From Flavobacterium sp. (GTDB taxonomy: Bacteria > Bacteroidota > Bacteroidia > Flavobacteriales > Flavobacteriaceae): a DNA stretch of 64,000 nucleotides. The position numbers and the translations under genes are program-made. Under the pieces are notes generated by a model. The model did not search any database, had not been told where the DNA came from, and was given only the letters and a program-made list of their open reading frames with translations. The stretch lies in the NCBI RefSeq assembly GCF_039595935.1, contig NZ_JBCNKR010000004.1:991001-1055000 (forward strand). Reading direction: 5' to 3'. The first letter of the stretch is position 1; each line of letters opens with the position of its first letter. Shown in pieces: positions 1 through 64,000 of this stretch.

Positions 1-1237
1 TTACAGGGAAATTAGGATCAACATACGCTTTTGGAGTTTTTGTATTATCTGCAATATATGCAGCGGCTCCAGCAGCACCACGCTGCTCAAATGAAGCTGT
101 AATACCTGCTTCGTATAATGCTTTAGCGTCACTACCTACATTCCATCCTCTTAATGCTCCTTCTGCTCTTAAGAAATAAACTTCTGCAGTAGTCATTAAA
201 ACTACTTCTTTAGTTTTAACAACAGCTCCAATTCCAGAGAAATCCTGGTGATCAGACTTTGCTGCGATATCAATTCCTGTACGAACTCCTTTGTATTGTC
301 CAGGGAATTGAGTTGAAGGATCAAAATAAGTTTCGATTCTAGGATCTTGATATCCACCCATAATTGACTCCATATCAGCAGACATACGGATATCTAACCA
401 AGCACCGCTAATTGTTGAGATTGGGTTATTATATACCGGAGATACAATTTTAAATAAATCCGCATTTGTTGTAAATACTCCAAACTTTTGAGCAACAGCT
501 TTTTCTGCCTGAGTTTTTGCTAATGCAGGGTTTATTTTCACAATACGCATTGCTAATCTTAAACGTAAACTATTTGCAAATTTAACCCATGCTTTATAGT
601 CTCCTTTGTAGTTAGATAAATCTGTAGATTCAAAACTTGTAGCTTCACCAGCATCAACTCTTTTAGTTAATTCTGTTACAGCAAAATCTAATTCGCTGAA
701 CATTTGGTTGTAAACTTCTTCTTGTGAATCGTATTCGATTGTAGATTCAGTCGACCCGAATTTAGAATAAATAATTGGTCCAAAGGTATCTGTTAATCTG
801 TGCATTCCTTCTACTTTCAGGATTAATGACAATGCATAAAACTGATCGTATTTTCCTTTCGATTTTTGAGCAATATCATACGCATTAAACATTACGTTAC
901 TGTATGCATAATCCCAGATAAATCCGTTCCAGCCATCAACTAATGCATAAGTTGTATTATTTATTCCTCCTGCAAATCCAGTAGGAGTTGCCATGTAACC
1001 AGACCAAATATCACTATTTAAGTTTTGCTGTAATTGATATACCCATTCTGGAGTATATACATAAATATTGTTAAACATTGGAGCAAAACCTCCTTTAATA
1101 TGGTTAAAATCCTGTTCAAATAATTCAGGTGTAATACCGTTAGGATTGGTATTTATTTCTTCAAAATCTCCTGTACAACCTACTGCCGCAAGCAATGACA
1201 TACAGATAGCTGCTTTTGTTATTTTATTTAGTTTCAT
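1..1237 (-). CDS. susD: SusD/RagB-family outer-membrane glycan-binding lipoprotein (3' end cut off by window edge)
   Basis: An open frame runs from the ATG at 1237 to the window edge without a stop, giving 412 visible codons of a family usually 480-550 residues long, so the C-terminus is missing. It begins with a lipoprotein signal whose lipobox ends at Cys21 (LAAVGC), followed by TGDFEEINTNPNG, the usual start of SusD-like proteins. SusD proteins sit on the cell surface, bind oligosaccharides and form a lid on the SusC channel. The gene starts 11 bp after the stop of the upstream susC, so the two are surely co-transcribed. Together they form the second SusCD pair of the chitin-type locus. 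Substrate is inferred from the neighbouring GH18 gene, not from this sequence. Confidence 0.93.
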   Translation of the reverse strand, partial: MKLNKITKAAICMSLLAAVGCTGDFEEINTNPNGITPELFEQDFNHIKGGFAPMFNNIYVYTPEWVYQLQQNLNSDIWSGYMATPTGFAGGINNTTYALVDGWNGFIWDYAYSNVMFNAYDIAQKSKGKYDQFYALSLILKVEGMHRLTDTFGPIIYSKFGSTESTIEYDSQEEVYNQMFSELDFAVTELTKRVDAGEATSFESTDLSNYKGDYKAWVKFANSLRLRLAMRIVKINPALAKTQAEKAVAQKFGVFTTNADLFKIVSPVYNNPISTISGAWLDIRMSADMESIMGGYQDPRIETYFDPSTQFPGQYKGVRTGIDIAAKSDHQDFSGIGAVVKTKEVVLMTTAEVYFLRAEGALRGWNVGSDAKALYEAGITASFEQRGAAGAAAYIADNTKTPKAYVDPNFPV

Positions 1238-1247
1238 GTTTTTAGTA

Positions 1248-4200
1248 TTAGAAAGTTACATTTAAATTAAGACCGATACTTCTTGTAGATGGTAATCCGT
1301 AAATATCAACACCTTGTAATCCTTCGCCTGTACTTAATGCAATGTTTGGATCAAACGGAGCATCTTTATAAATAAAGAATAAATTTCTTGCTATTAATGA
1401 AATACTAGCCGTTTGAATAAATGGTAATTTTTTAGCATTGAAATTATATCCGATAGAAACTTCTCTTACACTAACATTTGTAGCATCATAAACATATTCT
1501 CCAGTAATCCCTGCTCTACCACCAACCTGAGTATAGTATAATTGTGCATCCATTGTTGAAACCGGAGTTCCGTCGCTTGCTCTAACTGCGTTTACTTTTA
1601 CACCACCAGCGTTTCTAGCATCACCAGTTGCTCTAGATACACCAAATGCATCGTTTTGAGCTTGAGTTAAACTCATTACTTCACCACCAAAACGTCCGTC
1701 AATTAAAACATTTGCAAAGAATGAACCTACTTTAAATGAGTTAGAGAAACCTAACATGAAATCTGGATTAGAATTTCCAACTTCTTCAAAATCTGTTTTT
1801 TGAATAGTTCCATCATCATTTAACAACATTCTTCCCTGAGCATCTTTTTTGATGTTTATACCTTCAATAACCCCAAATGGTCTTCCTTCAATTAAAGCAT
1901 ATCTGTAACTGTTTACACCTGCTTCTGTTAAGTTTACTCTTCCTCCTAATTCAGTTGGAATTTCTTTTACTTTATTCTTATTTTGTGAATAGTTTACACT
2001 TGCATCCCAAGAGAATTTTTCTCCTCTAAAGATTCCTGCTGTAACAACTGCCTCAAAACCTTTGTTTTCAATACTTCCTGCGTTAATTCCGTAGAAATCA
2101 ACACCAAGTGCATTTCCTTTTGGAGCAACAACTTGTAAATATTGGTTTTTAGTTTCTGAGTTGTAGTATGATAATTCAAAATTGAATCTGTTATTGAAAA
2201 GTCTCCACTCAGTACCAAGCTCATACTCTGATTTTAATTCTGGTTTTAATGAAGTTCCTTCTTTTGGAGCTACTTTTGGTTTCGGATCCGTAACACCAGG
2301 AGTGTAGTAGTAAGTTGGAACTGTTACGAAAGGATAAATATCATTTCCTACTTCTGCATAAGTTGCACGTACTTTACCATAATTAATAAACTCAGGCATA
2401 GTAACCATTTCACTAAGAATAGCTGTTAAACCTACAGATGGATAGAAATATCCTGCATCTTTTGTATTAACTAAAGTTGATGACCAGTCATTTCTAGCAG
2501 CAAGATCTAAGAATAACATATCTCTGTACCCAAAAGTTGTAGCAGCAAATACTGATTGTACTTCTTTTTGATTATCAATTGTTTGGTAATTTCCAGAATT
2601 GTTGTTGAAGTTTTGCAATGTAAACCAGTTAGCATATTTTAAACCTCCACCAATTCCTGAATCAAGGATGGTTTTTTGATTTCCTAAAGTATTATTAACG
2701 CTTGTACCTACGTTTGCGTTAAAACTAAAGTTTTCTCCAATTTTTGTATTGATCGTTGCAATTAAATCTGCATAACGTTGTGTACTTAATGTATTTTCTA
2801 CATAATATCTACCATTGATATGAGAAATTGTTCCTTGTGTAGTAGCGTAGATTTTTTTGTCGAAACCACTCTCAATTCTATTATAGCTATATCTTGCAGC
2901 AATGCTTAACCAATTGTTTGCTTTATAAGTTAAAGATAATGCTCCGTTGAAAAAGTTGTTTTTATCTTCAGATTTATTTCTGTTGATTCCCCAATATGGA
3001 TTTTGCATAATATCTCTATTAGTCATCCAGTTTTGAGCCATTAAGTTTCTGTTTGGATCAAAAACTTCGAAATTATTTTTATAATAATTGAAGTCATTTC
3101 CTCTTGGCATTAAATAAACTCCTGTAAGCGGGTTGAAATAGAAACCGTTTACTGGTTTATTGATGATTGTTTGAGAAGTATAATTTGCATTTGCAGCAAA
3201 AAGAAGTTTATCATCAAAGAATTTAGCAGTCTGACGAATACCAAAGTTATTTTTCTTAATACTGTTTCCTGGCATAACACCTTGTCCTGAAGTATTAGAG
3301 TAAGTAAATGCTGTAGAAGAATTTTCAGCAGCAGTAGAATAACCAACTGATGTAATTTGAGTATTTCCTGTTTCGAAGAAATCTTTTACATGATCTTTTG
3401 TTTTTTGTTTTGCTCCCCAGCTTTCGTCAGCCCCTGGTGCTGCGATATAATCACTTTGGAATTTTGGTAAATAAGCAGCACTTTCAAAAGTTGTTACTGA
3501 TGAAACAGTAAGTAATGGTTTTCCAGCTTTTGCTTTTTTAGAAGATAACAAAATAACACCATTTGCTCCCTGGCTACCGTATAAAACAGAAGCTGCAGCA
3601 CCTTTTAAAACTGTCATTCCTTCGTAATCATCAGGATTGATAAGCGAAACAACATCCCCTCCATCACGGTTACCAGTAGCTGTACTACCAAAACTGTCAT
3701 TTGGCTGTCCTGAAGTACCGTTATACAAAGGAATACCATCAATAACATATAAAGGCTGGTTATTAGAAACAGAAGAGTTACCACGAATAACTACTTTTGT
3801 AGATCCACCTGTACCACTTGAACTTTTAGTTACAGCAACACCGGCAATTTTACCAGCAATAGTATTAATAACGTTTACGTCTCTTACTCTTGTTAACTCT
3901 TCACCTTTAAGTTCCTGAGCTGCATAAGTTAAAGATTTTCTTGTTTTCTTGATACCTAATGACGTTACAACAACTTCTGTAAGTGCATTTGATGCCGCTA
4001 TCTGCATTTTCACATTAATTGTAGCAGCATCGCCTACAACTATATTTTGTGTTTCAAGACCAACATAGCTAAAAACTAATGTCTGTCCTTTTTGAACCTC
4101 AATTGAGTACAAACCATCAAAATCGGTAGTAGCACCTTTTTGACCTCCTTGTACAGCAACAGATGCACCTGGTAATGGCATCCCATCAGAATCTGTAATC

Positions 4201-4280
4201 ACACCTTTAACATTTTTTACCTGAGCAAGCGAAACCTGCGCAGTAAAAACAATCATAAAGATTAAGAAAATTTTTTTCAT
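1248..4280 (-). CDS. susC: SusC/RagA-family TonB-linked outer-membrane transporter (second copy)
   Basis: The 1010-residue protein opens with a signal peptide ending near AQVSLAQ, then a carboxypeptidase-regulatory-like beta-sandwich (roughly 22-100, [18 protein letters not shown]). The conserved linker TEVVVTSLG leads into a plug domain (about 110-230, with LYVIDGIPL), and a long beta-barrel ends in the typical aromatic terminus NLNVTF. This is the domain order of SusC transporters, which import oligosaccharides using TonB/ExbBD energy. It pairs with the susD 11 bp downstream. Its 5' region carries the same 65-bp block, including 21-bp-spaced repeats, as the other susC of the window. It therefore has its own promoter rather than relying only on read-through from the GH18 gene. 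Confidence 0.96.
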
Positions 4281-4306
4281 GTTTATTTATTTTGTTAGTT
4301 ATGAGG

Positions 4307-4376
4307 TAAAATTATTCTTAAGGGATTGTTAAAAAAAATATATTATACAAACAGCTGCAATTTTTAAACGAACGAC
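4307..4376 (-). promoter_or_regulatory. Predicted LytTR operator (two 9-bp direct repeats) and -7 box of the second susC
   Basis: On the minus strand GTCGTTCGT (4376-4368) and GCTGTTTGT (4355-4347) are direct repeats 21 bp apart. A TAATTTTA box (4314-4307), close to the Bacteroidota -7 consensus TAnnTTTG, begins 41 bp after the second repeat. LytTR-domain regulators are known to bind two 9-bp direct repeats with a 12-13 bp spacer. The spacing and the repeat-to-box distance are the same as upstream of the susC at 10443. Binding by the regulator at 11747-12448 is inferred. Confidence 0.6.
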
Positions 4377-4608
4377 ATAAATCATTCAATAATCCGCTAC
4401 TCGAAAACGTATTCGTTTCTATAAAAAGCACAAAAAACAGCATTTACGACGATTTTATTCTAAAAACTTTACAATTCATTAAAAAATATTCAATATTCAC
4501 AAATATTTAAAAATCCGATATTTATATAAAAAATTTCGCTTCTTATTAATTTTAATAATTAAAAAGAAGCGAAAAACTTACTAATTCAAAAGCTTGTAAG
4601 AGAGACTT

Positions 4609-5634
4609 TTAGTTTCCGCACATACCTGAAGTTTTAAATTTTAAATTGGTATATTTTTTATGAATAACATCCAGCAAAGAATATTCACCAAAAGAATCTT
4701 GTGCTAATTCCCAAATCATTATTCCTCCTGTATTTTCAGCAGCGTATTCGACTTTTCTAGAAATTGTCGACCTCCCGTTGTAATATATTTTTCCTATTTC
4801 GTCCTGATCCGCAAATTGTGATCCTGCTTGAACAATTTGTCCGAAAGTAGAACTCGTAACTTCCGGATAAGTAAAATTGTATCCGTAAAAAGGAACTCCA
4901 AGAGTCAGTTTTTCACTTGGAACATTCTGTTGTTTATGCCAAAAATCAATTCCGTTTTTTGCAAATTCAAAAGAACTATGCTGTTCTGCTTTAGTTGGAC
5001 TCCATGGTCCTGTACTATCATATGCCATGATATTTATAAAATCAAAAGCATTCAATGCTGATGAATTTATATTTTCAAATCGGGTATTGTTTGGCAATGC
5101 TGCGGTTAGAAGTTTCTTATTTTCAGTTAAACCTTTTTTTAATTCAACTACAAAACCACTGTAGCCAGATGTTACAGCGTCCCATTCGAGATCAACATCA
5201 ACTCCATCTAAATTATGGTCTTTGACAAATTTTAAAATATTTTGAATAAATGCCGGTCGGTTTTCTGGTTTATCAATCAAAAACGACCAATTTGAAGCTT
5301 GCTCTTCTGAAATAACTCCGCCTGCGAGCGAAATACTTACAATAAGATTTGGATTAGCCGATTTTGCATATTTAACTACTGCATCAATATCTCCTTGAAA
5401 AACTATATTTCCGTTTTTATCCGGATTTGCAAATGCAATATTCAAATGTGTCAATTTACAAAACTGAATCGAAGTAATTTTACTGAAACTATCTGTAGAT
5501 AAATAACCAACAACTCTTGCTGTTTTGATTTTTGAATCTTTAGAATCATGTTCTTTTTCACTTGTACAGCTATATACTGAAAAAAGAGAACTTATATAAA
5601 AAAGGATGCCTAATAAGGCTTTATTTTTTATCAT
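4609..5634 (-). CDS. Glycoside hydrolase family 18 chitinase, lipoprotein
   Basis: A 341-residue protein with a lipoprotein signal ending at Cys23. The GH18 signature LDGVDVDLEWD is at 142-152, with the catalytic acid Glu150 and the Asp residues preceding it. MAYDSTGPW (203-211) and the C-terminal Trp308 (MIWEL) are the other GH18 active-site strands. GH18 enzymes cleave chitin or chito-oligosaccharides by substrate-assisted catalysis. It has no extra binding module and no type IX secretion domain, so it is probably anchored to the outer membrane and cuts oligomers. It follows the first susD by 70 bp, and a ChiB-like role is inferred from known Flavobacterium chitin loci. An endo-N-acetylglucosaminidase of the same fold is the main alternative. 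Confidence 0.88.
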   Translation of the reverse strand: MIKNKALLGILFYISSLFSVYSCTSEKEHDSKDSKIKTARVVGYLSTDSFSKITSIQFCKLTHLNIAFANPDKNGNIVFQGDIDAVVKYAKSANPNLIVSISLAGGVISEEQASNWSFLIDKPENRPAFIQNILKFVKDHNLDGVDVDLEWDAVTSGYSGFVVELKKGLTENKKLLTAALPNNTRFENINSSALNAFDFINIMAYDSTGPWSPTKAEQHSSFEFAKNGIDFWHKQQNVPSEKLTLGVPFYGYNFTYPEVTSSTFGQIVQAGSQFADQDEIGKIYYNGRSTISRKVEYAAENTGGIMIWELAQDSFGEYSLLDVIHKKYTNLKFKTSGMCGN

Positions 5635-5704
5635 AATTGTTTGAATTTAATTAGAATGAAAATATGACCTCATTAGGCATAACTTTATATGTTTAGGATT
5701 TTAT

Positions 5705-7228
5705 TTAATTGGCATCCCACCAAACTTTATTCAACCAGTCATTTGTTCCTCCCATTCTCGATAATGCTTCTTTATAATTTTTCTCATTTTTCTGCATTTC
5801 ATCATTAGGATAGTACAAACGTTTTGGCGTAACTCCTCCTGTTTCAGAATCTGGATTTGTAATTGGAATTAAGACTGGGAATCCTGTTCTTCTCCAGTTT
5901 GAATACGCTTCAATACTATTAAAGATATACGTAATCCAAAGTTGTGTAGAAATTTGTTTCATTTCTTGTCCAGCTACAAGTGGTTTAGCATTTAAATAAG
6001 TATCGATTGCAGCTTGAGTTGCCGGTGTTGCACCATAAATTTCTAACTGCTTAATACCTGCTTCAACTCCTTTTTTGTAATAATCTGCTGCAGAACCTGT
6101 AACCCAGCCTCTAAATGCAGCTTCAGCAAGTAATAATTGAGATTCTGAATAACTTACATGCAAGAAAGGCGTAGTTTTTTGTTTGAAATAAGATTGAATT
6201 CCAGATGTTGAACTTGCTCCCATTGGAACTTCCCATTGAAATAATCCTGGTTTTACGCCTTCATAAGGTGTTTCACCTGGCTGCAATGGTGCTCCCCAAG
6301 CAAGGCTGCTTGTTGTTTTTGGAGTTGCGTACATTGGTAATCTTGGATCTCCGTTATCTCTTAAAAAGTCAATAACTAAAGTACTAAAGTGATCTCCGTT
6401 TTCATTTCCAACAAGTGCATACGCTAATCCATTTCCTCTAAAATCAATCGATGCAGGATCATCATTAAAAGTAGCATCTAAATGTTTCATGATACAGTTA
6501 TCAGCATTACTTGTAAAAACTCCTGCCGCTAAAGCAGCTTTTACCTGTTTTTCTGCTTCTGCCGGTTTAACCTCAGAAATTCTCATTCCAAGACGTAATC
6601 TTAATGTATTAGCTAATTTTTTCCATTTTGCAATATCACCTCCATAGAATAAATCTCCTTTTACAGATCCGCCATTAGCATTTAACTGATTGTAAGCTTC
6701 TTCTAAATCATGAAAAAATGAAGTATAGATTTCTTCCTGAGTATCATATCTAGGCGTTACGATTCCTTTAGAAAAACCTAATCCAGCTTCAGAATAAGGA
6801 ATATCTCCGTAAATATCAGTAATACGCTGTGCTACCATTACTCTCATAATTTTTGCAACAGCATTCATATTTACAGCAGCTGGATCCCCACTAGTTTTAT
6901 CCAAAATATCAACTACGTTTTTTAATTCATTTTGGTAACCATTTCTCCAAAGTGCAGTTGCATAACCGTCATCTTTTTTGAATTTACTTCCAAATTCAGT
7001 CACGTTCCATGCACCTGCATAATGTTGCACAAAACCTCCTGAATAAATTAAATTGGTTCTCCATTGGTAAAACCCGTCACCCGACATACACAATTGGGTA
7101 AACGTAAGCTGCCCAGCCGGATTTGCAGATAACGCAACCGGATCTTTTTCCAGTTCGTCAAAATTATCGGTACAGCCTACTGCAGTAAACAATGTGAGTG
7201 CGGCTATAATTATTTGTTTAAATTTCAT
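5705..7228 (-). CDS. susD: SusD/RagB-family outer-membrane glycan-binding lipoprotein (first copy, complete)
   Basis: A complete 507-residue protein with lipobox Cys19 (TAVGC), followed by TDNFDELEKDP, as in SusD-like families. The middle contains the family-typical helical segments, for example ITDIYGDIPYSEAG and LRLGMRISEV. It starts 11 bp after the stop of the 1067-residue SusC, so the pair is translated from one message, and the GH18 gene follows 70 bp later. The role is surface capture of glycan and closing of the SusC barrel. It differs clearly from the susD at the left edge, so the two SusCD pairs probably handle different chain lengths or chemical forms (inference). Confidence 0.95.
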   Translation of the reverse strand: MKFKQIIIAALTLFTAVGCTDNFDELEKDPVALSANPAGQLTFTQLCMSGDGFYQWRTNLIYSGGFVQHYAGAWNVTEFGSKFKKDDGYATALWRNGYQNELKNVVDILDKTSGDPAAVNMNAVAKIMRVMVAQRITDIYGDIPYSEAGLGFSKGIVTPRYDTQEEIYTSFFHDLEEAYNQLNANGGSVKGDLFYGGDIAKWKKLANTLRLRLGMRISEVKPAEAEKQVKAALAAGVFTSNADNCIMKHLDATFNDDPASIDFRGNGLAYALVGNENGDHFSTLVIDFLRDNGDPRLPMYATPKTTSSLAWGAPLQPGETPYEGVKPGLFQWEVPMGASSTSGIQSYFKQKTTPFLHVSYSESQLLLAEAAFRGWVTGSAADYYKKGVEAGIKQLEIYGATPATQAAIDTYLNAKPLVAGQEMKQISTQLWITYIFNSIEAYSNWRRTGFPVLIPITNPDSETGGVTPKRLYYPNDEMQKNEKNYKEALSRMGGTNDWLNKVWWDAN

Positions 7229-7239
7229 AATTTCTTTTT

Positions 7240-10200
7240 TTAGAATGCAACTTTAATATTAAAACCGTACGACTGTCTAAATGGTAATGAACCATATTCG
7301 AATCCTTGTCCGTTTCCAGAAGTATACATTGATTCTGGGTCAATATTTGGAAGATCTTTATTGAAAGTCAATACGTTTCTTGCAAATGCCGAAACATAAA
7401 TTGAGCTTATTTTATCTCCAAAAACACTTGATGGAATTGTATATCCTAAACTAATCTCTCTCAATTTCACATAAGATGCATCATAAACGAATGGCGCTGG
7501 TGAATTGTTGAATACTGTATTCCAGTAATCCTGAGGATTTACAGGTTTTGTATTTTTTACATAAACCGGATTTGCTGCCGTTCCTGTATTTACAACACCT
7601 TCTGCAACATAACCTGCTGTAGGAACCCATGTAGACTGGCTAAAGTTCGGATCGTTTGCAATTGCTTCTTGTCTGGCATGGTTGTAAGCATCTCTTCCTT
7701 CTGTAGTTACATCTAAAAGTCCTTTTGTAGCTGCTAATGAGTTTGTCATAGAATATACATCCATCCCAAATTTCATATCGATTAAGAACTGAAGCGTAAT
7801 TCCTTTATACGTAAATCTATTTGTTAAACCTGCAGCCCAGTCAGGAAGTCCTTTTCCTAAAGCTACTTTTTCATCTGTAAATAATGGTAAACCATTTGCA
7901 GCTACTACTTTGTCTCCATTTTCATTTCTTAAGAAATCTCTACCCATAATAGTTCCGTATTGACCGCCAACCTGAGCCACAACAGCTGCTCCAGCCCAAC
8001 GAGCTTCAGAAATAGTATACGTATTAATGTCTGGATGTAATGAAATAATTGAGTTTTTGTTTTTAGAGAAGTTCAAATCAATTCCCCATTCAAAGCTGTT
8101 TGTTTTAATTGGAGTACCTGATAAAAACAACTCAATACCTTCGTTACGTAATTTTCCGGCATTTACAGAAATGTACTCATATCCTGATGTTGCAGATGAA
8201 GGTAAATCAAGTGTTTGATCTGATGTATCTTCACGATAAACTGTAATATCAGCTCTTAATCTGTTTTTGAAGAAAGCTGTTTCAAGACCAAACTCAACTC
8301 CTGTTTTTGACTGATATGTTAAATTAGGGTTTGGTGCCGCTGTATTCTTAATATTTACAACACTCTGCCCGTCGTATGAAGAAAAAGTAGTATAGTTTAA
8401 TGCATTTTTATAAGCTCCCGGTGAGTTTGAAACCTGTGCCAAAGATGCTCTAAATTTACCGTAAGAGAAAGTATCATTTTGAATATTAAATGCATCTGAG
8501 AATACGAAACCTAACGAACCTGCCGGATAAAAAGCACTTTCATCTCCACTGTAAATCACACTAAACCAGTCATTTCTTCCTGTAAACTCAGCATATAAAT
8601 ATCCTTTATAATCTAATTTTGCTGATCCGTAAACTGAATTTGTTCTTGTTTGAGTTACAACAGGAGCATTTTCTGTCTTATTTACAAAGTTACTGATGTA
8701 TTCAGTACCCGGTTCAATAATTTTTGTTCCAAATCTTGAATTTTGATCTCTTTTAAAATCTCTTCTACCCGTACCTAAAATTCCAGAAAAAGTTAAATCA
8801 TTTGCTAATTTAATGTTGCTTAAAGTAGCAATAATATCTGTATTCATTTCTGATACATTGATATTATTTAAACCTAAATATCCTTCGTCTCTTCCTGGCC
8901 ATGTACTTCCTGCCGCCATAAAATCTTTTGAACTAAAACCATACGTATCAAGACCCGTTCTGAAAGTTAATGCAAGCCAGTTTTTCAATTGGTAAGTTCC
9001 AGTAACATTTCCGATAAAACGATTTTTTAAAGATGTATTATGATTTGCTTCTGTTACAAAATATGGGTTTAACAAATAAACATTGCTGTTCCATGGATAA
9101 ATCTGACCTGTTTCTGCATTTTGATAATTTTTCAACCAAGCCTGGTCAATATTTGGAGCTAAACCACTTAATGAATATCCAACGTTATTAGGAGAATCTC
9201 CAAGAGCTGGTCTGTTGTTTGTGTTTTCAGCTATATAATTCACATTAGCATCTAATGTAAATTTCTCTGATTTTAATGTAGCGTTTAAAGTTGCATCGTT
9301 TCTTTCTAACCCAGAATTTGGAACGACGTCATTATTTTTTAGGTTATTGAAACCAAAACGTACAAATCCGCTGTCATTTCCACCAGAAATAGCAATACCA
9401 TTTGTTGTAGTAACTCCGGTTTTAAAGAAATCCTGAATATTATTGTCAACTCTTGCATACGGTTTCATAGAACCGTCAAATATTTTCACTTGTTGTCCTA
9501 CTGATTCAGAGAATTTTGGACCCCATGCATTTGTTGTATAACCATAGATTTCTGTTGGAGCCTTTGCAGGATCTGGCAAAGCACCATTTGAACCTGTTCC
9601 ATATTCATTTTGATAATCAGAATATTTAGCATCTACTTTGTCAAAACTTACTCCGCTAGTTAATTCTACACGAATTTTTCCTTTACTTCCTTTTTTAGTT
9701 GTAATTAAAATTACACCATTCAAAGCTCGAGAACCGTACAAAGCCGCAGCAGCAGCTCCTTTAAGTACTGTTAAACTTTCAATGTTGTTTGGATTAATAC
9801 TCGAAATACCGTCTCCGTTATCACGACCATCAAACCATTTACTTGTTGCTGCGCTATCATTATTCAATCCTGAATTATCGATAGGAACCCCATCTACAAT
9901 ATAAAGAGGCTGGTTACTTTCGCCAATACTAGAAATACCTCTAATAATAACTCTGGTACTTCCTCCAACACCTGTAGCAGGTATAGATACATCAACACCG
10001 GCAATTCTTCCTGATAGAGCTGAAGTTACATTAGTCGTAATGGCTTTGTTTAACTGTTCTCCTTTTACGTCCTGAACTGCATAACCCAATTCTTTTTTCT
10101 GTCTCTTAATCCCTAACGCCGTAACAACAACTTCATTCAGATTTTGTGCGTCCTGAGATAACACAACATTTACTGTAGAAGAAGCGCCAACTGTTACAGT

Positions 10201-10443
10201 TTTAGTTTTAATACCAATATACGAAAACACTAAAACATCTCCTGCAGATGCCTGAATCGTATACACACCGTCGTAATCAGTTTGACTGGCCGTTTTTGTA
10301 CCCTGAATAAGAATACTTACTCCTGGCAGCGGCAATCCATTTTGATCGCTTACCAAACCTTTGACTGTTTTTACCTGCGCAACAGACAATTGCGCCGTAA
10401 AGACAACCATAAGGATCAACATAATTTGTTTCATTTTTATCAT
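7240..10443 (-). CDS. susC: SusC/RagA-family TonB-linked outer-membrane transporter (first copy)
   Basis: A 1067-residue SusC protein with a signal peptide ending near AQLSVAQ, a carboxypeptidase-regulatory-like domain beginning VKGLVSDQNGLPLPGVS, a linker with NEVVVTALGIKRQ, a plug with LYIVDGVPID, and a beta-barrel ending in FNIKVAF. It is the first gene of a minus-strand operon susC-susD-GH18. An in-frame ATG three codons downstream (10434) is an alternative start and gives a more typical signal peptide beginning MKQIM. Expression is probably controlled by the adjacent divergently transcribed two-component system through the repeats at 10504-10533. By analogy with characterised flavobacterial chitin loci the cargo is chito-oligosaccharide, but this is inference from context. 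Confidence 0.96.
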   Translation of the reverse strand: MIKMKQIMLILMVVFTAQLSVAQVKTVKGLVSDQNGLPLPGVSILIQGTKTASQTDYDGVYTIQASAGDVLVFSYIGIKTKTVTVGASSTVNVVLSQDAQNLNEVVVTALGIKRQKKELGYAVQDVKGEQLNKAITTNVTSALSGRIAGVDVSIPATGVGGSTRVIIRGISSIGESNQPLYIVDGVPIDNSGLNNDSAATSKWFDGRDNGDGISSINPNNIESLTVLKGAAAAALYGSRALNGVILITTKKGSKGKIRVELTSGVSFDKVDAKYSDYQNEYGTGSNGALPDPAKAPTEIYGYTTNAWGPKFSESVGQQVKIFDGSMKPYARVDNNIQDFFKTGVTTTNGIAISGGNDSGFVRFGFNNLKNNDVVPNSGLERNDATLNATLKSEKFTLDANVNYIAENTNNRPALGDSPNNVGYSLSGLAPNIDQAWLKNYQNAETGQIYPWNSNVYLLNPYFVTEANHNTSLKNRFIGNVTGTYQLKNWLALTFRTGLDTYGFSSKDFMAAGSTWPGRDEGYLGLNNINVSEMNTDIIATLSNIKLANDLTFSGILGTGRRDFKRDQNSRFGTKIIEPGTEYISNFVNKTENAPVVTQTRTNSVYGSAKLDYKGYLYAEFTGRNDWFSVIYSGDESAFYPAGSLGFVFSDAFNIQNDTFSYGKFRASLAQVSNSPGAYKNALNYTTFSSYDGQSVVNIKNTAAPNPNLTYQSKTGVEFGLETAFFKNRLRADITVYREDTSDQTLDLPSSATSGYEYISVNAGKLRNEGIELFLSGTPIKTNSFEWGIDLNFSKNKNSIISLHPDINTYTISEARWAGAAVVAQVGGQYGTIMGRDFLRNENGDKVVAANGLPLFTDEKVALGKGLPDWAAGLTNRFTYKGITLQFLIDMKFGMDVYSMTNSLAATKGLLDVTTEGRDAYNHARQEAIANDPNFSQSTWVPTAGYVAEGVVNTGTAANPVYVKNTKPVNPQDYWNTVFNNSPAPFVYDASYVKLREISLGYTIPSSVFGDKISSIYVSAFARNVLTFNKDLPNIDPESMYTSGNGQGFEYGSLPFRQSYGFNIKVAF

Positions 10444-10463
10444 GGTTTTGATTAGTTAAGCGA

Positions 10464-10533
10464 TAAATTTATTGTTAAGGTACTGTTAAAAAAAATATTT
10501 TATACAAACGGTTTGAATTTTTAAACAAACGAC
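10464..10533 (-). promoter_or_regulatory. Predicted LytTR operator (two 9-bp direct repeats) and -7 box of the first susC
   Basis: Read on the minus strand, GTCGTTTGT (10533-10525) and ACCGTTTGT (10512-10504) are direct repeats 21 bp apart. The second fits the LytTR consensus [TA][AC][CA]GTTN[AG][TG] at every position. A TAAATTTA box (10471-10464) starts 41 bp after the second repeat, as at the other susC. The surrounding 65 bp matches the region before 4280 at 57 positions by hand alignment. There is no clear -33 TTG, which fits an activator-dependent promoter. Confidence 0.65.
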
Positions 10534-10636
10534 ATAAAACATTCAACATTATGTTTTACGAAAACGTTATCCCAATAAAATAAAATATCAATATCGTTTT
10601 TTTACAAAATTTTATTCAAAAGAATTGCGATTTACC

Positions 10637-10665
10637 CAGTAATTGTGTAAAGTTGCACAGTAATT
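10637..10665 (+). promoter_or_regulatory. Pair of CAGTAATT direct repeats 21 bp apart upstream of the sensor kinase
   Basis: CAGTAATT occurs at 10637-10644 and again at 10658-10665, exactly 21 bp apart, about 40 bp before the kinase start. The period equals that of the presumed LytTR sites in front of the susC genes. The sequence matches the LytTR consensus less well, so autoregulation is only a suggestion. Confidence 0.35.
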
Positions 10666-10704
10666 ACAGCGCTTTGCAAATAATAATAAAAAGTTAAATA
10701 AAAG

Positions 10705-11757
10705 TTGAACGAAATTCGAAAACTAAAATTTGATATTAAACTTCAAAACCATATTTGGTTTTGGGGTTCTTATTTCACTCTCAACTTTTTACGATGGGGA
10801 GCTTATTTTAATGATTATCCCTATTCGTTTAAATCGAACTTAATTGAATTCTCGCTGCATATACCTTTAGTATATTTCAATCTTTTTGTTTTGGTACCTA
10901 AATATGTATTAAAACAAAAATATATTACCTACACTTTTTGGCTGTTGGTAAGTCTTTTTGGAATTTATTTATTAAAAACTGCCCTTACCTATTATATAGT
11001 ATCCGAAAATATCTGGCCAGAAGCGAATCGTGAATATCATCCTTTTGAAATAAATCATATCGTTGCCGTTTGTATTGGCGAATTGTATGTTTTGGCCATG
11101 GCTTCATCAGTTTATCTAACTTTGACCTGGCTTCGAGAAAGAGAAAGAAACAGATCGCTGCGAGAAAATCAGTTTAAAATCAAACTGAAATATTTAGAGA
11201 ATCAAATTCAGCCGCATTTCTTTTTCAATACCTTAAATAATCTATATGCCTTATCTCTGGAATCTTCGGATAAAGTTCCGGATGTAATTATCAAACTTTC
11301 AAATTTGATGGAATATGTGCTGTATGATGTAAAAGGAACCAAATTTGTTCCGTTGATAAAAGAAATTGATTATATTCAGAATTATATTGAAATTGAGAAG
11401 TTACGTTTTGAGAATGTAGAAGTTACAATCAATTTAGAATCAAATATAGAAGATGTGGTTGTTCCGCCGCTGATTTTCATTTCATTGGTTGAAAATGCCT
11501 TTAAACACGGCGGAGTGAACAATAATAACTTTAAAATTAAAATCAATTGTAAGGTTACTGACAATAAAATGTTAGATTTTGAAATCTTAAATAATTTTGT
11601 AATTTCACAAAATGTTAAGTCTAAAGGCGGCATTGGTTTAGTTAACACAAAGAAAAGACTAAAATTAATTTACAAAAATAATTTCAGCTTAAAAGATAAA
11701 ACAAAACTGAATTACTATATAATTCGTTTGCAAATACCTATTCATAATGAAAATTAA
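10705..11757 (+). CDS. LytS/YehU-type membrane sensor histidine kinase
   Basis: A 350-residue kinase with hydrophobic segments through about residue 142 (four likely membrane helices), then the His_kinase motif ENQIQPHFFFNTLNNL with phospho-acceptor His171. The HATPase N-box VPPLIFISLVENAFKHGG follows at about 253-270. There is no periplasmic sensor domain. The start is TTG: an in-frame stop lies two codons upstream and the first in-frame ATG is about 130 codons in. The last 11 bp overlap the response-regulator gene, so the two are a coupled two-component system. It lies divergent from the first susC operon, and control of the chitin-type locus is inferred from this position and the shared operator-like repeats. 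Confidence 0.93.
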   Translation: MNEIRKLKFDIKLQNHIWFWGSYFTLNFLRWGAYFNDYPYSFKSNLIEFSLHIPLVYFNLFVLVPKYVLKQKYITYTFWLLVSLFGIYLLKTALTYYIVSENIWPEANREYHPFEINHIVAVCIGELYVLAMASSVYLTLTWLRERERNRSLRENQFKIKLKYLENQIQPHFFFNTLNNLYALSLESSDKVPDVIIKLSNLMEYVLYDVKGTKFVPLIKEIDYIQNYIEIEKLRFENVEVTINLESNIEDVVVPPLIFISLVENAFKHGGVNNNNFKIKINCKVTDNKMLDFEILNNFVISQNVKSKGGIGLVNTKKRLKLIYKNNFSLKDKTKLNYYIIRLQIPIHNEN

Positions 11758-12448
11758 ATGTGTATTGATTGATGATGAACCGCTGGCAATCAAAGTACTG
11801 CAAAATTACTTTAACAATTTTACAGATTTTGAAGTTATCGGAACATTCAATAATTCTTTAGAGGCTCTGGATTTTATAAACAGTACTTCTGTAGATGCCG
11901 TTTTTCTGGATATCAATATGCCCATGATGACTGGTTTCGAATTAATTAGTTTAATAGAAAACAAAACTAAAGTTATCATAACAACCGCATTTAGGGAATT
12001 TGCAGCCGAAAGCTACGATCTTGACGTATTGGATTATTTGGTAAAACCAATTCCGCTTCCGAGATTTATAAAATGCATTAATAAAATTACAACCGAATAC
12101 AATTTAAAAAACAATATTAAAATTGATGTCACAAAAGGCGACTCGCATATTTTTATCAAAGTCGATAAAAAAATGATGAAAATTAATATTGAAGAAATTC
12201 TTTTTATCGAAGGAATGAAAGAATATATAAAAGTTGTAACGCCTGATAAAACCTATATTACTCACAAATCCTTGACATCATTATCTGAAGAATTACCGGG
12301 AGATCGCTTCTTGCGCATCCATAAATCGTATGTAATTGCTTTAAATAAGGTAAAATCTATTGAAGGAAACCGCATTCAGATTCAGTCTTATACCATTCCA
12401 ATTGGTAGAAATTACAGTAAAGACGTCAAAAATAGAATTCTCGAGTAA
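11747..12448 (+). CDS. LytTR-family response regulator
   Basis: The 233-residue protein has a receiver domain (about 1-120) with the acidic pair DDE at 9-11, phospho-acceptor Asp55 in VFLDINMPMMTG, and the conserved KP pair in DYLVKPIPL. A LytTR DNA-binding domain follows (about 135-233; FIKVDKKMMKI, FLRIHKSYVIALNKV). LytTR proteins bind paired 9-bp direct repeats about two helical turns apart, and such repeats occur before both susC genes here. The ATG lies within the 3' end of the kinase gene (11-bp overlap), a usual sign of translational coupling. It probably activates the susC promoters and the permease gene downstream. Confidence 0.94.
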   Translation: MKIKCVLIDDEPLAIKVLQNYFNNFTDFEVIGTFNNSLEALDFINSTSVDAVFLDINMPMMTGFELISLIENKTKVIITTAFREFAAESYDLDVLDYLVKPIPLPRFIKCINKITTEYNLKNNIKIDVTKGDSHIFIKVDKKMMKINIEEILFIEGMKEYIKVVTPDKTYITHKSLTSLSEELPGDRFLRIHKSYVIALNKVKSIEGNRIQIQSYTIPIGRNYSKDVKNRILE

Positions 12449-12500
12449 AATTTTAACATTTCTAACTACATATAAATTAACACATTGTTGAATAAATAAG

Positions 12501-12570
12501 GTTGTTCGTTTAAATTTAACATTATTTTCAATCAATAATTTTTTTTTGATTCATGTAACAAATATATTTA
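12501..12570 (+). promoter_or_regulatory. Predicted promoter of the MFS permease with one LytTR-like half-site
   Basis: GTTGTTCGT at 12501-12509, within an 11-bp stretch identical to the repeat before the second susC (GTTCGTTTAAA), lies 62 bp before a TATATTTA -7-like box (12563-12570). That is the same offset as the first repeat at both susC promoters. The second repeat position (12522-12530) is degenerate. Confidence 0.45.
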
Positions 12571-12616
12571 CGGTCTTCAAAAAACACAATATTAAAAAAT
12601 TAACCTTATTACAATT

Positions 12617-14053
12617 ATGAGTTCAGAAAATGTTCAAACCAAATGGGGACAGTTTATCCCACTAGTTATCGTGTTCTTCTTTTGGGGTTTTGTTGCTGCC
12701 AGTAACGATATCTTAATTCCTGTATTTAAAACGGCTTTTAATTTATCTCAAGGAGAAAGTCAATTAGTTTCGTTAGCATTCTATATTGCTTATACAGTAG
12801 GATCCTTAATATACATGGGAATTTCAGTTTTAATCAAAGAAGATTTAGTTAACAAAATTGGTTACAAAAACGGTCTATCATTAGGATTACTTATTTCTGC
12901 AATCGGAACATTATTATTTTATCCTGCAGCAAATACAGGTTCATTTCCTTTAATGCTTTCAGGTTTATTCATAGTAGCTTTAGGATTTTCATTACAGCAA
13001 ACTGTTGCTAATCCGTTAGCAATTGCTTTAGGGCCAATATCTACAGGTTCTCAGCGTTTAACATTAGCAGGTGGAATTAACAACTTAGGAACTACAATTG
13101 GGCCACTAATCGTAAGTTTTGCTATCTTCGGATCAAGTACAGGATCATCAACTTTAAGTATCGAAAGTGTAAAAATCCCTTATTTAATTTTAGGACTTGC
13201 TTTCTTATTAGTTGCTATATTACTTAAATTTTCATCTTTGCCTGACAAACCAGCTCTTATCGAAGAAGAAATTGCTGCTGACGGTGCTAATACAAAAAAA
13301 TCAGCTTTGCAATATCCTCAATTAATAATGGGAATGATTGCAATCTTCCTTTATGTTGGTGTAGAAGTTTCTACAGCTAGTAATTTACCCGCATATATGG
13401 AAAGCAAATTAGGATTCTTAACTCAGGAAGTTGCTCCATATATCTCTTTATACTGGGCGAGTTTAATGATCGGACGTTGGACAGGTGCAATTGAAGCTTT
13501 TACAGATAAAGCAAGCTTACAGCAAATTTTACGTTTCGTAGCTCCTTATTTAGCTTTTGGTGTGTTCTTAACGGTAAATGCAATTGCAAAACACGACTTA
13601 ACTCCATTTTATATTTACGGATTAATCATTTTAGTATTAATTGCGGCTGATATTGCAAGTAAAGGAAACCCTGCAAGAATGTTATTAATCTTCTCTTCTT
13701 TAGGTATTGTTGCGATCGCTATCGGAATGGCTACAACTGGAATTGTAAGTGTTTACGCTTTCACAAGTGTTGGTTTATTCTGCAGTACGCTATGGCCATG
13801 TATCTTTACACTTGCTGTAAGCGGATTAGGAAAAAACACAAGCCAGGGAAGCAGCTTCTTGATCATGATGATTATGGGTGGTGGAGTTATCAGCTGGTTA
13901 CAAGGTTTTGTATCTGAATTCATTGGTATTCAGGCAAGTTATATTGTTGGTATCGTATGTTTCTCTTACCTTGCATTCTATGCTTGGAGCGTAAGCGGAA
14001 TCCTTAAAAAACAAGGAATCAATTTCGACAAAAAATTATCTGGAGGTCACTAA
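12617..14053 (+). CDS. MFS sugar permease, FucP/NagP-like
   Basis: A 478-residue polytopic protein with about 12 membrane helices. It shows FucP-family features: an N-terminus rich in FFFWGFVAASNDILIPVF, and the segment GFSLQQTVANPLAIALGP before AGGINNLGTTIGP. FucP/NagP-type permeases are proton-linked importers of monosaccharides such as fucose, glucose or N-acetylglucosamine. It follows the response regulator by 168 bp, has its own likely promoter, and is closed by a strong terminator. In the context of a GH18 locus, import of GlcNAc or chitobiose across the inner membrane is the most likely job. The exact sugar cannot be read from sequence. Confidence 0.87.
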   Translation: MSSENVQTKWGQFIPLVIVFFFWGFVAASNDILIPVFKTAFNLSQGESQLVSLAFYIAYTVGSLIYMGISVLIKEDLVNKIGYKNGLSLGLLISAIGTLLFYPAANTGSFPLMLSGLFIVALGFSLQQTVANPLAIALGPISTGSQRLTLAGGINNLGTTIGPLIVSFAIFGSSTGSSTLSIESVKIPYLILGLAFLLVAILLKFSSLPDKPALIEEEIAADGANTKKSALQYPQLIMGMIAIFLYVGVEVSTASNLPAYMESKLGFLTQEVAPYISLYWASLMIGRWTGAIEAFTDKASLQQILRFVAPYLAFGVFLTVNAIAKHDLTPFYIYGLIILVLIAADIASKGNPARMLLIFSSLGIVAIAIGMATTGIVSVYAFTSVGLFCSTLWPCIFTLAVSGLGKNTSQGSSFLIMMIMGGGVISWLQGFVSEFIGIQASYIVGIVCFSYLAFYAWSVSGILKKQGINFDKKLSGGH

Positions 14054-14076
14054 AATTTCAGAAATACCCATATAAA

Positions 14077-14120
14077 AAATCCAAATTCCAATTTTAAAAA
14101 CTGGAATTTGGATTTTTTTA
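14077..14120 (+). terminator. Rho-independent terminator after the MFS permease
   Basis: A perfect 14-bp stem (AAATCCAAATTCCA at 14077-14090 with its complement at 14102-14115), an 11-nt loop, and a following T-run. It closes the regulator-permease side of the locus. Confidence 0.9.
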
Positions 14121-14169
14121 TTTACAAAAGTTAAACTTAACTTCTTAGCACCTCAGAGTCTTAGTCGCT

Positions 14170-14664
14170 TTACTTAGCATTAATAATATTATTCAAATTC
14201 TTCTTAAAAATAGCTTTATTCTGGGCTGATAATTGATACACAACATCTTTATCAGCATGAACAATAACTTTATCAATATTTGCATTTAAAAGCGCCTGCG
14301 GATCTTTTATTTTCAACGTACAGGCTCCGTCAAAAAAACCATCATCCTCGATAATCTTTTTAGCTTCAATAACAGTTCCATCACTTAAAACTGCTGAAAT
14401 AGTCATTTCTTTATTTAAAGTTTTAGAATAAAATCCATCCATAACCAATAGAAGTCTATAACTATTTTTCATTTCAGGGCCTTTAAATTCATGCCGGGTA
14501 ATATTATACCGTAGACCTTTTGCCAAAGTTTGAAACTTGACCGAACAATCTAATTCATAAGTAGCGACATCTCCGGCATCGTTTACAGAAGTAATTACTT
14601 TTGCCTGAGCATTTATAGAAAAGCTGGCAGCAAAAAAAGACAAGAAAACCAATATTACTTTCAT
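14170..14664 (-). CDS. Exported protein of unknown function
   Basis: A 164-residue protein starting at the ATG at 14664 (an in-frame TTG two codons earlier is less likely). It has a signal peptide MKVILVFLSFFAASFSINAQ and no lipobox. The mature part has no motif I recognise. It contains two cysteines (in YELDC and GACTLKI) that could form a disulfide, and alternating hydrophobic strands suggesting a small beta-rich periplasmic or surface protein. It sits alone between the permease terminator and the transaldolase gene. No functional assignment is justified. Confidence 0.75.
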   Translation of the reverse strand: MKVILVFLSFFAASFSINAQAKVITSVNDAGDVATYELDCSVKFQTLAKGLRYNITRHEFKGPEMKNSYRLLLVMDGFYSKTLNKEMTISAVLSDGTVIEAKKIIEDDGFFDGACTLKIKDPQALLNANIDKVIVHADKDVVYQLSAQNKAIFKKNLNNIINAK

Positions 14665-14692
14665 AATCAACAGTTTAAGTTTTATATAAAAG

Positions 14693-14735
14693 TAAAAAAA
14701 ATCGCCTTTTCTCGTTAGAAAAAAGACGATTTTAA
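14693..14735 (-). terminator. Terminator downstream of transaldolase
   Basis: An imperfect hairpin (AAATCGCCTTTTCT against AGAAAAAAGACGATTTT) with a minus-strand U-run, 20-60 bp after the transaldolase stop. Confidence 0.7.
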
Positions 14736-14755
14736 TTTTTATAAGTATCTAAGGA

Positions 14756-15412
14756 TTACTTGTTTCCTTTTTCAAAATCAGCTACAAACTGAGCTAAACC
14801 GATATCAGTTAATGGGTGTTTCAACAATCCGTAAATTGCAGAAAGTGGTCCAGTCATAACATCAGCACCAATTTTAGCACAGTTCACAATATGCATAGTG
14901 TGACGCACAGAAGCTGCTAAAATTTGAGTTTCGTAACCGTAGTTATCATAAACCTCTCTAATTTCCTGAATTAAGTTTAAACCATCTGTAGAGATATCAT
15001 CTAAACGTCCAACAAACGGCGAAACATAAGTAGCTCCTGCTTTTGCAGCTAAAATAGCTTGTCCTACAGAGAACACAAGAGTTACGTTAGTTTTAATTCC
15101 TTTATCAGAAAAATATTTTGCTGCCATAACACCTTCTTTAGTCATAGGCAGTTTCACAACGATTTGATCATGTAATTCAGCTAACTCCTCACCTTCTTTG
15201 ATCATTCCATCATAATCAAGAGCATTAACTTCAGCACTTACATCACCTTCAACAAGATTACAAATGTCTACGTAGTGTTTTAAGATGTTGTTTTTTCCTG
15301 TAATTCCTTCTTTAGCCATTAATGACGGATTAGTTGTTACTCCATCTAAAACACCTAAAGCTTGTGCTTCTTTAATTTGAGCTAAATTAGCTGTGTCTAT
15401 AAAAAATTTCAT
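14756..15412 (-). CDS. tal: Small-type transaldolase (TalC/FSA family)
   Basis: A 218-residue single-domain aldolase starting [10 protein letters not shown], with [13 protein letters not shown] (24-36), Schiff-base Lys87 in VVKLPMT, and [20 protein letters not shown]. The position equivalent to E. coli FSA Tyr131 is Phe114 (TLVFS), as in true transaldolases rather than fructose-6-phosphate aldolase, so it probably transfers dihydroxyacetone units in the non-oxidative pentose phosphate pathway. Length fits the family. It is a single gene with its own terminator. A candidate -7 box on the minus strand (TAATTTTG at 15507-15500) lies about 90 bp upstream. Confidence 0.93.
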
Positions 15413-15690
15413 AATTATTTGTTTAATTAAAAATGGTTTGTTCGTATTTCTATTTTTGTAAATTTTTCTTCAAATAAACTATTTAAAGAAATCTAGCTGC
15501 AAAATTACAAAATCAATATCAATAACGTTTTTAAAATTAAAACCATTTTAAAATTATATGTTAAAAATAAGTGTATTTTTTACATTTTTTAATTATAACC
15601 CGCCAAAGAGTACAATTGCTTAGTATTTTTTATTACTAAATTTACTCATTACAAAAAAGCAGTCACCCAAATTCAATGAAAAGTTACAAC

Positions 15691-16773
15691 TTAGAATCTA
15701 AATTTAGCCCCTACAGACAAATCAATTCTCCATAAATTTTCAAATTCCTCATCATCAAGCTTAACAGTTTCCGTACTGCCATCTGCATATTTGTACTTTA
15801 ACTTTTTCAAAACTCCTCCAACAAAACTAACTTGCGGTCCTACTAAAAAATGAGGTGTTATTCTAAAATGATACCCCATTCCGCCTACCACACCTAAATT
15901 AGAGCCCGTTATTTTAAATGGAACTCCAACTGCTTTAGCTTTATCCTGATAAGACATATATCCAACTGCTATCTCTAAATTAGCTTCACCAACTCTAGCA
16001 TGTTCATCTTCTGTCAATATAAATGATGGCCCAATAAATGAAATCGTAATGTCATCACTAAAACCGCCCGTAACAATCGTCCCATCATTTAATGTGATTT
16101 GCTGATTATTAAGTGTTCCCGAAGATTTATAAACATTATATTTCAAACCAAATCCCGTTTTTCCTTCTTTAAGATAATAAGCACTTAAATCATAACTCAA
16201 TCCCGATTTCAAATCTCTGTAATATTTTTTTTGTGCTGAATTTAATCCATCCGGTGACGAAGCAACTCTAAAACTCTGACCTATATTTGCTGATATTAAA
16301 AAATTTGAGGATGATTTAGATCTTCCGTAATTATTTAAATTATATTGTTTAGTTCCATCCAAAACAATCTTGGATTTATTAGTCGCCGGTACAGAATCTT
16401 TGACAATTTTAGGCTTATTATAATCTGTAACATTTTCAATTTTCAATAAATCTGCGGTAATTCGATGACAAGAACTTCCGAAAGAATGTGGATACAAATG
16501 CTCTGTAATTAATAATGCATTAGCACCGCTTTTGCGTGCTTCTATTTTTGCCTTTTCAAGTACGGTTACAAAGTCACAATTTGTAGTAAAACCAGTATCT
16601 CCAATTTTGGTAGTTCCAATTTTACTATAACTTGCCGGAAGCTCAGATTTGGAGTTAAAAACAACAACTTTCTCAGTTTCATTCAATTTCTCATGTTTTT
16701 CAGAAACAGAAGTACTTATTTTTGGAGAACAAGAACAAAAAACAATAGTAATAAGCAGTAAAAGGTATTTCAT
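15691..16773 (-). CDS. Lipoprotein with C-terminal outer-membrane beta-barrel-like region, function unknown
   Basis: A 360-residue protein. The N-terminus is a lipoprotein signal (LLLITIVFCSC). Residues about 30-115 form a small domain with SKIGTTKIGDTGF and ARKSGANALLITEHLYP, reminiscent of lipoproteins that group heavy-metal or stress-like SHOCT/YbjQ-type domains, but I cannot name it. The second half (about 150-360) is made of alternating amphipathic strands and ends in VGAKFRF, as outer-membrane barrels do. A lipidated N-terminus fused to a barrel is unusual. It lies 17 bp downstream of the SDR gene on the same strand, so co-transcription is likely. Confidence 0.75.
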   Translation of the reverse strand: MKYLLLLITIVFCSCSPKISTSVSEKHEKLNETEKVVVFNSKSELPASYSKIGTTKIGDTGFTTNCDFVTVLEKAKIEARKSGANALLITEHLYPHSFGSSCHRITADLLKIENVTDYNKPKIVKDSVPATNKSKIVLDGTKQYNLNNYGRSKSSSNFLISANIGQSFRVASSPDGLNSAQKKYYRDLKSGLSYDLSAYYLKEGKTGFGLKYNVYKSSGTLNNQQITLNDGTIVTGGFSDDITISFIGPSFILTEDEHARVGEANLEIAVGYMSYQDKAKAVGVPFKITGSNLGVVGGMGYHFRITPHFLVGPQVSFVGGVLKKLKYKYADGSTETVKLDDEEFENLWRIDLSVGAKFRF

Positions 16774-16790
16774 TTTAGGTTTTAATAATT

Positions 16791-17594
16791 TTATAACTTA
16801 TAATGATTCATCAACATTTTTTCATAAACCTTATCCGGAAGCGCTCGTTTTAGTACAATCGAAAACTTTTGCATAAAAACCCCTACTTTATAATGTATTT
16901 TCGGGTTTCCTTTTTGTATAATTTTAAAAATAGCTTCAGCCATTTCATTTGGGTTACTTCCCGCATCAACATGTTCATTCATAGTTGCCAGAGTATCTCC
17001 GTAAACTTTTTCGTAAGCAGAACCTTTTATTACAGGTGCATGATAACGCCCAGAAGCAATATTAGTAGCAAAATCTCCAGGAGCAACATTTGTAATTTCG
17101 ATTCCAAATTGTTTTACTTCCATTCTTAAAGCCTCAGTAATTAATTCTAAAGCGCCTTTTGATGCCGAATATACACTCCTGTAGGGTAATCCCATGTAAG
17201 CTGCAATCGAAGTAATATTAATGATCAAACCTGATTTTTGTTCACGCATTTGCGGCAAAACAGCTTTCATTACTTCAATTGGACCAAAGAAATTAGTTTC
17301 AAAATTGTTTTTAATTTCTTCTGTCGGAATTTCTTCCAAAGGTCCTGTAATTCCAACTCCTGCGTTGTTAATTACAATATCTAATCTGCCCGAAGTCTCA
17401 ATAATTTTATTAACGGCAGTTTTAATAGATTCTACATTTCGAACATCTAAAGCCACTAAAGGAAAAACTGAATTCAATACTTTCTCAGGATTTCTGCTTG
17501 TTCCGTAAACAACGAAACCTTTAGCGTGCAAAAATTCTCCAATTGATTTACCAATTCCTGAGGATCCTCCGGTAATTAAAACGACTTTATTCAT
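16791..17594 (-). CDS. Short-chain dehydrogenase/reductase (classical SDR)
   Basis: 267 residues with the Rossmann motif TGGSSGIG (8-15), NNAG (76-79) and the catalytic Ser129, Tyr142 and Lys146 (YSASK). The substitution of Arg near position 34 (GTSRNPEKV) suggests preference for NADP(H). The C-terminus lacks a specific family extension, so the substrate (alcohol, ketone or lipid) is not predictable. It ends 17 bp before the lipoprotein/barrel gene on the same strand. The upstream region holds AT-rich inverted repeats rather than an obvious promoter. Confidence 0.9.
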   Translation of the reverse strand: MNKVVLITGGSSGIGKSIGEFLHAKGFVVYGTSRNPEKVLNSVFPLVALDVRNVESIKTAVNKIIETSGRLDIVINNAGVGITGPLEEIPTEEIKNNFETNFFGPIEVMKAVLPQMREQKSGLIINITSIAAYMGLPYRSVYSASKGALELITEALRMEVKQFGIEITNVAPGDFATNIASGRYHAPVIKGSAYEKVYGDTLATMNEHVDAGSNPNEMAEAIFKIIQKGNPKIHYKVGVFMQKFSIVLKRALPDKVYEKMLMNHYKL

Positions 17595-17598
17595 TTGT

Positions 17599-17801
17599 AG
17601 GTTAGATGTTAAATGTTATAAGTTACAAGTTAGATGTTATATGTGAAAAGTTATAAGTTATATGTTATATGTGAGAAGTTATTAGTTAGATGATATAAGT
17701 TAAATGTAATTTTCTATTATTTGATTTCATGTATTAGTTAAATTTTTAACTTTTAACTTTTCACATATAACATATAACTTTTCACATATAACATCTAACT
17801 T
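17599..17801. repeat. AT-rich iterated and inverted repeats built from GTTATATGT-like units
   Basis: Short units such as AGTTATAAGTTATATGTTAT recur many times. The left block (about 17628-17685) is the reverse complement of the right block (about 17755-17801) apart from a 7-bp unit gain, so the region can form a long imperfect hairpin. It separates the SDR gene from the SRP RNA gene and contains no open frame. Confidence 0.75.
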
Positions 17802-17814
17802 CCCAAAGGGGTAA

Positions 17815-17841
17815 AAATAAAAAAATCCTCCCGAAGGAAGA
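17815..17841 (-). terminator. Terminator of the SRP RNA
   Basis: On the minus strand TCTTCC-TTCG-GGAGGA forms a 6-bp stem capped by a stable UUCG tetraloop, followed by a run of Ts. Confidence 0.85.
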
Positions 17842-17869
17842 CTACTTTTATACAAATTCTAAAAAATAA

Positions 17870-17970
17870 AAAGTGGCAAGCGACCTACATCGCACCGCTC
17901 AACCGCGTACCCTTGCTATGTTCCCATCCTGGGGGAGTCTGCAGGAGCTGGTCGTGTAGGACTTGCCGGT
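17870..17970 (-). ncRNA. ffs: Signal recognition particle RNA (4.5S-type, bacterial small SRP)
   Basis: The minus strand from about 17967 pairs GGCAAG with CTTGCC near 17875, giving a closed rod of roughly 95-100 nt. The apical part has the SRP domain IV signature: CCCCAGG, a stem capped by the GGAA tetraloop (AUGGGAACAU), then AGCAAGGG. This is the Ffh-binding site. The RNA works with Ffh and FtsY to target membrane proteins. GC content is far above the surroundings, as expected for a structural RNA. A near-consensus promoter and a terminator flank it. Confidence 0.93.
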
Positions 17971-17971
17971 G

Positions 17972-18001
17972 CAAATATACAATCTTTTTATATTTTTGCA
18001 A
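17972..18001 (-). promoter_or_regulatory. Bacteroidota consensus promoter of the SRP RNA
   Basis: On the minus strand, -33 TTG at 18001-17999, a 19-bp spacer, and -7 TATATTTG at 17979-17972, an exact match to TAnnTTTG. Transcription would start a few bases later, at the 5' end of the SRP rod. Confidence 0.88.
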
Positions 18002-18056
18002 GAGCTTTGTTGCTATAAAAATATCGTCGTATATTGGCTTATTCAAATTTTAAACT

Positions 18057-19106
18057 ATGAAAAAATATAACTTCCTAACTGTCATTTTATTAGGAATTAC
18101 ATTAATTGGATGTAACGGTACAAAAAAAGGTGAAAATTCTTTATTTACTATTGATGATTCTGCTTTTCCAGCACATTTTCTTCCAAAAGAAGCAGTTTCA
18201 ATTGGAATTTTAAACCCAAATTCGAAAGAAATTGACAGCATTGTTTACTTTGTTAACGACAAAAAAGTAGGAAGTACAAAAGGGGCTGAAAAATTTAAAT
18301 TTGAATTAAAAGATCAAAAACTAGGGTATCAATACTTAAAAGCGACAGCATATTTTGGCGGAGATTCATCTGACGCAACAAAACGAATTGAATTAGTTTC
18401 TGATGTTCAGCCTAAATTATTAAAGTATAAAGTAATCAACACTTTTCCGCATGACCCGGAAGCTTTTACAGAAGGTTTAGAATTTCATGATGGTGTTTTG
18501 TTTGAAAGTACTGGTCAAAAAGAAGATTCCTATTTTAGATCTGTTGATTATAAAACCGGAAAAGTGATCAAGCAGGTTGATCTTCCAAAAGAATATTTTG
18601 GGGAAGGAATTACTTTTATCAATGGAAAAATTTATCAATTAAGCTGGCAGGAAAAAACGGGTTTCATTTATGATGCAAAAACATTGAAACTAGAAAAAAC
18701 CTTTAAATATGATAAAGATATTGAAGGCTGGGGAATGACACATGATGACCAATATATTTATCATTCTGACGGAACTGAGAAAATCTGGAAAATGGATCCA
18801 AATACTCAAAAATTAATTGATTATATCAATGTTTATTCTGGTTCTTCAAAAATTAAAGCCATTAACGAATTAGAATTAATTAATGGTAAGTTTTATGTAA
18901 ATGTTTGGCAGAAAGATGCTATTGCAGTTGTAGATCCAAAATCAGGAGCTGTTGAAGGAATACTGGATCTTTCAGGTTTAAGAAAATTCATAAAAGCTCC
19001 AAAAGCCGAAGTTTTAAACGGAATTGCTTATAACCCGCAAACCAAAACAATTTTTGTTACCGGAAAATACTGGGAAAAAATATTCGAAATTACCGTTTCT
19101 GAATAA
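18057..19106 (+). CDS. Glutaminyl-peptide cyclotransferase (plant-type beta-propeller), lipoprotein
   Basis: A 349-residue protein with lipobox Cys19 (LIGC). An N-terminal Ig-like segment precedes a beta-propeller of the Glu_cyclase_2 family starting near residue 125, with FPHDPEAFTEGLEF, GEGITFINGKIYQLSW, GWGMTHDD and INELELINGKFYVNVW. The family converts N-terminal glutamine or glutamate to pyroglutamate and so protects exported proteins, which often begin with Gln after signal cleavage in this phylum. It is probably anchored in the periplasm or outer membrane. A long hairpin closes the gene before hutI. Confidence 0.9.
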   Translation: MKKYNFLTVILLGITLIGCNGTKKGENSLFTIDDSAFPAHFLPKEAVSIGILNPNSKEIDSIVYFVNDKKVGSTKGAEKFKFELKDQKLGYQYLKATAYFGGDSSDATKRIELVSDVQPKLLKYKVINTFPHDPEAFTEGLEFHDGVLFESTGQKEDSYFRSVDYKTGKVIKQVDLPKEYFGEGITFINGKIYQLSWQEKTGFIYDAKTLKLEKTFKYDKDIEGWGMTHDDQYIYHSDGTEKIWKMDPNTQKLIDYINVYSGSSKIKAINELELINGKFYVNVWQKDAIAVVDPKSGAVEGILDLSGLRKFIKAPKAEVLNGIAYNPQTKTIFVTGKYWEKIFEITVSE

Positions 19107-19151
19107 TATTGAAACAATATTCAAAATTTTAAATTCCAAATTCCAATAGTA

Positions 19152-19213
19152 AAACACGAATTTCACAGATTTCACGGATTAGTTCGTGATAATTTGTGAA
19201 ATTTGTGTTTTTT
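19152..19213 (+). terminator. Long hairpin with T-run between glutaminyl cyclase and hutI
   Basis: AAACACGAATTTCACA (19152-19167) pairs with TGTGAAATTTGTGTTT (19195-19210), with an inner TCACG/CGTGA stem, then Ts. The CACGAATTTCAC-type sequence also resembles interspersed repeats common in Flavobacterium, so it may be both repeat and terminator. Confidence 0.65.
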
Positions 19214-19241
19214 ACTATTCTCAAAATACTAAATCTATATA

Positions 19242-20477
19242 ATGATCACATTAATAAAAAATATACAAGAACTGCTTCAGGTTCGTGAAACTTCCGTTTC
19301 TAAAGTTTCGGGAGCTGAAATGGCAGAACTTCCGACTATTAAAAATGCATTTTTAATACTAAACGATAATATAATCGCAGATTTTGGTTCTATGGAAAAT
19401 CTTCCTGAAATCAAAGCTGATAAAGTTATTAATGCTGCTGGTCGTGTCGTGCTTCCAACTTGGTGCGACAGCCACACGCATATTGTGTATGCTGGAAATC
19501 GCGAACAGGAATTTGTAGACCGAATTAATGGATTATCTTATGAAGAAATTGCCAATCGCGGTGGCGGAATTTTAAATTCGGCTAAAAAATTAAATGAAAC
19601 TTCTGAAGAAGAAATTTACGAGCAGTCAAAACTTCGATTAGAAGAAGTAATGCATCTAGGAACCGGAGCGGTTGAAATAAAATCAGGCTACGGACTCACA
19701 ATTGAAGGCGAATTAAAAATGCTTCGTGTTATTAAAAAACTGGCCGAAAATTATCCAATTGCTATAAAAGCAACTTTTCTGGGCGCACATGCTTTTCCCA
19801 CTCATTACAAAGAAAATAAAACAGGTTACATTGATGAGATCATCACGAAAATGCTTCCTGAAATTGCTCAAAATAAACTAGCGGATTATGTGGACGTTTT
19901 CTGCGAAAGCGGTTATTTTTCTGTAGAAGAAACAGAAAAAATCATGCAGGCGGGAATTGATTTCGGCTTAAAGCCAAAAATCCACGTAAACCAGTTTAAT
20001 TCTATTGGCGGAATTCAGGCTGGTGTTAAATTTAAGGCTCTTTCTGTCGATCATCTCGAAATAATGAATCCGGAAGATATTGAAGCTTTAAAGAATACCG
20101 AAACAATGCCGGTTGCTTTGCCTTCTTGTTCTTATTTTTTGAGTATTCCGTACACGCCGGCCCGCGGGATGATTAATGCCGGGCTGCCTTTAGCATTAGC
20201 CACCGATTTCAATCCGGGTTCTACTCCATCCGGAAATATGAATTTTGTTGTTGCAACAGCATGCATTAAAATGAAAATGACTCCGGAAGAAGCTATAAAT
20301 GCTGCCACAATAAACGGCGCCTACGCAATGGGACTTTCTGAAACTCACGGAAGTATTACAAAAGGTAAAAAAGCCAATTTAATTATAACCAAACCCATTT
20401 CTTCTTATTATCAAATTCCTTATGCTTTCGGAAGCAATTTGATTGAAGATGTAATTATTGAGGGCGAAATTATTTAA
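19242..20477 (+). CDS. hutI: Imidazolonepropionase (histidine degradation)
   Basis: 411 residues of the amidohydrolase superfamily. The metal-binding HTH motif is at 78-80 (WCDSHTHIVYAGNR), followed by FVDRINGLSYEEIANRGGG, which is diagnostic for HutI. Later metal and substrate residues lie in LGAHAFP, KIHVNQF and LATDFNPGS. It hydrolyses imidazolonepropionate to N-formimidoyl-L-glutamate in the cytoplasm. The next step, HutG, is encoded at 21658-22704. The two genes are on the same strand but are interrupted by a gene on the opposite strand and a terminator, so they are not one simple operon here. Confidence 0.95.
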   Translation: MITLIKNIQELLQVRETSVSKVSGAEMAELPTIKNAFLILNDNIIADFGSMENLPEIKADKVINAAGRVVLPTWCDSHTHIVYAGNREQEFVDRINGLSYEEIANRGGGILNSAKKLNETSEEEIYEQSKLRLEEVMHLGTGAVEIKSGYGLTIEGELKMLRVIKKLAENYPIAIKATFLGAHAFPTHYKENKTGYIDEIITKMLPEIAQNKLADYVDVFCESGYFSVEETEKIMQAGIDFGLKPKIHVNQFNSIGGIQAGVKFKALSVDHLEIMNPEDIEALKNTETMPVALPSCSYFLSIPYTPARGMINAGLPLALATDFNPGSTPSGNMNFVVATACIKMKMTPEEAINAATINGAYAMGLSETHGSITKGKKANLIITKPISSYYQIPYAFGSNLIEDVIIEGEII

Positions 20478-20503
20478 TAACAATATATTATAAAATTGAC
20501 CGC

Positions 20504-20587
20504 AGCGGTTGAAACCGCTCCCTTTGTCAAAAGCTTACAATCATTAAATTCCTCAAGAAAAACATAGCCCGTGGTTTCAACCACGGG
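20504..20587. repeat. Pair of REP-like palindromes in opposite orientation
   Basis: AGCGGTTGAAACCGCT (20504-20519) and CCCGTGGTTTCAACCACGGG (20568-20587) are GC-rich palindromes. Their cores GGTTGAAACC and GGTTTCAACC are reverse complements, as in paired REP (REPIN-type) elements. A shorter relative (GCGG-CTTAAAA-CCGC) lies just after hutG near 22712. Confidence 0.7.
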
Positions 20588-20611
20588 AAACCATTATAAA
20601 GTTTCATTAAA

Positions 20612-20649
20612 CAAAAAAAGGTCTGCAAACAAATCTGCAGACCTTTTTT
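20612..20649. terminator. Bidirectional terminator between hutI and the coiled-coil gene
   Basis: AAAAAAGGTCTGCA pairs with TGCAGACCTTTTTT around an 8-nt loop. The A-run and T-run on the two sides allow termination on both strands. Confidence 0.9.
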
Positions 20650-20678
20650 ATGTGGTATTTATTTTGCGAGATTGAATA

Positions 20679-21560
20679 TTATCTCAAGCTGAAACTAGTT
20701 TTAGAAACTAATTCGTCGTTATCAAAAACATTGATAAAGTAAGTTCCTTTTACGAAATCTTTTCCTGGTAAATCTTGTACAACATTTACAGATTTGTTTT
20801 CGTATTGAACTGTAGTTTTGAAACTGTAAGTTAATGAGTTATCACCAAAACTTTCTGTTTTTTTATCTCCTAAAACATTGTTTTTAGCATCAATAACTTG
20901 TACATAATACGTTTTATCACCAGATTTTGCAATTTGGTTTTCAGCAATAGTAAAACTAATTTTTAAAACATCAGCACGGCTTGCTTTATCTGTTTCAATT
21001 TGTTTTCCAGAGCTTCTTAATTTGTAAGCTGCAGTTTTAGTGTTTAAAATTGATAATTTAGAACCTCTTTCAACTGTTTTTGCCAGCTCTTCATTTTGAC
21101 CTACAAGTACTTCGTTATATTTTTTAGACTCTCCTAAAACTACAATTGTACTGTCTCTTTGAGTTGTCAAAACACCATTTTGTTTTTTCAGCTCATCGTT
21201 TTCAGCAACTAAAGTTTTCATTTTACCCTGCATTGCCTGAACTTGAGATCTGTATTTAGAAACGTCGCCTTTAGATTTATTTAAATCTGCCATTAAAGCG
21301 ACAACTTTATCTCTTTCCTGAATTAATTCATCAGACATTGACGTGTTTTCAGCAATTGCAGCATCATACGTTGCTTTTAATTCCTGTAAATCTTTCATAA
21401 CAGATTCTTTTTCTGTCATTGACGTTGTCAATTCCGTTTTAACTACTTCAGTATCAGAAGAAAGTTTAAAAATATACACTAAGCTACCAATCAGTAGGAC
21501 TGCTAAAACCGCTATTACCGCTTTTAGACTTGAATTGTTGTTGTTCTTTGGGTTTTCCAT
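20679..21560 (-). CDS. Single-pass membrane protein with long coiled coil, function unknown
   Basis: 293 residues: a short cytoplasmic N-terminus rich in Asn, one membrane helix (about 13-31, AVIAVLAVLLIGSLVYIF), then a coiled coil (about 35-165) rich in Glu, Lys and Asp heptads. The C-terminal globular part (about 185-293) contains VLKISFTIAENQIAKSGDK and ends in beta-like segments (GTYFINVFDNDELVSKTSFSL). I recognise it as a flavobacterial conserved type without known function. The coiled coil often causes misleading labels such as chromosome partition protein. It stands alone on the minus strand between hutI and hutG, with its own terminator. Confidence 0.82.
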   Translation of the reverse strand: MENPKNNNNSSLKAVIAVLAVLLIGSLVYIFKLSSDTEVVKTELTTSMTEKESVMKDLQELKATYDAAIAENTSMSDELIQERDKVVALMADLNKSKGDVSKYRSQVQAMQGKMKTLVAENDELKKQNGVLTTQRDSTIVVLGESKKYNEVLVGQNEELAKTVERGSKLSILNTKTAAYKLRSSGKQIETDKASRADVLKISFTIAENQIAKSGDKTYYVQVIDAKNNVLGDKKTESFGDNSLTYSFKTTVQYENKSVNVVQDLPGKDFVKGTYFINVFDNDELVSKTSFSLR

Positions 21561-21657
21561 ATTGAATAATTTTCTTTAATAACAAATTTAAGAATTAATA
21601 TATGTTAATAACGTAAGTTGTAACAATTATATTATTTTTGGAAAATAAATTTTTTTC

Positions 21658-22704
21658 ATGGAGAAATTAGTTCCTTTTACTGTCAATGATTTGGCAAAAG
21701 TCACAAATCATCGTAGTGGTGAAATAAAATTCGGCGAAAAAATGATTGTCATTCCAAAAGGAGCTGATAAAATCAAATTTTTGCACGAATCGGAGGCGAA
21801 GTATGTATTATTAGGAATTCCGGAAGATATTGGGGTGCGTGCTAATTACGGCAGACCCGGAGCAGCTTCGGCATGGGAAAATGCAATTAAAAGTATTGCC
21901 AATATTCAGCATAACCGTTTTTCTAAAGGAAGTCAGATTATTGTTCTGGGGCAGCTGGATGTTGCTCAGGAAATGCGCGATGTTGAAAATTTAGATTTTA
22001 ATGACATTGATGATCGTTCAAAACTAAGTCAGCTGGTTGAAAAAATTGACAAAGAGGTTTCGCATATCATTTTTACTATAATTAAAGCAGGTAAAACGCC
22101 AATTATTATAGGAGGCGGACATAATAATGCTTACGGTAACATTAAAGGTTCGGCTTTAGCCAAAGGAAAACCTATCAACGCCATTAATTTTGATGCCCAT
22201 TCTGATTTTAGAATTCTGGAAGGGCGCCATAGCGGAAATGGTTTCTCGTATGCGTATGAAGAAGGATTTCTAAAAAAATATTTCATTTTCGGACTTCATG
22301 AAAATTATACTTCAAAAAGTGTTTTAGACATTATTAAAAAACTTGAAGATCGTGTTCGTTATAATACTTACGACAGCGTAAATATTCGTAAAGAAAAAGA
22401 TTTTGAAAGAGAAATGGCGCTAGCTCTTGAATTTATTAAAACCGATTCATTTGGAATTGAAATTGATCTTGACGCAATTCCAAATATTGCCAGCAGTGCT
22501 ATGACTATAAGCGGTTTTTCGGTCGAAGAATTAAGACGATTTATTACATTTTTTGGTCAGAATAGAAATGCAGCTTATTTGCATATCTGCGAAGGTGCAC
22601 CAGATTTAGCCGATTCTCCAAACAATAATTTAATTGGAAAATTAATTGGTTATTTGATTACCGATTTTATCAAGGCCAATAACGAAAAAGAGAAAACCCA
22701 ATGA
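21658..22704 (+). CDS. hutG: Formimidoylglutamase (arginase/ureohydrolase family)
   Basis: 348 residues with the ureohydrolase metal motifs: GGGHNNAYGN (152-161, His155), NFDAHSDFR (178-185; Asp179, His181, Asp183) and EIDLDAI (268-274). These bind a binuclear manganese centre. The family hydrolyses guanidino or formimidoyl groups, and the presence of hutI 1.2 kb upstream supports N-formimidoylglutamate as substrate rather than arginine. GGGHNN in place of the usual GGDHS is a Bacteroidota-type variation and keeps the His ligand. A short palindrome follows the stop codon. Confidence 0.87.
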   Translation: MEKLVPFTVNDLAKVTNHRSGEIKFGEKMIVIPKGADKIKFLHESEAKYVLLGIPEDIGVRANYGRPGAASAWENAIKSIANIQHNRFSKGSQIIVLGQLDVAQEMRDVENLDFNDIDDRSKLSQLVEKIDKEVSHIIFTIIKAGKTPIIIGGGHNNAYGNIKGSALAKGKPINAINFDAHSDFRILEGRHSGNGFSYAYEEGFLKKYFIFGLHENYTSKSVLDIIKKLEDRVRYNTYDSVNIRKEKDFEREMALALEFIKTDSFGIEIDLDAIPNIASSAMTISGFSVEELRRFITFFGQNRNAAYLHICEGAPDLADSPNNNLIGKLIGYLITDFIKANNEKEKTQ

Positions 22705-22777
22705 AGAGCAAGCGGCTTAAAACCGCATATTTCCCAAATAATAAAAGATTCAAATAAACGATTGACTGAATAAAACC

Positions 22778-22785
22778 TATCTTTG
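22778..22785 (+). promoter_or_regulatory. Consensus -7 box of the DEAD-box helicase gene
   Basis: TATCTTTG matches TAnnTTTG exactly and lies about 45 bp before the ATG at 22831. A TTG at 22762-22764 is closer than the normal -33 spacing, so only the -7 element is convincing. Confidence 0.55.
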
Positions 22786-22830
22786 CACAGATTTTAGTAC
22801 TTAAAACTAAAAATTCTTAATTAATAAGAT

Positions 22831-24078
22831 ATGTTATTCGAAGATTTATCACTTTCAAAAAGTATACAAAGAGCTGTATTTGAAGAAGGCTATACAAACC
22901 CTACTCCAATTCAGGAAAAATCTATTCCGATTGTTTTATCCGGACGTGATTTGATTGGCTGCGCTCAAACAGGTACCGGAAAAACTGCAGCATTTGCAAT
23001 TCCTATTATACATCAATTACACCGAATTGTTGGTTCATCAAAAAAAGCAAAACAAATTCGTGCGCTTGTTGTAACACCAACACGTGAGCTGGCTGTTCAG
23101 ATTGGACAGAGTTTTGATACTTATTCTAAATACACCAATTTAACGCAATTGACCATTTTTGGAGGAGTTTCACAAAATCCGCAGGTTGATGCTTTAAAAA
23201 ATGGTATTGATATTTTGGTGGCGACTCCCGGCCGATTATTAGATCTGCATAAACAAGGTTTTCTTGATTTGAATCATCTGCATACTTTAGTATTAGATGA
23301 AGCGGATCAAATGCTGGATATGGGTTTTATAAATGATGTAAAAAAGATTGTAAAACTTACGCCAAAAAACAGACAAACTTTATTGTTTTCTGCAACAATG
23401 CCTCTTGCTATTCTTGAATTGGCAGAAATGTTTCTGCAGGATCCTGAGAGAGTTGAAGTTTCTCCCGTTTCATCTACTGCAGAAAATGTAGAACAGCGTA
23501 TTTATTTTGTTGATAAAACAGAAAAAAGAAACCTGCTGTATCATTTGATCAAAAATGAAAATTTATCAAACGTACTTGTTTTTTCAAGAACAAAACACGG
23601 TGCTGATAATGTTGTAAAAGCACTTCGTAAAAAAGATATTCCGGCCGAAGCTATTCATGGCGACAAATCGCAAAATGCGAGACAACGTGTTCTGGATGCT
23701 TTCAAAAACAAAGAAGTTGGTGTTTTGGTTGCTACTGACATTGCTGCCAGAGGAATTGACATTGAACAGCTTCCGTATGTTATCAACTTTGATTTACCAA
23801 ATATTCCTGAAACTTACGTGCACAGAATTGGTCGTACCGGACGTGCCGGAAATGGCGGTATTGCGATTTCTTTCTGCGGAAAAGACGAAGAGCCTTACTG
23901 GAAAGATATTAAGAAATTAATAAAAGTTGATGTAAAAATTATTTCAGACCATCCGTATCAATGGCATGCCGGAAGTCCTGAAGCCGGAGAAAAACCGAAA
24001 AACTCAAACAGAAGCGGCGGTGCTCATAAATCGAGAAAATCAAATACTTCTAAAAAGAATAAAAAACGCTGGTATTAA
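22831..24078 (+). CDS. DEAD-box ATP-dependent RNA helicase (RhlE-like)
   Basis: A 415-residue two-domain helicase: Q-motif region TPIQEKSIP, Walker A AQTGTGKT (45-52), PTREL, DEAD at 156-159, SAT, ARGIDIEQLPYVINFD and HRIGRTGRAG. The tail after about residue 375 is basic and low-complexity (KSRKSNTSKKNKKRWY), a usual RNA-binding extension in RhlE-type proteins that act in ribosome assembly and cold adaptation. Its stop codon lies in the loop of the terminator shared with the convergent histidine kinase, and the two coding regions overlap by 4 bp. Confidence 0.94.
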   Translation: MLFEDLSLSKSIQRAVFEEGYTNPTPIQEKSIPIVLSGRDLIGCAQTGTGKTAAFAIPIIHQLHRIVGSSKKAKQIRALVVTPTRELAVQIGQSFDTYSKYTNLTQLTIFGGVSQNPQVDALKNGIDILVATPGRLLDLHKQGFLDLNHLHTLVLDEADQMLDMGFINDVKKIVKLTPKNRQTLLFSATMPLAILELAEMFLQDPERVEVSPVSSTAENVEQRIYFVDKTEKRNLLYHLIKNENLSNVLVFSRTKHGADNVVKALRKKDIPAEAIHGDKSQNARQRVLDAFKNKEVGVLVATDIAARGIDIEQLPYVINFDLPNIPETYVHRIGRTGRAGNGGIAISFCGKDEEPYWKDIKKLIKVDVKIISDHPYQWHAGSPEAGEKPKNSNRSGGAHKSRKSNTSKKNKKRWY

Positions 24079-24090
24079 CCAGCGTTTTTT
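24061..24090. terminator. Bidirectional terminator embedded in the ends of two convergent genes
   Basis: AAAAAACGCTGGT-ATTA-ACCAGCGTTTTTT is a 13-bp stem. The stop codons of the helicase (24076-24078) and the kinase (24075-24077) both fall at the loop, so each arm is coding sequence for one of the two proteins. Confidence 0.93.
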
Positions 24091-26261
24091 GATTCGTTTA
24101 TTAGGTAATTTAAAATTTTAAAGAGCTTAACCGGTTCAAAAGGTTTCACAATTATATCGTTCATTCCTGCAGAAATGGCTTCATCTGTGATTTCGTCTTT
24201 ATCAAAAGCTGTCAATGCAACAACTGGTGTTTTTAAGCCCAGCTGACGAATTCTTTTTGTGGTTTCGAATCCGTTCATCAGCGGCATGTTAATATCCATC
24301 AAAATAAGATCAAACTGCTCATTTTCTAATATAGTAAGAGCACCAAAACCATCGTCTACTACTTTACATACAAAGTTGTTCTTTTCGATAATTTTCTTGG
24401 TCACTAACTGATTGATCTGATTATCTTCTACAATAAGAATTTTATATATATCACTCGAAGTTAAATCAACTTCAATATCTTCAATAATTTTCTTCGTTTT
24501 TTGAGGATCATGCTCAAAAGGAATGACGAATGAGAATGAAGTTCCGGCTCCCAGATCGCTTTCCAGAGTAATGGAGCTTCCAAAAAGTCCCAATAATCTT
24601 TTTACAATACTAAGACCAAGTCCTGTGCCCTGATAATCTTCGTCTTTTCTTCCTACCTGAACAAATTTTTCAAATATTTTGTTTTGATCTACAGCGGCGA
24701 TTCCAACTCCGTTATCTTTTATTAAAAAGTCCAGATAATGAAATTTCCCTTCTACTTTGTCAAGTCTTACGATTATTTCAACTTCTCCGTCTTTAGTAAA
24801 TTTCAATGCATTACTTACCAAGTTCATCAAAATCTGCGCTAAACGAAGTTTGTCTCCAATCAAATACTCAGGAATATCAACATCGATAGCGACGTTAATT
24901 TTATTATTATTTTTTTGAGCCAAAAATGACAGTGAATTTTTAATTACTGTAATTTCATCCGATATATTAAATGTTAAACTCTCCAAAACCACTTTATTCT
25001 CTTCTATTTTATTAATCTGCAGAATATCGTTTACCAAAGACAATAAATATCGGGCCGAAAATTTTAAGGCGCTTAAATGCTGGCTTTGCGATAATTCTTT
25101 ATGTTCTTCCAGAAGCATATTTGTAATTCCGACAACACCATACAGCGGAGTACGTAATTCATGGCTTATAGTAGAAATAAATTGAGTTTTGAGCAACGAG
25201 GCTTCTTCGGCAATTTCTTTTGCTTTTACGAGCTCTAAATTGTGTTTTTTCTTTAACCCAATATTCTTAACTAACGTAACAATTAGGAAAAGAAGTATAA
25301 ATGAGATTAAAATAAACAGGATTACTATAATTCGTGATTTTTTGAGACTCTGGGACTGGGCTGTTTTTTCATTTTCAATTTTCTCAATTTGTCTTTTATA
25401 TTCATCCAGTTCCAGGTTTAAACCAGCCACAGAAGCTTTTTTTAGTTTTTCCTCACTGTATTGTTCTCCGGTAATTTTATTGTAAATGATTAGATTATCA
25501 TAAGCTTCTTTATGCTTACCTATTTTATTTAAAAATCTTGAATATTCTAAATGTGCATATGCTAAATCAGCTTTTTCGCCTTTTGAATCATCTTTTGAAA
25601 TCGCTTTCTTAAAGTATCTATCGGCGTTAATAGTGTCATTTTCACTTGACCAGTACATTCCATTTAAAAAGTTTAAAGCAACATCATCCGATTTTCCTTT
25701 TAAATCATTTTCATGTTTGTTTATGTAAAGTAAATAAGGTAATCCTGCTTTATAATTTCCAATTTTAAAGTACGACCAGACAATATTAAGATTAGTTATA
25801 GCAACTTCTTTCTGATATTTTTGCTGTTTACCAAATTTTAATGATTCTTTGTAATAGGCAATTCCGTGACCGTACATTTTTTTCTCAAAAAAATACAGGT
25901 TTCCCAAATTGCTCGTAATCATCATCCTAAGACTCACAATATTAGATCGTTCGGCATAGTATAACGCTTTTTTATAAAAAAAGATGGCTTTGTTGATTTC
26001 GCCTAAATCATGAAAATTAATCCCTATGATGTTGTAGTTTCTTGAAATTAAAGTATCATTTTTAATATCAAATGCATACTGCAGAGCAATTCCAGATTTT
26101 TTTAAGGATTTTTCGTAATTAGTTTCGTCCAAATAATCACAAGCTTGTTGTGTTAAATCTTTAACTTTTGCAATAGTTACAATTTGGTTTTGAGCTGACG
26201 ACTCAGAACTAAATATGTTTAGAAAAGCAAAAATTAAAAAACAAAATCTATACTGAAGCAT
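24075..26261 (-). CDS. Hybrid sensor histidine kinase with N-terminal TPR domain
   Basis: 728 residues: signal peptide (1-23), tetratricopeptide repeats (about 35-260), a short coiled coil, one membrane helix (310-331), HisKA with phospho-acceptor His367 (FISTISHELRTPL), and HATPase (NLVSNALKFTKDGEV, DNGVGI, GTGLGLSI). A C-terminal receiver domain carries phospho-acceptor Asp656 (LMDINMPLMNG). The periplasmic TPR region would sense a protein or cell-envelope state. It lacks a DNA-binding domain, so output must pass to another protein. It is divergent from the double-glycine peptide at 26565, with 303 bp between them. Whether the two are related is unknown. Confidence 0.95.
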   Translation of the reverse strand: MLQYRFCFLIFAFLNIFSSESSAQNQIVTIAKVKDLTQQACDYLDETNYEKSLKKSGIALQYAFDIKNDTLISRNYNIIGINFHDLGEINKAIFFYKKALYYAERSNIVSLRMMITSNLGNLYFFEKKMYGHGIAYYKESLKFGKQQKYQKEVAITNLNIVWSYFKIGNYKAGLPYLLYINKHENDLKGKSDDVALNFLNGMYWSSENDTINADRYFKKAISKDDSKGEKADLAYAHLEYSRFLNKIGKHKEAYDNLIIYNKITGEQYSEEKLKKASVAGLNLELDEYKRQIEKIENEKTAQSQSLKKSRIIVILFILISFILLFLIVTLVKNIGLKKKHNLELVKAKEIAEEASLLKTQFISTISHELRTPLYGVVGITNMLLEEHKELSQSQHLSALKFSARYLLSLVNDILQINKIEENKVVLESLTFNISDEITVIKNSLSFLAQKNNNKINVAIDVDIPEYLIGDKLRLAQILMNLVSNALKFTKDGEVEIIVRLDKVEGKFHYLDFLIKDNGVGIAAVDQNKIFEKFVQVGRKDEDYQGTGLGLSIVKRLLGLFGSSITLESDLGAGTSFSFVIPFEHDPQKTKKIIEDIEVDLTSSDIYKILIVEDNQINQLVTKKIIEKNNFVCKVVDDGFGALTILENEQFDLILMDINMPLMNGFETTKRIRQLGLKTPVVALTAFDKDEITDEAISAGMNDIIVKPFEPVKLFKILNYLINESKNAG

Positions 26262-26522
26262 AATTTGGGCGTATGTTTATTCAAATATACATTATTATAA
26301 TAATTACACAATAATAGTATTTACCTTAATAATGAAAGATTAAATAATCATTCTTTTTTCTTTGATATTTATTGCAAGGCTTTAGGTAGAATTTTATAAG
26401 AAACATTGAGGTATTACAAAAAATACACAATCATTTTTCCATCAACATATCTGAAAAATATTCAAAGAAAAACTTAAATAAATAAAAAATAATATTATTT
26501 TTAACAAAACCAAAAAACACAA
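26262..26522. other. AT-rich intergenic region between hybrid kinase and small peptide
   Basis: No convincing gene. Both neighbours are transcribed away from it, so it must hold two promoters, but no exact TAnnTTTG box is visible. An open frame on the minus strand here is low-complexity Phe/Leu sequence and overlaps the peptide gene, so it was not accepted. Confidence 0.5.
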
Positions 26523-26548
26523 ACTCCAAGTGTTTAAAAGATTGGAGT
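26523..26548 (+). other. Small hairpin in the leader of the double-glycine peptide gene
   Basis: ACTCCAA (26523-26529) pairs with TTGGAGT (26542-26548) around a 12-nt loop, ending 16 bp before the ATG. It could shield or present the ribosome binding region. It has no T-run and is not a terminator. Confidence 0.45.
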
Positions 26549-26564
26549 ATTAAATCCAAAAAAT

Positions 26565-26693
26565 ATGTTAGATAACCTTTCAAAATTTGAAGAAACAGAA
26601 AAATTAACAAAAGCACAACAAAAAGCAATCACTGGAGGAGATACTCCTGAAGAAAGTGAAGATGCAAGAAAAGGTAAAGTTGCTGCAAAATAA
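26565..26693 (+). CDS. Small peptide with double-glycine (bacteriocin-type) leader
   Basis: A 42-residue reading frame. The first 25 residues (MLDNLSKFEETEKL then TKAQQKAITGG) have the hallmark double-glycine leader pattern: acidic/hydrophobic helix, L-S/T-K-x-Q-Q-K-x-I, then GG. Such leaders are cut after GG by C39-peptidase ABC exporters. The released part would be DTPEESEDARKGKVAAK, 17 residues, hydrophilic, without Cys, Ser/Thr clusters or hydrophobic stretch, so it looks like a signalling peptide or modified-peptide scaffold rather than a pore-forming bacteriocin. No exporter or maturase is in the window. The gene has its own terminator and is flanked by a divergent hybrid kinase. Real coding status rests on the leader match. 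Confidence 0.8.
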   Translation: MLDNLSKFEETEKLTKAQQKAITGGDTPEESEDARKGKVAAK

Positions 26694-26728
26694 ATTCACT
26701 AGTTGATTTTATCAGCTTTATAAAAATC

Positions 26729-26765
26729 AAAAACCGTAACAAACAAAATCTGTTACGGTTTTTTT
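26729..26765. terminator. Bidirectional terminator between small peptide and symporter genes
   Basis: AAAAACCGTAACA (26729-26741) pairs with TGTTACGGTTTTT (26751-26763), flanked by A- and T-runs. It serves the peptide gene and the convergent symporter gene. Confidence 0.92.
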
Positions 26766-26784
26766 ATATTCAAAAAGAAATAAA

Positions 26785-28071
26785 TTATTTTTCTTCTATT
26801 GTATTAAAATTTTCTTCATTTCCATTTTCCCATTGCCCAACAACCGAAGTTGCAAGTGCATTTCCTAGTACGTTGGTTGCACTTCTAAACATATCACAGA
26901 AATGGTCAATTGGCAAAATCAATGCAATTCCTTCTACCGGAATTTTAAACATTCCGCAGGTTGCTGCAACTACAACTAAACTTGCTCTCGGTACACCCGC
27001 AATTCCTTTACTCGTAAGCATTAAAACCAAAAGCATTGCCATTTGAGTTCCTAAATCTAAATGTACATTGTAAAACTGCGCAATAAAAATACTGGCAAAA
27101 GTCATGTACATCATACTTCCGTCAAGGTTAAATGAATATCCTAGCGGCAGCATAAATGACACGATTCTGTCTTTTACGCCAAAGCTTTCTAATTCTTCTG
27201 TCAACTTAGGAAAAACAGCTTCTGAACTTGTTGTTCCAAAAGCAATTGCCAAAGGCCCAATGATGCGTTTTAATAATTCGATCATTCTTCCTTTTAAGAA
27301 AATAAAACCAACTGCGATTAAAACAACCCACAATGTTCCAATTCCTAATAAGAATGAACCGAAAAATTTAAAATACGTAATTAATAATTCTTCTGCATCA
27401 CGTACAGCAAAAACGGCTGCAATGGCACCAAAAACTCCAATTGGAGCAAAGTTCATTACATAGTTTACCATTTTTAATACAATATGTGATATTTTGTCTA
27501 AAGCGCCAATTACTGGTTTTACAGTATTTCCTAAAGAAGCTGCAGCTAATCCGAAGAAAATAGAAAAAATTACAATTTGTAAAATTTCATTAGTTGCCAT
27601 TGCTTCAATAATACTTTTGGGAACAATATGCTCAACGAAGTTTTCAAAAGATAAATTTTGTGTTTTAGCTGTTACTTCAGAAGCCGAAGCCATATCTACG
27701 TGTCCTAATTTCAGACCTACTCCAGGCTCTAAAATATTAACGTAAAACAAACCAATTAATAATGAGATAAACGAAGCCGTAAAAAACCATCCAAGTGCTT
27801 TTCCTCCAATTCTACCCACCGTTTTTATATCTCCTAATTTTGCGATTCCAACAACCAGAGTAGTAAAAACCAAAGGAGAAATAATCATTTGTACTAAACG
27901 GATAAAAACTGTCGCCAGCATTTTAATTTTGGTACTAAAAGACTGTGCCGCTTCTGGCGAAATATAATGATGTAAAATAATTCCAAGAGCTGCGCCAAGG
28001 AACATTGCAATTAAAATCTGCCCGGTTAATCCTTTAATAAATGATTTTTTCTTAGTTTCTGTAATTTGCAT
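26785..28071 (-). CDS. Dicarboxylate/amino acid:cation symporter (DAACS family, GltP/DctA-like)
   Basis: 428 residues with eight membrane helices and two re-entrant loops typical of the family. It shows FGTTSSEAVFPKLTEEL (the serine-rich loop), the LGYSFNLDGSMMYM motif of helix 7 and GIAGVPRASLVV of the second loop. The proteins take up glutamate, aspartate or C4-dicarboxylates with sodium or protons. The Arg in GVPRAS is a position that influences the choice of substrate, but the exact cargo cannot be set. It is a single gene downstream of aroC on the same strand (51 bp gap) and shares a terminator with the small peptide. Confidence 0.93.
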   Translation of the reverse strand: MQITETKKKSFIKGLTGQILIAMFLGAALGIILHHYISPEAAQSFSTKIKMLATVFIRLVQMIISPLVFTTLVVGIAKLGDIKTVGRIGGKALGWFFTASFISLLIGLFYVNILEPGVGLKLGHVDMASASEVTAKTQNLSFENFVEHIVPKSIIEAMATNEILQIVIFSIFFGLAAASLGNTVKPVIGALDKISHIVLKMVNYVMNFAPIGVFGAIAAVFAVRDAEELLITYFKFFGSFLLGIGTLWVVLIAVGFIFLKGRMIELLKRIIGPLAIAFGTTSSEAVFPKLTEELESFGVKDRIVSFMLPLGYSFNLDGSMMYMTFASIFIAQFYNVHLDLGTQMAMLLVLMLTSKGIAGVPRASLVVVAATCGMFKIPVEGIALILPIDHFCDMFRSATNVLGNALATSVVGQWENGNEENFNTIEEK

Positions 28072-28122
28072 TAATTTACTTTTTAATTATTAAAATATAA
28101 GACCCTCACTGTCTTACTTTTA

Positions 28123-29181
28123 CTAATATGTTTTGTTGATTAAATAAAAATCAGCCAAAACAATCGCAGCCATCGCCTCAACGATTGGTACTGCACGAGG
28201 CACCACGCACGGATCATGACGTCCTTTTCCGGTCATTGGTGTAATATTTCCTTTATTATCGAGAGAATCCTGAGTCTGCATGATAGTCGCAACAGGTTTA
28301 AAAGCCACTCTGAAATAAATATCCATTCCGTTGCTTATTCCGCCCTGAATTCCACCTGAAAGATTTGTTTTTGTAGTTCCGTCCGGATTGTATAAATCGT
28401 TGTGTTCGCTGCCTTTCATTTCTGAGCCAGAGAAACCGCTTCCGTATTCAAAACCTTTTACTGCATTGATAGACAGCATTGCTTTTCCTAATTCAGCATG
28501 TAATTTATCAAAAACAGGTTCACCTAAACCAACCGGAACATTTTGAATTACACAAGATACAACACCTCCAACGGTATCTCCCTGCTTACGAATATCACGA
28601 ATATATTCTTCCATAATTGCTGCTGATTTTTCATCAGGACAGCGAACCGGATTGCTTTCTATTTTTGAGAAATCTAATTCCTGATAAGGTGTATCTAAAT
28701 GAATTGGACCAACAGAAGAAACGTAAGCATTAATTTTAATTTCAGGAAGCATTTGTTTTGCAATTGCGCCTGCTACTACTCTGCTGGCAGTTTCGCGTGC
28801 AGAACTTCTTCCGCCGCCGCGATAATCACGAAAACCATATTTTTGATCATATACATAATCAGCATGGCTTGGTCTGTAATTATCTTTTATATGAGAGTAA
28901 TCATCTGATTTTTGATTGGTATTTGGAATAATAAAACCAATGGGTGTTCCGGTCGTTTTTCCTTCAAAAATTCCAGATAAAAACTGAACCGCGTCTGGTT
29001 CTTTTCTTTGGGTTACAATTGCTGACTGTCCCGGTTTTCTTCGTGACATTTCAACTTCAATTGCTTCAAAATCAAGTTCTATTCCTGACGGACAACCGTC
29101 AATGATTCCGCCTAAAGCTTCACCATGCGATTCTCCAAATGTTGTTATTTTATATAGGGTGCCGTAGCTGTTTCCTGCCAT
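28123..29181 (-). CDS. aroC: Chorismate synthase
   Basis: 352 residues beginning [20 protein letters not shown], the invariant N-terminal FMN-site motif with catalytic His. [32 protein letters not shown] and [14 protein letters not shown] follow, all diagnostic. The enzyme converts EPSP to chorismate, the last shared step to aromatic amino acids. Length fits the family. A perfect -7 box (TACATTTG on the minus strand) lies 17-24 bp upstream of the ATG, implying a very short leader. The symporter gene follows on the same strand. Confidence 0.97.
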
Positions 29182-29197
29182 TGTAATTTGTTTTGAG

Positions 29198-29205
29198 CAA
29201 ATGTA
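29198..29205 (-). promoter_or_regulatory. Consensus -7 box upstream of aroC
   Basis: Minus-strand TACATTTG matches TAnnTTTG. It would start transcription about 10 bases before the ATG at 29181. No good -33 TTG is visible. Confidence 0.5.
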
Positions 29206-29369
29206 AGTTTTATGAATTAAATTAAAAAATTAAAAATTGGTAATATTAATTAAAGATTAAACACTTTAAAAATCACAATTTATTAAAATTGTCTCCAGAT
29301 TAATAACCTTTTCATAAAATAAATTATGTGAGATTTTCTTTCATTTGCTGAACTTCAAATTGAGAAAAA

Positions 29370-30194
29370 TTGAAAAAACGAAATGTCGAACTGGTCATTA
29401 TTTCTGATGTCCATTTGGGAACTTACGGAAGCCACGCTAAAGAACTAAACAACTATTTATCAACCATTAAACCTAAAACTTTAGTTTTAAATGGTGATAT
29501 AATTGATGCATGGCAATTTAGAAAATCTTATTTTCCGAAAGCGCATTTGAGAGTCATTCAGCGTATTATTGGAATGGCTTCAAAAGGCACAAAAGTGTAT
29601 TACATTACCGGAAATCATGACGAAATACTTCGAAAATTCAGCGACATGAATATGGGCAATTTTTCTTTGGTCGATAAATTAGTTTTAGAATTAGACGATA
29701 AAAAAGCCTGGATTTTTCACGGAGATGTTTTTGATGCTTCTGTTCAACATTCTAAATGGATTGCAAAACTGGGTGGATTAGGTTATGATTATCTAATTTT
29801 AATGAATCGCTTTGCTAACTGGTGTCTGGCTAAATTAGGACGCGAACCTTATTCTTTCTCCAAAAAAATCAAAGCCAGTGTAAAAAAAGCTGTAAAATTT
29901 ATTTCAGATTTTGAAACTACTGCAACAGATCTGGCAATAGAGAAAAATTACGATTATGTAATCTGCGGTCATATTCACGAACCTAAAATCCTTACTAAAG
30001 AAAATAAACACGGCTCTACTTTATATTTGAATTCTGGAGACTGGGTTGAAAATTTAACTGCACTCGAATATCATAAAAAGCGCTGGAAATTATATTCGTA
30101 TACTCATACTCATTTTACAGAAGAAGAAAACCTATTTGAAATGGAAGACAATCTAACATCTCAAATGCTTTCGAATATTATTTTAAAAAAATAA
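29370..30194 (+). CDS. Calcineurin-like metallophosphoesterase, LpxH-like
   Basis: A 274-residue phosphoesterase with metal motifs SDVHLG (12-17), NGDIIDAW, YITGNHDE, FHGDVFD and CGHIHEP in the order of the LpxH/YbbF family. LpxH cleaves UDP-2,3-diacylglucosamine in lipid A synthesis, and many Bacteroidota use homologues of this type. The start is TTG at 29370: an in-frame stop lies three codons upstream and the next in-frame ATG is far inside the metal-binding domain. It is a single gene between aroC (divergent) and an outer-membrane protein gene. A different phosphoesterase substrate remains possible. Confidence 0.83.
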   Translation: MKKRNVELVIISDVHLGTYGSHAKELNNYLSTIKPKTLVLNGDIIDAWQFRKSYFPKAHLRVIQRIIGMASKGTKVYYITGNHDEILRKFSDMNMGNFSLVDKLVLELDDKKAWIFHGDVFDASVQHSKWIAKLGGLGYDYLILMNRFANWCLAKLGREPYSFSKKIKASVKKAVKFISDFETTATDLAIEKNYDYVICGHIHEPKILTKENKHGSTLYLNSGDWVENLTALEYHKKRWKLYSYTHTHFTEEENLFEMEDNLTSQMLSNIILKK

Positions 30195-30350
30195 GCAAAC
30201 CTACGTTTAAAGCCCTGTATACGTTGTTTTTAACTTTTGTATGCATCAAAAATTCAAAAAAATGTGAATTATATAACAATTTCTAAAAATGTTATACGTT
30301 CTTCATAAGTAAGGAAATCTAAATTTGACAAAAATTAATCAACCATTTTT

Positions 30351-30848
30351 ATGAAGAAGATAATATTATCTGCCATTATGCTTTTTGGATTAGCATTTAC
30401 GGCTCAATCGCAAGAAATTTCGAAGCACGCTTTAGGATTACGTTTAGGAGACAATAACGGGTTTGGAGGAGAAGTATCCTACCAACTTGGTTTAAATCAA
30501 AAAAACAGACTTGAATTTGATTTAGGATGGAGAAACAGCAGCGATGTTGATGCCATTAAAGGTGTTGCTCTTTACCAATGGGTTTGGAATATCGATGGCG
30601 GATTTAACTGGTATGCTGGTGTCGGTGGAGGTTTAGCTGCTTGGGATCATGATTATTACAATAACAATTACAGATACAATGATAGCGGAACTTATGTTTT
30701 TGCAGCTGGAGATATTGGTATCGAATATAGATTTAAAGAAGTGCCAATTACATTATCATTAGATGCAAGACCTGAAATTGGTTCTGGTTATTATGACGAC
30801 GATAACTTTGGATTTGACGTTGGTTTAGGCGTTAAATTCAGATTCTAA
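30351..30848 (+). CDS. Small outer-membrane beta-barrel protein
   Basis: 165 residues with a signal peptide ending QSQ (near residue 21) and alternating amphipathic strands rich in Gly, Tyr and Trp (GLRLGDNNGFGGEVSYQLG, GGFNWYAGVGGGLAAW). The C-terminus LGVKFRF is typical for outer-membrane insertion. It resembles eight-stranded OmpW/OmpX-size barrels. The loop around residues 100-115 is rich in Asp, Asn and Tyr (HDYYNNNYRYND) and probably surface-exposed. The function is unknown. It is monocistronic, with a strong terminator 28 bp after the stop. Confidence 0.82.
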   Translation: MKKIILSAIMLFGLAFTAQSQEISKHALGLRLGDNNGFGGEVSYQLGLNQKNRLEFDLGWRNSSDVDAIKGVALYQWVWNIDGGFNWYAGVGGGLAAWDHDYYNNNYRYNDSGTYVFAAGDIGIEYRFKEVPITLSLDARPEIGSGYYDDDNFGFDVGLGVKFRF

Positions 30849-30875
30849 TTAAAAATAAAAAATAATTGTAAGAAG

Positions 30876-30907
30876 AAACCTGTCGTTTAATGCGACAGGT
30901 TTTTTTT
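30876..30907 (+). terminator. Terminator after the small outer-membrane protein gene
   Basis: AAACCTGTCG (30876-30885) pairs with CGACAGGTTT (30893-30902), followed by a T-run. Confidence 0.9.
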
Positions 30908-30964
30908 ATGTTTTAATTATAATGATTGTCACCCTAAGGGCTATTTAAGAGATAGAAGCATCAC

Positions 30965-30994
30965 GAGCGGGCTTCGACTACGCTCAGCCTGACA
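30965..30994. repeat. Interspersed repeat fragment with GCTTCGACTACGCTCAGC core
   Basis: The 30-bp stretch containing GCTTCGACTACGCTCAGC is GC-rich against an AT-rich background and contains the partial dyad GAGCG...CGCTC. From memory this sequence is a widespread intergenic repeat in Bacteroidota genomes. Only one copy lies in this window. Confidence 0.5.
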
Positions 30995-31022
30995 TTTAAC
31001 CTCTAACTTTTTAGTTCTAACA

Positions 31023-31445
31023 CTATTTGATAATAATCTCCTTTTTAGAATGCACTTTTACAACCGTATAAGGATAAGTAATAGACTGTGTTACCATTGC
31101 ATCCGGAGCCGGATTTTTTTCTTTTACTGTAATGATGATATTTTTATCAGTTTCTTCAACACTTTCAATTCCAATAGAATATCCTCCGGTGTTTTTCTCA
31201 CCCATATTTAGGATCACATAATTAGAATTGGCAATGTCAGCCTGTTTCATTTTTGCCGTCAAAAGCGGATCATTCTCCAGCATTTTGATTTCATTAGGTT
31301 CTGTCAAAATTTCAAAGAATTTGATATTTCCACCACCATCAGACTGTTCTGTTAAAACTTCGTATAAAGCTGTTGATCCCGTTGATTTTTTTGCACCGCA
31401 GGAAACCAAAACAAAAATTACTAAAACCGAAATTACTTTTTTCAT
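31023..31445 (-). CDS. Small lipoprotein with PrcB-like domain
   Basis: Starting at the ATG at 31445 the protein has 140 residues and a clean lipoprotein signal MKKVISVLVIFVLVSC. An upstream in-frame start at 31493 would overlap bshA and spoil the signal, so it is rejected. The second half (NMGEKNTGGYSIGIESVE, IIITVKEKNPAPDAM, YPYTVVKVH) has the pattern of the PrcB_C domain, named from a Treponema protease complex subunit that stabilises a dentilisin-type protease. Here no protease is adjacent, so a general protein-interaction or inhibitor role in the envelope is all that can be suggested. It follows bshA on the same strand. Confidence 0.75.
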   Translation of the reverse strand: MKKVISVLVIFVLVSCGAKKSTGSTALYEVLTEQSDGGGNIKFFEILTEPNEIKMLENDPLLTAKMKQADIANSNYVILNMGEKNTGGYSIGIESVEETDKNIIITVKEKNPAPDAMVTQSITYPYTVVKVHSKKEIIIK

Positions 31446-31473
31446 TACGTTCAAATTTTTTAAATTAATGTTC

Positions 31474-32610
31474 TTACTCTTTATAATCGTCAATTGCTCT
31501 CTGATACAAAGCCTCGTATTTAGGCAGAATGTTTTTTATATCAAAATTCTTCGCCACTTCTAATGCATTAGCCTTAAACTCTTTTAACGTATTATCGTCC
31601 TTTAATATTTTAATTGCGTTTGCAGCCATTTCATCAACGTTTCCAACATCGCTTAAATATCCCGAAACACCATCAAAATTAACTTCTGGAAGTCCGCCTG
31701 AATTACTGGAAATTACAGGAACACCGCATGCCATAGCTTCTAAAGCCGCCAAACCAAAACTTTCAGTTTCTGATGGCAGTAAAAACAAATCGGTCATGCA
31801 TAAAATTTTGTCGATTTCATTACTATTTCCAAAGAAAATTACTTTGTCGTAGATTCCAAGTTCCATACACAAAACTTCAGCTCTTTCTTTTTCAGGACCG
31901 TCACCCACCATCATTAATTTGGCTGGCATTTCTTTCTGAATATTATAGAAAATCTTAATAATATCCGGTATACGTTTTACTTTTCTAAAGTTACTAATAT
32001 GCGTTACAATTCGCTCATCTGCTTTAGCCATTACATACCTGTGACAAGGCTCGGTTGGATCTTTTCTAACTTTATCCAGTTCAATAAAATTCGGAATTAC
32101 TTTAATTTTATTTTTGATTTTGAATAATTTCAAAGTATCGTCTTTCAAACTCTGGGAAACCGAAGTTACATAATCTGATTTATTGATGCTGAAAGTTACT
32201 GCAGGTTTATAAAAGGGATGATTTCCAACAAGCGTGATATCAGTTCCGTGAAGCGTTGTAATCATCGGAAGATTAATTCCTTCGTTTTTAAGCATTTGTT
32301 TTGCCATATAACCTGCATAAGCATGCGGAATTGCGTAATGCACGTGTAGAACTTCTATTTTGTATAATTTAACCATATCAACCAATTTACTTGACAAGGC
32401 CAATTCGTAAGGCTGATAATGGAATAAAGGATATTCAGGAACGTTTACTTCGTGATAATGAACATTTGGATTTAAAAGCGCCAATCTTACTGGCTGACTA
32501 TAAGTTATAAAGTGTATTTCGTGTCCGCGTCTGGCTAATTCAAGACCTAACTCAGTGGCTACTACCCCACTACCGCCAAACGTTGGATAACAAACTATTG
32601 CTATTTTCAT
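31474..32610 (-). CDS. bshA: N-acetyl-alpha-D-glucosaminyl L-malate synthase (bacillithiol synthesis)
   Basis: A 378-residue GT4-family glycosyltransferase. The N-terminus MKIAIVCYPTFGGSGVVATEL, then HFITYSQPVRL, VLHVHYAIPHAYAGYMAKQ and HGTDITLVG are signature segments of BshA. The C-terminal nucleotide-sugar site has LPSETESFGLAALEAMACG with the EX7E pattern. It joins GlcNAc from UDP-GlcNAc to L-malate, the first step of bacillithiol, the main low-molecular-weight thiol in Flavobacteria. bshB and bshC are not in this window, so the pathway is dispersed. The upstream gap is filled by palindromic repeats. Confidence 0.94.
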   Translation of the reverse strand: MKIAIVCYPTFGGSGVVATELGLELARRGHEIHFITYSQPVRLALLNPNVHYHEVNVPEYPLFHYQPYELALSSKLVDMVKLYKIEVLHVHYAIPHAYAGYMAKQMLKNEGINLPMITTLHGTDITLVGNHPFYKPAVTFSINKSDYVTSVSQSLKDDTLKLFKIKNKIKVIPNFIELDKVRKDPTEPCHRYVMAKADERIVTHISNFRKVKRIPDIIKIFYNIQKEMPAKLMMVGDGPEKERAEVLCMELGIYDKVIFFGNSNEIDKILCMTDLFLLPSETESFGLAALEAMACGVPVISSNSGGLPEVNFDGVSGYLSDVGNVDEMAANAIKILKDDNTLKEFKANALEVAKNFDIKNILPKYEALYQRAIDDYKE

Positions 32611-32773
32611 GTATTAAATTTAATTCTACGAAAGTACTCAAAAATCACGTTTAATTGGGGTTTTAAATTGTTAGATTTTTGTAAAAGTTAAGTGCTGAGA
32701 TTCTAAGCTTCTAAAAATCTAAGGCTTACTTATTGAGCAAAGTGTGGGTAAACTTGTATTTTTCTTTGATGAG

Positions 32774-32806
32774 AACTTTGTCAAAGTTTAAAACTTTGAC
32801 AAAGTT
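32774..32806. repeat. 33-bp palindrome made of ACTTTGTCAAAGT units
   Basis: AACTTTGTCAAAGTTT (32774-32789) is followed by its reverse complement (to 32806). Each arm is itself nearly palindromic (ACTTTG-T-CAAAGT), so several alternative folds are possible. Probably an interspersed repeat. Confidence 0.7.
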
Positions 32807-32814
32807 TACACAAC

Positions 32815-32848
32815 AAAACCCGACAGGTTTTAAAAACCTGTCGGGTTT
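32815..32848. repeat. 34-bp palindrome with CCCGACAGGTTTT arms
   Basis: AAACCCGACAGGTTT and its reverse complement AAACCTGTCGGGTTT flank a 3-bp centre (32831-32833). It shares AACCTGTCG with the terminator at 30876. No coding sequence; probably an interspersed palindromic element that can also act as a terminator for either strand. Confidence 0.75.
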
Positions 32849-32863
32849 AACACGTATTAAAAA

Positions 32864-32899
32864 CCAAAAAAGGCACAAAATCTAAAATTTCATGCCTTT
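32864..32899 (-). terminator. Terminator of the small-protein/Fe-S/MlaD/amidase gene run
   Basis: On the minus strand AAAGGCA (32899-32893) pairs with TGCCTTT (32875-32869) around an AT loop that can pair further, followed by a T-run. It lies 22 bp after the stop at 32921. Confidence 0.75.
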
Positions 32900-32920
32900 C
32901 AAATATATTATCAATTTCTC

Positions 32921-33403
32921 TTAGAAAAATCTGCTGTGCCAGCTGTCGGCAGCGGGAACTTCCCAAGCATCATTAAATTCTTCAATATTCGTAACCAAGT
33001 TATTAAACACAATTGTGTTTCCGGTTACTGCTTTATCTTTTACCATTTTCTTGAAATCAATTAATGGTTTATGTGCAATATGCTCTCCAAGTTTAAAAGT
33101 AACGTTCATTTTATCCAATAAATCAACGTTATATTTTTTTTCTAATCCCTGAATAAATTCTACAGAGCTATCAATAGAACATCCGGTTGCAGCCTGCACT
33201 TCCTGATTTACTGCTAATATTATAAAACGATTGTATTTTAGCAAAAATGAAGCTTCAAGGCTAGTTCCGTGAGCAGCCCAATCTTCTACAAAAGCTTTTA
33301 AATCAGTTTCGATTTCAGAAAACTCTTCCTCAGAAAATTTTCTGTTCGATTGGTAAATCCAAATTCTTGATTCACCAGGTAAATTTTCAAAAGGTATATA
33401 CAT
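32921..33403 (-). CDS. Conserved Bacteroidota cytosolic protein, function unknown
   Basis: 160 residues without signal peptide or membrane helix. It begins MYIPFENLPGESRIWIYQSNR and contains FVEDWAAHGTSLEASFLLKYNRF and ATGCSIDSSVEFIQGLEK. I recognise this as a protein conserved throughout Bacteroidota and often wrongly labelled an ABC transporter ATPase. It has no Walker motifs. The pattern GCSIDSS-hydrophobic and the WAAHG motif are its most conserved parts. It is the last gene of the long minus-strand run and is followed by a terminator. No function can be assigned. Confidence 0.8.
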   Translation of the reverse strand: MYIPFENLPGESRIWIYQSNRKFSEEEFSEIETDLKAFVEDWAAHGTSLEASFLLKYNRFIILAVNQEVQAATGCSIDSSVEFIQGLEKKYNVDLLDKMNVTFKLGEHIAHKPLIDFKKMVKDKAVTGNTIVFNNLVTNIEEFNDAWEVPAADSWHSRFF

Positions 33404-33463
33404 TTTTTAATTTTAGATTTTAAATATTAAGCCAAGAAAATTAAAATCTTACTACTTAGAAAT

Positions 33464-34069
33464 TTATTGTCTTTCTAATTTTGAAAGGATATTAAAATAT
33501 CTAAATTCTTTGCTTTTTGCATCAAATAACTCAATTTCTGTATAACTTACTTTGAGTTTATCTTTTTTCTTAATCTCATTATTGGTTAGTAAAGAGGCCG
33601 TATCGAAAGAATCTAATAAAAGAAGATTGTAATTTCTACCATTTTTATCCTTTAGCTGTAAAGTAACAAATTGCTCCCATTTAATATCTACCACTTCTCC
33701 TAAAAGAGATAAATCTTGCTGCTGAGTTTCTTTTTTGTCTTTAATCTCGTTCTTCCCTAATTCCATTATAACAAGAGGGCAAAATTGCAACATTTTAATA
33801 GCTACGCTCTCTCCTAATTTAGTCATCCCTTCATCATCATCAAAATTCACCTTATCTTCTGGTTTAAATTCTGATAAATGATCTGAGTAACTTTTAATCA
33901 TACATACGCCAACTTCAACTTTAAAGTCTTCGGCAGATAAATTAGGATTTTTTGCTTTTTTTGCTTCCAGGCAGCTACAAGTTTCTTTTGCAACAACTTC
34001 AATTACATCTTGAGAATAAACACTAATATTACAAAGCAAGATGATAATAAATAAAACAACTTTCTTCAT
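33464..34069 (-). CDS. Exported protein of unknown function with CxC motif
   Basis: Starting at the ATG at 34069 gives 201 residues with a clean signal peptide MKKVVLFIIILLCNISVYSQ. An upstream start at 34093 would overlap the Fe-S gene by 23 bp and is less likely. The mature N-terminus carries ETCSCLEAKKAKN, a CxC motif in a helix also seen in several flavobacterial small exported proteins. GVCMIKSY and LQFCPLVIMEL follow, so four cysteines could form disulfides. The C-terminal third resembles a small beta-barrel (QFVTLQLKDKNGRNYNLLLLD). It follows the Fe-S gene by one base, so it is co-transcribed with it. Confidence 0.75.
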   Translation of the reverse strand: MKKVVLFIIILLCNISVYSQDVIEVVAKETCSCLEAKKAKNPNLSAEDFKVEVGVCMIKSYSDHLSEFKPEDKVNFDDDEGMTKLGESVAIKMLQFCPLVIMELGKNEIKDKKETQQQDLSLLGEVVDIKWEQFVTLQLKDKNGRNYNLLLLDSFDTASLLTNNEIKKKDKLKVSYTEIELFDAKSKEFRYFNILSKLERQ

Positions 34070-34070
34070 A

Positions 34071-34862
34071 TTACAAATCCTGCGCATTAGCAATTAATTC
34101 AGCAACGTCCATTACTTTTACCTCGCCTTCTTTATGTTCATGTTTGATACCGTCAGTTAACATTGTATTACAGAACGGACAACCCGCTGCTATAATATCT
34201 GGCTTTACTTCCAGAGCGTCTTCTGTACGTAATACGTTTACCTCTTTGTTTCCCGGTTCTGCATCTTTAAACATTTGTGCTCCTCCTGCTCCACAACATA
34301 ATCCATTTGCTTTAGAACGTTTCATTTCAACTAATTCAACGTCTAATTTCTGGATTAAATCTCTTGGTGCTTCGTAAACTTTATTGGCTCTTCCTAAATA
34401 ACACGGATCATGAAAAGTGATTTTCTTTCCCTTAAACTGTCCGCCTTCAACAGTAAGTCTTCCATCATCAATTAATGATTTTAAAAACTCTGTATGATGA
34501 ATAACTTCATAGTTTCCGCCCAATTCAGGATATTCATTTTTTAATGTATTAAAACAATGCGGACAAGCTGTTACGATTTTTTTTGCTTCATAAGCATTCA
34601 AGACCTCGATATTCATCATGGCCTGCATTTGAAACAAAAATTCATTTCCGGCTCTTTTTGCAGGATCTCCAGTACAACTCTCTTCTGTACCTAATACTGC
34701 AAACGAAACATTAGTACGATTTAAAATACGTACAAATGCTTTGGTAATTTTTTTTGCTCTATCATCAAAACTTCCTGCACAACCTACCCAAAACAAAACC
34801 TCTGGCTGTTTTCCTTCGGCAAGCATTTCTGCCATTGTTGGCACTACTAAACTTTCTGACAT
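34071..34862 (-). CDS. Cysteine-rich (CCG) domain Fe-S oxidoreductase subunit
   Basis: 263 residues with two CCG (heterodisulfide-reductase B type) domains. The first has VGCAGSFDDR and ACPHCFNTL; the second has DPCYLGRANKVYE, LCCGAGGAQMF and AGCPFCNTML. In HdrB/HdrD/GlpC-type proteins these cysteines hold a non-cubane iron-sulfur centre. It lies 133 bp downstream of the membrane-bound 4Fe-4S protein at 34996, and together they form a two-part quinone-linked electron-transfer module. The electron donor is not known. Such pairs are constant in aerobic Bacteroidota that have no methanogenesis, so the old heterodisulfide-reductase name describes only the fold. Confidence 0.87.
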   Translation of the reverse strand: MSESLVVPTMAEMLAEGKQPEVLFWVGCAGSFDDRAKKITKAFVRILNRTNVSFAVLGTEESCTGDPAKRAGNEFLFQMQAMMNIEVLNAYEAKKIVTACPHCFNTLKNEYPELGGNYEVIHHTEFLKSLIDDGRLTVEGGQFKGKKITFHDPCYLGRANKVYEAPRDLIQKLDVELVEMKRSKANGLCCGAGGAQMFKDAEPGNKEVNVLRTEDALEVKPDIIAAGCPFCNTMLTDGIKHEHKEGEVKVMDVAELIANAQDL

Positions 34863-34872
34863 CTTCTTTTGT

Positions 34873-34990
34873 TGTTAAATCGGTTAATCGTTTATTTGGT
34901 TAATCGCTCTCTCTGACATAACCTTACTAAAAAACCTTGATACTTTTATTAAAATCGATTAAACGGTTACATAAATAACCGGTTAAACGT
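34873..34990. repeat. Imperfect inverted repeats with GGTTAATCG/CGATTAAACGG units
   Basis: CGGTTAATCG and GGTTAATCG on the left (34880-34906) face CGATTAAACGGTTA and AACCGGTTAAACG on the right (34955-34989), so the spacer between the two Fe-S genes can fold on itself. It contains no open frame. It may be an AT-rich intergenic repeat like that at 17599. Confidence 0.55.
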
Positions 34991-34995
34991 TATTT

Positions 34996-36330
34996 CTAAT
35001 TCTCGTTTTTCCAATTTAAACGGTCCTGCTGGCTGTATTGCCAAGGCGCACCGTTATTTTCGATATTAGTCATCATTGCATTCAATGACATTGGCGCAGC
35101 ACTCTGCTCCATAACTAAATAGCGACGCATATCCATAATAATAGATAACGGACTGATATTTACCGGACACTCTTCTACGCAAGCATTACAAGACGTACAT
35201 GCCCATAATTCTTCAGGAGTAATATAATCGTTTAAAAGTGATTTATTGTCTGGAACAAAAACACCTTTATTAGCATCAATATTTTTCCCAACCTCAGTTA
35301 AACGATCTCTTGTATCCATCATAATTTTACGTGGAGACAATTTTTTACCCGTTTGATTTGCAGGGCAAGAAGAGGTACAACGTCCGCACTCAGTACAAGT
35401 GTATGCATTTAAAAGCTGAACCCAGTTTAAATCCTGAACGTCACTTGCTCCAAATTTAGCCGGTGCTGCATTCTCATCTGCGGGCGGAGCCGCTGCAAAA
35501 GGATCAGCATTTGGATCCATCATTAATTTAACCTCATTAGTAACTGAAGCTAAGTTATCAAACTGTCCTTCTGGTTTTAAATTAGCAAAATACGTGTTTG
35601 GGAATGCTAAAAGAATGTGTAAGTGTTTTGAGAAGTACAAATAATTCATAAAAATCAAAATACCTACAATATGCAGCCACCAAAATGTTTCAAATAATAT
35701 TACAACCAATTCATTCGACATTCCGTTGAAAATTGGCGCTATAAACTGACTGATTGGAAAACTTCCTGCTTTATGAAAAACTCCTCCCGGAACATTTTGT
35801 AAATGAAGGTCTGAGGCGTTCATCAATAAAAACAAAATCATTAAAACAGTTTCAAAATACAAAATGTAGTTTGCATCACTTTTAGGAAATCCTGTTAAAT
35901 CAGAATGTATAAAACGTTTCAGTCTGATAAAGTTTCTTCTTAACCAAAAAACAGTAACAGCAAAAATTACCAGTATGGCCAATATTTCAAATGAAGCAAT
36001 TAAAACATCGTAAACTACACCTAAATATGGTGCAAAAATTCTATGAGTTCCTAATAATCCATCGATTATAATTTCTAGTAATTCGATATTAATAATTATG
36101 AAACCTACATAAACAAAAATATGAAGTATTCCGGCAACAGGGCGTCTCACCATTTTTGACTGCCCAAGAGCAATCATAGCCATGTTTTTCCAACGAGCTT
36201 TAGGATTATCTTTTCTATCTACGTCAACTCCTAAATTAATGTTGCGGATGATTTTTTTTACGCTCGCTGCAAAAAAACCAAAACCTACGACAAGAAGTAT
36301 GGCGAATAAAATATTATCTAAATAACTCAT
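34996..36330 (-). CDS. Membrane-bound 4Fe-4S dicluster protein (HdrD/GlpC-like electron-transfer subunit)
   Basis: 444 residues: an N-terminal half with five or six membrane helices of the narG-gamma/HdrE-like type (AGILHIFVYVGFIIINIELLE; GILIFMNYLYFSKHLHILLAF), probably binding haem through its histidines. A ferredoxin domain follows with CTECGRCTSSCPANQ and CTSCNACVEECPVNI, two 4Fe-4S sites. It would exchange electrons with quinone and pass them to the CCG protein downstream. It starts 6 bp after the MlaD-like gene, so transcription is linked to envelope genes, an arrangement that is common in Flavobacteria but not explained. Confidence 0.88.
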   Translation of the reverse strand: MSYLDNILFAILLVVGFGFFAASVKKIIRNINLGVDVDRKDNPKARWKNMAMIALGQSKMVRRPVAGILHIFVYVGFIIINIELLEIIIDGLLGTHRIFAPYLGVVYDVLIASFEILAILVIFAVTVFWLRRNFIRLKRFIHSDLTGFPKSDANYILYFETVLMILFLLMNASDLHLQNVPGGVFHKAGSFPISQFIAPIFNGMSNELVVILFETFWWLHIVGILIFMNYLYFSKHLHILLAFPNTYFANLKPEGQFDNLASVTNEVKLMMDPNADPFAAAPPADENAAPAKFGASDVQDLNWVQLLNAYTCTECGRCTSSCPANQTGKKLSPRKIMMDTRDRLTEVGKNIDANKGVFVPDNKSLLNDYITPEELWACTSCNACVEECPVNISPLSIIMDMRRYLVMEQSAAPMSLNAMMTNIENNGAPWQYSQQDRLNWKNEN

Positions 36331-36336
36331 TTACAA

Positions 36337-37302
36337 TTATTTTTTATCAGTTGATTTTGTTTCTTCAGCAGGTGCTACATAAGGTTTGTTTTTCTTTCCG
36401 AAAAGAGAAACATTCACGTAGCGGGTTGGATATAAACGCACGTCTTGTAATAACAATTCAAGTTCTTTTGAAGTTTTTGTAAGGTTATTATAAAGAGCTT
36501 CGTCGTTTAATATTTTACCAGCTGTACCTTTTCCAGAATTCAAATTAGTCATCAGCATATCTACTTTTGCTAAAGTCTGATTTAGGTTACGAACCGTTTT
36601 TCCAAGATCTGCTTTGTTTAAAGAATCAGATATTTTGTTAAAGTTGCTTGACATTTTATTAAAGTTTGTCACGACTCCGTTTATCTGCGCTTTGTTTGTA
36701 TCTAAAATGTTATTGATACTTCCAGATGCTTTATGAAACTGCTCCATTGTCTGGCTTAGTTCTGCTAAAGTTTTCTTTAAATCGTCCTGTCCTTTTTTAT
36801 CTAAAACATTGTTTAAACCTGTAACCAGTTTATCAATATTTAAAAGCATTGCATTAAGCTTATCCTCAATTGGCGCAATCTTTCCGCCTAAAGATTCTGT
36901 TAAACCAAGTTCAACAGCCGCTTCTAATGTCTGACCGTCTTCTGATGGTTCTTTATCAGCAAGGTTTGGAATAATTTTGATTTGTTTTCCTCCAATTAAA
37001 CTTGGCGAATACAAAGCTGCTTTACTGGTTTTAGAAATAGGAAAATCAGTTTTTAATTGCAATTCAACTAATAATTTTCCGGTATGTTCGTCGATAGTTA
37101 TCTTACTTACTTTACCAATAGCAAGTCCGTTTAAAGTAACGGGAGCAGATGGTGACAAATCTTCAACATTATCATATTGAACATATAATGTGTGATAATT
37201 TGTAAAAAGGTCTTTGCCTTTTAAAAAACTGTAGCCCCAAATAAATAATAAAATTGATGCGATGACTAATACAGCCGTTTTAATTTCTCTTGTTATTTTC
37301 AA
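36337..37302 (-). CDS. MlaD/MCE-family protein
   Basis: 321 residues: an N-terminal membrane anchor (about 9-26, TAVLVIASILLFIWGYSF), a single MCE domain (about 38-115; VEDLSPSAPVTLNGLAIGKV, SLIGGKQIKI), then a long helical part (about 145-290) with heptad-like repeats. MCE proteins form hexameric rings that move phospholipids between the two membranes. The partner permease and ATPase (MlaE, MlaF) are not in this window. The start codon is TTG at 37302, with no in-frame ATG near. The gene lies between the amidase (51 bp) and the Fe-S membrane gene (6 bp) on the same strand. Confidence 0.9.
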   Translation of the reverse strand: MKITREIKTAVLVIASILLFIWGYSFLKGKDLFTNYHTLYVQYDNVEDLSPSAPVTLNGLAIGKVSKITIDEHTGKLLVELQLKTDFPISKTSKAALYSPSLIGGKQIKIIPNLADKEPSEDGQTLEAAVELGLTESLGGKIAPIEDKLNAMLLNIDKLVTGLNNVLDKKGQDDLKKTLAELSQTMEQFHKASGSINNILDTNKAQINGVVTNFNKMSSNFNKISDSLNKADLGKTVRNLNQTLAKVDMLMTNLNSGKGTAGKILNDEALYNNLTKTSKELELLLQDVRLYPTRYVNVSLFGKKNKPYVAPAEETKSTDKK

Positions 37303-37353
37303 AATTCTAAGTGTTTGTTACAAAATTACTATAAATATTCGAACTTGTGACGA

Positions 37354-38472
37354 TTATTTGATTGCGTCCTGAATACTTATCTTTTCTCCGTCTTTTGTCG
37401 CGATTAAAAAGGATGCGCCATACCCCTTACTTTTAGCCTCTTCCAGATATTTTTTGGCCGCTTCATAATCAGAAGTTTCCTGATAAAAATATTTATAAAT
37501 GTTGTTTTCGTAAATCATGGTTACATTTTTTAGCCCTTTAAAGTTTTTAGGTTCTAAAGGTGTTTTTTTAATACTAGCTATAAGCTGTACTTTAAAAAAT
37601 GTTCCTTTTGGAGCACTTTTAGCCGCTTCTACCACTGCTGTTTTCTTTGGTGTTGAAGTATCTCTTACAGGCTTAGCTTCCATTGCTTCTGGTGTGCCTG
37701 TTCCAAAATATTCTCTTTTATAACTCAAAATAGCTTCGGCTATGGCTTTTGCAATATCGTCCTGACCTTCTTCTGAATTTAAAATATTTCCTTCTGTTGG
37801 GTTAGAAACAAATCCTGTTTCAACCAAAACCCTTGGCATATATGCTTTATGAAGTACCATAAATGGGGCTTGTTTTACACCGCCTTGTCTGATTTTTTTC
37901 CCAAGTCTTTCAAAATTATCTTCAATTTTGCTTGCCAATGAAATACTGTTATCCAGATATTCTTCCTGCATTAAGGTCATTCCAATCATTGATTCCGGCG
38001 AATTAGGATCGAAACCTTCGTATTTACGTTTATAATCTTTCTCTAACGTAATTACCGAGTTCTCTTTCTTTGCCGCTTCCAGATTTGACGCTACTTTACT
38101 CAAACCCATTACATAGGTTTCTGTTCCGTCTGCTGCCGTATTTTTATTGGCATTACAGTGAATTGAAACGAAAATATTTGAATTGGCTCTGTTTGCAATA
38201 TTGGCCCTTTCGACCAAATCGATAAAAACATCTGTTTTACGAGTATAGATTACATTAACATTTGGATTAAGCTCTAAAATTTTCCCCACTTTTAAAACAA
38301 TAGCCAAGGCAATATTTTTTTCAATCCGTCCGCTGTAAACTGCACCAAAGTCGTGATCTCCATGACCAGCATCAAGTGTTACTTTAAAAACATTTGATTG
38401 ACTATATGTGCAAAATGACGTTATTGTTAGAAATAAAGTAAAGATTACCTTAATTTTGTTTAAACCATTCAT
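37354..38472 (-). CDS. N-acetylmuramoyl-L-alanine amidase with SPOR domain
   Basis: Starting at the ATG at 38472 gives 372 residues and a proper signal peptide (MNGLNKIKVIFTLFLTITSF). A longer frame to 38538 adds 22 residues that would hide it. The Amidase_3 domain has VTLDAGHGDHDFGAVYSG with the zinc His, then the Glu of IEKN, SIHCNAN and VLVETGFVSN. A C-terminal SPOR domain (about 295-350, TFFKVQLIASIKK) binds denuded glycan at division sites. It cleaves the peptide stems of peptidoglycan in daughter-cell separation. It is divergent from lptD and leads the six-gene minus-strand run. Confidence 0.93.
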   Translation of the reverse strand: MNGLNKIKVIFTLFLTITSFCTYSQSNVFKVTLDAGHGDHDFGAVYSGRIEKNIALAIVLKVGKILELNPNVNVIYTRKTDVFIDLVERANIANRANSNIFVSIHCNANKNTAADGTETYVMGLSKVASNLEAAKKENSVITLEKDYKRKYEGFDPNSPESMIGMTLMQEEYLDNSISLASKIEDNFERLGKKIRQGGVKQAPFMVLHKAYMPRVLVETGFVSNPTEGNILNSEEGQDDIAKAIAEAILSYKREYFGTGTPEAMEAKPVRDTSTPKKTAVVEAAKSAPKGTFFKVQLIASIKKTPLEPKNFKGLKNVTMIYENNIYKYFYQETSDYEAAKKYLEEAKSKGYGASFLIATKDGEKISIQDAIK

Positions 38473-38549
38473 AAATTTAAAAGTTAATTTTAATAAAACG
38501 CAGCTGTTATAATTTTTACAATTGATTATTTTTGCCAAAAAATTATATG

Positions 38550-38557
38550 TAAGTTTG
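38550..38557 (+). promoter_or_regulatory. Consensus -7 box upstream of lptD
   Basis: TAAGTTTG matches TAnnTTTG exactly. If used, transcription begins near 38563, which places the true lptD start downstream of the first TTG codons in the frame. Confidence 0.5.
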
Positions 38558-38605
38558 ACATGTCAAAAAACAAGCCATAATTTTACAAAAATAGCATTTA
38601 AACCT

Positions 38606-41257
38606 TTGCAGACAAACTTATTTAATATCGTTTTAATATCATTTTTCCTAACTTTAGGATGTGGTAATTTATATTCGCAGGAGATAAAATCTAAAAAAAA
38701 GCCGTTACCAGCTGCAAAACAAACAGATAAGCCTCAAATAACTCAAAATGATACTATCAAACTTGATACTGTCAGACCTACAAAGACTTTTTTGGACGGA
38801 AAGGTTAGATACAAGGCAAAAGACTACGCTAAAATCGATCAGAAGAAAAAACTGATTACGCTATATAATGAAGCTGAACTCTACTATAAAGATGTGGAGC
38901 TAAAATCAGGTATAATTGTTCTGAATTATGAAAAAGATGAAGTGTATGCCGGGAGAATTAAAGATTCAGCCGGGGTTTTAACGCAGTTTCCTAACTTCAA
39001 ACAAGGTTCAAACGAAGTACAGCCGGATTCCATCCGCTTTAACTTTAAAACTAAAAAAGCTTTAATTTATAATTCAAGAACTAAACAAGGCGAATTAAAT
39101 ATTAAAGCGGCCGTTACCAAAAAAGAAAACGATTCTGTTTACTATTTAAAAGATGCACGTATTACAACGGCTCAGGATATTGACAATCCTGAATATTATT
39201 TCAGAACCAGTAAGATCAAATTTGTTCCCGGTGAAAAAATCGTTACCGGTTTAACTCAAATGGTTATTGCTGATGTTCCTACTCCTTTGGCCTTACCATA
39301 TGGTTATTTCCCTTTAAGTAAGGAAAAAAGCGTTTCGGGTATTATTGTGCCAAGTTATAATGACTCTAACACGAGAGGTTTCTCTCTGCAAAATGGTGGT
39401 TATTACTTTGCATTAAGCGACAATTATGATTTAACTGTTTTAGGAGATTATTATACAAATGGTAGTTACGCCATGCGTTTTGAATCGGCTTATGCAACGA
39501 GATATAAATACCGAGGCAATGTTAATATTCGTTTTGAAAACCTGATAAGCAGTGAAAGAGGTTATCCTGATTATTCGAAGCAAAACATTTACAACATTCA
39601 GTGGTCGCACTCAAAAGATTCAAAATCGAATCCTAATTCAAGTTTCTCTGCCTCTGTAAACATGGGTAGTAGTAAATATTTTAAGCAGTCTATTAATCAG
39701 GCCAATATTGGTTCAAACCTGAACAATACTTTAAGTTCATCTATTTCATACAACAGAACTTTTAATACGATTCCGGGATCGCGTATATCGTTGACAGCTA
39801 CGCATCAACAAAATACGCAAACAGAACAAATTCAGATGAGTTTACCAAACTTACAGGGAAGTATTGACCGTATTTACCCTTTTGTTGGAAAAGACGGCGT
39901 TAAAAAAGGTTTTATCAAAAACATCAACCTGCAATATAATGTAACAGGTAAAAACAATATCGTTACTTATGACTCTTTATTCTTTAAACCTCAAATGTTT
40001 AGAGATGCTCAAATTGGTATGCAGCATACAATTCCGATTAGTACTAACTTCAAAATCTTTAAATATTTTAGTGCCGGAGCCTCTACTAATTATCAGGAAA
40101 CCTGGGTTACCAAAACTATTGAAAAGAATTATGATTCTACAGAAGGAAAAGTTGTAGATAAAACGATAAATGGTTTTGACTCGTACAGAACTTATAATTT
40201 AAGCACCAATTTAGGAACTACTATTTACGGTACATTCAACTTTGGTGAGGATAAAAGAATTCAGGCTATACGACATGTTATGCGACCGAGTATTACGTAT
40301 TCATATACGCCGAGTTTTGAACGCTATTATGACCATTATACGGTCGATGCAGCAGGTAGAATTTCTACAGATGAATACTCGCGTTTTGCAAATGGTGTTT
40401 ATGGTGCTCCCGGGCAAAATAATTCGAATATAGTTGGTTTTGCCTTAAGTAATACTTTTGAGGCCAAAGTACGAGACAGTGACAGTACTAAAACAGAGCC
40501 GAAGAAAATAATGCTTTTAAACAATTTAAACTTCAATACAAGTTATAATTTTAGTGCCGACGGTAAAAAGACTTTAGCTTGGCAGCCGGTTGTTTTAAGT
40601 GGTGGAACGCAATTTTTTGACAATAAAATGAATGTCAATTTTGGTGCAGTTTTAAATCCTTATGCTATTGACAACGCCGGAAACGTGATAAACAAATACA
40701 ACATTGATAATGGCGGAAGTTTGTTTAGAATGACAAGTGCCAACATTACCATGAATTACTCTTTTTCTAATAAGGGAACCGGAAAAGAAAAAAACTCACA
40801 GAGTCAGCGTAACGGAGGTCGTAATGATGACTTATTCGGAACAAATACAGACTTAAACGACAGCAGAAACAGTCAATTTGCCAATGAGCCTGAACGTGAA
40901 GATGATGCTATAAGTGAATTCTTTAGTTCGAAAATTCCGTGGGATATGACTATGGCTTATTCTTTAACGTATACCAACGCTGCCCGCGAAAACAAAATTT
41001 CAGGTAACTCTATCATGATTTCTGCCAATATGGATATTACTCCTAAATGGAAAGGCGGTATTTCTACCGGTTATGATTTTGTTCAAAAAGGTGTTACTTT
41101 TACTCAGTTCCGTTTTGAGAGAGATTTGTTAAGCTGGAGAATGGCTTTTAACTGGAATCCAATGGGAACAAATGCTAACTGGAACTTTTTCATCGGAATT
41201 AAGTCTGGTATGCTTAGTGACATTAAATGGAATAAACGCAGTACTTCAAATCGATAA
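38606..41257 (+). CDS. lptD: LPS-assembly outer-membrane protein LptD (OstA-like, Bacteroidota type)
   Basis: About 880-910 residues. The frame is open from 38522, but no ATG precedes the mature protein. I prefer the TTG at 38606, which yields a normal signal peptide (QTNLFNIVLISFFLTL...) and lies after the -7 box at 38550; TTG at 38555 or 38522 are alternatives. An N-terminal OstA-type beta-jellyroll region (about 70-230; YAKIDQKKKLITLYNEAELYY) is followed by a long beta-barrel. The position next to ridA and divergent from the amidase is the usual flavobacterial order. It places lipopolysaccharide in the outer leaflet. Confidence 0.87.
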   Translation: MQTNLFNIVLISFFLTLGCGNLYSQEIKSKKKPLPAAKQTDKPQITQNDTIKLDTVRPTKTFLDGKVRYKAKDYAKIDQKKKLITLYNEAELYYKDVELKSGIIVLNYEKDEVYAGRIKDSAGVLTQFPNFKQGSNEVQPDSIRFNFKTKKALIYNSRTKQGELNIKAAVTKKENDSVYYLKDARITTAQDIDNPEYYFRTSKIKFVPGEKIVTGLTQMVIADVPTPLALPYGYFPLSKEKSVSGIIVPSYNDSNTRGFSLQNGGYYFALSDNYDLTVLGDYYTNGSYAMRFESAYATRYKYRGNVNIRFENLISSERGYPDYSKQNIYNIQWSHSKDSKSNPNSSFSASVNMGSSKYFKQSINQANIGSNLNNTLSSSISYNRTFNTIPGSRISLTATHQQNTQTEQIQMSLPNLQGSIDRIYPFVGKDGVKKGFIKNINLQYNVTGKNNIVTYDSLFFKPQMFRDAQIGMQHTIPISTNFKIFKYFSAGASTNYQETWVTKTIEKNYDSTEGKVVDKTINGFDSYRTYNLSTNLGTTIYGTFNFGEDKRIQAIRHVMRPSITYSYTPSFERYYDHYTVDAAGRISTDEYSRFANGVYGAPGQNNSNIVGFALSNTFEAKVRDSDSTKTEPKKIMLLNNLNFNTSYNFSADGKKTLAWQPVVLSGGTQFFDNKMNVNFGAVLNPYAIDNAGNVINKYNIDNGGSLFRMTSANITMNYSFSNKGTGKEKNSQSQRNGGRNDDLFGTNTDLNDSRNSQFANEPEREDDAISEFFSSKIPWDMTMAYSLTYTNAARENKISGNSIMISANMDITPKWKGGISTGYDFVQKGVTFTQFRFERDLLSWRMAFNWNPMGTNANWNFFIGIKSGMLSDIKWNKRSTSNR

Positions 41258-41281
41258 TTCGTCGACTTAAAATAATTTATT

Positions 41282-41662
41282 ATGAAAAAAATAATCTTTA
41301 CAGAGAAAGCTCCGGCTCCTATTGGCCCATATAATCAGGCTGTATTATCAGGAAATACACTTTATGCTTCGGGACAAATTGCAATTAATCCAGCTTCCGG
41401 AGAACTTGTTACGGATAATATTAATGACGAAACGAAACAAGTTATGGAGAATATTGCAGCGATTTTAGAAGCCGCAAATATGACTTTTGAAAATGTGGTA
41501 AAAGCAACCATCTTCATTATGGACATGAACAATTTTGGTGCAATAAACACGGTATATGGTTCTTATTTTAACGAAAAAACCGCTCCAGCACGTGAAACGG
41601 TTCAAGTGGCATGTCTGCCAAAAAATGTAAATGTTGAGATTTCTATAATTGCAGTGCAATAG
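41282..41662 (+). CDS. ridA: RidA-family enamine/imine deaminase
   Basis: 126 residues of the YjgF/YER057c/UK114 family: KAPAPIGPYNQAV, ASGQIAINPASGELV, VVKATIFIMDMNNF, then PARETVQVACLPKNVNVEIS with the conserved Arg that binds the carboxylate. It hydrolyses reactive enamines made by PLP enzymes such as threonine dehydratase. It starts 24 bp after lptD and is probably co-transcribed with it. Its last 20 bases overlap the end of mgsA on the other strand. Confidence 0.95.
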   Translation: MKKIIFTEKAPAPIGPYNQAVLSGNTLYASGQIAINPASGELVTDNINDETKQVMENIAAILEAANMTFENVVKATIFIMDMNNFGAINTVYGSYFNEKTAPARETVQVACLPKNVNVEISIIAVQ

Positions 41663-42017
41663 CATCTAATAATAATTGTGCCGTTGCTTCATTTGTTGCC
41701 AGCGGCACATTATGCACATCGCAAACACGAATCAGCATATTAATATCTGCTTCATGGGGATGACTTGATAACGGGTCTTTAAAAAAGAACACCATATTGG
41801 TAATTCCTTCTGCCACTCTTCCTGCAATCTGTGCATCACCACCTAAAGGTCCTGAAAGCATTCTTTGCGTTTTAAATCCCGCTGCTTCGGCTTTTCCTCC
41901 AGTTGTTCCGGTACCAATTAGTTTGATTTTTTCATTATGAAGAATCGCTTCATTTTTAATCAAAAAATCAATCAAATCAGCTTTTTTACCATCGTGTGCA
42001 ATAATTGCAATTTCCAT
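41643..42017 (-). CDS. mgsA: Methylglyoxal synthase
   Basis: Starting at the ATG at 42017 gives 124 residues beginning MEIAIIAHDGKKADLI; the frame extends upstream to 42053, but that would overlap the kinase gene. Signature parts are LIGTGTTGG, SGPLGGDAQIAGRVAEG (phosphate site with catalytic Asp) and FFKDPLSSHPHEADI (His). It converts dihydroxyacetone phosphate to methylglyoxal and phosphate, a bypass that relieves phosphate stress in glycolysis. It follows the GlcNAc-kinase-like gene by 10 bp and belongs to the same minus-strand message. Its 3' end overlaps ridA by 20 bp tail to tail. Confidence 0.94.
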   Translation of the reverse strand: MEIAIIAHDGKKADLIDFLIKNEAILHNEKIKLIGTGTTGGKAEAAGFKTQRMLSGPLGGDAQIAGRVAEGITNMVFFFKDPLSSHPHEADINMLIRVCDVHNVPLATNEATAQLLLDAIALQL

Positions 42018-42027
42018 AAATCCGGAA

Positions 42028-42879
42028 CTATTGATTAGCGACATGGTAAGCAATTAAACCATCAATTGGTCTTCTTAATACATTTCCTAATTTAAGTTCG
42101 TATTTATCAAATGTTTCCTGCAGTTCATCTTTTAAATAAAATGCGATAGAACCCACGAAATGCACTTGAACTTCTTTACAGTTATCAAATTGTTTGATAT
42201 AGTTTTTAACGAAAGATTTCATTCCTTTGAAAATAATTTTTCTGCAGAATTCAGTGTCTTTGTGCTTAATTAAAAACTTAGCATAAGTTGCTAAATAAGC
42301 ATTTGGATTTGGCTCTTTATATAATTTGTTTTTAATAAAATCAGGATCAACATCGTACTCTTTTTCAAGCTCTACCGCTAATTCTTTTGGCATTTTATTA
42401 AAATAGTATTTTCTAATTAATTCTTTTCCAAAAACGTTTCCGCTGCAGTCATCCATTACGATATAACCCAATGACTGAACTTTTTGGTGCAATACTTTTC
42501 CATCAAAATAACTGCAGTTTGATCCCGTTCCTAAGATCGATACAATTGCTTCTTCACCCTTTGGAGTTGTAGCATAAACAGCCGCATAAGTATCTTCCTG
42601 AACATCTACGATAGCGTTAGAAAAATACTCCTGAAAGATTTGTTTCAACCATTCTTTCATTCTGTCTGTTCCGCAGCCTGCTCCGTAAAAGAACAAATGT
42701 GTTGCATTTTTTTTATTTTGAAGAATATCAAAACGGTCGTTTAATCTTGAGATGATTTCCGGTCCGTCAAGAATTTCAGGATTTAATCCTAATGTTTGTG
42801 TTGTGAATAGTACTTTTCCATTATCATCTATCGCAATCCAATCGGCTTTAGTAGATCCACTGTCAACTATTAATTTCAT
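42028..42879 (-). CDS. BadF/BadG-type ATPase, N-acetylglucosamine-kinase-like
   Basis: A 283-residue protein of the actin-like ATPase fold: MKLIVDSGSTKADWIAID (phosphate-1), FYGAGCGTDRM, DTYAAVYATTPKGEEAIVSILGTGSNCSYFDG (phosphate-2) and SLGYIVMDDCSGNVFG. The same family includes mammalian NAGK and bacterial GlcNAc kinases. It lies directly upstream of mgsA (10 bp) and downstream of gap. Phosphorylation of GlcNAc or a related amino sugar is the best guess and would connect with the chitin-type locus at the left of the window, but the family also has 2-hydroxyacyl-CoA dehydratase activators, which this lacks the cysteines to be. Confidence 0.82.
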   Translation of the reverse strand: MKLIVDSGSTKADWIAIDDNGKVLFTTQTLGLNPEILDGPEIISRLNDRFDILQNKKNATHLFFYGAGCGTDRMKEWLKQIFQEYFSNAIVDVQEDTYAAVYATTPKGEEAIVSILGTGSNCSYFDGKVLHQKVQSLGYIVMDDCSGNVFGKELIRKYYFNKMPKELAVELEKEYDVDPDFIKNKLYKEPNPNAYLATYAKFLIKHKDTEFCRKIIFKGMKSFVKNYIKQFDNCKEVQVHFVGSIAFYLKDELQETFDKYELKLGNVLRRPIDGLIAYHVANQ

Positions 42880-42953
42880 TTTTTTTTGTTTTTGGATTAG
42901 TTTTTCTTTAATAAGTGTGTTTTTTACATTAATTAAAGACGTAACAAAATAAG

Positions 42954-42985
42954 AAAATCCCGTTACTTGGCGATAACGGGATTTT
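42954..42985 (-). terminator. Hairpin between gap and the GlcNAc-kinase-like gene
   Basis: AAAATCCCGTTA and TAACGGGATTTT pair around an 8-nt loop just after the gap stop. The T-run is short, so it may attenuate rather than end transcription. Confidence 0.7.
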
Positions 42986-43001
42986 GTAAAAATATATAAT
43001 A

Positions 43002-44030
<1,029 letters not shown>

Positions 44031-44102
44031 TTATTATACTAATTCAAAGTCTAATTTCCTCACAATAAACTTCTTTCTCTTTTAAACTTATATCTTATAT
44101 AA

Positions 44103-45089
44103 TTATGTAGACATAATGTCTGATACTCTCAATAATTCTCTATCAATTTCAGATTTTCCTTTGATAGCCTGTTCAAGCGGAGTTAAAATAACTTTATCTT
44201 CTTTAAGACCAACCATATAGTTAGATTTTCCTTCTAATAAAGATTCAACGGCTTTTACACCAAGACGGCTTGCCAGAACACGGTCGAAGCAAGATGGCGA
44301 ACCACCACGCTGCATGTGTCCTAAAACAGAAACTCTTACGTCGTATTCAGGTAAATTAGCTTCTACGTAATCTTTTAATTCGAATACATTTTTACCAATT
44401 TTATCTCCTTCGGCAATAACTACTATACTTGATGATTTCCCTGAAGCTTTACTTTTTTGAAGAGAGTCTAACAATCTGTCAAGACCTAAATCTTCTTCAG
44501 GAATAAGGATTTCTTCTGCACCTGCACCAATTCCGGCGTTAAGTGCAATGTGACCTGCATCTCTACCCATAACCTCTACAAAGAATAAACGGTTGTGAGA
44601 ACTTGCAGTATCTCTAATTTTATCAATACAGTCAACAACAGTATTTAGAGCAGTATCGTAACCTAAAGTAAAACTTGTACCGTAAATATCATTATCAATT
44701 GTACCCGGGATTCCCATTACAGGAAAATTGTATTCTGAATTAAAAACTAATCCTCCGGTAAAACTTCCGTCACCACCAATTACAACCAAAGCATCAATGC
44801 CGGCTTTTAAAAGGTTTTCATGAGCTTTTTTTCTACCTTCAGGTGTTCTAAAGTCAACTGAACGAGCCGATTTCAAGATCGTTCCTCCTTTGTTTACAAT
44901 ATTATTAACGCTTCGAGGGCCCATTTCTTTAAAATCTCCTTCGATCATTCCTTGATACCCTCTATAAATCCCTATGCATTCTATATTATGATAAGCACAT
45001 GTTCGAACAACTGATCGTATTGCAGCATTCATTCCTGGTGAGTCTCCTCCTGAGGTAAGAACACCTACTCTTTTTATTGTTTTTGACAT
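44103..45089 (-). CDS. pfkA: ATP-dependent 6-phosphofructokinase
   Basis: 328 residues: GVLTSGGDSPGMNAAIRSVV at the N-terminus, VIGGDGSFTGG (ATP site, Gly after GGD...S as in ATP-dependent enzymes), GIPGTIDNDI (Gly rather than Lys, again ATP type rather than pyrophosphate type) and EVMGRDAGHIAL (fructose-6-phosphate site). It commits sugar phosphate to glycolysis. The pfkA-gap-kinase-mgsA order on the minus strand groups upper and lower glycolysis with the methylglyoxal bypass. The 310-bp region upstream is AT-rich with no strong promoter match. Confidence 0.97.
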   Translation of the reverse strand: MSKTIKRVGVLTSGGDSPGMNAAIRSVVRTCAYHNIECIGIYRGYQGMIEGDFKEMGPRSVNNIVNKGGTILKSARSVDFRTPEGRKKAHENLLKAGIDALVVIGGDGSFTGGLVFNSEYNFPVMGIPGTIDNDIYGTSFTLGYDTALNTVVDCIDKIRDTASSHNRLFFVEVMGRDAGHIALNAGIGAGAEEILIPEEDLGLDRLLDSLQKSKASGKSSSIVVIAEGDKIGKNVFELKDYVEANLPEYDVRVSVLGHMQRGGSPSCFDRVLASRLGVKAVESLLEGKSNYMVGLKEDKVILTPLEQAIKGKSEIDRELLRVSDIMST

Positions 45090-45343
45090 TATTTAAGTAT
45101 TAAAGTTGTAAAATTAGCAAACATTCACCAGTTTTCTCGTTATGTTTATTATAAATTAATAAAATCTGTTAAATTCAAACGTTTTCGTTAATAAGTTTTT
45201 TGATACCAAAAATTTAATATAAAATAATAAATACCCCTTTTTTTAATTAAATCCGTAAAATTAACAATACCCGAATGAAGTGTTATAAAAATATTAAGAA
45301 TTAGATTTTAATCAAAACCAAACTAAAAACTCTAAAATTAGCA
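45090..45343. other. AT-rich intergenic region upstream of pfkA
   Basis: No gene or clear repeat is visible. The best -7-like string on the minus strand is AATGTTTG, one base from TAnnTTTG, about 40 bp upstream of the pfkA ATG. Confidence 0.5.
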
Positions 45344-45380
45344 TAAAAAAAACCATTCGCAGAAACGAATGGTTCTTTTT
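45344..45380 (-). terminator. Terminator after tamB
   Basis: AACCATTCG (45351-45359) pairs with CGAATGGTT (45366-45374). A minus-strand T-run follows, and a shorter plus-strand T-run allows weak two-way use. Confidence 0.85.
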
Positions 45381-45399
45381 ATAGTCATTTTAACAATAA

Positions 45400-48300
45400 C
45401 TAAAAGTCGTTATCAGGAATTAACCCTTCATTATTGTTTTGAGGTTTCGGTTTTTCTTCCTTTTCTTTTTCCTGATTCTTCTTTTTATCTTTCTCTTTTT
45501 CTGCTTCCTTGTTTTTGAAGTTAATAAAATCCGGATTTAGATTAGAATCCTGAAATTCATCCGAATTTTTTATGGCATTTTCGAGTTTATGGCTTTTGAA
45601 AAGTTTATTTACAAGTTCGCTAAAGGTATCAAAATCGACTTCATACGAAATACCTACACCTTGCGTATATCCAATTCCCTGACCTACATAATTGATATCA
45701 TTTTCTTTATTGAATAATCGAAGGTTCATCGATCCATCTTCGTTTACACGATATAAAATTTCAATATCTCCCACAATTGCCGATTCGTTTACTCCGCCGA
45801 CAGGAACTCCCACTTTTCCGTTTATTGTAATACGCTCATTAACCTGCGATGAAATATTAGCAACAAACTGTCCGTCAGCTTCCTGACCTATTCTTCTGTC
45901 TGCCGAAACGAAATTCAGGTTGATATCAAAAAGGTCATTATCTGATTTTATAATGCCACCAAGCAAACTAGCCGCCGTTTCTGCAAATGTTCCGGATAAA
46001 TCGCTTTGATTAAATCCGTCCTGACTCATAAATGAACCTGTAGACAGTAAATACAAAGCTTGTGTTTGTCGAATATCTTTATCGTCTAATTTATACTGAA
46101 TTTCAGATTTCAACACGCTGCTTACCGATGGAAACTGAATATCAAAATTAGGTTCAGGACTAGTTAAATCTCCTCTTAAACCAATAACTACTTCAACCGG
46201 TACTTTTTTATTAAAAGATGAATTATCTAATAATACCGCAGGATTGGCAGTAGTTCTATACACGGCTTCTAAATTAAGCTGTGCTTTCATCGGGTTTCCT
46301 TCCCAAATAATAGATCCTCCTTTTTTAACTGCGAATTTTTTATCGATTAAACCTCCGTATTTAAAGTTATAAGTTCCTTCGTATGCCTGGAAATCCCCCC
46401 ACATATTAAATTTACCCAGTGTGTTGATTTTAAACAATAAAGATCCGTAACCTTTACCTTTCATACCGTGTCCGGAATTTCTATCCAGAATGACTTCAAC
46501 TTCGGCATCTGGCGTAATATCAAAATCAAATTCCAGTTCAAGACCATTATAATTTCTTGTTTTTTCAACAATACCATTTGCCAGATTGTATTTCTCTTTT
46601 GGTGTTACAAAATGAATCCAGCTGCTTTCTCCGGAATTCTGCACATTACTAATCGGAATTTTAACTTCTGTGCCTTTCTCAGATTTTGCATCAACCTTGA
46701 TAAATAAGCTTTCTACAGGACCTTTTATACTTGCCGTTCCGTTTATAAATGCAGTTCCAAAATAAGCTGCATCTTCACTGTCTTTAGTATCAAGTGCTAC
46801 TAATCGTTTTGATGTTATATTTAAGTCTAATTTCCAGTCTCCAAAATTATGATGCTCTATAGTTCCGTTCAGCAATCCTTTGGTGCCAAATTTAGTATCG
46901 GTTAACTGGTTGTTTCTAAACAGAAATTTTTCATCGGTTAAATCGATAACCGTTCTGTCGCTTAATTCATAATCAGTATTAAGATATGGAATTGTCATCC
47001 CGGCTTTTTCAACATACAAGCGTCCGTTGATTTCCGGTTTTTTCAAATTCCCAACCACAGCCGCATTTCCAGAAACAGAACCCCTTACATTAGACAAAAC
47101 ATCGCCGCCTACTGTACCTAAAGTTGCGAGATTAAATCCTTCTAACTTTAAATTCAAATCCAGCATGGTTTCTTTATTTTCAATCGCAAAAGTACCGTTT
47201 GCTCTAAACGACTCTGCAAAACCATTTACTATAGAAGAATTGATCGTGAATTTTCTAAAACTCTGATCTCCGGAAATATCAAAATTAAGCGTTCCTAAAT
47301 CGACTTTATTCAAATTGAGATGATCAACCACAATACTGGCCGTGGGCTGATAAACATCTTTATTCTGCTTATAATTTATGTTTCCGTTTAAATTTCCGTT
47401 GAAAACAAACTTCGAATTAAAAGGCGTAATCTTATTGATGTCTACATCTTCAAAATTGAGGACGACATCTTTATAATCTTTTCCTTTTATAACACCATTC
47501 AGGTCAATTTTTTGGTTTTCGTGCGAAAGAACGATATTATTAATCGTGAAGTTTTTAAAATACTGATCAAAAACGATTTGATTATCCTTTTGCGCATTTT
47601 CATTTAAATACCACAAATAGTCTTTAAACTTCATTTCAGACTTTTTGATTCCTACGATATTGTTTTTGTTTTTATCGATAGTATGAAATAAATCCAGATT
47701 GAAATAATCCTGTCCTTTGTCGCCGCCCTTAAACTCCGAACGAACAAACAAAGTATCTTTTGATGTTACGTTGATTAAATTGAAATCACGAATTTTATAG
47801 TAAGGCGTTTTTATACTATCCAGCTCAATGAAAGCATTATAAAGCGGGTTTTTATTATCGATACTGATTCTGATATTATCAAACGTGTTTTTTTCAGCGC
47901 TGATTTGTTTTGATCTAAAGCCAAATTTAAACTCCTGCAAATCTGAATCGATTTTTCCTCGTACAACTGTACTCGAATCAATTTTCATTTCGGGATAAAG
48001 CATTTCTACTACCTTATTATATACATGAAAATTAAAACGTAAAAACTGTCCTTTTTTAACTTTAAAAGGTTTATAATTAGTATATAAACTTCCAACGGAA
48101 TTCATTACCAATTTGTCTAATTGAGCAAACTGAAATTTCCCCACAATTTTTCCTTCCACAATGTCAGAAGAATTAATCGTAATAGTACGAAGTCTGTCGG
48201 CATCGAAATTTGAACTAACTTTTACTTCATCAAAAACATAAGTCGCTTTTGGGTTTTGATATTCAGCATCCTTAATTAAAATATCGCCCTGAAGATTTTC

Positions 48301-49932
48301 TATAGAATTTCCGGTTAACTGTACAACAGCATCACCTTTAAAATGTGAAATCGAATCGTTTATGAATTTCAGTTTTCGCAAATCTGAATTTTCAACATTG
48401 ATATGAAAATCATAACGGCTTTCTCTTTTACTTAAATCAACCAAACCATCAAATGTCAGGTTTAAGTTCGGGTCGTTTACAGAAATCTGTCCTTTATAAT
48501 AAGGAAGCTTAAAATTACCGTTTACAACAATATTGCTGTAATTATACTTATTATAGTACAACTTTGTAATATCTCCTTTTACAATAGTATTCAAATATTT
48601 TTCGGTGAAACCAACACCGTCAACATCAACATTTAAAGTAGTTCTGCCAATATCTTTTCGACCCAGTAAAGTTCCAACATCAAAATTATCTAAAACTATA
48701 TTTCCGGAATAAGAAGCCTTGTCGATAAAATCCATATTATTCATATGAAGATCTACTTTACCGTTTCCTAAATCAGTCGCCATTTTAAAGTCAGTTTCCA
48801 GCGCGGTTGTTGAAACTTTTGCTTTACCAACAATATTAAATTTCCCAATTCTTTTTAATTCTTTCGGAAGGCTTTTTCCTAAAATTCCAGGCAGCAAAAC
48901 CACCAGATTATCATAGCTCGAAATTAATTTATCGAACTTCCCGTCCATTGAGAACTTTTGTTCTTTAGTTCCTAAAAGATTTCTAAAATTAATTGTTCCG
49001 AAGATTTTTGAACCATTTGCATCACTAAGTCTCAAACGATTCAAATTCAGATTATTTAAAGTTCCTTTAATCTTTGTTCTAACTTTAAAATGCTGGTTTT
49101 TGCCCAATCCGTCATAAAAATAACGAATATCATTTGAAGCTATTGAAGATGAATCTAAAGCTACATTAAACTGAACTTTATCAGTAAAATCCAGAAAATC
49201 TCCCGGTTTATAATTTAAAATCGCTTTTCCGTAAATTGAAGATCTTTTGGTTTTAATTGCCAGATTTTCAACCTGAATCTGTTTTTTAGTATAACTGAAT
49301 TTTCCGGTAAAATTAGAAACATAAAGTCCGCGGTGATCTAAAAATGAAAACCTGTGAATTATTGTTGTAACATCTGGGCCGTATAATTTAAAATCGCTGA
49401 TATAAGCGTTTAGCTTTTTAAAATCTAAAAAACGAGGTGTTCTTTTATTTTCATCAACAACAGAGAAATTTCCCTTTTCGATGTAGGCATTTTTAGCTGT
49501 AAAAAGAAAATGTTTGCCAGACTGCTTCTTTTCTTCTTTCGTTTCAAACAATTTAATAAACTTATTAATATTGTTTTCATCTTCTTTTTTATACGTTTTG
49601 ATATTAAAAATCAACCCCGTTAAACGAAGATCACCAAAAAGCAAATCGCCGTCGATAAGACGTTTTATACTTAAAATATCTGTAGTAATGATATCTGAAT
49701 AGATCATCGTTTTTTTGTGATGATCCCGAATGAGGACTTTTTTAAGTTTTACACCGCCAAAAATATTAATCGCAACCTTATCAATAGTAATATCTGTTTT
49801 AAAATCAGTATTAAGAGTTTCGGTTACATATTTGGCAATTTTGGTCTGAACGACAGGTAAAGAAAGTGTGATAGCAAGTATCAGCAAAAGTAAAATTAAG
49901 CCAATCAGGGTTCTGGATACTATTTTCTTAAT
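45400..49932 (-). CDS. tamB: TamB-like translocation and assembly module protein
   Basis: About 1510 residues, with an N-terminal anchor followed by very long beta-rich repeats of the AsmA/DUF490 type and the conserved TamB C-terminal domain (about 1150-1420; GTYNFKYGGLIDKKF; VVIGLRGDLTSPEPNFDIQFP). A low-complexity Lys/Glu tail (EKEKDKKKNQEKEKEEKPKP) closes it. TamB-type proteins form hydrophobic grooves bridging the membranes for lipid transport or barrel assembly. The conventional first start is TTG at 49887, which leaves only a truncated, uncharged anchor. An in-frame ATT at 49932 gives MKKIVSRTLIGLILL and a complete anchor, so I extended the gene. No ATG, GTG or TTG lies between it and the upstream stop. 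Confidence 0.88.
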   Translation of the reverse strand: MKKIVSRTLIGLILLLLILAITLSLPVVQTKIAKYVTETLNTDFKTDITIDKVAINIFGGVKLKKVLIRDHHKKTMIYSDIITTDILSIKRLIDGDLLFGDLRLTGLIFNIKTYKKEDENNINKFIKLFETKEEKKQSGKHFLFTAKNAYIEKGNFSVVDENKRTPRFLDFKKLNAYISDFKLYGPDVTTIIHRFSFLDHRGLYVSNFTGKFSYTKKQIQVENLAIKTKRSSIYGKAILNYKPGDFLDFTDKVQFNVALDSSSIASNDIRYFYDGLGKNQHFKVRTKIKGTLNNLNLNRLRLSDANGSKIFGTINFRNLLGTKEQKFSMDGKFDKLISSYDNLVVLLPGILGKSLPKELKRIGKFNIVGKAKVSTTALETDFKMATDLGNGKVDLHMNNMDFIDKASYSGNIVLDNFDVGTLLGRKDIGRTTLNVDVDGVGFTEKYLNTIVKGDITKLYYNKYNYSNIVVNGNFKLPYYKGQISVNDPNLNLTFDGLVDLSKRESRYDFHINVENSDLRKLKFINDSISHFKGDAVVQLTGNSIENLQGDILIKDAEYQNPKATYVFDEVKVSSNFDADRLRTITINSSDIVEGKIVGKFQFAQLDKLVMNSVGSLYTNYKPFKVKKGQFLRFNFHVYNKVVEMLYPEMKIDSSTVVRGKIDSDLQEFKFGFRSKQISAEKNTFDNIRISIDNKNPLYNAFIELDSIKTPYYKIRDFNLINVTSKDTLFVRSEFKGGDKGQDYFNLDLFHTIDKNKNNIVGIKKSEMKFKDYLWYLNENAQKDNQIVFDQYFKNFTINNIVLSHENQKIDLNGVIKGKDYKDVVLNFEDVDINKITPFNSKFVFNGNLNGNINYKQNKDVYQPTASIVVDHLNLNKVDLGTLNFDISGDQSFRKFTINSSIVNGFAESFRANGTFAIENKETMLDLNLKLEGFNLATLGTVGGDVLSNVRGSVSGNAAVVGNLKKPEINGRLYVEKAGMTIPYLNTDYELSDRTVIDLTDEKFLFRNNQLTDTKFGTKGLLNGTIEHHNFGDWKLDLNITSKRLVALDTKDSEDAAYFGTAFINGTASIKGPVESLFIKVDAKSEKGTEVKIPISNVQNSGESSWIHFVTPKEKYNLANGIVEKTRNYNGLELEFDFDITPDAEVEVILDRNSGHGMKGKGYGSLLFKINTLGKFNMWGDFQAYEGTYNFKYGGLIDKKFAVKKGGSIIWEGNPMKAQLNLEAVYRTTANPAVLLDNSSFNKKVPVEVVIGLRGDLTSPEPNFDIQFPSVSSVLKSEIQYKLDDKDIRQTQALYLLSTGSFMSQDGFNQSDLSGTFAETAASLLGGIIKSDNDLFDINLNFVSADRRIGQEADGQFVANISSQVNERITINGKVGVPVGGVNESAIVGDIEILYRVNEDGSMNLRLFNKENDINYVGQGIGYTQGVGISYEVDFDTFSELVNKLFKSHKLENAIKNSDEFQDSNLNPDFINFKNKEAEKEKDKKKNQEKEKEEKPKPQNNNEGLIPDNDF

Positions 49933-50095
49933 TCTTTTGATAACTGCTTATTATTATTGTTTTTGTATAAATTTAATTTGAACAGACAAAGGACGGCTGT
50001 TTTTGATAAAAATTCTCTAATTTTGGGGCTTTGCTTCAAATCAAAGAAATTAAAAATTTGATTTGTCAAATATAATTCAAAATTCGTGCCTTTAT

Positions 50096-51118
50096 ATGCA
50101 AAATTCAGAGGTTTTTATTCTTGCCATCGAAAGTTCATGCGATGATACTGCTGCTGCAGTTTTACATAACGATAAAGTTCTCTCAAATGTTGTGGCTAAT
50201 CAGTTAATTCACAATCAATATGGCGGTGTGGTTCCTGAACTAGCTTCGAGAGCCCATCAGCAAAACATAGTTCCCGTAATCGACGCTGCGCTTCGTAAAG
50301 CAAATGTACAAAAAGAACAGCTAACTGCCATTGCTTTTACACAAGGTCCCGGCTTAATGGGTTCATTACTTGTGGGGAGTTCTTTTGGTAAATCATTATC
50401 ATTAGCATTAAACATTCCGTTAATAGCTGTTAATCACATGCATGCTCATATTTTAGCCCATTTTATTGATGAAGATGGCTACGATAAACCAGAGTTTCCA
50501 TTTTTGGCACTAACCATTAGCGGCGGACACACTCAAATCGTAAAAGTAAACAGCTTTTTTGATATGGAAATTATTGGAGAAACTACTGATGATGCCGTAG
50601 GTGAAGCTTTTGACAAAAGTGCCAAAATATTAGGACTTCCATATCCCGGAGGGCCTTTAATTGATAAATATGCCAAAGAAGGAAACCCAAAAGCGTTTAC
50701 GTTTACAAAACCAAAAGTGCCGGGATTAGATTTTAGTTTTTCGGGGTTAAAAACTGCAATTCTTTATTTTATTCAGAAGAATAAACAAGAAAATCCAAAC
50801 TTTATCGAAGAAAATTTAAATGATATCTGCGCTTCAATTCAGCATACGATTATCGAAATTTTAATGGACAAATTAAAAATGGCTGTTAAAGAAACCGGAA
50901 TTAAACAAATCGCTATTGGCGGCGGCGTTTCGGCAAATTCAGGAATCAGAAATACATTAAAAGAAAGCGAAAGCAAATACGGCTGGAAAACTTTTATTCC
51001 GAAATTTGAATATACGACAGATAATGCTGCCATGATTGGAATCGTTGGTTATCAAAAATATTTATCAAAACGTTTTGAAGATTCTTCAGTAGTTTCTAAA
51101 GCGCGAATTCAGTTTTAA
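50096..51118 (+). CDS. tsaD: tRNA N6-adenosine threonylcarbamoyltransferase subunit TsaD
   Basis: From the ATG at 50096 the protein has 340 residues: ILAIESSCDDTAAAV, GGVVPELASRAHQQN, the metal-binding HMHAHILAH, FLALTISGGHTQIV, GEAFDKSAKILGLPYPGGP and IAIGGGVSANSGI. An upstream in-frame start at 50063 adds 11 unconserved residues and is less likely. With TsaB, TsaC and TsaE it makes the t6A modification of ANN-decoding tRNAs and is essential. It is divergent from tamB and 2 bp upstream of rsmE, with which it is co-transcribed. This tamB/tsaD/rsmE order is usual in Flavobacteria. Confidence 0.97.
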   Translation: MQNSEVFILAIESSCDDTAAAVLHNDKVLSNVVANQLIHNQYGGVVPELASRAHQQNIVPVIDAALRKANVQKEQLTAIAFTQGPGLMGSLLVGSSFGKSLSLALNIPLIAVNHMHAHILAHFIDEDGYDKPEFPFLALTISGGHTQIVKVNSFFDMEIIGETTDDAVGEAFDKSAKILGLPYPGGPLIDKYAKEGNPKAFTFTKPKVPGLDFSFSGLKTAILYFIQKNKQENPNFIEENLNDICASIQHTIIEILMDKLKMAVKETGIKQIAIGGGVSANSGIRNTLKESESKYGWKTFIPKFEYTTDNAAMIGIVGYQKYLSKRFEDSSVVSKARIQF

Positions 51119-51120
51119 TT

Positions 51121-51828
51121 ATGCAGTTATTTTATAATCCGGATATTGACGAAACAACCGAAAGTTTTTCTTTTGATAAAGAAGAAAGCAAACACATCAT
51201 AAAAGTGTTACGAAAAAAAGATTCGGATATTTTGTATGTTACAAACGGTCAGGGTTTATTGTTTGAAACTGAAATTACACTGGCTTCAGATAATAAATGT
51301 ATCGTTGATGTTCGATCGATAAAAAAATCTCCCGAACCAAAATTTCGTCTGCATCTTGCGGTTGCGCCAACCAAAATGAATGATCGTTTTGAGTGGTTTT
51401 TAGAAAAAGCTACAGAAATTGGCATTCAGGAAATTACGCCCATAATCTGCGATCGTTCTGAACGAAAAGTAATTAACCCGGAGCGTTTTGAAAAGATTAT
51501 TCTTTCGGCAATGAAACAATCGAATGAAATGTTTCTTCCGAAATTAAATGAAGCTGTTTCGTTTAAAGAATTCATAAAAAAGAAAAACAGCGGTTTACAA
51601 TTTATTGCGCATTGTGAGGAAACCGACAAAAAATCTTTGAAAGAAGCTTTAAAGCCAGACGAAGATGTCACTTTGTTAATTGGACCTGAAGGTGATTTTT
51701 CTGAAAAAGAAATTGCATTGGCTATCGAAAATAAATATCAGCCCGTAACTTTAGGAAATACCCGTTTACGTACAGAAACAGCGGCGGTTGTAGCTTGTCA
51801 TAGTGTGGTGTTTTTTAATGAAGGTTAA
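51121..51828 (+). CDS. rsmE: 16S rRNA (uracil-1498-N3)-methyltransferase
   Basis: 235 residues of the SPOUT superfamily with an N-terminal PUA-like domain (KEESKHIIKVLRKKDSDILYV). The trefoil-knot SAM site is LLIGPEGDFSEKEI and LGNTRLRTETAAVVA. RsmE methylates U1498 of 16S rRNA near the decoding centre. The ATG follows the tsaD stop by 2 bp. The region after its stop is filled by a long inverted repeat and an insertion sequence, which separate it from the DUF4159 and TrmH genes. Confidence 0.95.
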   Translation: MQLFYNPDIDETTESFSFDKEESKHIIKVLRKKDSDILYVTNGQGLLFETEITLASDNKCIVDVRSIKKSPEPKFRLHLAVAPTKMNDRFEWFLEKATEIGIQEITPIICDRSERKVINPERFEKIILSAMKQSNEMFLPKLNEAVSFKEFIKKKNSGLQFIAHCEETDKKSLKEALKPDEDVTLLIGPEGDFSEKEIALAIENKYQPVTLGNTRLRTETAAVVACHSVVFFNEG

Positions 51829-51849
51829 TAAAAACCCTACAGTTTTGTC

Positions 51850-51943
51850 ATTTCGACGAAGGAGAAATCTGCGCAAGTAACTCGACAAAGATTGATGATT
51901 TTCTATGAGGAGTTACTTGCGCAGATTTCTCCTTCGTCGAAAT
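51850..51943. repeat. Perfect 34-bp inverted repeat with 26-bp centre
   Basis: The left arm (51850-51883, beginning ATTTCGACGAAGGAGAAATC) is exactly reverse-complementary to the right arm (51910-51943). The arms are palindromic enough to form a very stable hairpin just after rsmE. From memory, GACGAAGGAGAAATCT is a repeated intergenic motif in Flavobacterium. It has no coding capacity and resembles a REP or MITE-like element. Confidence 0.85.
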
Positions 51944-51956
51944 TGTAAAGGTTAGA

Positions 51957-52972
51957 TATTTCGGTAACAAAATTTACCTTTAATAAATTTTGTTGCGATG
52001 AGAAATAACAGTCAGGATTCAACATTAGAGAGAAACTATTTAGAGAAGTATCGTTTTTTAATAAAAGAATATGAGCAAGTAAAAAACAAGACTCATCCGG
52101 TGCATAAAAAGGCGATGGATTTTTACAAGGCAAATGACACCTGCAGAAAAAGCTTCTTAAAGTATTATAACCGTTATAAGCAGAGCGGTAAGTCTTTGGA
52201 TCTGCTTCCTCAGAAGCGTGGTCCAAAATACAAGACAAGACGTCCTCTGCCATTTATAGAACGAAAAGTAATTGAATTAAGGGAAAAAGGAAACAACAAA
52301 TATGAAATTGTTAGTATCTTAAAGCCAAAATTAGGAAAAAACACACCTTCATATTCAGGAGTTTATAATATTTTAAAGCGTAATAAAATAAACAGGTTAA
52401 CTCCGAAGATTAAAAAGAATCATCAAAAAATAATCAAGGAAAGAATGGGACAGCTTGGTCATATTGATTGTCATCACTTAAGCAAAAGCATCATAAAAGG
52501 AGAAAATCGAAAATTGTACCTAGTATGTATAATTGACGACTACAGCCGGATTGCCTGGGCAGAATTAATCCCAGACATCACTAGTTTAACGGTTATGTTT
52601 GCGTCATTAAAATGCTTAAACATCTTAAGCGATCATTATGAGATAAGATTTGAAGAGATTTTATCTGACAATGGACCTGAATTTGGAATCAGAACCAGCC
52701 AGCAGAAATATAACCATCCTTTTGAGAGAATGCTTATGGAATTGGGAATTGTTCACAGACATACAAAACCTTATAGACCACAGACAAACGGGAAGGTCGA
52801 ACGCTTCTGGCGAACTCTTGAAGATGATCTGCTCAGAGAAACTGATTTTGATTCTTTGGAAGAACTAAAAGAAGAATTATTACAATATTTATATTACTAT
52901 AATCACGAAAGGCCACATCAGGGAATTGATGGAAAAAAGCCAATCGAAATGATAAATCCGTTACCGAAATAA
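51957..52972 (+). mobile_element. IS481-type insertion sequence, about 1 kb
   Basis: Terminal inverted repeats TATTTCGGTAAC (51957-51968) and GTTACCGAAATA (52960-52971) bracket a single transposase gene. The outer limits could be a few bases wider. No target duplication could be confirmed in the flanks. The element lies between rsmE and the DUF4159 gene. Confidence 0.75.
51998..52972 (+). CDS. IS481-family transposase (DDE integrase core)
   Basis: 324 residues, intact. An N-terminal helix-turn-helix part (about 30-130; DTCRKSFLKYYNRYKQSG, KRGPKYKTRRPLP) is followed by an rve integrase core. Its acidic residues are Asp157 (GHIDCHH), Asp224 (LSDNGPEFG) and Glu268 (NGKVERFWRTLED), and YYNHERPHQGI closes the core as in IS481 and IS3 relatives. 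It cuts and joins the element's ends. The stop codon is inside the right terminal repeat (TTACCGAAATAA), so coding sequence extends to the very edge of the element. No frameshift is seen, so the copy may still be active. Confidence 0.9.
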   Translation: MRNNSQDSTLERNYLEKYRFLIKEYEQVKNKTHPVHKKAMDFYKANDTCRKSFLKYYNRYKQSGKSLDLLPQKRGPKYKTRRPLPFIERKVIELREKGNNKYEIVSILKPKLGKNTPSYSGVYNILKRNKINRLTPKIKKNHQKIIKERMGQLGHIDCHHLSKSIIKGENRKLYLVCIIDDYSRIAWAELIPDITSLTVMFASLKCLNILSDHYEIRFEEILSDNGPEFGIRTSQQKYNHPFERMLMELGIVHRHTKPYRPQTNGKVERFWRTLEDDLLRETDFDSLEELKEELLQYLYYYNHERPHQGIDGKKPIEMINPLPK

Positions 52973-53040
52973 GTGACTTTTACAGAAATGACAAAAAACA
53001 ACTCGTAACAAAAAAGAAAGCGACAAAAAAATACAATTAC

Positions 53041-53679
53041 ATGAAAAAAATATTTTACCTGTTTTTCCTTTTTTCAATCTCTTCATTTTCACAAGAAATT
53101 GCTTTGCTAAAATACAGCGGCGGCGGCGATTGGTACGCGAATCCTACATCATTGCCTAATTTAATTCGCTTTTGCAATTCGACAATTAATACCCGAATAA
53201 AAGCAAAACCTTCGACTGTTGAACCAAGCAATCCCGATTTGCTTTCGTATCCGTTTGTACACATGACCGGACACGGAAATGTGATTTTCAGCGATTCTGA
53301 TATTTCAAATTTGAGAAATTATCTAAACGGTGGCGGATTTCTTCATATCGACGATAATTACGGAATGGATCAATACATTCGAAAAGAAATCAAAAAGATA
53401 TTTCCGAACAACAATTTAGTTGAGCTTCCGGCCAATCATCCTATTTTTCAAAAACCTTTTCCGTTTCCAAACGGATTACCTAAAATTCACGAACACGACG
53501 GAACCCGCCCGCAGGCCTTTGGTATTTTCGTAGAAAATAAACTGGTTTTATTATATACTTACGAATGTGATTTAGGCGACGGCTGGGAAGATGCCGAAGT
53601 TCATAACGATCCGGCAAATGTTCGTGACAAAGCCTTAAAAATGGGTGCCAACATTATCAATTATATTTTTACCAACTAA
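53041..53679 (+). CDS. Exported DUF4159 domain protein
   Basis: 212 residues with a signal peptide (FYLFFLFSISSFSQ) and a mature part beginning IALLKYSGGGDWYANPTSLPNL. MTGHGNVIFSDSDISNLRNY and GGFLHIDDNYGMDQYIRKEI follow, the hallmarks of DUF4159, which resembles a glutamine-amidotransferase-like fold (ThuA type). EHDGTRPQAFGIFVENKLVLLYTYECDLGDGWED is well conserved. The domain is often found with MoxR/BatA type systems, but no such gene is adjacent here. It lies 68 bp after the insertion sequence and 9 bp before the TrmH-type gene. Before the element arrived, rsmE was probably its upstream neighbour. Confidence 0.85.
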   Translation: MKKIFYLFFLFSISSFSQEIALLKYSGGGDWYANPTSLPNLIRFCNSTINTRIKAKPSTVEPSNPDLLSYPFVHMTGHGNVIFSDSDISNLRNYLNGGGFLHIDDNYGMDQYIRKEIKKIFPNNNLVELPANHPIFQKPFPFPNGLPKIHEHDGTRPQAFGIFVENKLVLLYTYECDLGDGWEDAEVHNDPANVRDKALKMGANIINYIFTN

Positions 53680-53688
53680 ATTTTAAAA

Positions 53689-54192
53689 ATGCAACTTACT
53701 CACGAAGAAAATCAATTTGAGCGAAAAACATTTCCGATAACTTTGGTTTGTGATCATATTTATTTTCAGCAGAATATTGGTTCGCTTTTTAGAATTTCTG
53801 AGGCTTTTGGCGTAGAAAATATTATTTTTCTGGGGAAAGATATTCCGCTTACGCCTAGAAAAATAAACAAAACTTCCCGCAGTACGCACCTTCATGTACC
53901 GCATCAAATTATCGAAGAAACTTCAGAGTTAATCGAATATCTACAACTAAACGATTTTGAGATTATTGGCCTTGAAATTACAAGCAACAGCAAATCTTTA
54001 AAGGAAGTTGTAATTCCAAAAGATAAAAAAATGGCACTTTTAATTGGCAGTGAAATCGATGGCATTTTGGATGAACTTTTAAAAATCTGCCATCAAATTG
54101 TACACATAAATATGTTTGGAAAAAATTCAAGCATGAATGTTGTACAGGCTGCTAGTATTGCTTTATACGAAATCACCTCTGCAGCTCTTTAA
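53689..54192 (+). CDS. TrmH-family RNA 2'-O-methyltransferase (SpoU type)
   Basis: A 167-residue single SPOUT domain: FQQNIGSLFRISEAFGVENI (motif 1 with the catalytic-type Asn/Arg), LLIGSEIDGI (motif 2) and NMFGKNSSMNVVQAASIALYE (motif 3, forming the SAM knot). It has no extra RNA-binding domain. It methylates the 2'-OH of a tRNA or rRNA nucleotide, but which one cannot be told. The gene follows DUF4159 by 9 bp and is probably in the same transcript. A long AT-rich gap separates it from the protease gene. Confidence 0.9.
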   Translation: MQLTHEENQFERKTFPITLVCDHIYFQQNIGSLFRISEAFGVENIIFLGKDIPLTPRKINKTSRSTHLHVPHQIIEETSELIEYLQLNDFEIIGLEITSNSKSLKEVVIPKDKKMALLIGSEIDGILDELLKICHQIVHINMFGKNSSMNVVQAASIALYEITSAAL

Positions 54193-54499
54193 CATAAAAA
54201 AACACACTTTGAAAAAAAGTAGAAATACGTAAGAAAAATGTTAAAATTTATATAAAGATTTTGCCAAAAGGTTAAATTTTGAATCTAAATATCATTTTTA
54301 TACTCTCAAAACACTTATAAATAAGAATTTACATCATAAAAATAAATTTAACATTTTTGTAAGAACTAGAGCACACAAGGGTTTGCTAAAATTCTCATAA
54401 ATAATTCAATATAAAAATTTGGCTACAAAAAGATTTTGTTATAAAATTGCGTTCTGGTTAACCAAAACTAATATTTTTTAACAAAAAACCCCGTTATTT
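54193..54499. other. AT-rich intergenic region upstream of the M43 protease gene
   Basis: Contains no supported gene. Several TTTG strings occur, but none preceded by TA at the right spacing. The region is unusually A+T-rich even for this genome, and the long leader may hold an extended promoter for the protease gene. Confidence 0.5.
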
Positions 54500-55456
54500 A
54501 TGAAAAAAGTTATTATTACTGCAATTACAGCATTAGTGCTGTTTTCTTGTCAAAACGACCAAACTGAAGGAACCAATTCAGAAGCAGCTGCAAAACCTGC
54601 TTTACGTACTTGTGCTTCTCAGGATGTATTAGAAGCGCAATTAAAAGCTGATCCAACATTGGCTATCAGAATGAACGAAATTGAGGCTTATACAAACAAA
54701 GCTATTCTTACTGGTAAATTGGTAAACGGTAAAATCCAGATTCCTGTTGTAGTAAACGTTTTGTACAGAACAACTGCAGAGAATATCTCTAACACACAAA
54801 TTCAATCTCAAATTGATGTTTTAAACAAAGATTTTAATGCTTTAAACTCTGATTTTAACAGTGTTCCTGCTCTTTTTGCTGGTGTAAAAGCAAACGTAGG
54901 AATCTCATTTGTTTTAGATCAGGTTATTAGAAAATCTACAACTAAAACTTCTTGGGGAACTAATGATGCTATGAAAAAAACAGCTCAGGGTGGTTTAGCA
55001 CCAACTTCTCCAACAACAAAACTTAACTTATGGTCTTGTACTATTGGAGGCGGAATTTTAGGTTATGCTCAATTTCCTGGAGGATCTTCTTCTACAGACG
55101 GAGTTGTAATCGATCCTAAATATTTCGGATTATCTGGTTCTGCTAATGCTCCTTACAACTTAGGAAGAACTGGTACTCACGAAGTTGGACACTGGTTAAA
55201 CTTACGTCACATTTGGGGAGATGCTACTTGCGGAAGCGATTTAGTAGCTGATACTCCAACTCATAACACAGCAAACTACGGTATTCCTGCATATCCTCAC
55301 TACAGTACTTGTTCTGGTACTCCGGTTGAGATGACAATGAACTACATGGATTATACTGATGATGCTGGAATGTACATGTTCTCTAACGGACAAAAAAGCA
55401 GAATCAATGCAATTTTTGCATCAGGAGGTCCAAGAAATTCTTTTGCACAACCTTAA
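54500..55456 (+). CDS. M43-family zinc metalloprotease (cytophagalysin/pappalysin type), lipoprotein
   Basis: 318 residues with lipobox Cys17 (LVLFSC). The zinc motif HEVGHWLNLRH (227-237) carries the third ligand after GH (HExxHxxGxxH variant with N at the Gly position). CGSDLVADTPTH follows, then the Met-turn MNYMDYTDDAGMYMF. M43 enzymes are extracellular proteases. It has no type IX secretion C-terminal domain and no extra domains, so it is probably anchored to the cell surface as a lipoprotein. Many codons are of the highly expressed type. It is monocistronic, with a strong terminator and a 307-bp leader region. Confidence 0.9.
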   Translation: MKKVIITAITALVLFSCQNDQTEGTNSEAAAKPALRTCASQDVLEAQLKADPTLAIRMNEIEAYTNKAILTGKLVNGKIQIPVVVNVLYRTTAENISNTQIQSQIDVLNKDFNALNSDFNSVPALFAGVKANVGISFVLDQVIRKSTTKTSWGTNDAMKKTAQGGLAPTSPTTKLNLWSCTIGGGILGYAQFPGGSSSTDGVVIDPKYFGLSGSANAPYNLGRTGTHEVGHWLNLRHIWGDATCGSDLVADTPTHNTANYGIPAYPHYSTCSGTPVEMTMNYMDYTDDAGMYMFSNGQKSRINAIFASGGPRNSFAQP

Positions 55457-55473
55457 TTAAAGAAACAGGTAAT

Positions 55474-55506
55474 AAGAGCGGGATGGAAACATCTCGCTTT
55501 TTTTTG
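55474..55506 (+). terminator. Terminator of the M43 protease gene
   Basis: AGCGGGATG-GAAA-CATCTCGCT forms a stem with GAAA tetraloop (one G-T pair), followed by a run of Ts. Confidence 0.9.
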
Positions 55507-55560
55507 TTATATCTAAAATTTTAAAAGCTTTTTCCTATTTTTATAGTCTAAAATTTAAAT

Positions 55561-56652
55561 ATGATAACGTCAAAAACTATTTCTAACGGAATATTAAGAG
55601 CACTGGCTACTATTTTAATAATTGGTATTGTTTTATACTTTTTATATGAAATACAAACTGTAATTGTCTATCTCTGCATTTCTTTAATATTGTGTTTGAT
55701 CGCAAATCCGTTAGTTTTATTTTTAAAGAATAAATTGAAGTTCAATAATTCATTTGCAGCAACTACAACCATTATCATTTTTATTTTACTGCTTATTGGT
55801 TTTATCTTTTTATTTGTACCGTTAATTATTTCTCAGGCCAATAATTTATCACTTTTAGATACCCATCAGCTGCAGACTCAATTTATTGAAACAGAACAAA
55901 GCATCGAAACCTATTTTAATATTCAGCATTTTGATCTTAACAAAGTGCTTCGAGATTCCAAAGTTACTTCGATGTTGAATTTCAGTTATTTTACGGGTTT
56001 TATCAATTCGATTTTGAATTTTATGGCCGATATGGGAATGGGATTAGTTTCGGTATTTTTTATTACTTTCTTTTTCATTAAAGATCAGGATATCTTTAAA
56101 GATCAGGCCCGAAGAATCCTTCCTGATACGAATGAAGACAAAATTTTAAATTCAATCACAAAAATCAATCATCTTTTAACGCGTTATTTTATTGGACTTC
56201 TGCTTCAATTAACCGTTGTGTTTATTCTTTATTTAATCGTTCTGGTTATTTTCGGAAATAAAAATGCTTTTGTTATTGCGTTTTTATGTGCCGTTTTAAA
56301 CATCATCCCGTACATCGGCCCAATTATCGGAACTATTTTAGCTGCTATTTTAACCATGATTAGCTTAATCGGACAGGATTTTAGATCTGAAATTCTTCCT
56401 ACTACTATTTATGTTGTAATCGGTTTTCTATTGGTTCAGGCCATTGATAATAATATCAGCCAGCCTATAATTTCATCAAAAAGTGTAAATTCGCACCCGC
56501 TGGAAATATTCCTGATTACTTTAATCAGCGGAATTACTTTTGGAATCGTTGGAATGATTATCGCCGTTCCGCTTTTTACCATGATAAAAGTTATTTTAAA
56601 AGAATTTTTTCCAAACAATAAAATTATATCTGTTTTAACCGAAAGAATTTAG
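55561..56652 (+). CDS. AI-2E-family membrane transporter (PerM/YdiK type)
   Basis: 363 residues with about eight membrane helices in the AI-2E transporter arrangement: a hydrophobic N-terminal pair, a central amphipathic part with FFIKDQDIFKDQARRILP, and FLCAVLNIIPYIGPIIGTI, the family signature. The C-terminal block is ISGITFGIVGMIIAVPLFTMIKV. Relatives include TqsA and sodium/proton antiporters of the UPF0118 group, so the substrate is open. It is followed after 2 bp by the methyltransferase gene. Confidence 0.9.
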   Translation: MITSKTISNGILRALATILIIGIVLYFLYEIQTVIVYLCISLILCLIANPLVLFLKNKLKFNNSFAATTTIIIFILLLIGFIFLFVPLIISQANNLSLLDTHQLQTQFIETEQSIETYFNIQHFDLNKVLRDSKVTSMLNFSYFTGFINSILNFMADMGMGLVSVFFITFFFIKDQDIFKDQARRILPDTNEDKILNSITKINHLLTRYFIGLLLQLTVVFILYLIVLVIFGNKNAFVIAFLCAVLNIIPYIGPIIGTILAAILTMISLIGQDFRSEILPTTIYVVIGFLLVQAIDNNISQPIISSKSVNSHPLEIFLITLISGITFGIVGMIIAVPLFTMIKVILKEFFPNNKIISVLTERI

Positions 56653-56654
56653 CT

Positions 56655-57833
56655 TTGAACACTTCAATTTTGCGCCAGGATATTCAGGAATTTATTACGC
56701 TGAATAGTAGTGAATCCATAACAAAACTGGCACTTCAAAAAAATCCTTTTCCTGATGTTGACTGGATTTTGATTTTAAACCAAATTGAAGCAAAGGCAAA
56801 AGCCAAAGACAAACTCCCAAGCTGGTTTTCGACTGAAAATATTATTTACCCAAGTAAAATTTCTGTTGAGCAGACTTCTTCTGAAAAAACAGCGGCTTAT
56901 AAAGCATCTTTAATTTCAGGAGAAAGTTTAATTGATCTTACCGGAGGTTTTGGTGTAGATGATTTTTATTTCTCTAAAAAAATTAAAACCATTGCTCATT
57001 GCGAAATAAACGAGGATTTATCTGCAATTGTAAAACATAATTTTGAGCAGTTAAAAGTTCAAAACTGCCGTTTTTATGCTGATGATTCGGCCAATGTTTT
57101 AGAAGAATCAGAAATAAAATGGGATTGGATTTATATTGATCCATCACGCCGAAATGATGCAAAAGGCAAAGTTTTTATGCTGAAAGACTGCTTGCCAAAT
57201 GTACCGGAATCTTTAGATTTTTATTTTGAAAAAACCGATTCTATTTTAATAAAAACCGCACCTTTACTGGATATTTCGGCAGGTTTATCAGAATTAAAGT
57301 TTGTCAAAAACATTCATATTATTGCTCTTGAAAATGAAGTTAAAGAATTGCTTTTTGAAATTCATAAAAATTATTCGGGCGAAATAACTTTAAAAACGGC
57401 CAACATTTTAAAAGATAAAATTGAAATGTTTGAATTTATTTTAGGCAAAACTGAATTTCCATCTTACCATCTTCCTCAAAAATATCTCTACGAACCCAAT
57501 TCGGCTATAATGAAATCGGGCGGATTTGACGAAGTAAGCACTTTTTTCAAAATAAATAAACTTCATAAGCATTCGCATTTATATACTTCAGAAGATTTAA
57601 TTGATTTTCCGGGACGTCGTTTTGAAATAGAAAAAGTGATTTCTTACAATAAAAATGACATGAAAAATGAGCTGCAAAATCAGCAGGCAAACGTGACAAC
57701 CCGCAATTTTCCTGAAACGGTTGAGAACATTCGCAAAAAATGGAAAATAAAAAATGGAGGAAATAGATATTGTTTTTTTACAACAGATAAAAATGAAAGC
57801 AAAATAGTTTTAATTTGCAGAAAAATAAACTAA
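56655..57833 (+). CDS. Class I SAM-dependent methyltransferase with THUMP-like domain (PG_1098 type)
   Basis: 392 residues, starting with TTG, since no ATG precedes the conserved region. A helical N-terminal part is followed by the Rossmann methyltransferase: motif I LIDLTGGFGVDDFYFS (about 93-108), and motif IV DWIYIDPSRRND, where DPSR replaces the DPPY of DNA/RNA methylases. A C-terminal THUMP-like/ferredoxin-like part follows (MKSGGFDEVSTFFKINKLH, FPGRRFEIEKVI). This architecture was named after Porphyromonas PG_1098 and is a presumed RNA methyltransferase. Co-transcription with the permease (2 bp) and the next gene (1 bp) is very likely. Confidence 0.85.
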   Translation: MNTSILRQDIQEFITLNSSESITKLALQKNPFPDVDWILILNQIEAKAKAKDKLPSWFSTENIIYPSKISVEQTSSEKTAAYKASLISGESLIDLTGGFGVDDFYFSKKIKTIAHCEINEDLSAIVKHNFEQLKVQNCRFYADDSANVLEESEIKWDWIYIDPSRRNDAKGKVFMLKDCLPNVPESLDFYFEKTDSILIKTAPLLDISAGLSELKFVKNIHIIALENEVKELLFEIHKNYSGEITLKTANILKDKIEMFEFILGKTEFPSYHLPQKYLYEPNSAIMKSGGFDEVSTFFKINKLHKHSHLYTSEDLIDFPGRRFEIEKVISYNKNDMKNELQNQQANVTTRNFPETVENIRKKWKIKNGGNRYCFFTTDKNESKIVLICRKIN

Positions 57834-57834
57834 A

Positions 57835-58401
57835 ATGAAACAACTAATTACCCTGACTCTTTTTTTATTAACCTTTACCGCATTTGCTCAAAAACCTTGT
57901 GAATACAGTGCCAACGTAACGGACTCAATTGGAACTTATAAAGTAACAAACGAATATTTAATTAGTGAAAAAAACTTCGGCGGAACTTTTAGTTACGTTT
58001 TCTTTTCGCTTGCGCAGACAGATGGTTTACCAACTTTAAACTTACAGCTTATTCAAAAAAGTAAAGACTTTTTGAAAGCCAACTGTTTTGATAAAAATTC
58101 AAAAGTGTATTTACAATTAGAAAACGGAAAAATTGTAACACTTCTTCATATTAATCAGGAAAACTGCGGAACTTTAATTCGCGATGACAAAGGTTTTGAT
58201 AACCGCGTAAATACAGGAATTTTCATGTTTATGAAAGACAATTACGAAGACTTAAAAACCTCTCCGGTTTTAATTATGCGAATTAAATATCTTACTGATG
58301 TTGAAGATTATATTGTAAAAAGAGAATTAGTTTCTGAACTGAATGGCAAAACGTATCAGCCCAATACGTATTTCATGCAGAATATCAGATGCGTTGAATA
58401 A
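57835..58401 (+). CDS. Exported protein of unknown function
   Basis: 188 residues with a signal peptide (MKQLITLTLFLLTFTAFAQ). The mature part starts KPCEYSANVTDSIGTYKVT and is mainly beta-strand in character, with cysteines at KPC, ANCF, ENCG and RCVE near the end, which could form two disulfides. FSYVFFSLAQTDGLPTLNL and TLLHINQENCGTLIRDDKG are its most distinctive parts, but I cannot assign a family. It starts one base after the methyltransferase stop, forming a three-gene operon with it and the permease. Its stop codon abuts the stop codon of the convergent dipeptidase gene with no base between them. Confidence 0.8.
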   Translation: MKQLITLTLFLLTFTAFAQKPCEYSANVTDSIGTYKVTNEYLISEKNFGGTFSYVFFSLAQTDGLPTLNLQLIQKSKDFLKANCFDKNSKVYLQLENGKIVTLLHINQENCGTLIRDDKGFDNRVNTGIFMFMKDNYEDLKTSPVLIMRIKYLTDVEDYIVKRELVSELNGKTYQPNTYFMQNIRCVE

Positions 58402-59052
58402 TTATTCGCAGTTCCATTTTTGATTAGAAACTGAATCTTTCAGTCCGGTTTTTAAATTATAATGCCACCATTCTGAATCAAAAGAATTGAAACCATTTTG
58501 GATCATTATTTTTTTAAGAAATTTTCGGTTAGCTAAAATTTGTTTAGAAAACTTAGTGTAATTGTGACCGGCTTCGGGACCAAAAAAGTCAAAAGCAGTT
58601 CCCATATCAACTTCTTTTCCGTTTGCATCAACTATAGAAATATCAACGGCTCCTCCTCTATTGTGGATGGAGCCTTTTTTTGGATCTGCCACATACTCAG
58701 GATTCGATACAATTTCCCACATTTTCTTTTGAATTGATAAAGGTCTGTAGCAATCATACAGCTTTATTTTATAACCTTTTTTCATAAAATCCTTATTGGC
58801 TTCGACCAAAGCTTTTACGGTTTTTAAACGCAGAAAACATTCTGCACAATCATATACTTTGGCCTTCAGGAAATTATCTTCCGTGGCATATTTCATATCA
58901 TAAACAAAATCCTTGCTGTAATCTTTTAAGTTTACAAAAGTTGTGTCTTCAATTTTATGTTCTACAGGTTCTGCATAAGCTTCGTTTTGTGCATTCGCAG
59001 AAATCCCTAAAATGAACATTAAAAAAATAGAAAATTTAGTAAAATGTAACAT
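58402..59052 (-). CDS. D-Ala-D-Ala dipeptidase (VanX/DdpX type, peptidase M15D)
   Basis: From the ATG at 59052 the protein has 216 residues and a clean signal peptide (FTKFSIFLMFILGISANAQ). Longer starts add hydrophilic sequence in front of it. VanX-family zinc ligands and catalytic residues are seen in GSIHNRGGAVDIS (His, Asp) and SEWWHYN (Glu, His). YDCYRPLSIQKKMW holds the conserved Arg. VanX-type enzymes hydrolyse D-Ala-D-Ala; in bacteria without the van cluster they recycle cell-wall dipeptides. No vancomycin-resistance partners are here, so a recycling role is the sensible reading. Convergent with the preceding operon. Confidence 0.9.
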   Translation of the reverse strand: MLHFTKFSIFLMFILGISANAQNEAYAEPVEHKIEDTTFVNLKDYSKDFVYDMKYATEDNFLKAKVYDCAECFLRLKTVKALVEANKDFMKKGYKIKLYDCYRPLSIQKKMWEIVSNPEYVADPKKGSIHNRGGAVDISIVDANGKEVDMGTAFDFFGPEAGHNYTKFSKQILANRKFLKKIMIQNGFNSFDSEWWHYNLKTGLKDSVSNQKWNCE

Positions 59053-59130
59053 GAAGTTATAATTTGAGTCATTAATAAGTAAATATATAAATTTATAATT
59101 AAATTCGTTCAACTGAAAAACTAACTGATT

Positions 59131-60879
59131 ATGAATAACAAAGCATTATTTTTATTTCTGAGTTTATTTTTTATTGTTTGTCAAATTTCGGCACAACAAA
59201 CAAAAACAGCCCAATTAGCCAGTAAAGAAAGTGATTATGATATTCAGGACAGTGTTTCAATTACCACAAGAGACGGCGCCATATTATCGGCAATGGTTGC
59301 CCGAAAAAAGAATGACGAAACTCCAAAGGCGGTAATTCTTCAATATACTATTTATGTTCGCGATAATGGCAGAGATCTTAAATCGATAAAGGAATCTGTT
59401 GATAAAGGCTATATTGGCGTAATGGTTTATGCGCGAGGAAAGCGTTTCAGCCCGAACGAAATTAACCCGTATGAAGATGAAGCCAATGATGTTTACGATG
59501 CCATTGACTGGATCAGCAAACAAAAATGGTGTAACGGAAGTATCGGGATGTATGGCGGAAGTTACAACGGATTTACACAATGGGCAGCCTGTAAAAAACT
59601 GCATCCGGCACTTAAAACTATAGTTCCTGCTGTTGCTAACAGACCGGGAATGGGTTTGCCGATGGAAAATAATGTTTTCATAAACCCAAATTACGAATGG
59701 GCTTTTTATGTTGGAAATAATAAATATCTGGATACCGTAACCAATAATAACCGACCACGTTTTAGAGGTTTAAAATTTAGATGGTGGGAAGCCGGAACAG
59801 CCTACAAAACTTTAGACAGCATTGACGGCGAACCTAACCGATGGTTTCAAAAATGGATAAAACATCCGTCGTTTGATGCATATTGGCAAAAAATGGCGCC
59901 TTATAAAAATGATTTTTCTCAGATCAATATTCCGGTTTTGGCTTTTGATGGTTATTATAATGATTCACAAAATTCGAGTTTATATTATTTAAAAGAACTT
60001 CAAAAATACAGTCCGAAAACGCCTTTTTATTTGATAATTGGTCCTTACGGACATTTTGGAACGCAGATTGGCGGAGAAGCGGTTATAAATAATTATAAAG
60101 TCGATGCTAATGCTTTGTTTGATATTAAGAAAATTACCTATCAATGGTTTGACTATATTTTGAAAAATGGAACTAAACCTGATGTTTTAAAAGATAAAAT
60201 CAACTATGAAGTTATGGGTGCCAATGAATGGAAAAGCGCTCCATCATTTGAAAAAATGCACAATGATTTCCTGACTTTTTATTTAACGAACAACAAAACC
60301 GGAGATTTTTATCTGGCCGATTCTAAAAAACCTAAAAAGAAAGAATTCTTACCACAGGAAGTTGATTTTAAAGACCGACAAAACAGCAATAACAATTACT
60401 ATCCGAGTCCGATTATAAAAAAAGAAGTTGATACAAAAGATGGCTATTTCTATATAAGTGAACCTTTAAAAGAACCTCTTATTATAAATGGATCTTTTTT
60501 AGGCGAAATTAAATGCAGCATCAATAAAAAAGATATGGATTTGGGCGTTACACTTTATGAAGTTACTCCAGAAGGAGAATACTTTCATTTATCTTATTAC
60601 ATTGGGCGTGCGAGTTATGCAAAAGATATTGAGAAAAGGCAATTGCTGGAACCTAATACAATTGAAACTATTGCTTTTACAAACACTCATTTCGTAAGCA
60701 AACAATTAAGCAAAGGAAGTCGTTTATTAATTGCTGTTACCATAAACAAAAATCCGTTTTCGCAATTGAATTACGGAACCGGAAAAGACGTTAGTGACGA
60801 AACCATTCTGGATGCAAAAGAACCTTTGCAGATAAAATGGTATAATGATAGTTTTGTTAAGATTCCGGTTTTGAGGTGA
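59131..60879 (+). CDS. CocE/NonD-family serine hydrolase (Xaa-Pro dipeptidyl-peptidase type)
   Basis: 582 residues with a signal peptide (FLFLSLFFIVCQISAQ) and an alpha/beta-hydrolase domain. The nucleophile is in GMYGGSYNGFTQW (Ser near residue 149), the acid in AFDGYYNDSQ, and the His in IGPYGHFGTQ. The C-terminal jelly-roll (about 400-582, FTNTHFVSKQLSKGSRLLI) is the X-Pro dipeptidyl-peptidase C domain. The family includes cocaine esterase, glutaryl-acylases and alpha-amino-acid ester hydrolases, so proline-peptide cleavage is only one option. It is a periplasmic or secreted enzyme with its own promoter region opposite the dipeptidase gene. Confidence 0.9.
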   Translation: MNNKALFLFLSLFFIVCQISAQQTKTAQLASKESDYDIQDSVSITTRDGAILSAMVARKKNDETPKAVILQYTIYVRDNGRDLKSIKESVDKGYIGVMVYARGKRFSPNEINPYEDEANDVYDAIDWISKQKWCNGSIGMYGGSYNGFTQWAACKKLHPALKTIVPAVANRPGMGLPMENNVFINPNYEWAFYVGNNKYLDTVTNNNRPRFRGLKFRWWEAGTAYKTLDSIDGEPNRWFQKWIKHPSFDAYWQKMAPYKNDFSQINIPVLAFDGYYNDSQNSSLYYLKELQKYSPKTPFYLIIGPYGHFGTQIGGEAVINNYKVDANALFDIKKITYQWFDYILKNGTKPDVLKDKINYEVMGANEWKSAPSFEKMHNDFLTFYLTNNKTGDFYLADSKKPKKKEFLPQEVDFKDRQNSNNNYYPSPIIKKEVDTKDGYFYISEPLKEPLIINGSFLGEIKCSINKKDMDLGVTLYEVTPEGEYFHLSYYIGRASYAKDIEKRQLLEPNTIETIAFTNTHFVSKQLSKGSRLLIAVTINKNPFSQLNYGTGKDVSDETILDAKEPLQIKWYNDSFVKIPVLR

Positions 60880-61229
60880 TTTTACCTTGATGATATAGAA
60901 TTCTAACCATCTTCTAGAGGATTTGAATTTTTTAAGCAATGTTTAACTTTTGATACTAAGTTGATGTCACTATTATTTTAGAATCACGTTCCTCCTAATT
61001 CATCAAAGTCGTAAGATCAGAGAAATTTACACTGTATGTTAGTACGAAAAATATTAAAACAATAGAAAGTAATTTTGATAGTTTATGAAATAAAAATCCT
61101 ATTTTTGAAAATAAAAATCTACTGTCATTTGTCAGACATAGTAACTAAATTTTAGGTAGAATAACTCTAAAATCTTCAGACATATATGTAAGTTAGCTGC
61201 AATCACCTAATAATTTAAAATAACGTAAA
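60880..61229. other. Intergenic region upstream of the TRADD-associated-like membrane protein
   Basis: About 350 bp with no supported gene. It holds the promoter candidate at 61075-61107, which would give a leader of about 115 bases. The first part contains no palindromes or repeats, unlike many other gaps here. Confidence 0.6.
61075..61107 (+). promoter_or_regulatory. Promoter candidate of the TRADD-associated-like gene
   Basis: -33 TTG (61075-61077), a 22-bp spacer and -7 TATTTTTG (61100-61107), matching TAnnTTTG exactly. The start codon is at 61230. Confidence 0.6.
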
Positions 61230-61886
61230 ATGGAAGCACTAGATTATACATCCCAAATTCTATCTATTATAATAAGTTTAATAGCTGTGTTGACAGTAAT
61301 TTTGATCTATTTCAGAAACGGACGTATTAAGTTTGGAAATATAAAACTTGATTTTAATGATAGTTACGAAAAGGAAGCTGAGGCAATTTTAGAAGGTATT
61401 CCGACAGAACACAATGATAATAATTCTGATGATAAAAAACTTGCTTTATTTTTACAATATCATTCTCAAGGACTTGCGCAATCAAAAATCAGTTTTTGGT
61501 TCAGTTTAGTTTTTGCAGCAATTGGCTTTTGTATTATCGTCATTAGTTTATTGGCCGTGAAACCAGATGTATCCATAATGCAACAAGGAAAAGCTTTCAT
61601 TACACTAATTTCCGGAACAATAATTGATGCAGTTTCAGCATTATTCTTTGTTCAATCAAATAGAGCAAGACAATTGATGACAGATTTTTTTGATAAATTA
61701 AGGAATGATAGAAAATTTGAAGAATCTTTAAAATTAGCAGACCAAATTCCTGATAATCATTTAAAAAGTAAAGTAAAAATATTATTATCATTAAACTTCG
61801 CCGACATAAAGACATCCGACGATGTTCTAACGTTAATTTTAAATGGCATAGAAAATTCTCCAAGACCGAATCCAGATGAATCATAA
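61230..61886 (+). CDS. Membrane protein with TRADD-N-associated two-helix module (CyanoTRADDas_TM-like)
   Basis: 218 residues with three membrane helices (about 8-28, 89-110, 121-142). Before the second is LFLQYHSQGLAQSKISFWFS and after the third FVQSNRARQLMTDFFDKLR. This pattern matches, from memory, the membrane module found with TRADD-N domains in bacterial conflict and immune systems (cyanobacterial TRADD-N associated TM domain). No TRADD-N, nuclease or other effector domain is encoded here or next to it. The charged N-terminal loop (30-75, FGNIKLDFNDSYEKEAEAI) is less common. It sits alone between CocE and a desaturase gene with its own promoter. Function unproven; the assignment rests on motif recall. 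Confidence 0.72.
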   Translation: MEALDYTSQILSIIISLIAVLTVILIYFRNGRIKFGNIKLDFNDSYEKEAEAILEGIPTEHNDNNSDDKKLALFLQYHSQGLAQSKISFWFSLVFAAIGFCIIVISLLAVKPDVSIMQQGKAFITLISGTIIDAVSALFFVQSNRARQLMTDFFDKLRNDRKFEESLKLADQIPDNHLKSKVKILLSLNFADIKTSDDVLTLILNGIENSPRPNPDES

Positions 61887-61959
61887 TGACTACCTGCTAA
61901 CAACTACTAAAGCGGATTTATAGGTAATAGTTTTTTTATATTTACAATAATTTGAAAAA

Positions 61960-63063
61960 TCAAATCTCTCCCGTCATAAAAATATTCTCATTAACACCTT
62001 TGTTTTTCAGCATTCTAAAATGCGAGCGCACGGCATGATAAAATGGATATGAAGTATACGGAAGATCATATTCTTCGGCATAACGCATTATAATAGGCGT
62101 TATATACGGATAATACGTATGACCAACACCCGGAAAAAGATGATGGGCAACGTGATGTGTAAAGCCTCCGTATAAAAAATTGGCCAGTTTACTATTGGTA
62201 CTAAAATCTTTTGTCACAATCATTTGATGTAAAGCCCAGGTTGCAGAAAGATTTCCTTCTTCGTCAATTCCCGGAAAATTAGCATCTTCATCAACATGGG
62301 TAGAAACCAAGGCTACAACTCCCAAAACACTTCCTGATAAATGCATGGCAAACCAGCCGCCTAAAACCAAATACCAAGGCTGATTTAAAACGATCATCGG
62401 AATAAAAAGGATATAGAACAGATTTATAATTTTTGCTGCAAATAATATAAAAATTTGTTTGGTCGGAATTTCGTCAACAACCTTTTTTACGTAATTGTTT
62501 TTCTTCCCAAAAAAATCCTTGAAATCACGAATATAAATCCAATTTAAACTATAAAGCGGATAAATAAACCACATGTAAATGTGCTGGTATTTATGATATT
62601 CAAACAACGGACTATTCGGGAAAATTCGTATAATGTCGCTTTGTTTTATATCAATATCCCAATCGGGAACATTTGGGTACGCATGATGAAGATTGATATG
62701 ACGGCGCATCCAGAGCCAGTGATTGCTTCCAAAAAGCTCTAAAACATATAAGAACCATTCGTTGTGTTTGGCTTTTTTAAATAAAGCTCCGTGTGCAGCG
62801 TCATGAAAGGCATTTATAAAAAGCACAATCATGGTAAATCCGCATAAAATATAAAAGAGGAAAAGTAACGGCGTACTGTTTCCGAAAAACAAAATACAGC
62901 CATAAAATAGAAAAAACACAACCAAAAGGCCTAGTGATTTTATAACGTTAAAAAGGTACAATGATGAGTTTTGTAGAATAGTGTCATTTACTTCTGTGCG
63001 CAGCTTCTTAAAAAAATCATCAGAACCAGCTTTTAGATAAACCGGGCGTTTTAATTTTTCCAT
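61960..63063 (-). CDS. Membrane fatty-acid desaturase (acyl-lipid desaturase type)
   Basis: From the ATG at 63063 the protein has 367 residues; a longer frame to 63093 adds ten hydrophobic residues of doubtful use. Four membrane helices and three histidine clusters characterise the FA_desaturase family: HDAAH (with G ALFKK), HINLHHAYPN and HHVAHHLFPG. These hold a di-iron centre that introduces a cis double bond. It resembles the DesA/linoleoyl-CoA-desaturase-like group (front-end) more than DesC, and the N-terminal cytochrome b5 domain is absent. A single gene with no obvious partner ferredoxin beside it, it may serve cold adaptation of the membrane. Confidence 0.9.
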   Translation of the reverse strand: MEKLKRPVYLKAGSDDFFKKLRTEVNDTILQNSSLYLFNVIKSLGLLVVFFLFYGCILFFGNSTPLLFLFYILCGFTMIVLFINAFHDAAHGALFKKAKHNEWFLYVLELFGSNHWLWMRRHINLHHAYPNVPDWDIDIKQSDIIRIFPNSPLFEYHKYQHIYMWFIYPLYSLNWIYIRDFKDFFGKKNNYVKKVVDEIPTKQIFILFAAKIINLFYILFIPMIVLNQPWYLVLGGWFAMHLSGSVLGVVALVSTHVDEDANFPGIDEEGNLSATWALHQMIVTKDFSTNSKLANFLYGGFTHHVAHHLFPGVGHTYYPYITPIIMRYAEEYDLPYTSYPFYHAVRSHFRMLKNKGVNENIFMTGEI

Positions 63064-63301
63064 AATCGATATTGCTAGAAATTGTAATATCAAATTTAAT
63101 AAAAAAAAGTTAAAATATATGATTTACAGAATTTTGCAGCCAACAAAATCAAAATATTCATTCAGATACTTTTTGCAGATAAAAACATAAAACTCGTAAT
63201 TATATTCAAATCAGCTCTATTTTCTTTAACTTTACGTAAAGCCAGAAAATAACATTTCCAGTTATCACTTTACAGATTACCTACATTCAAATTTCTTAAG
63301 A
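63064..63301. other. Intergenic region between desaturase and LCIB-like genes
   Basis: The two genes diverge from this 238-bp AT-rich gap, which must hold both promoters. Nothing else is seen: no open frame and no palindromic repeat. Confidence 0.5.
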
Positions 63302-64000
63302 ATGAAAAAAAGAGAAAAACTACAAATCATTAGAAAATTCTACCCTAATGCTTTAACTACCATTGATTTTATAAATAAAATTATTGATTATGTCGAAGAG
63401 AAACTGGATCTCGAACCGGCACAAATTATGTTTGCAGACAGCATTTGCAGCGATGATGTAAACAGTATTCAATATCCGGTAAGAGCAAATGAATTTCTGG
63501 GACCTTTTAAAATGGGCGGCTTAGATGGTTTTCCATTTACTGGATTAACTGGCATGCAGGCTTTTGCCAGCCACGTTCCTGATGATGGAGCGGTTTTTAT
63601 TTACTATGGTCCGCATATTGGAATTTCGAAGGAAGGAAAAATCGGGGAAATAAATCGTTTTGGGCAACACAAACCTTCCAGCTGCTGTGGTGCCGCTCAC
63701 GGCGCATTGCACAAATTAGTACAGAATGATATTAAACCGGGACACATTACCGAGATTGATTATCAAATGAATACTATCGAACAAATTCTTTTCAATCAAA
63801 AAGAAAGAATCTTAAAAGCCGAAATTCCGCTTTACGAAGCCACAGAAATAATTTACGAATCTATCGACAAACGAATTCAGGAATTGATTGAAGGTACAAA
63901 ATACAATTGCAAATATGTTGTTCTTGTTGGTGCCGTTTTAATTAACAGCGACAGCGATATTGGCTCTTTTTCGTCTACCAAAAGATTTGATGTTATTGAT
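63302..64000 (+). CDS. LCIB-like protein (theta/beta-type carbonic anhydrase family), 3' end outside window
   Basis: The ATG at 63302 opens 233 codons without a stop before the edge. The segment FADSICSDDVN (44-54), then GPFKMGGLDGFPFTGLTG, FASHVPDDGAVFIYYGPHIG and SSCCGAAHGA, follows the order of conserved blocks in algal LCIB/LCIC proteins. There, two Cys and one His bind zinc; here these would be Cys49, His105 and Cys128 or Cys129. The Asp after CS in CSDD is kept. The position of the Arg in catalytic members is not clearly matched, so activity is uncertain. Bacterial relatives are poorly studied. No bicarbonate transporter or carboxysome gene is near. Confidence 0.75.
   Translation, partial: MKKREKLQIIRKFYPNALTTIDFINKIIDYVEEKLDLEPAQIMFADSICSDDVNSIQYPVRANEFLGPFKMGGLDGFPFTGLTGMQAFASHVPDDGAVFIYYGPHIGISKEGKIGEINRFGQHKPSSCCGAAHGALHKLVQNDIKPGHITEIDYQMNTIEQILFNQKERILKAEIPLYEATEIIYESIDKRIQELIEGTKYNCKYVVLVGAVLINSDSDIGSFSSTKRFDVID

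Follow-up and report, generated by a model that had tools for sequence, protein, structure and literature searches.

What does a 42-residue reading frame with a double-glycine (GG) leader do between a hybrid histidine kinase gene and a sodium:dicarboxylate symporter gene of a Flavobacterium genome of 5.49 Mb? The frame lies at positions 26565 to 26693 (plus strand) of the stretch analyzed here, a window of 64,000 nucleotides. The answer that we favor, and consider probable though by no means settled, is that it encodes a small exported GG peptide with a pseudoknot-controlled leader, which is exported in trans and possibly serves as a signal. Translation gives MLDNLSKFEETEKLTKAQQKAITGGDTPEESEDARKGKVAAK, and this agrees with the description in the initial annotation of a GG-leader gene with a 17-residue core lacking Cys. 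The leader comprises residues 1 to 25 (26565-26639), with GG at residues 24 and 25, the core residues 26 to 42 (26640-26690), and the stop codon follows at 26691-26693. The core is short, hydrophilic, and free of Cys, with acidic residues first and basic ones after.

Close orthologs of the peptide (E ≤ 2e-7) were present in 8 of the 199 genomes of the genus set, the own genome included, and a scan of named genomes, which overlap in part with those of the genus set, retrieved 17 loci, one of them with a decayed copy. Species with the peptide include F. defluvii, F. resistens, F. panici, F. pectinovorum, F. hydrocarbonoxydans, and F. soyae, and all named relatives that carry it belong to Flavobacterium. 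Length differences among the copies amount to whole codons, and tandem coding copies of the gene were found in G079, F. panici, and Root186. For 19 intact copies (locus L162, with a start outside the script pattern, and the decayed locus L178 were left out), dN/dS was 0.18 in the leader, 0.28 in the core, and 0 from the motif RKGKV onward; RKGKV is invariant in these copies, the core being kept there and not diversifying. The initial annotation had proposed a comparison of the core among related species, and this returned homologs in which the GG leader is conserved, GG being present in all 19 aligned intact copies. GG leaders as a rule carry hydrophobic residues at positions -4, -7, and -12; here, Ile occupies -4 and Leu -12 in 19 of 19 copies, and -7 holds Gln in 18 and Leu in one. 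The peptide scores under the curated cutoffs of NF047798 (14 versus 23.5), TIGR04194 (14 versus 33), and PF14406 (14.3 versus 25) and is not among the matches of TIGR04149. Taken together, the gene is real and under purifying selection, and a chance open reading frame (ORF) is ruled out by the conservation and the dN/dS values.

The position of the gene is equally constant. All 8 genus orthologs and all 17 loci of the named-genome scan lie between the same two genes, namely, the divergent kinase gene (24075-26261, minus strand) and the gene of the symporter family protein (26785-28071, minus strand; PF00375, E 4.5e-110), the latter being the other flank and outside the proposed system. Among the 30 best kinase loci, the gap between kinase and symporter is about 520 to 810 bp in the 8 with the peptide and only 61 to 139 bp in the 22 without it, absence having been read on one side of the kinase and judged by gap size at the remaining loci. 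Pseudoknot, gene, and terminator form a stand-alone unit, and kinase and symporter are directly adjacent in most of the relatives examined. The terminator is an intrinsic one at 26729-26763, in the space that separates the peptide gene from the symporter gene converging on it; in its core stem, 26733-26741 pairs with 26751-26759. It was the 1 site predicted, against 0.0 expected, and the prediction was confined to the minus strand; the plus strand, too, has a T-run after the stem, and the terminator is apparently bidirectional. Its stem is kept, with paired changes, in the 8 orthologs. In the decayed copy of Flavobacterium sp. Root420 (L178:4835-5195), GG, frame, and pseudoknot are lost and the terminator is kept, which the symporter gene can share. 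The initial annotation mentioned neither the leader pseudoknot (26516-26548) nor this terminator nor the adjacency of kinase and symporter where the peptide is missing.

Upstream of the start codon, the 8 orthologs are strongly alike and share the block GACAC-AA-GCCCCAA-GTGTC..-TTGGAGC, which contains two interleaved helices, S1 (GACAC/GTGTC) and S2 (CYYCAA/TTGRRG), with a first loop of 2 to 3 nt and an A-rich last loop. In the window, the element is a putative H-type pseudoknot of about 33 nt (26516-26548, plus strand) composed of S1 (26516-26520 with 26530-26534), L1 (26521-26522), S2 (26523-26529 with 26542-26548), and L3 (26535-26541); its 3' end is 16 nt before the start codon. The fold of the window also contains an alternative hairpin that pairs S2b with the nucleotides preceding the start codon; it was discarded, the orthologs not conserving it. 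As to transcription, the sequence TATTTTTA (26496-26503, plus strand) is one base off TAnnTTTG, which a passage of a study that also treats the lengths of 5' untranslated regions gives as the -7 box of flavobacterial sigma-A (PMC9723704). A TAnnTTTA box is present upstream of the pseudoknot in 8 of 8 orthologs, and no -33 box was seen ahead of the -7-like box of the window. This box would put the transcription start just before the pseudoknot, which, since the box sits upstream, would be a transcribed leader in the clade of the window. A consensus promoter ahead of the elements was in general not found, the exact TAnnTTTG occurring in 3 of 113 stretches.

The same block, traced through weak peptide matches, stands before many other GG-leader peptide genes. 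A pairing scanner (score ≥12) found a match before 30 of 123 GG-peptide genes, as against 1 to 5 in shuffled copies, a few of the 30 not resembling the element. The starting alignment held 30 of 37 scanner matches (score ≥11.5), the seven unlike the element having been dropped; its cells were paired at 94.6%, versus 88.0% after shuffling, in elements that had been chosen for pairing. We then compiled A4, a set of 49 further copies outside the starting 30 that came from a sequence-only nhmmer profile (alignment A3). In A4, 94.2% of the cells were paired, as against 26 to 51% in slid controls. Double changes numbered 85; shuffling gave 17.6, none of 500 shuffles being as high, and the slid controls gave no more than 16. 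None of the models behind A4 contained S1 as a helix, and S2 was one in the RNA model R1, which fetched part of those loci; within A4, only S1 is free of selection, because the scanner required pairing and R1 scored S2. A7, a mixed set of 49 that includes 19 copies from 9 other genera, showed compensatory changes in 11 of 13 base pairs; its 101 double changes compare with 31.5 after shuffling, where none of 500 trials was as high, and with no more than 21 in slid controls. Alignment cells are not independent events in any of these pairing and change counts. In the other genera, S2 is mostly changed on both sides (CCTTGA/TCAAGG, CTGTGA/TCACAG, CTTTGA/TCAAAG). The comparative data thus support an H-type pseudoknot through compensatory change.

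We assessed how widely the element occurs and what it precedes. In the own genome, R1 gave three strong copies, all of which precede GG-peptide genes and had served to train R1; a fourth RNA match (E 0.29) had no small GG ORF after it and was taken as noise. Across the genus set, R1 retrieved 77 copies, which came from 29 of the 199 genomes; the 396 other genomes of the family draw contributed 19, spread over 11 genomes and 9 other genera. The R3 searches, run with strict filters, covered an order draw and a phylum draw of 296 genomes each, which overlap. The element was found in 11 genomes of the former, including one (G660) from another family, and in 7 of the latter, which all belong to Flavobacteriaceae. 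The G660 copy (L235:936-984) is the sole one outside Flavobacteriaceae in the draws, and 16 copies are present in G777, of another genus (g131), seven loci of which were read (L232, L238, L243, L246, L247, L249, and L251). An ORF recognized by the leader hidden Markov model (HMM) starts near the 3' end of the element in 85 of the 92 copies from the genus and in 17 of the 19 from other genera; with GG leaders recognized by eye, a GG-peptide ORF follows 91 of 92 and 18 of 19, respectively. The genus loci had been fetched partly for their peptides, and the leader HMM was built from genus peptides; the loci of other genera were fetched by the RNA model alone. At random places in the same peptide-rich loci, the count was 10 to 14 of 111. 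By eye, 21 of the 23 R3 loci listed, among which L241 repeats an earlier place, hold an ORF with a G[GAS] leader. The G660 copy precedes a 114-residue ORF with a Sec-type signal by eye rather than a GG peptide, and no peptide ORF was found after the copies at L050:15012, L151, and L252.

The element is likewise tied to export genes. (i) A C39 peptidase is encoded in 29 of 29 element-positive genus genomes versus 58 of 170 others (Fisher p 1.7e-12, genomes counted as unrelated). (ii) A standard cluster, made up of a TPR-AraC regulator, a VKOR protein, units of element plus peptide, a C39-ABC transporter, and HlyD, recurs at L040, L043, L048, L050, L125, L126, L128, L133, L134, L137, and L139 to L142; the TPR-AraC gene was not seen at L040 and L043, and, given the VKOR protein, the Cys-rich peptides may contain disulfides. 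(iii) Among copies in loci of at least 8 kb, named-genome loci left out, 51 of 67 share their locus with at least one standard-cluster gene and 40 of 67 with C39-ABC. (iv) Seven loci (L041, L044 to L047, L049, and L051) have the full peptide-export cluster without the element at E ≤ 0.02, one of which, L044, holds a diverged copy (seen as L015, E 0.14); the cluster therefore does not require the element. The leader pseudoknot recurs before GG-peptide genes of Flavobacteriaceae, many of which are clustered with a C39-peptidase ABC exporter and HlyD. At four places beside TPR-AraC regulators (L046:4196-5573, L047:4450-5374, L049:10554-11670, and L041:4496-5398), five to eight GG peptides, nearly identical and without Cys, are arrayed in tandem, and no pseudoknot was found there; a relative in the own genome (L048:8956-9114) is weakly TIGR04149-like.

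Seven to nine placements, the window copy among them, are orphans with no cluster genes close by; the peptide of the window appears to be a scattered member of a set of exported peptides that this RNA marks. The initial annotation had called it an orphan and the best candidate for a small-peptide system, which holds in that the GG peptide is away from an exporter, but it is not a lone peptide, belonging as it does to a large GG set marked by the RNA. For the element itself, Rfam 15 returned no match over the gathering score in positions 26000 to 27000 of the window or in 12 loci, and a known Rfam family was accordingly rejected for the stretches searched. Open-licence literature, screened by title and the start of the abstract, yielded no description of this pseudoknot RNA or of this peptide family; the element was found in none of the catalogs searched.

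We propose that the pseudoknot exerts control in cis as an RNA element of the mRNA leader. It would most likely act on translation, because in the window it ends 16 nt before the start codon and no terminator follows it. That it precedes both Cys-rich bacteriocin-like and Cys-less peptides suggests that exported peptides are controlled jointly, and the output of the whole set may be governed by a common cue or RNA-binding factor. Export would take place in trans: as had been stated initially, no exporter is encoded in the window (contig C4), and the genome search for C39-ABC and HlyD genes that had been advised retrieved two C39-ABC genes (PF03412), at C6:880005 and C6:832439, both on contig C6. 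The former is located inside a GG-peptide cluster with HlyD, whereas the latter adjoins a lantibiotic dehydratase gene, and we infer that C6:880005 is the likelier exporter. The region around C6:832439 was seen to be a separate cluster of the lanthipeptide type (L254:9925-15237; G000:C6, about 832-838 kb). The C39-ABC/HlyD pair at C6:880.0-883.5 kb would thus export the peptide and cut it after GG, releasing DTPEESEDARKGKVAAK. More speculatively, this mature Cys-less peptide would be a signal rather than a toxin, and it may be read by the TPR-like domain of the neighboring kinase.

The last step leads to a more specific proposal, according to which the peptide and the neighboring kinase are a cognate pheromone pair, the peptide binding to the TPR-like domain; it would add to the main reading rather than exclude it, and we regard it as tentative. 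The kinase was initially described as a TPR hybrid kinase. Pfam identified HisKA, HATPase, and receiver domains but no TPR in the N-terminal part, which is nevertheless predicted to be an all-helical TPR-like array (about residues 30 to 278) between a signal-like helix and a long or transmembrane helix, and which would be extracytoplasmic. The best matches of the sensor model (pLDDT 83.5) in a Foldseek search of the PDB were TPR arrays, and among those solved with peptides, LGN/Pins appeared from rank 1 and Rap-Phr receptors from rank 22; the predicted resemblance to peptide-bound arrays favors a pair, but TPR folds match many unrelated TPRs. Between this kinase and 22 orthologs without the peptide, the sensor (residues 25 to 310) is 45 to 51% identical, as compared to 87 to 93% for HisKA/HATPase and 81 to 91% for the receiver. 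Judging from these identities, evolution of the sensor is very rapid whether the peptide is present or absent; that the sensor diverges far faster than the kinase core would suit a pheromone receptor, but it is equally variable where no peptide exists.

The distribution of the two genes argues against a pair. The kinase is present in 120 of the 199 genus genomes (E ≤ 1e-160), as against 8 for the peptide, and the two are thus not inherited together; since the kinase is far commoner, co-occurrence gives no dedicated pair. Besides the 22 of 30 loci mentioned above, the peptide is missing from all 8 additional hybrid-kinase loci that were inspected. It takes 3 changes to account for the peptide label on the kinase tree, which has 40 rows and leaves out six duplicate genomes and one truncated row, and Root420 keeps a full-length kinase gene (81% identical) beside its decayed peptide. 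A second kinase family speaks for the pair. It carries the same sensor (38 to 42% identical in the three G175 kinases measured) on a HisKA_3 kinase, and at one site shared by G175 and G004, these HisKA_3 paralogs are divergent beside Cys-less peptides with cores ending IDKGGKG or alike. Each of the two genomes has one element-bearing GG peptide there, and G175 has a second GG peptide without the element and a third relative without GG. Of the seven to nine orphan placements, two adjoin one sensor family, for which a rough, after-the-fact estimate gives a chance probability of the order of 1e-5, and the Cys-less GG peptides beside TPR-AraC regulators form a third theme that points in the same direction. 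Against this stand the 44 HisKA_3 paralog loci fetched (48 kinases), of which L182 alone holds the element and the other 43 were negative; divergent leaders could be missed there, because the leader HMM missed even the L182 peptide. The suggestion that the kinase could respond to the peptide therefore survives in part: the link is mainly positional, to which the fast sensor and the second placement beside the same sensor have been added.

Somewhat less likely still is that the peptide is an effector, bacteriocin-like or modified, and not a signal, although it would be exported like the Cys-rich GG peptides. It shares the leader type and the RNA element with the Cys-rich bacteriocin-like GG peptides of the exporter clusters, and the lantibiotic dehydratase beside the second C39-ABC of the genome is a further point in favor. 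Such a role agrees poorly with the composition of the core described above and with its being kept at RKGKV rather than diversifying, and beside the peptide gene we recognized neither a modification enzyme nor an immunity candidate.

That the element is a DNA operator, with overlapping inverted repeats bound by a regulator, and not an RNA structure appears improbable. S1 alone does resemble a dimer site (GACAY-N9-RTGTC), and 31 of 113 elements (at L106, L112, and L113, for instance) have an additional palindrome without a loop, such as TCTTGCGCAAGA, immediately ahead of them. These palindromes vary in sequence yet stay palindromic (TCTTGCAAGA, TCTTGGCCAAGA, and CTCGCGAG are further cases); they are perhaps a regulator site, and none was seen at the window copy. 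The interleaved helices and the loop lengths, however, fit an H-type pseudoknot, and G-U cells exceed A-C cells in all three alignments (28 versus 9 in A3, 55 versus 8 in A4, and 40 versus 12 in A7, these cells not being independent), so the element fits RNA rather than DNA. Its orientation relative to the gene is also fixed (0 of 111 in the opposite direction), and in the clade of the window it lies downstream of the -7-like box. A chance or decayed frame, with the function residing in a small RNA from the same place, would suit the conserved 5' element, the terminator, and the one strain with a decayed frame, but can be dismissed almost entirely given the dN/dS values of 0.18 and 0.28, the whole-codon differences, the unchanged RKGKV of 19 copies, and the tandem coding copies.

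The pseudoknot-controlled exported peptide that we favor resembles several known systems in part. (i) With GG peptides of the ComC/bacteriocin type (NF047798 leader_Chryseo and PF14406 Bacteroid_pep), it has the GG leader, Leu at -12, and Ile at -4 in common; it differs from these two families in its scores under their cutoffs and its short, Cys-less core. Like other C39-exported GG peptides, it has C39-ABC/HlyD in the same genome, but here the exporter is unlinked, and none of the descriptions of GG-leader peptide families that we found includes a leader RNA pseudoknot. (ii) H-type pseudoknots are class features of the preQ1, SAM-II, SAM-V, and SAM/SAH riboswitches, which likewise have a small pseudoknot of this type in the mRNA leader. 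The present element differs in preceding genes for exported peptides and not metabolic genes, and in having no Rfam 15 match in the stretches searched. (iii) Gram-positive peptide-pheromone three-component systems include ComCDE and Blp, and RRNPP receptors have TPR domains; a fast-evolving sensor on a conserved kinase is typical of the three-component systems. Shared with these are the GG peptide, the C39 exporter in the genome, and the adjoining histidine kinase with a TPR-like sensor. The TPR-like domain here would, in contrast, be outside the cytoplasm on a membrane kinase, the kinase mostly occurs without the peptide, and no DNA-binding response regulator is directly beside the peptide gene; the fast sensor on a conserved kinase is found here as well, but also where no peptide exists. 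(iv) The Downstream-peptide motif occurs near small peptide genes. This motif and Flavo-1, which is found in flavobacteria, are RNA motifs that also stem from comparative genomics, and neither matched in the stretches searched. Both carry Rfam numbers in a table of PMC2864571, and Flavo-1 is also named in a part of PMC9723704. For peptide clusters of Bacteroidales, PMC10352776 notes C39 transporters together with a single histidine kinase/response regulator pair and with tetratricopeptide genes.

A broader generalization may be drawn, which we put forward as a possibility rather than an expectation: the element would represent a new class of pseudoknot of Flavobacteriaceae, riboswitch-like or read by a protein, through which one cue governs a scattered set of exported GG peptides that includes both stand-alone Cys-less pheromones, read by the TPR sensors of membrane kinases, and Cys-rich bacteriocin-like peptides of the exporter clusters. 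To our knowledge, little has been reported on the control of small exported peptides in Bacteroidota, and such peptides are easily missed in annotation. A pseudoknot common to about a hundred peptide genes offers both a handle on their control and a tag for exported peptides that have escaped annotation. The locus also lends itself to asking cleanly whether peptides are recognized by TPR sensor kinases of Bacteroidota: one sensor family sits on two kinase types, each of which adjoins this kind of peptide in some species. If the broader generalization is true, it would amount to a Gram-negative peptide-communication system that is controlled at the RNA level.
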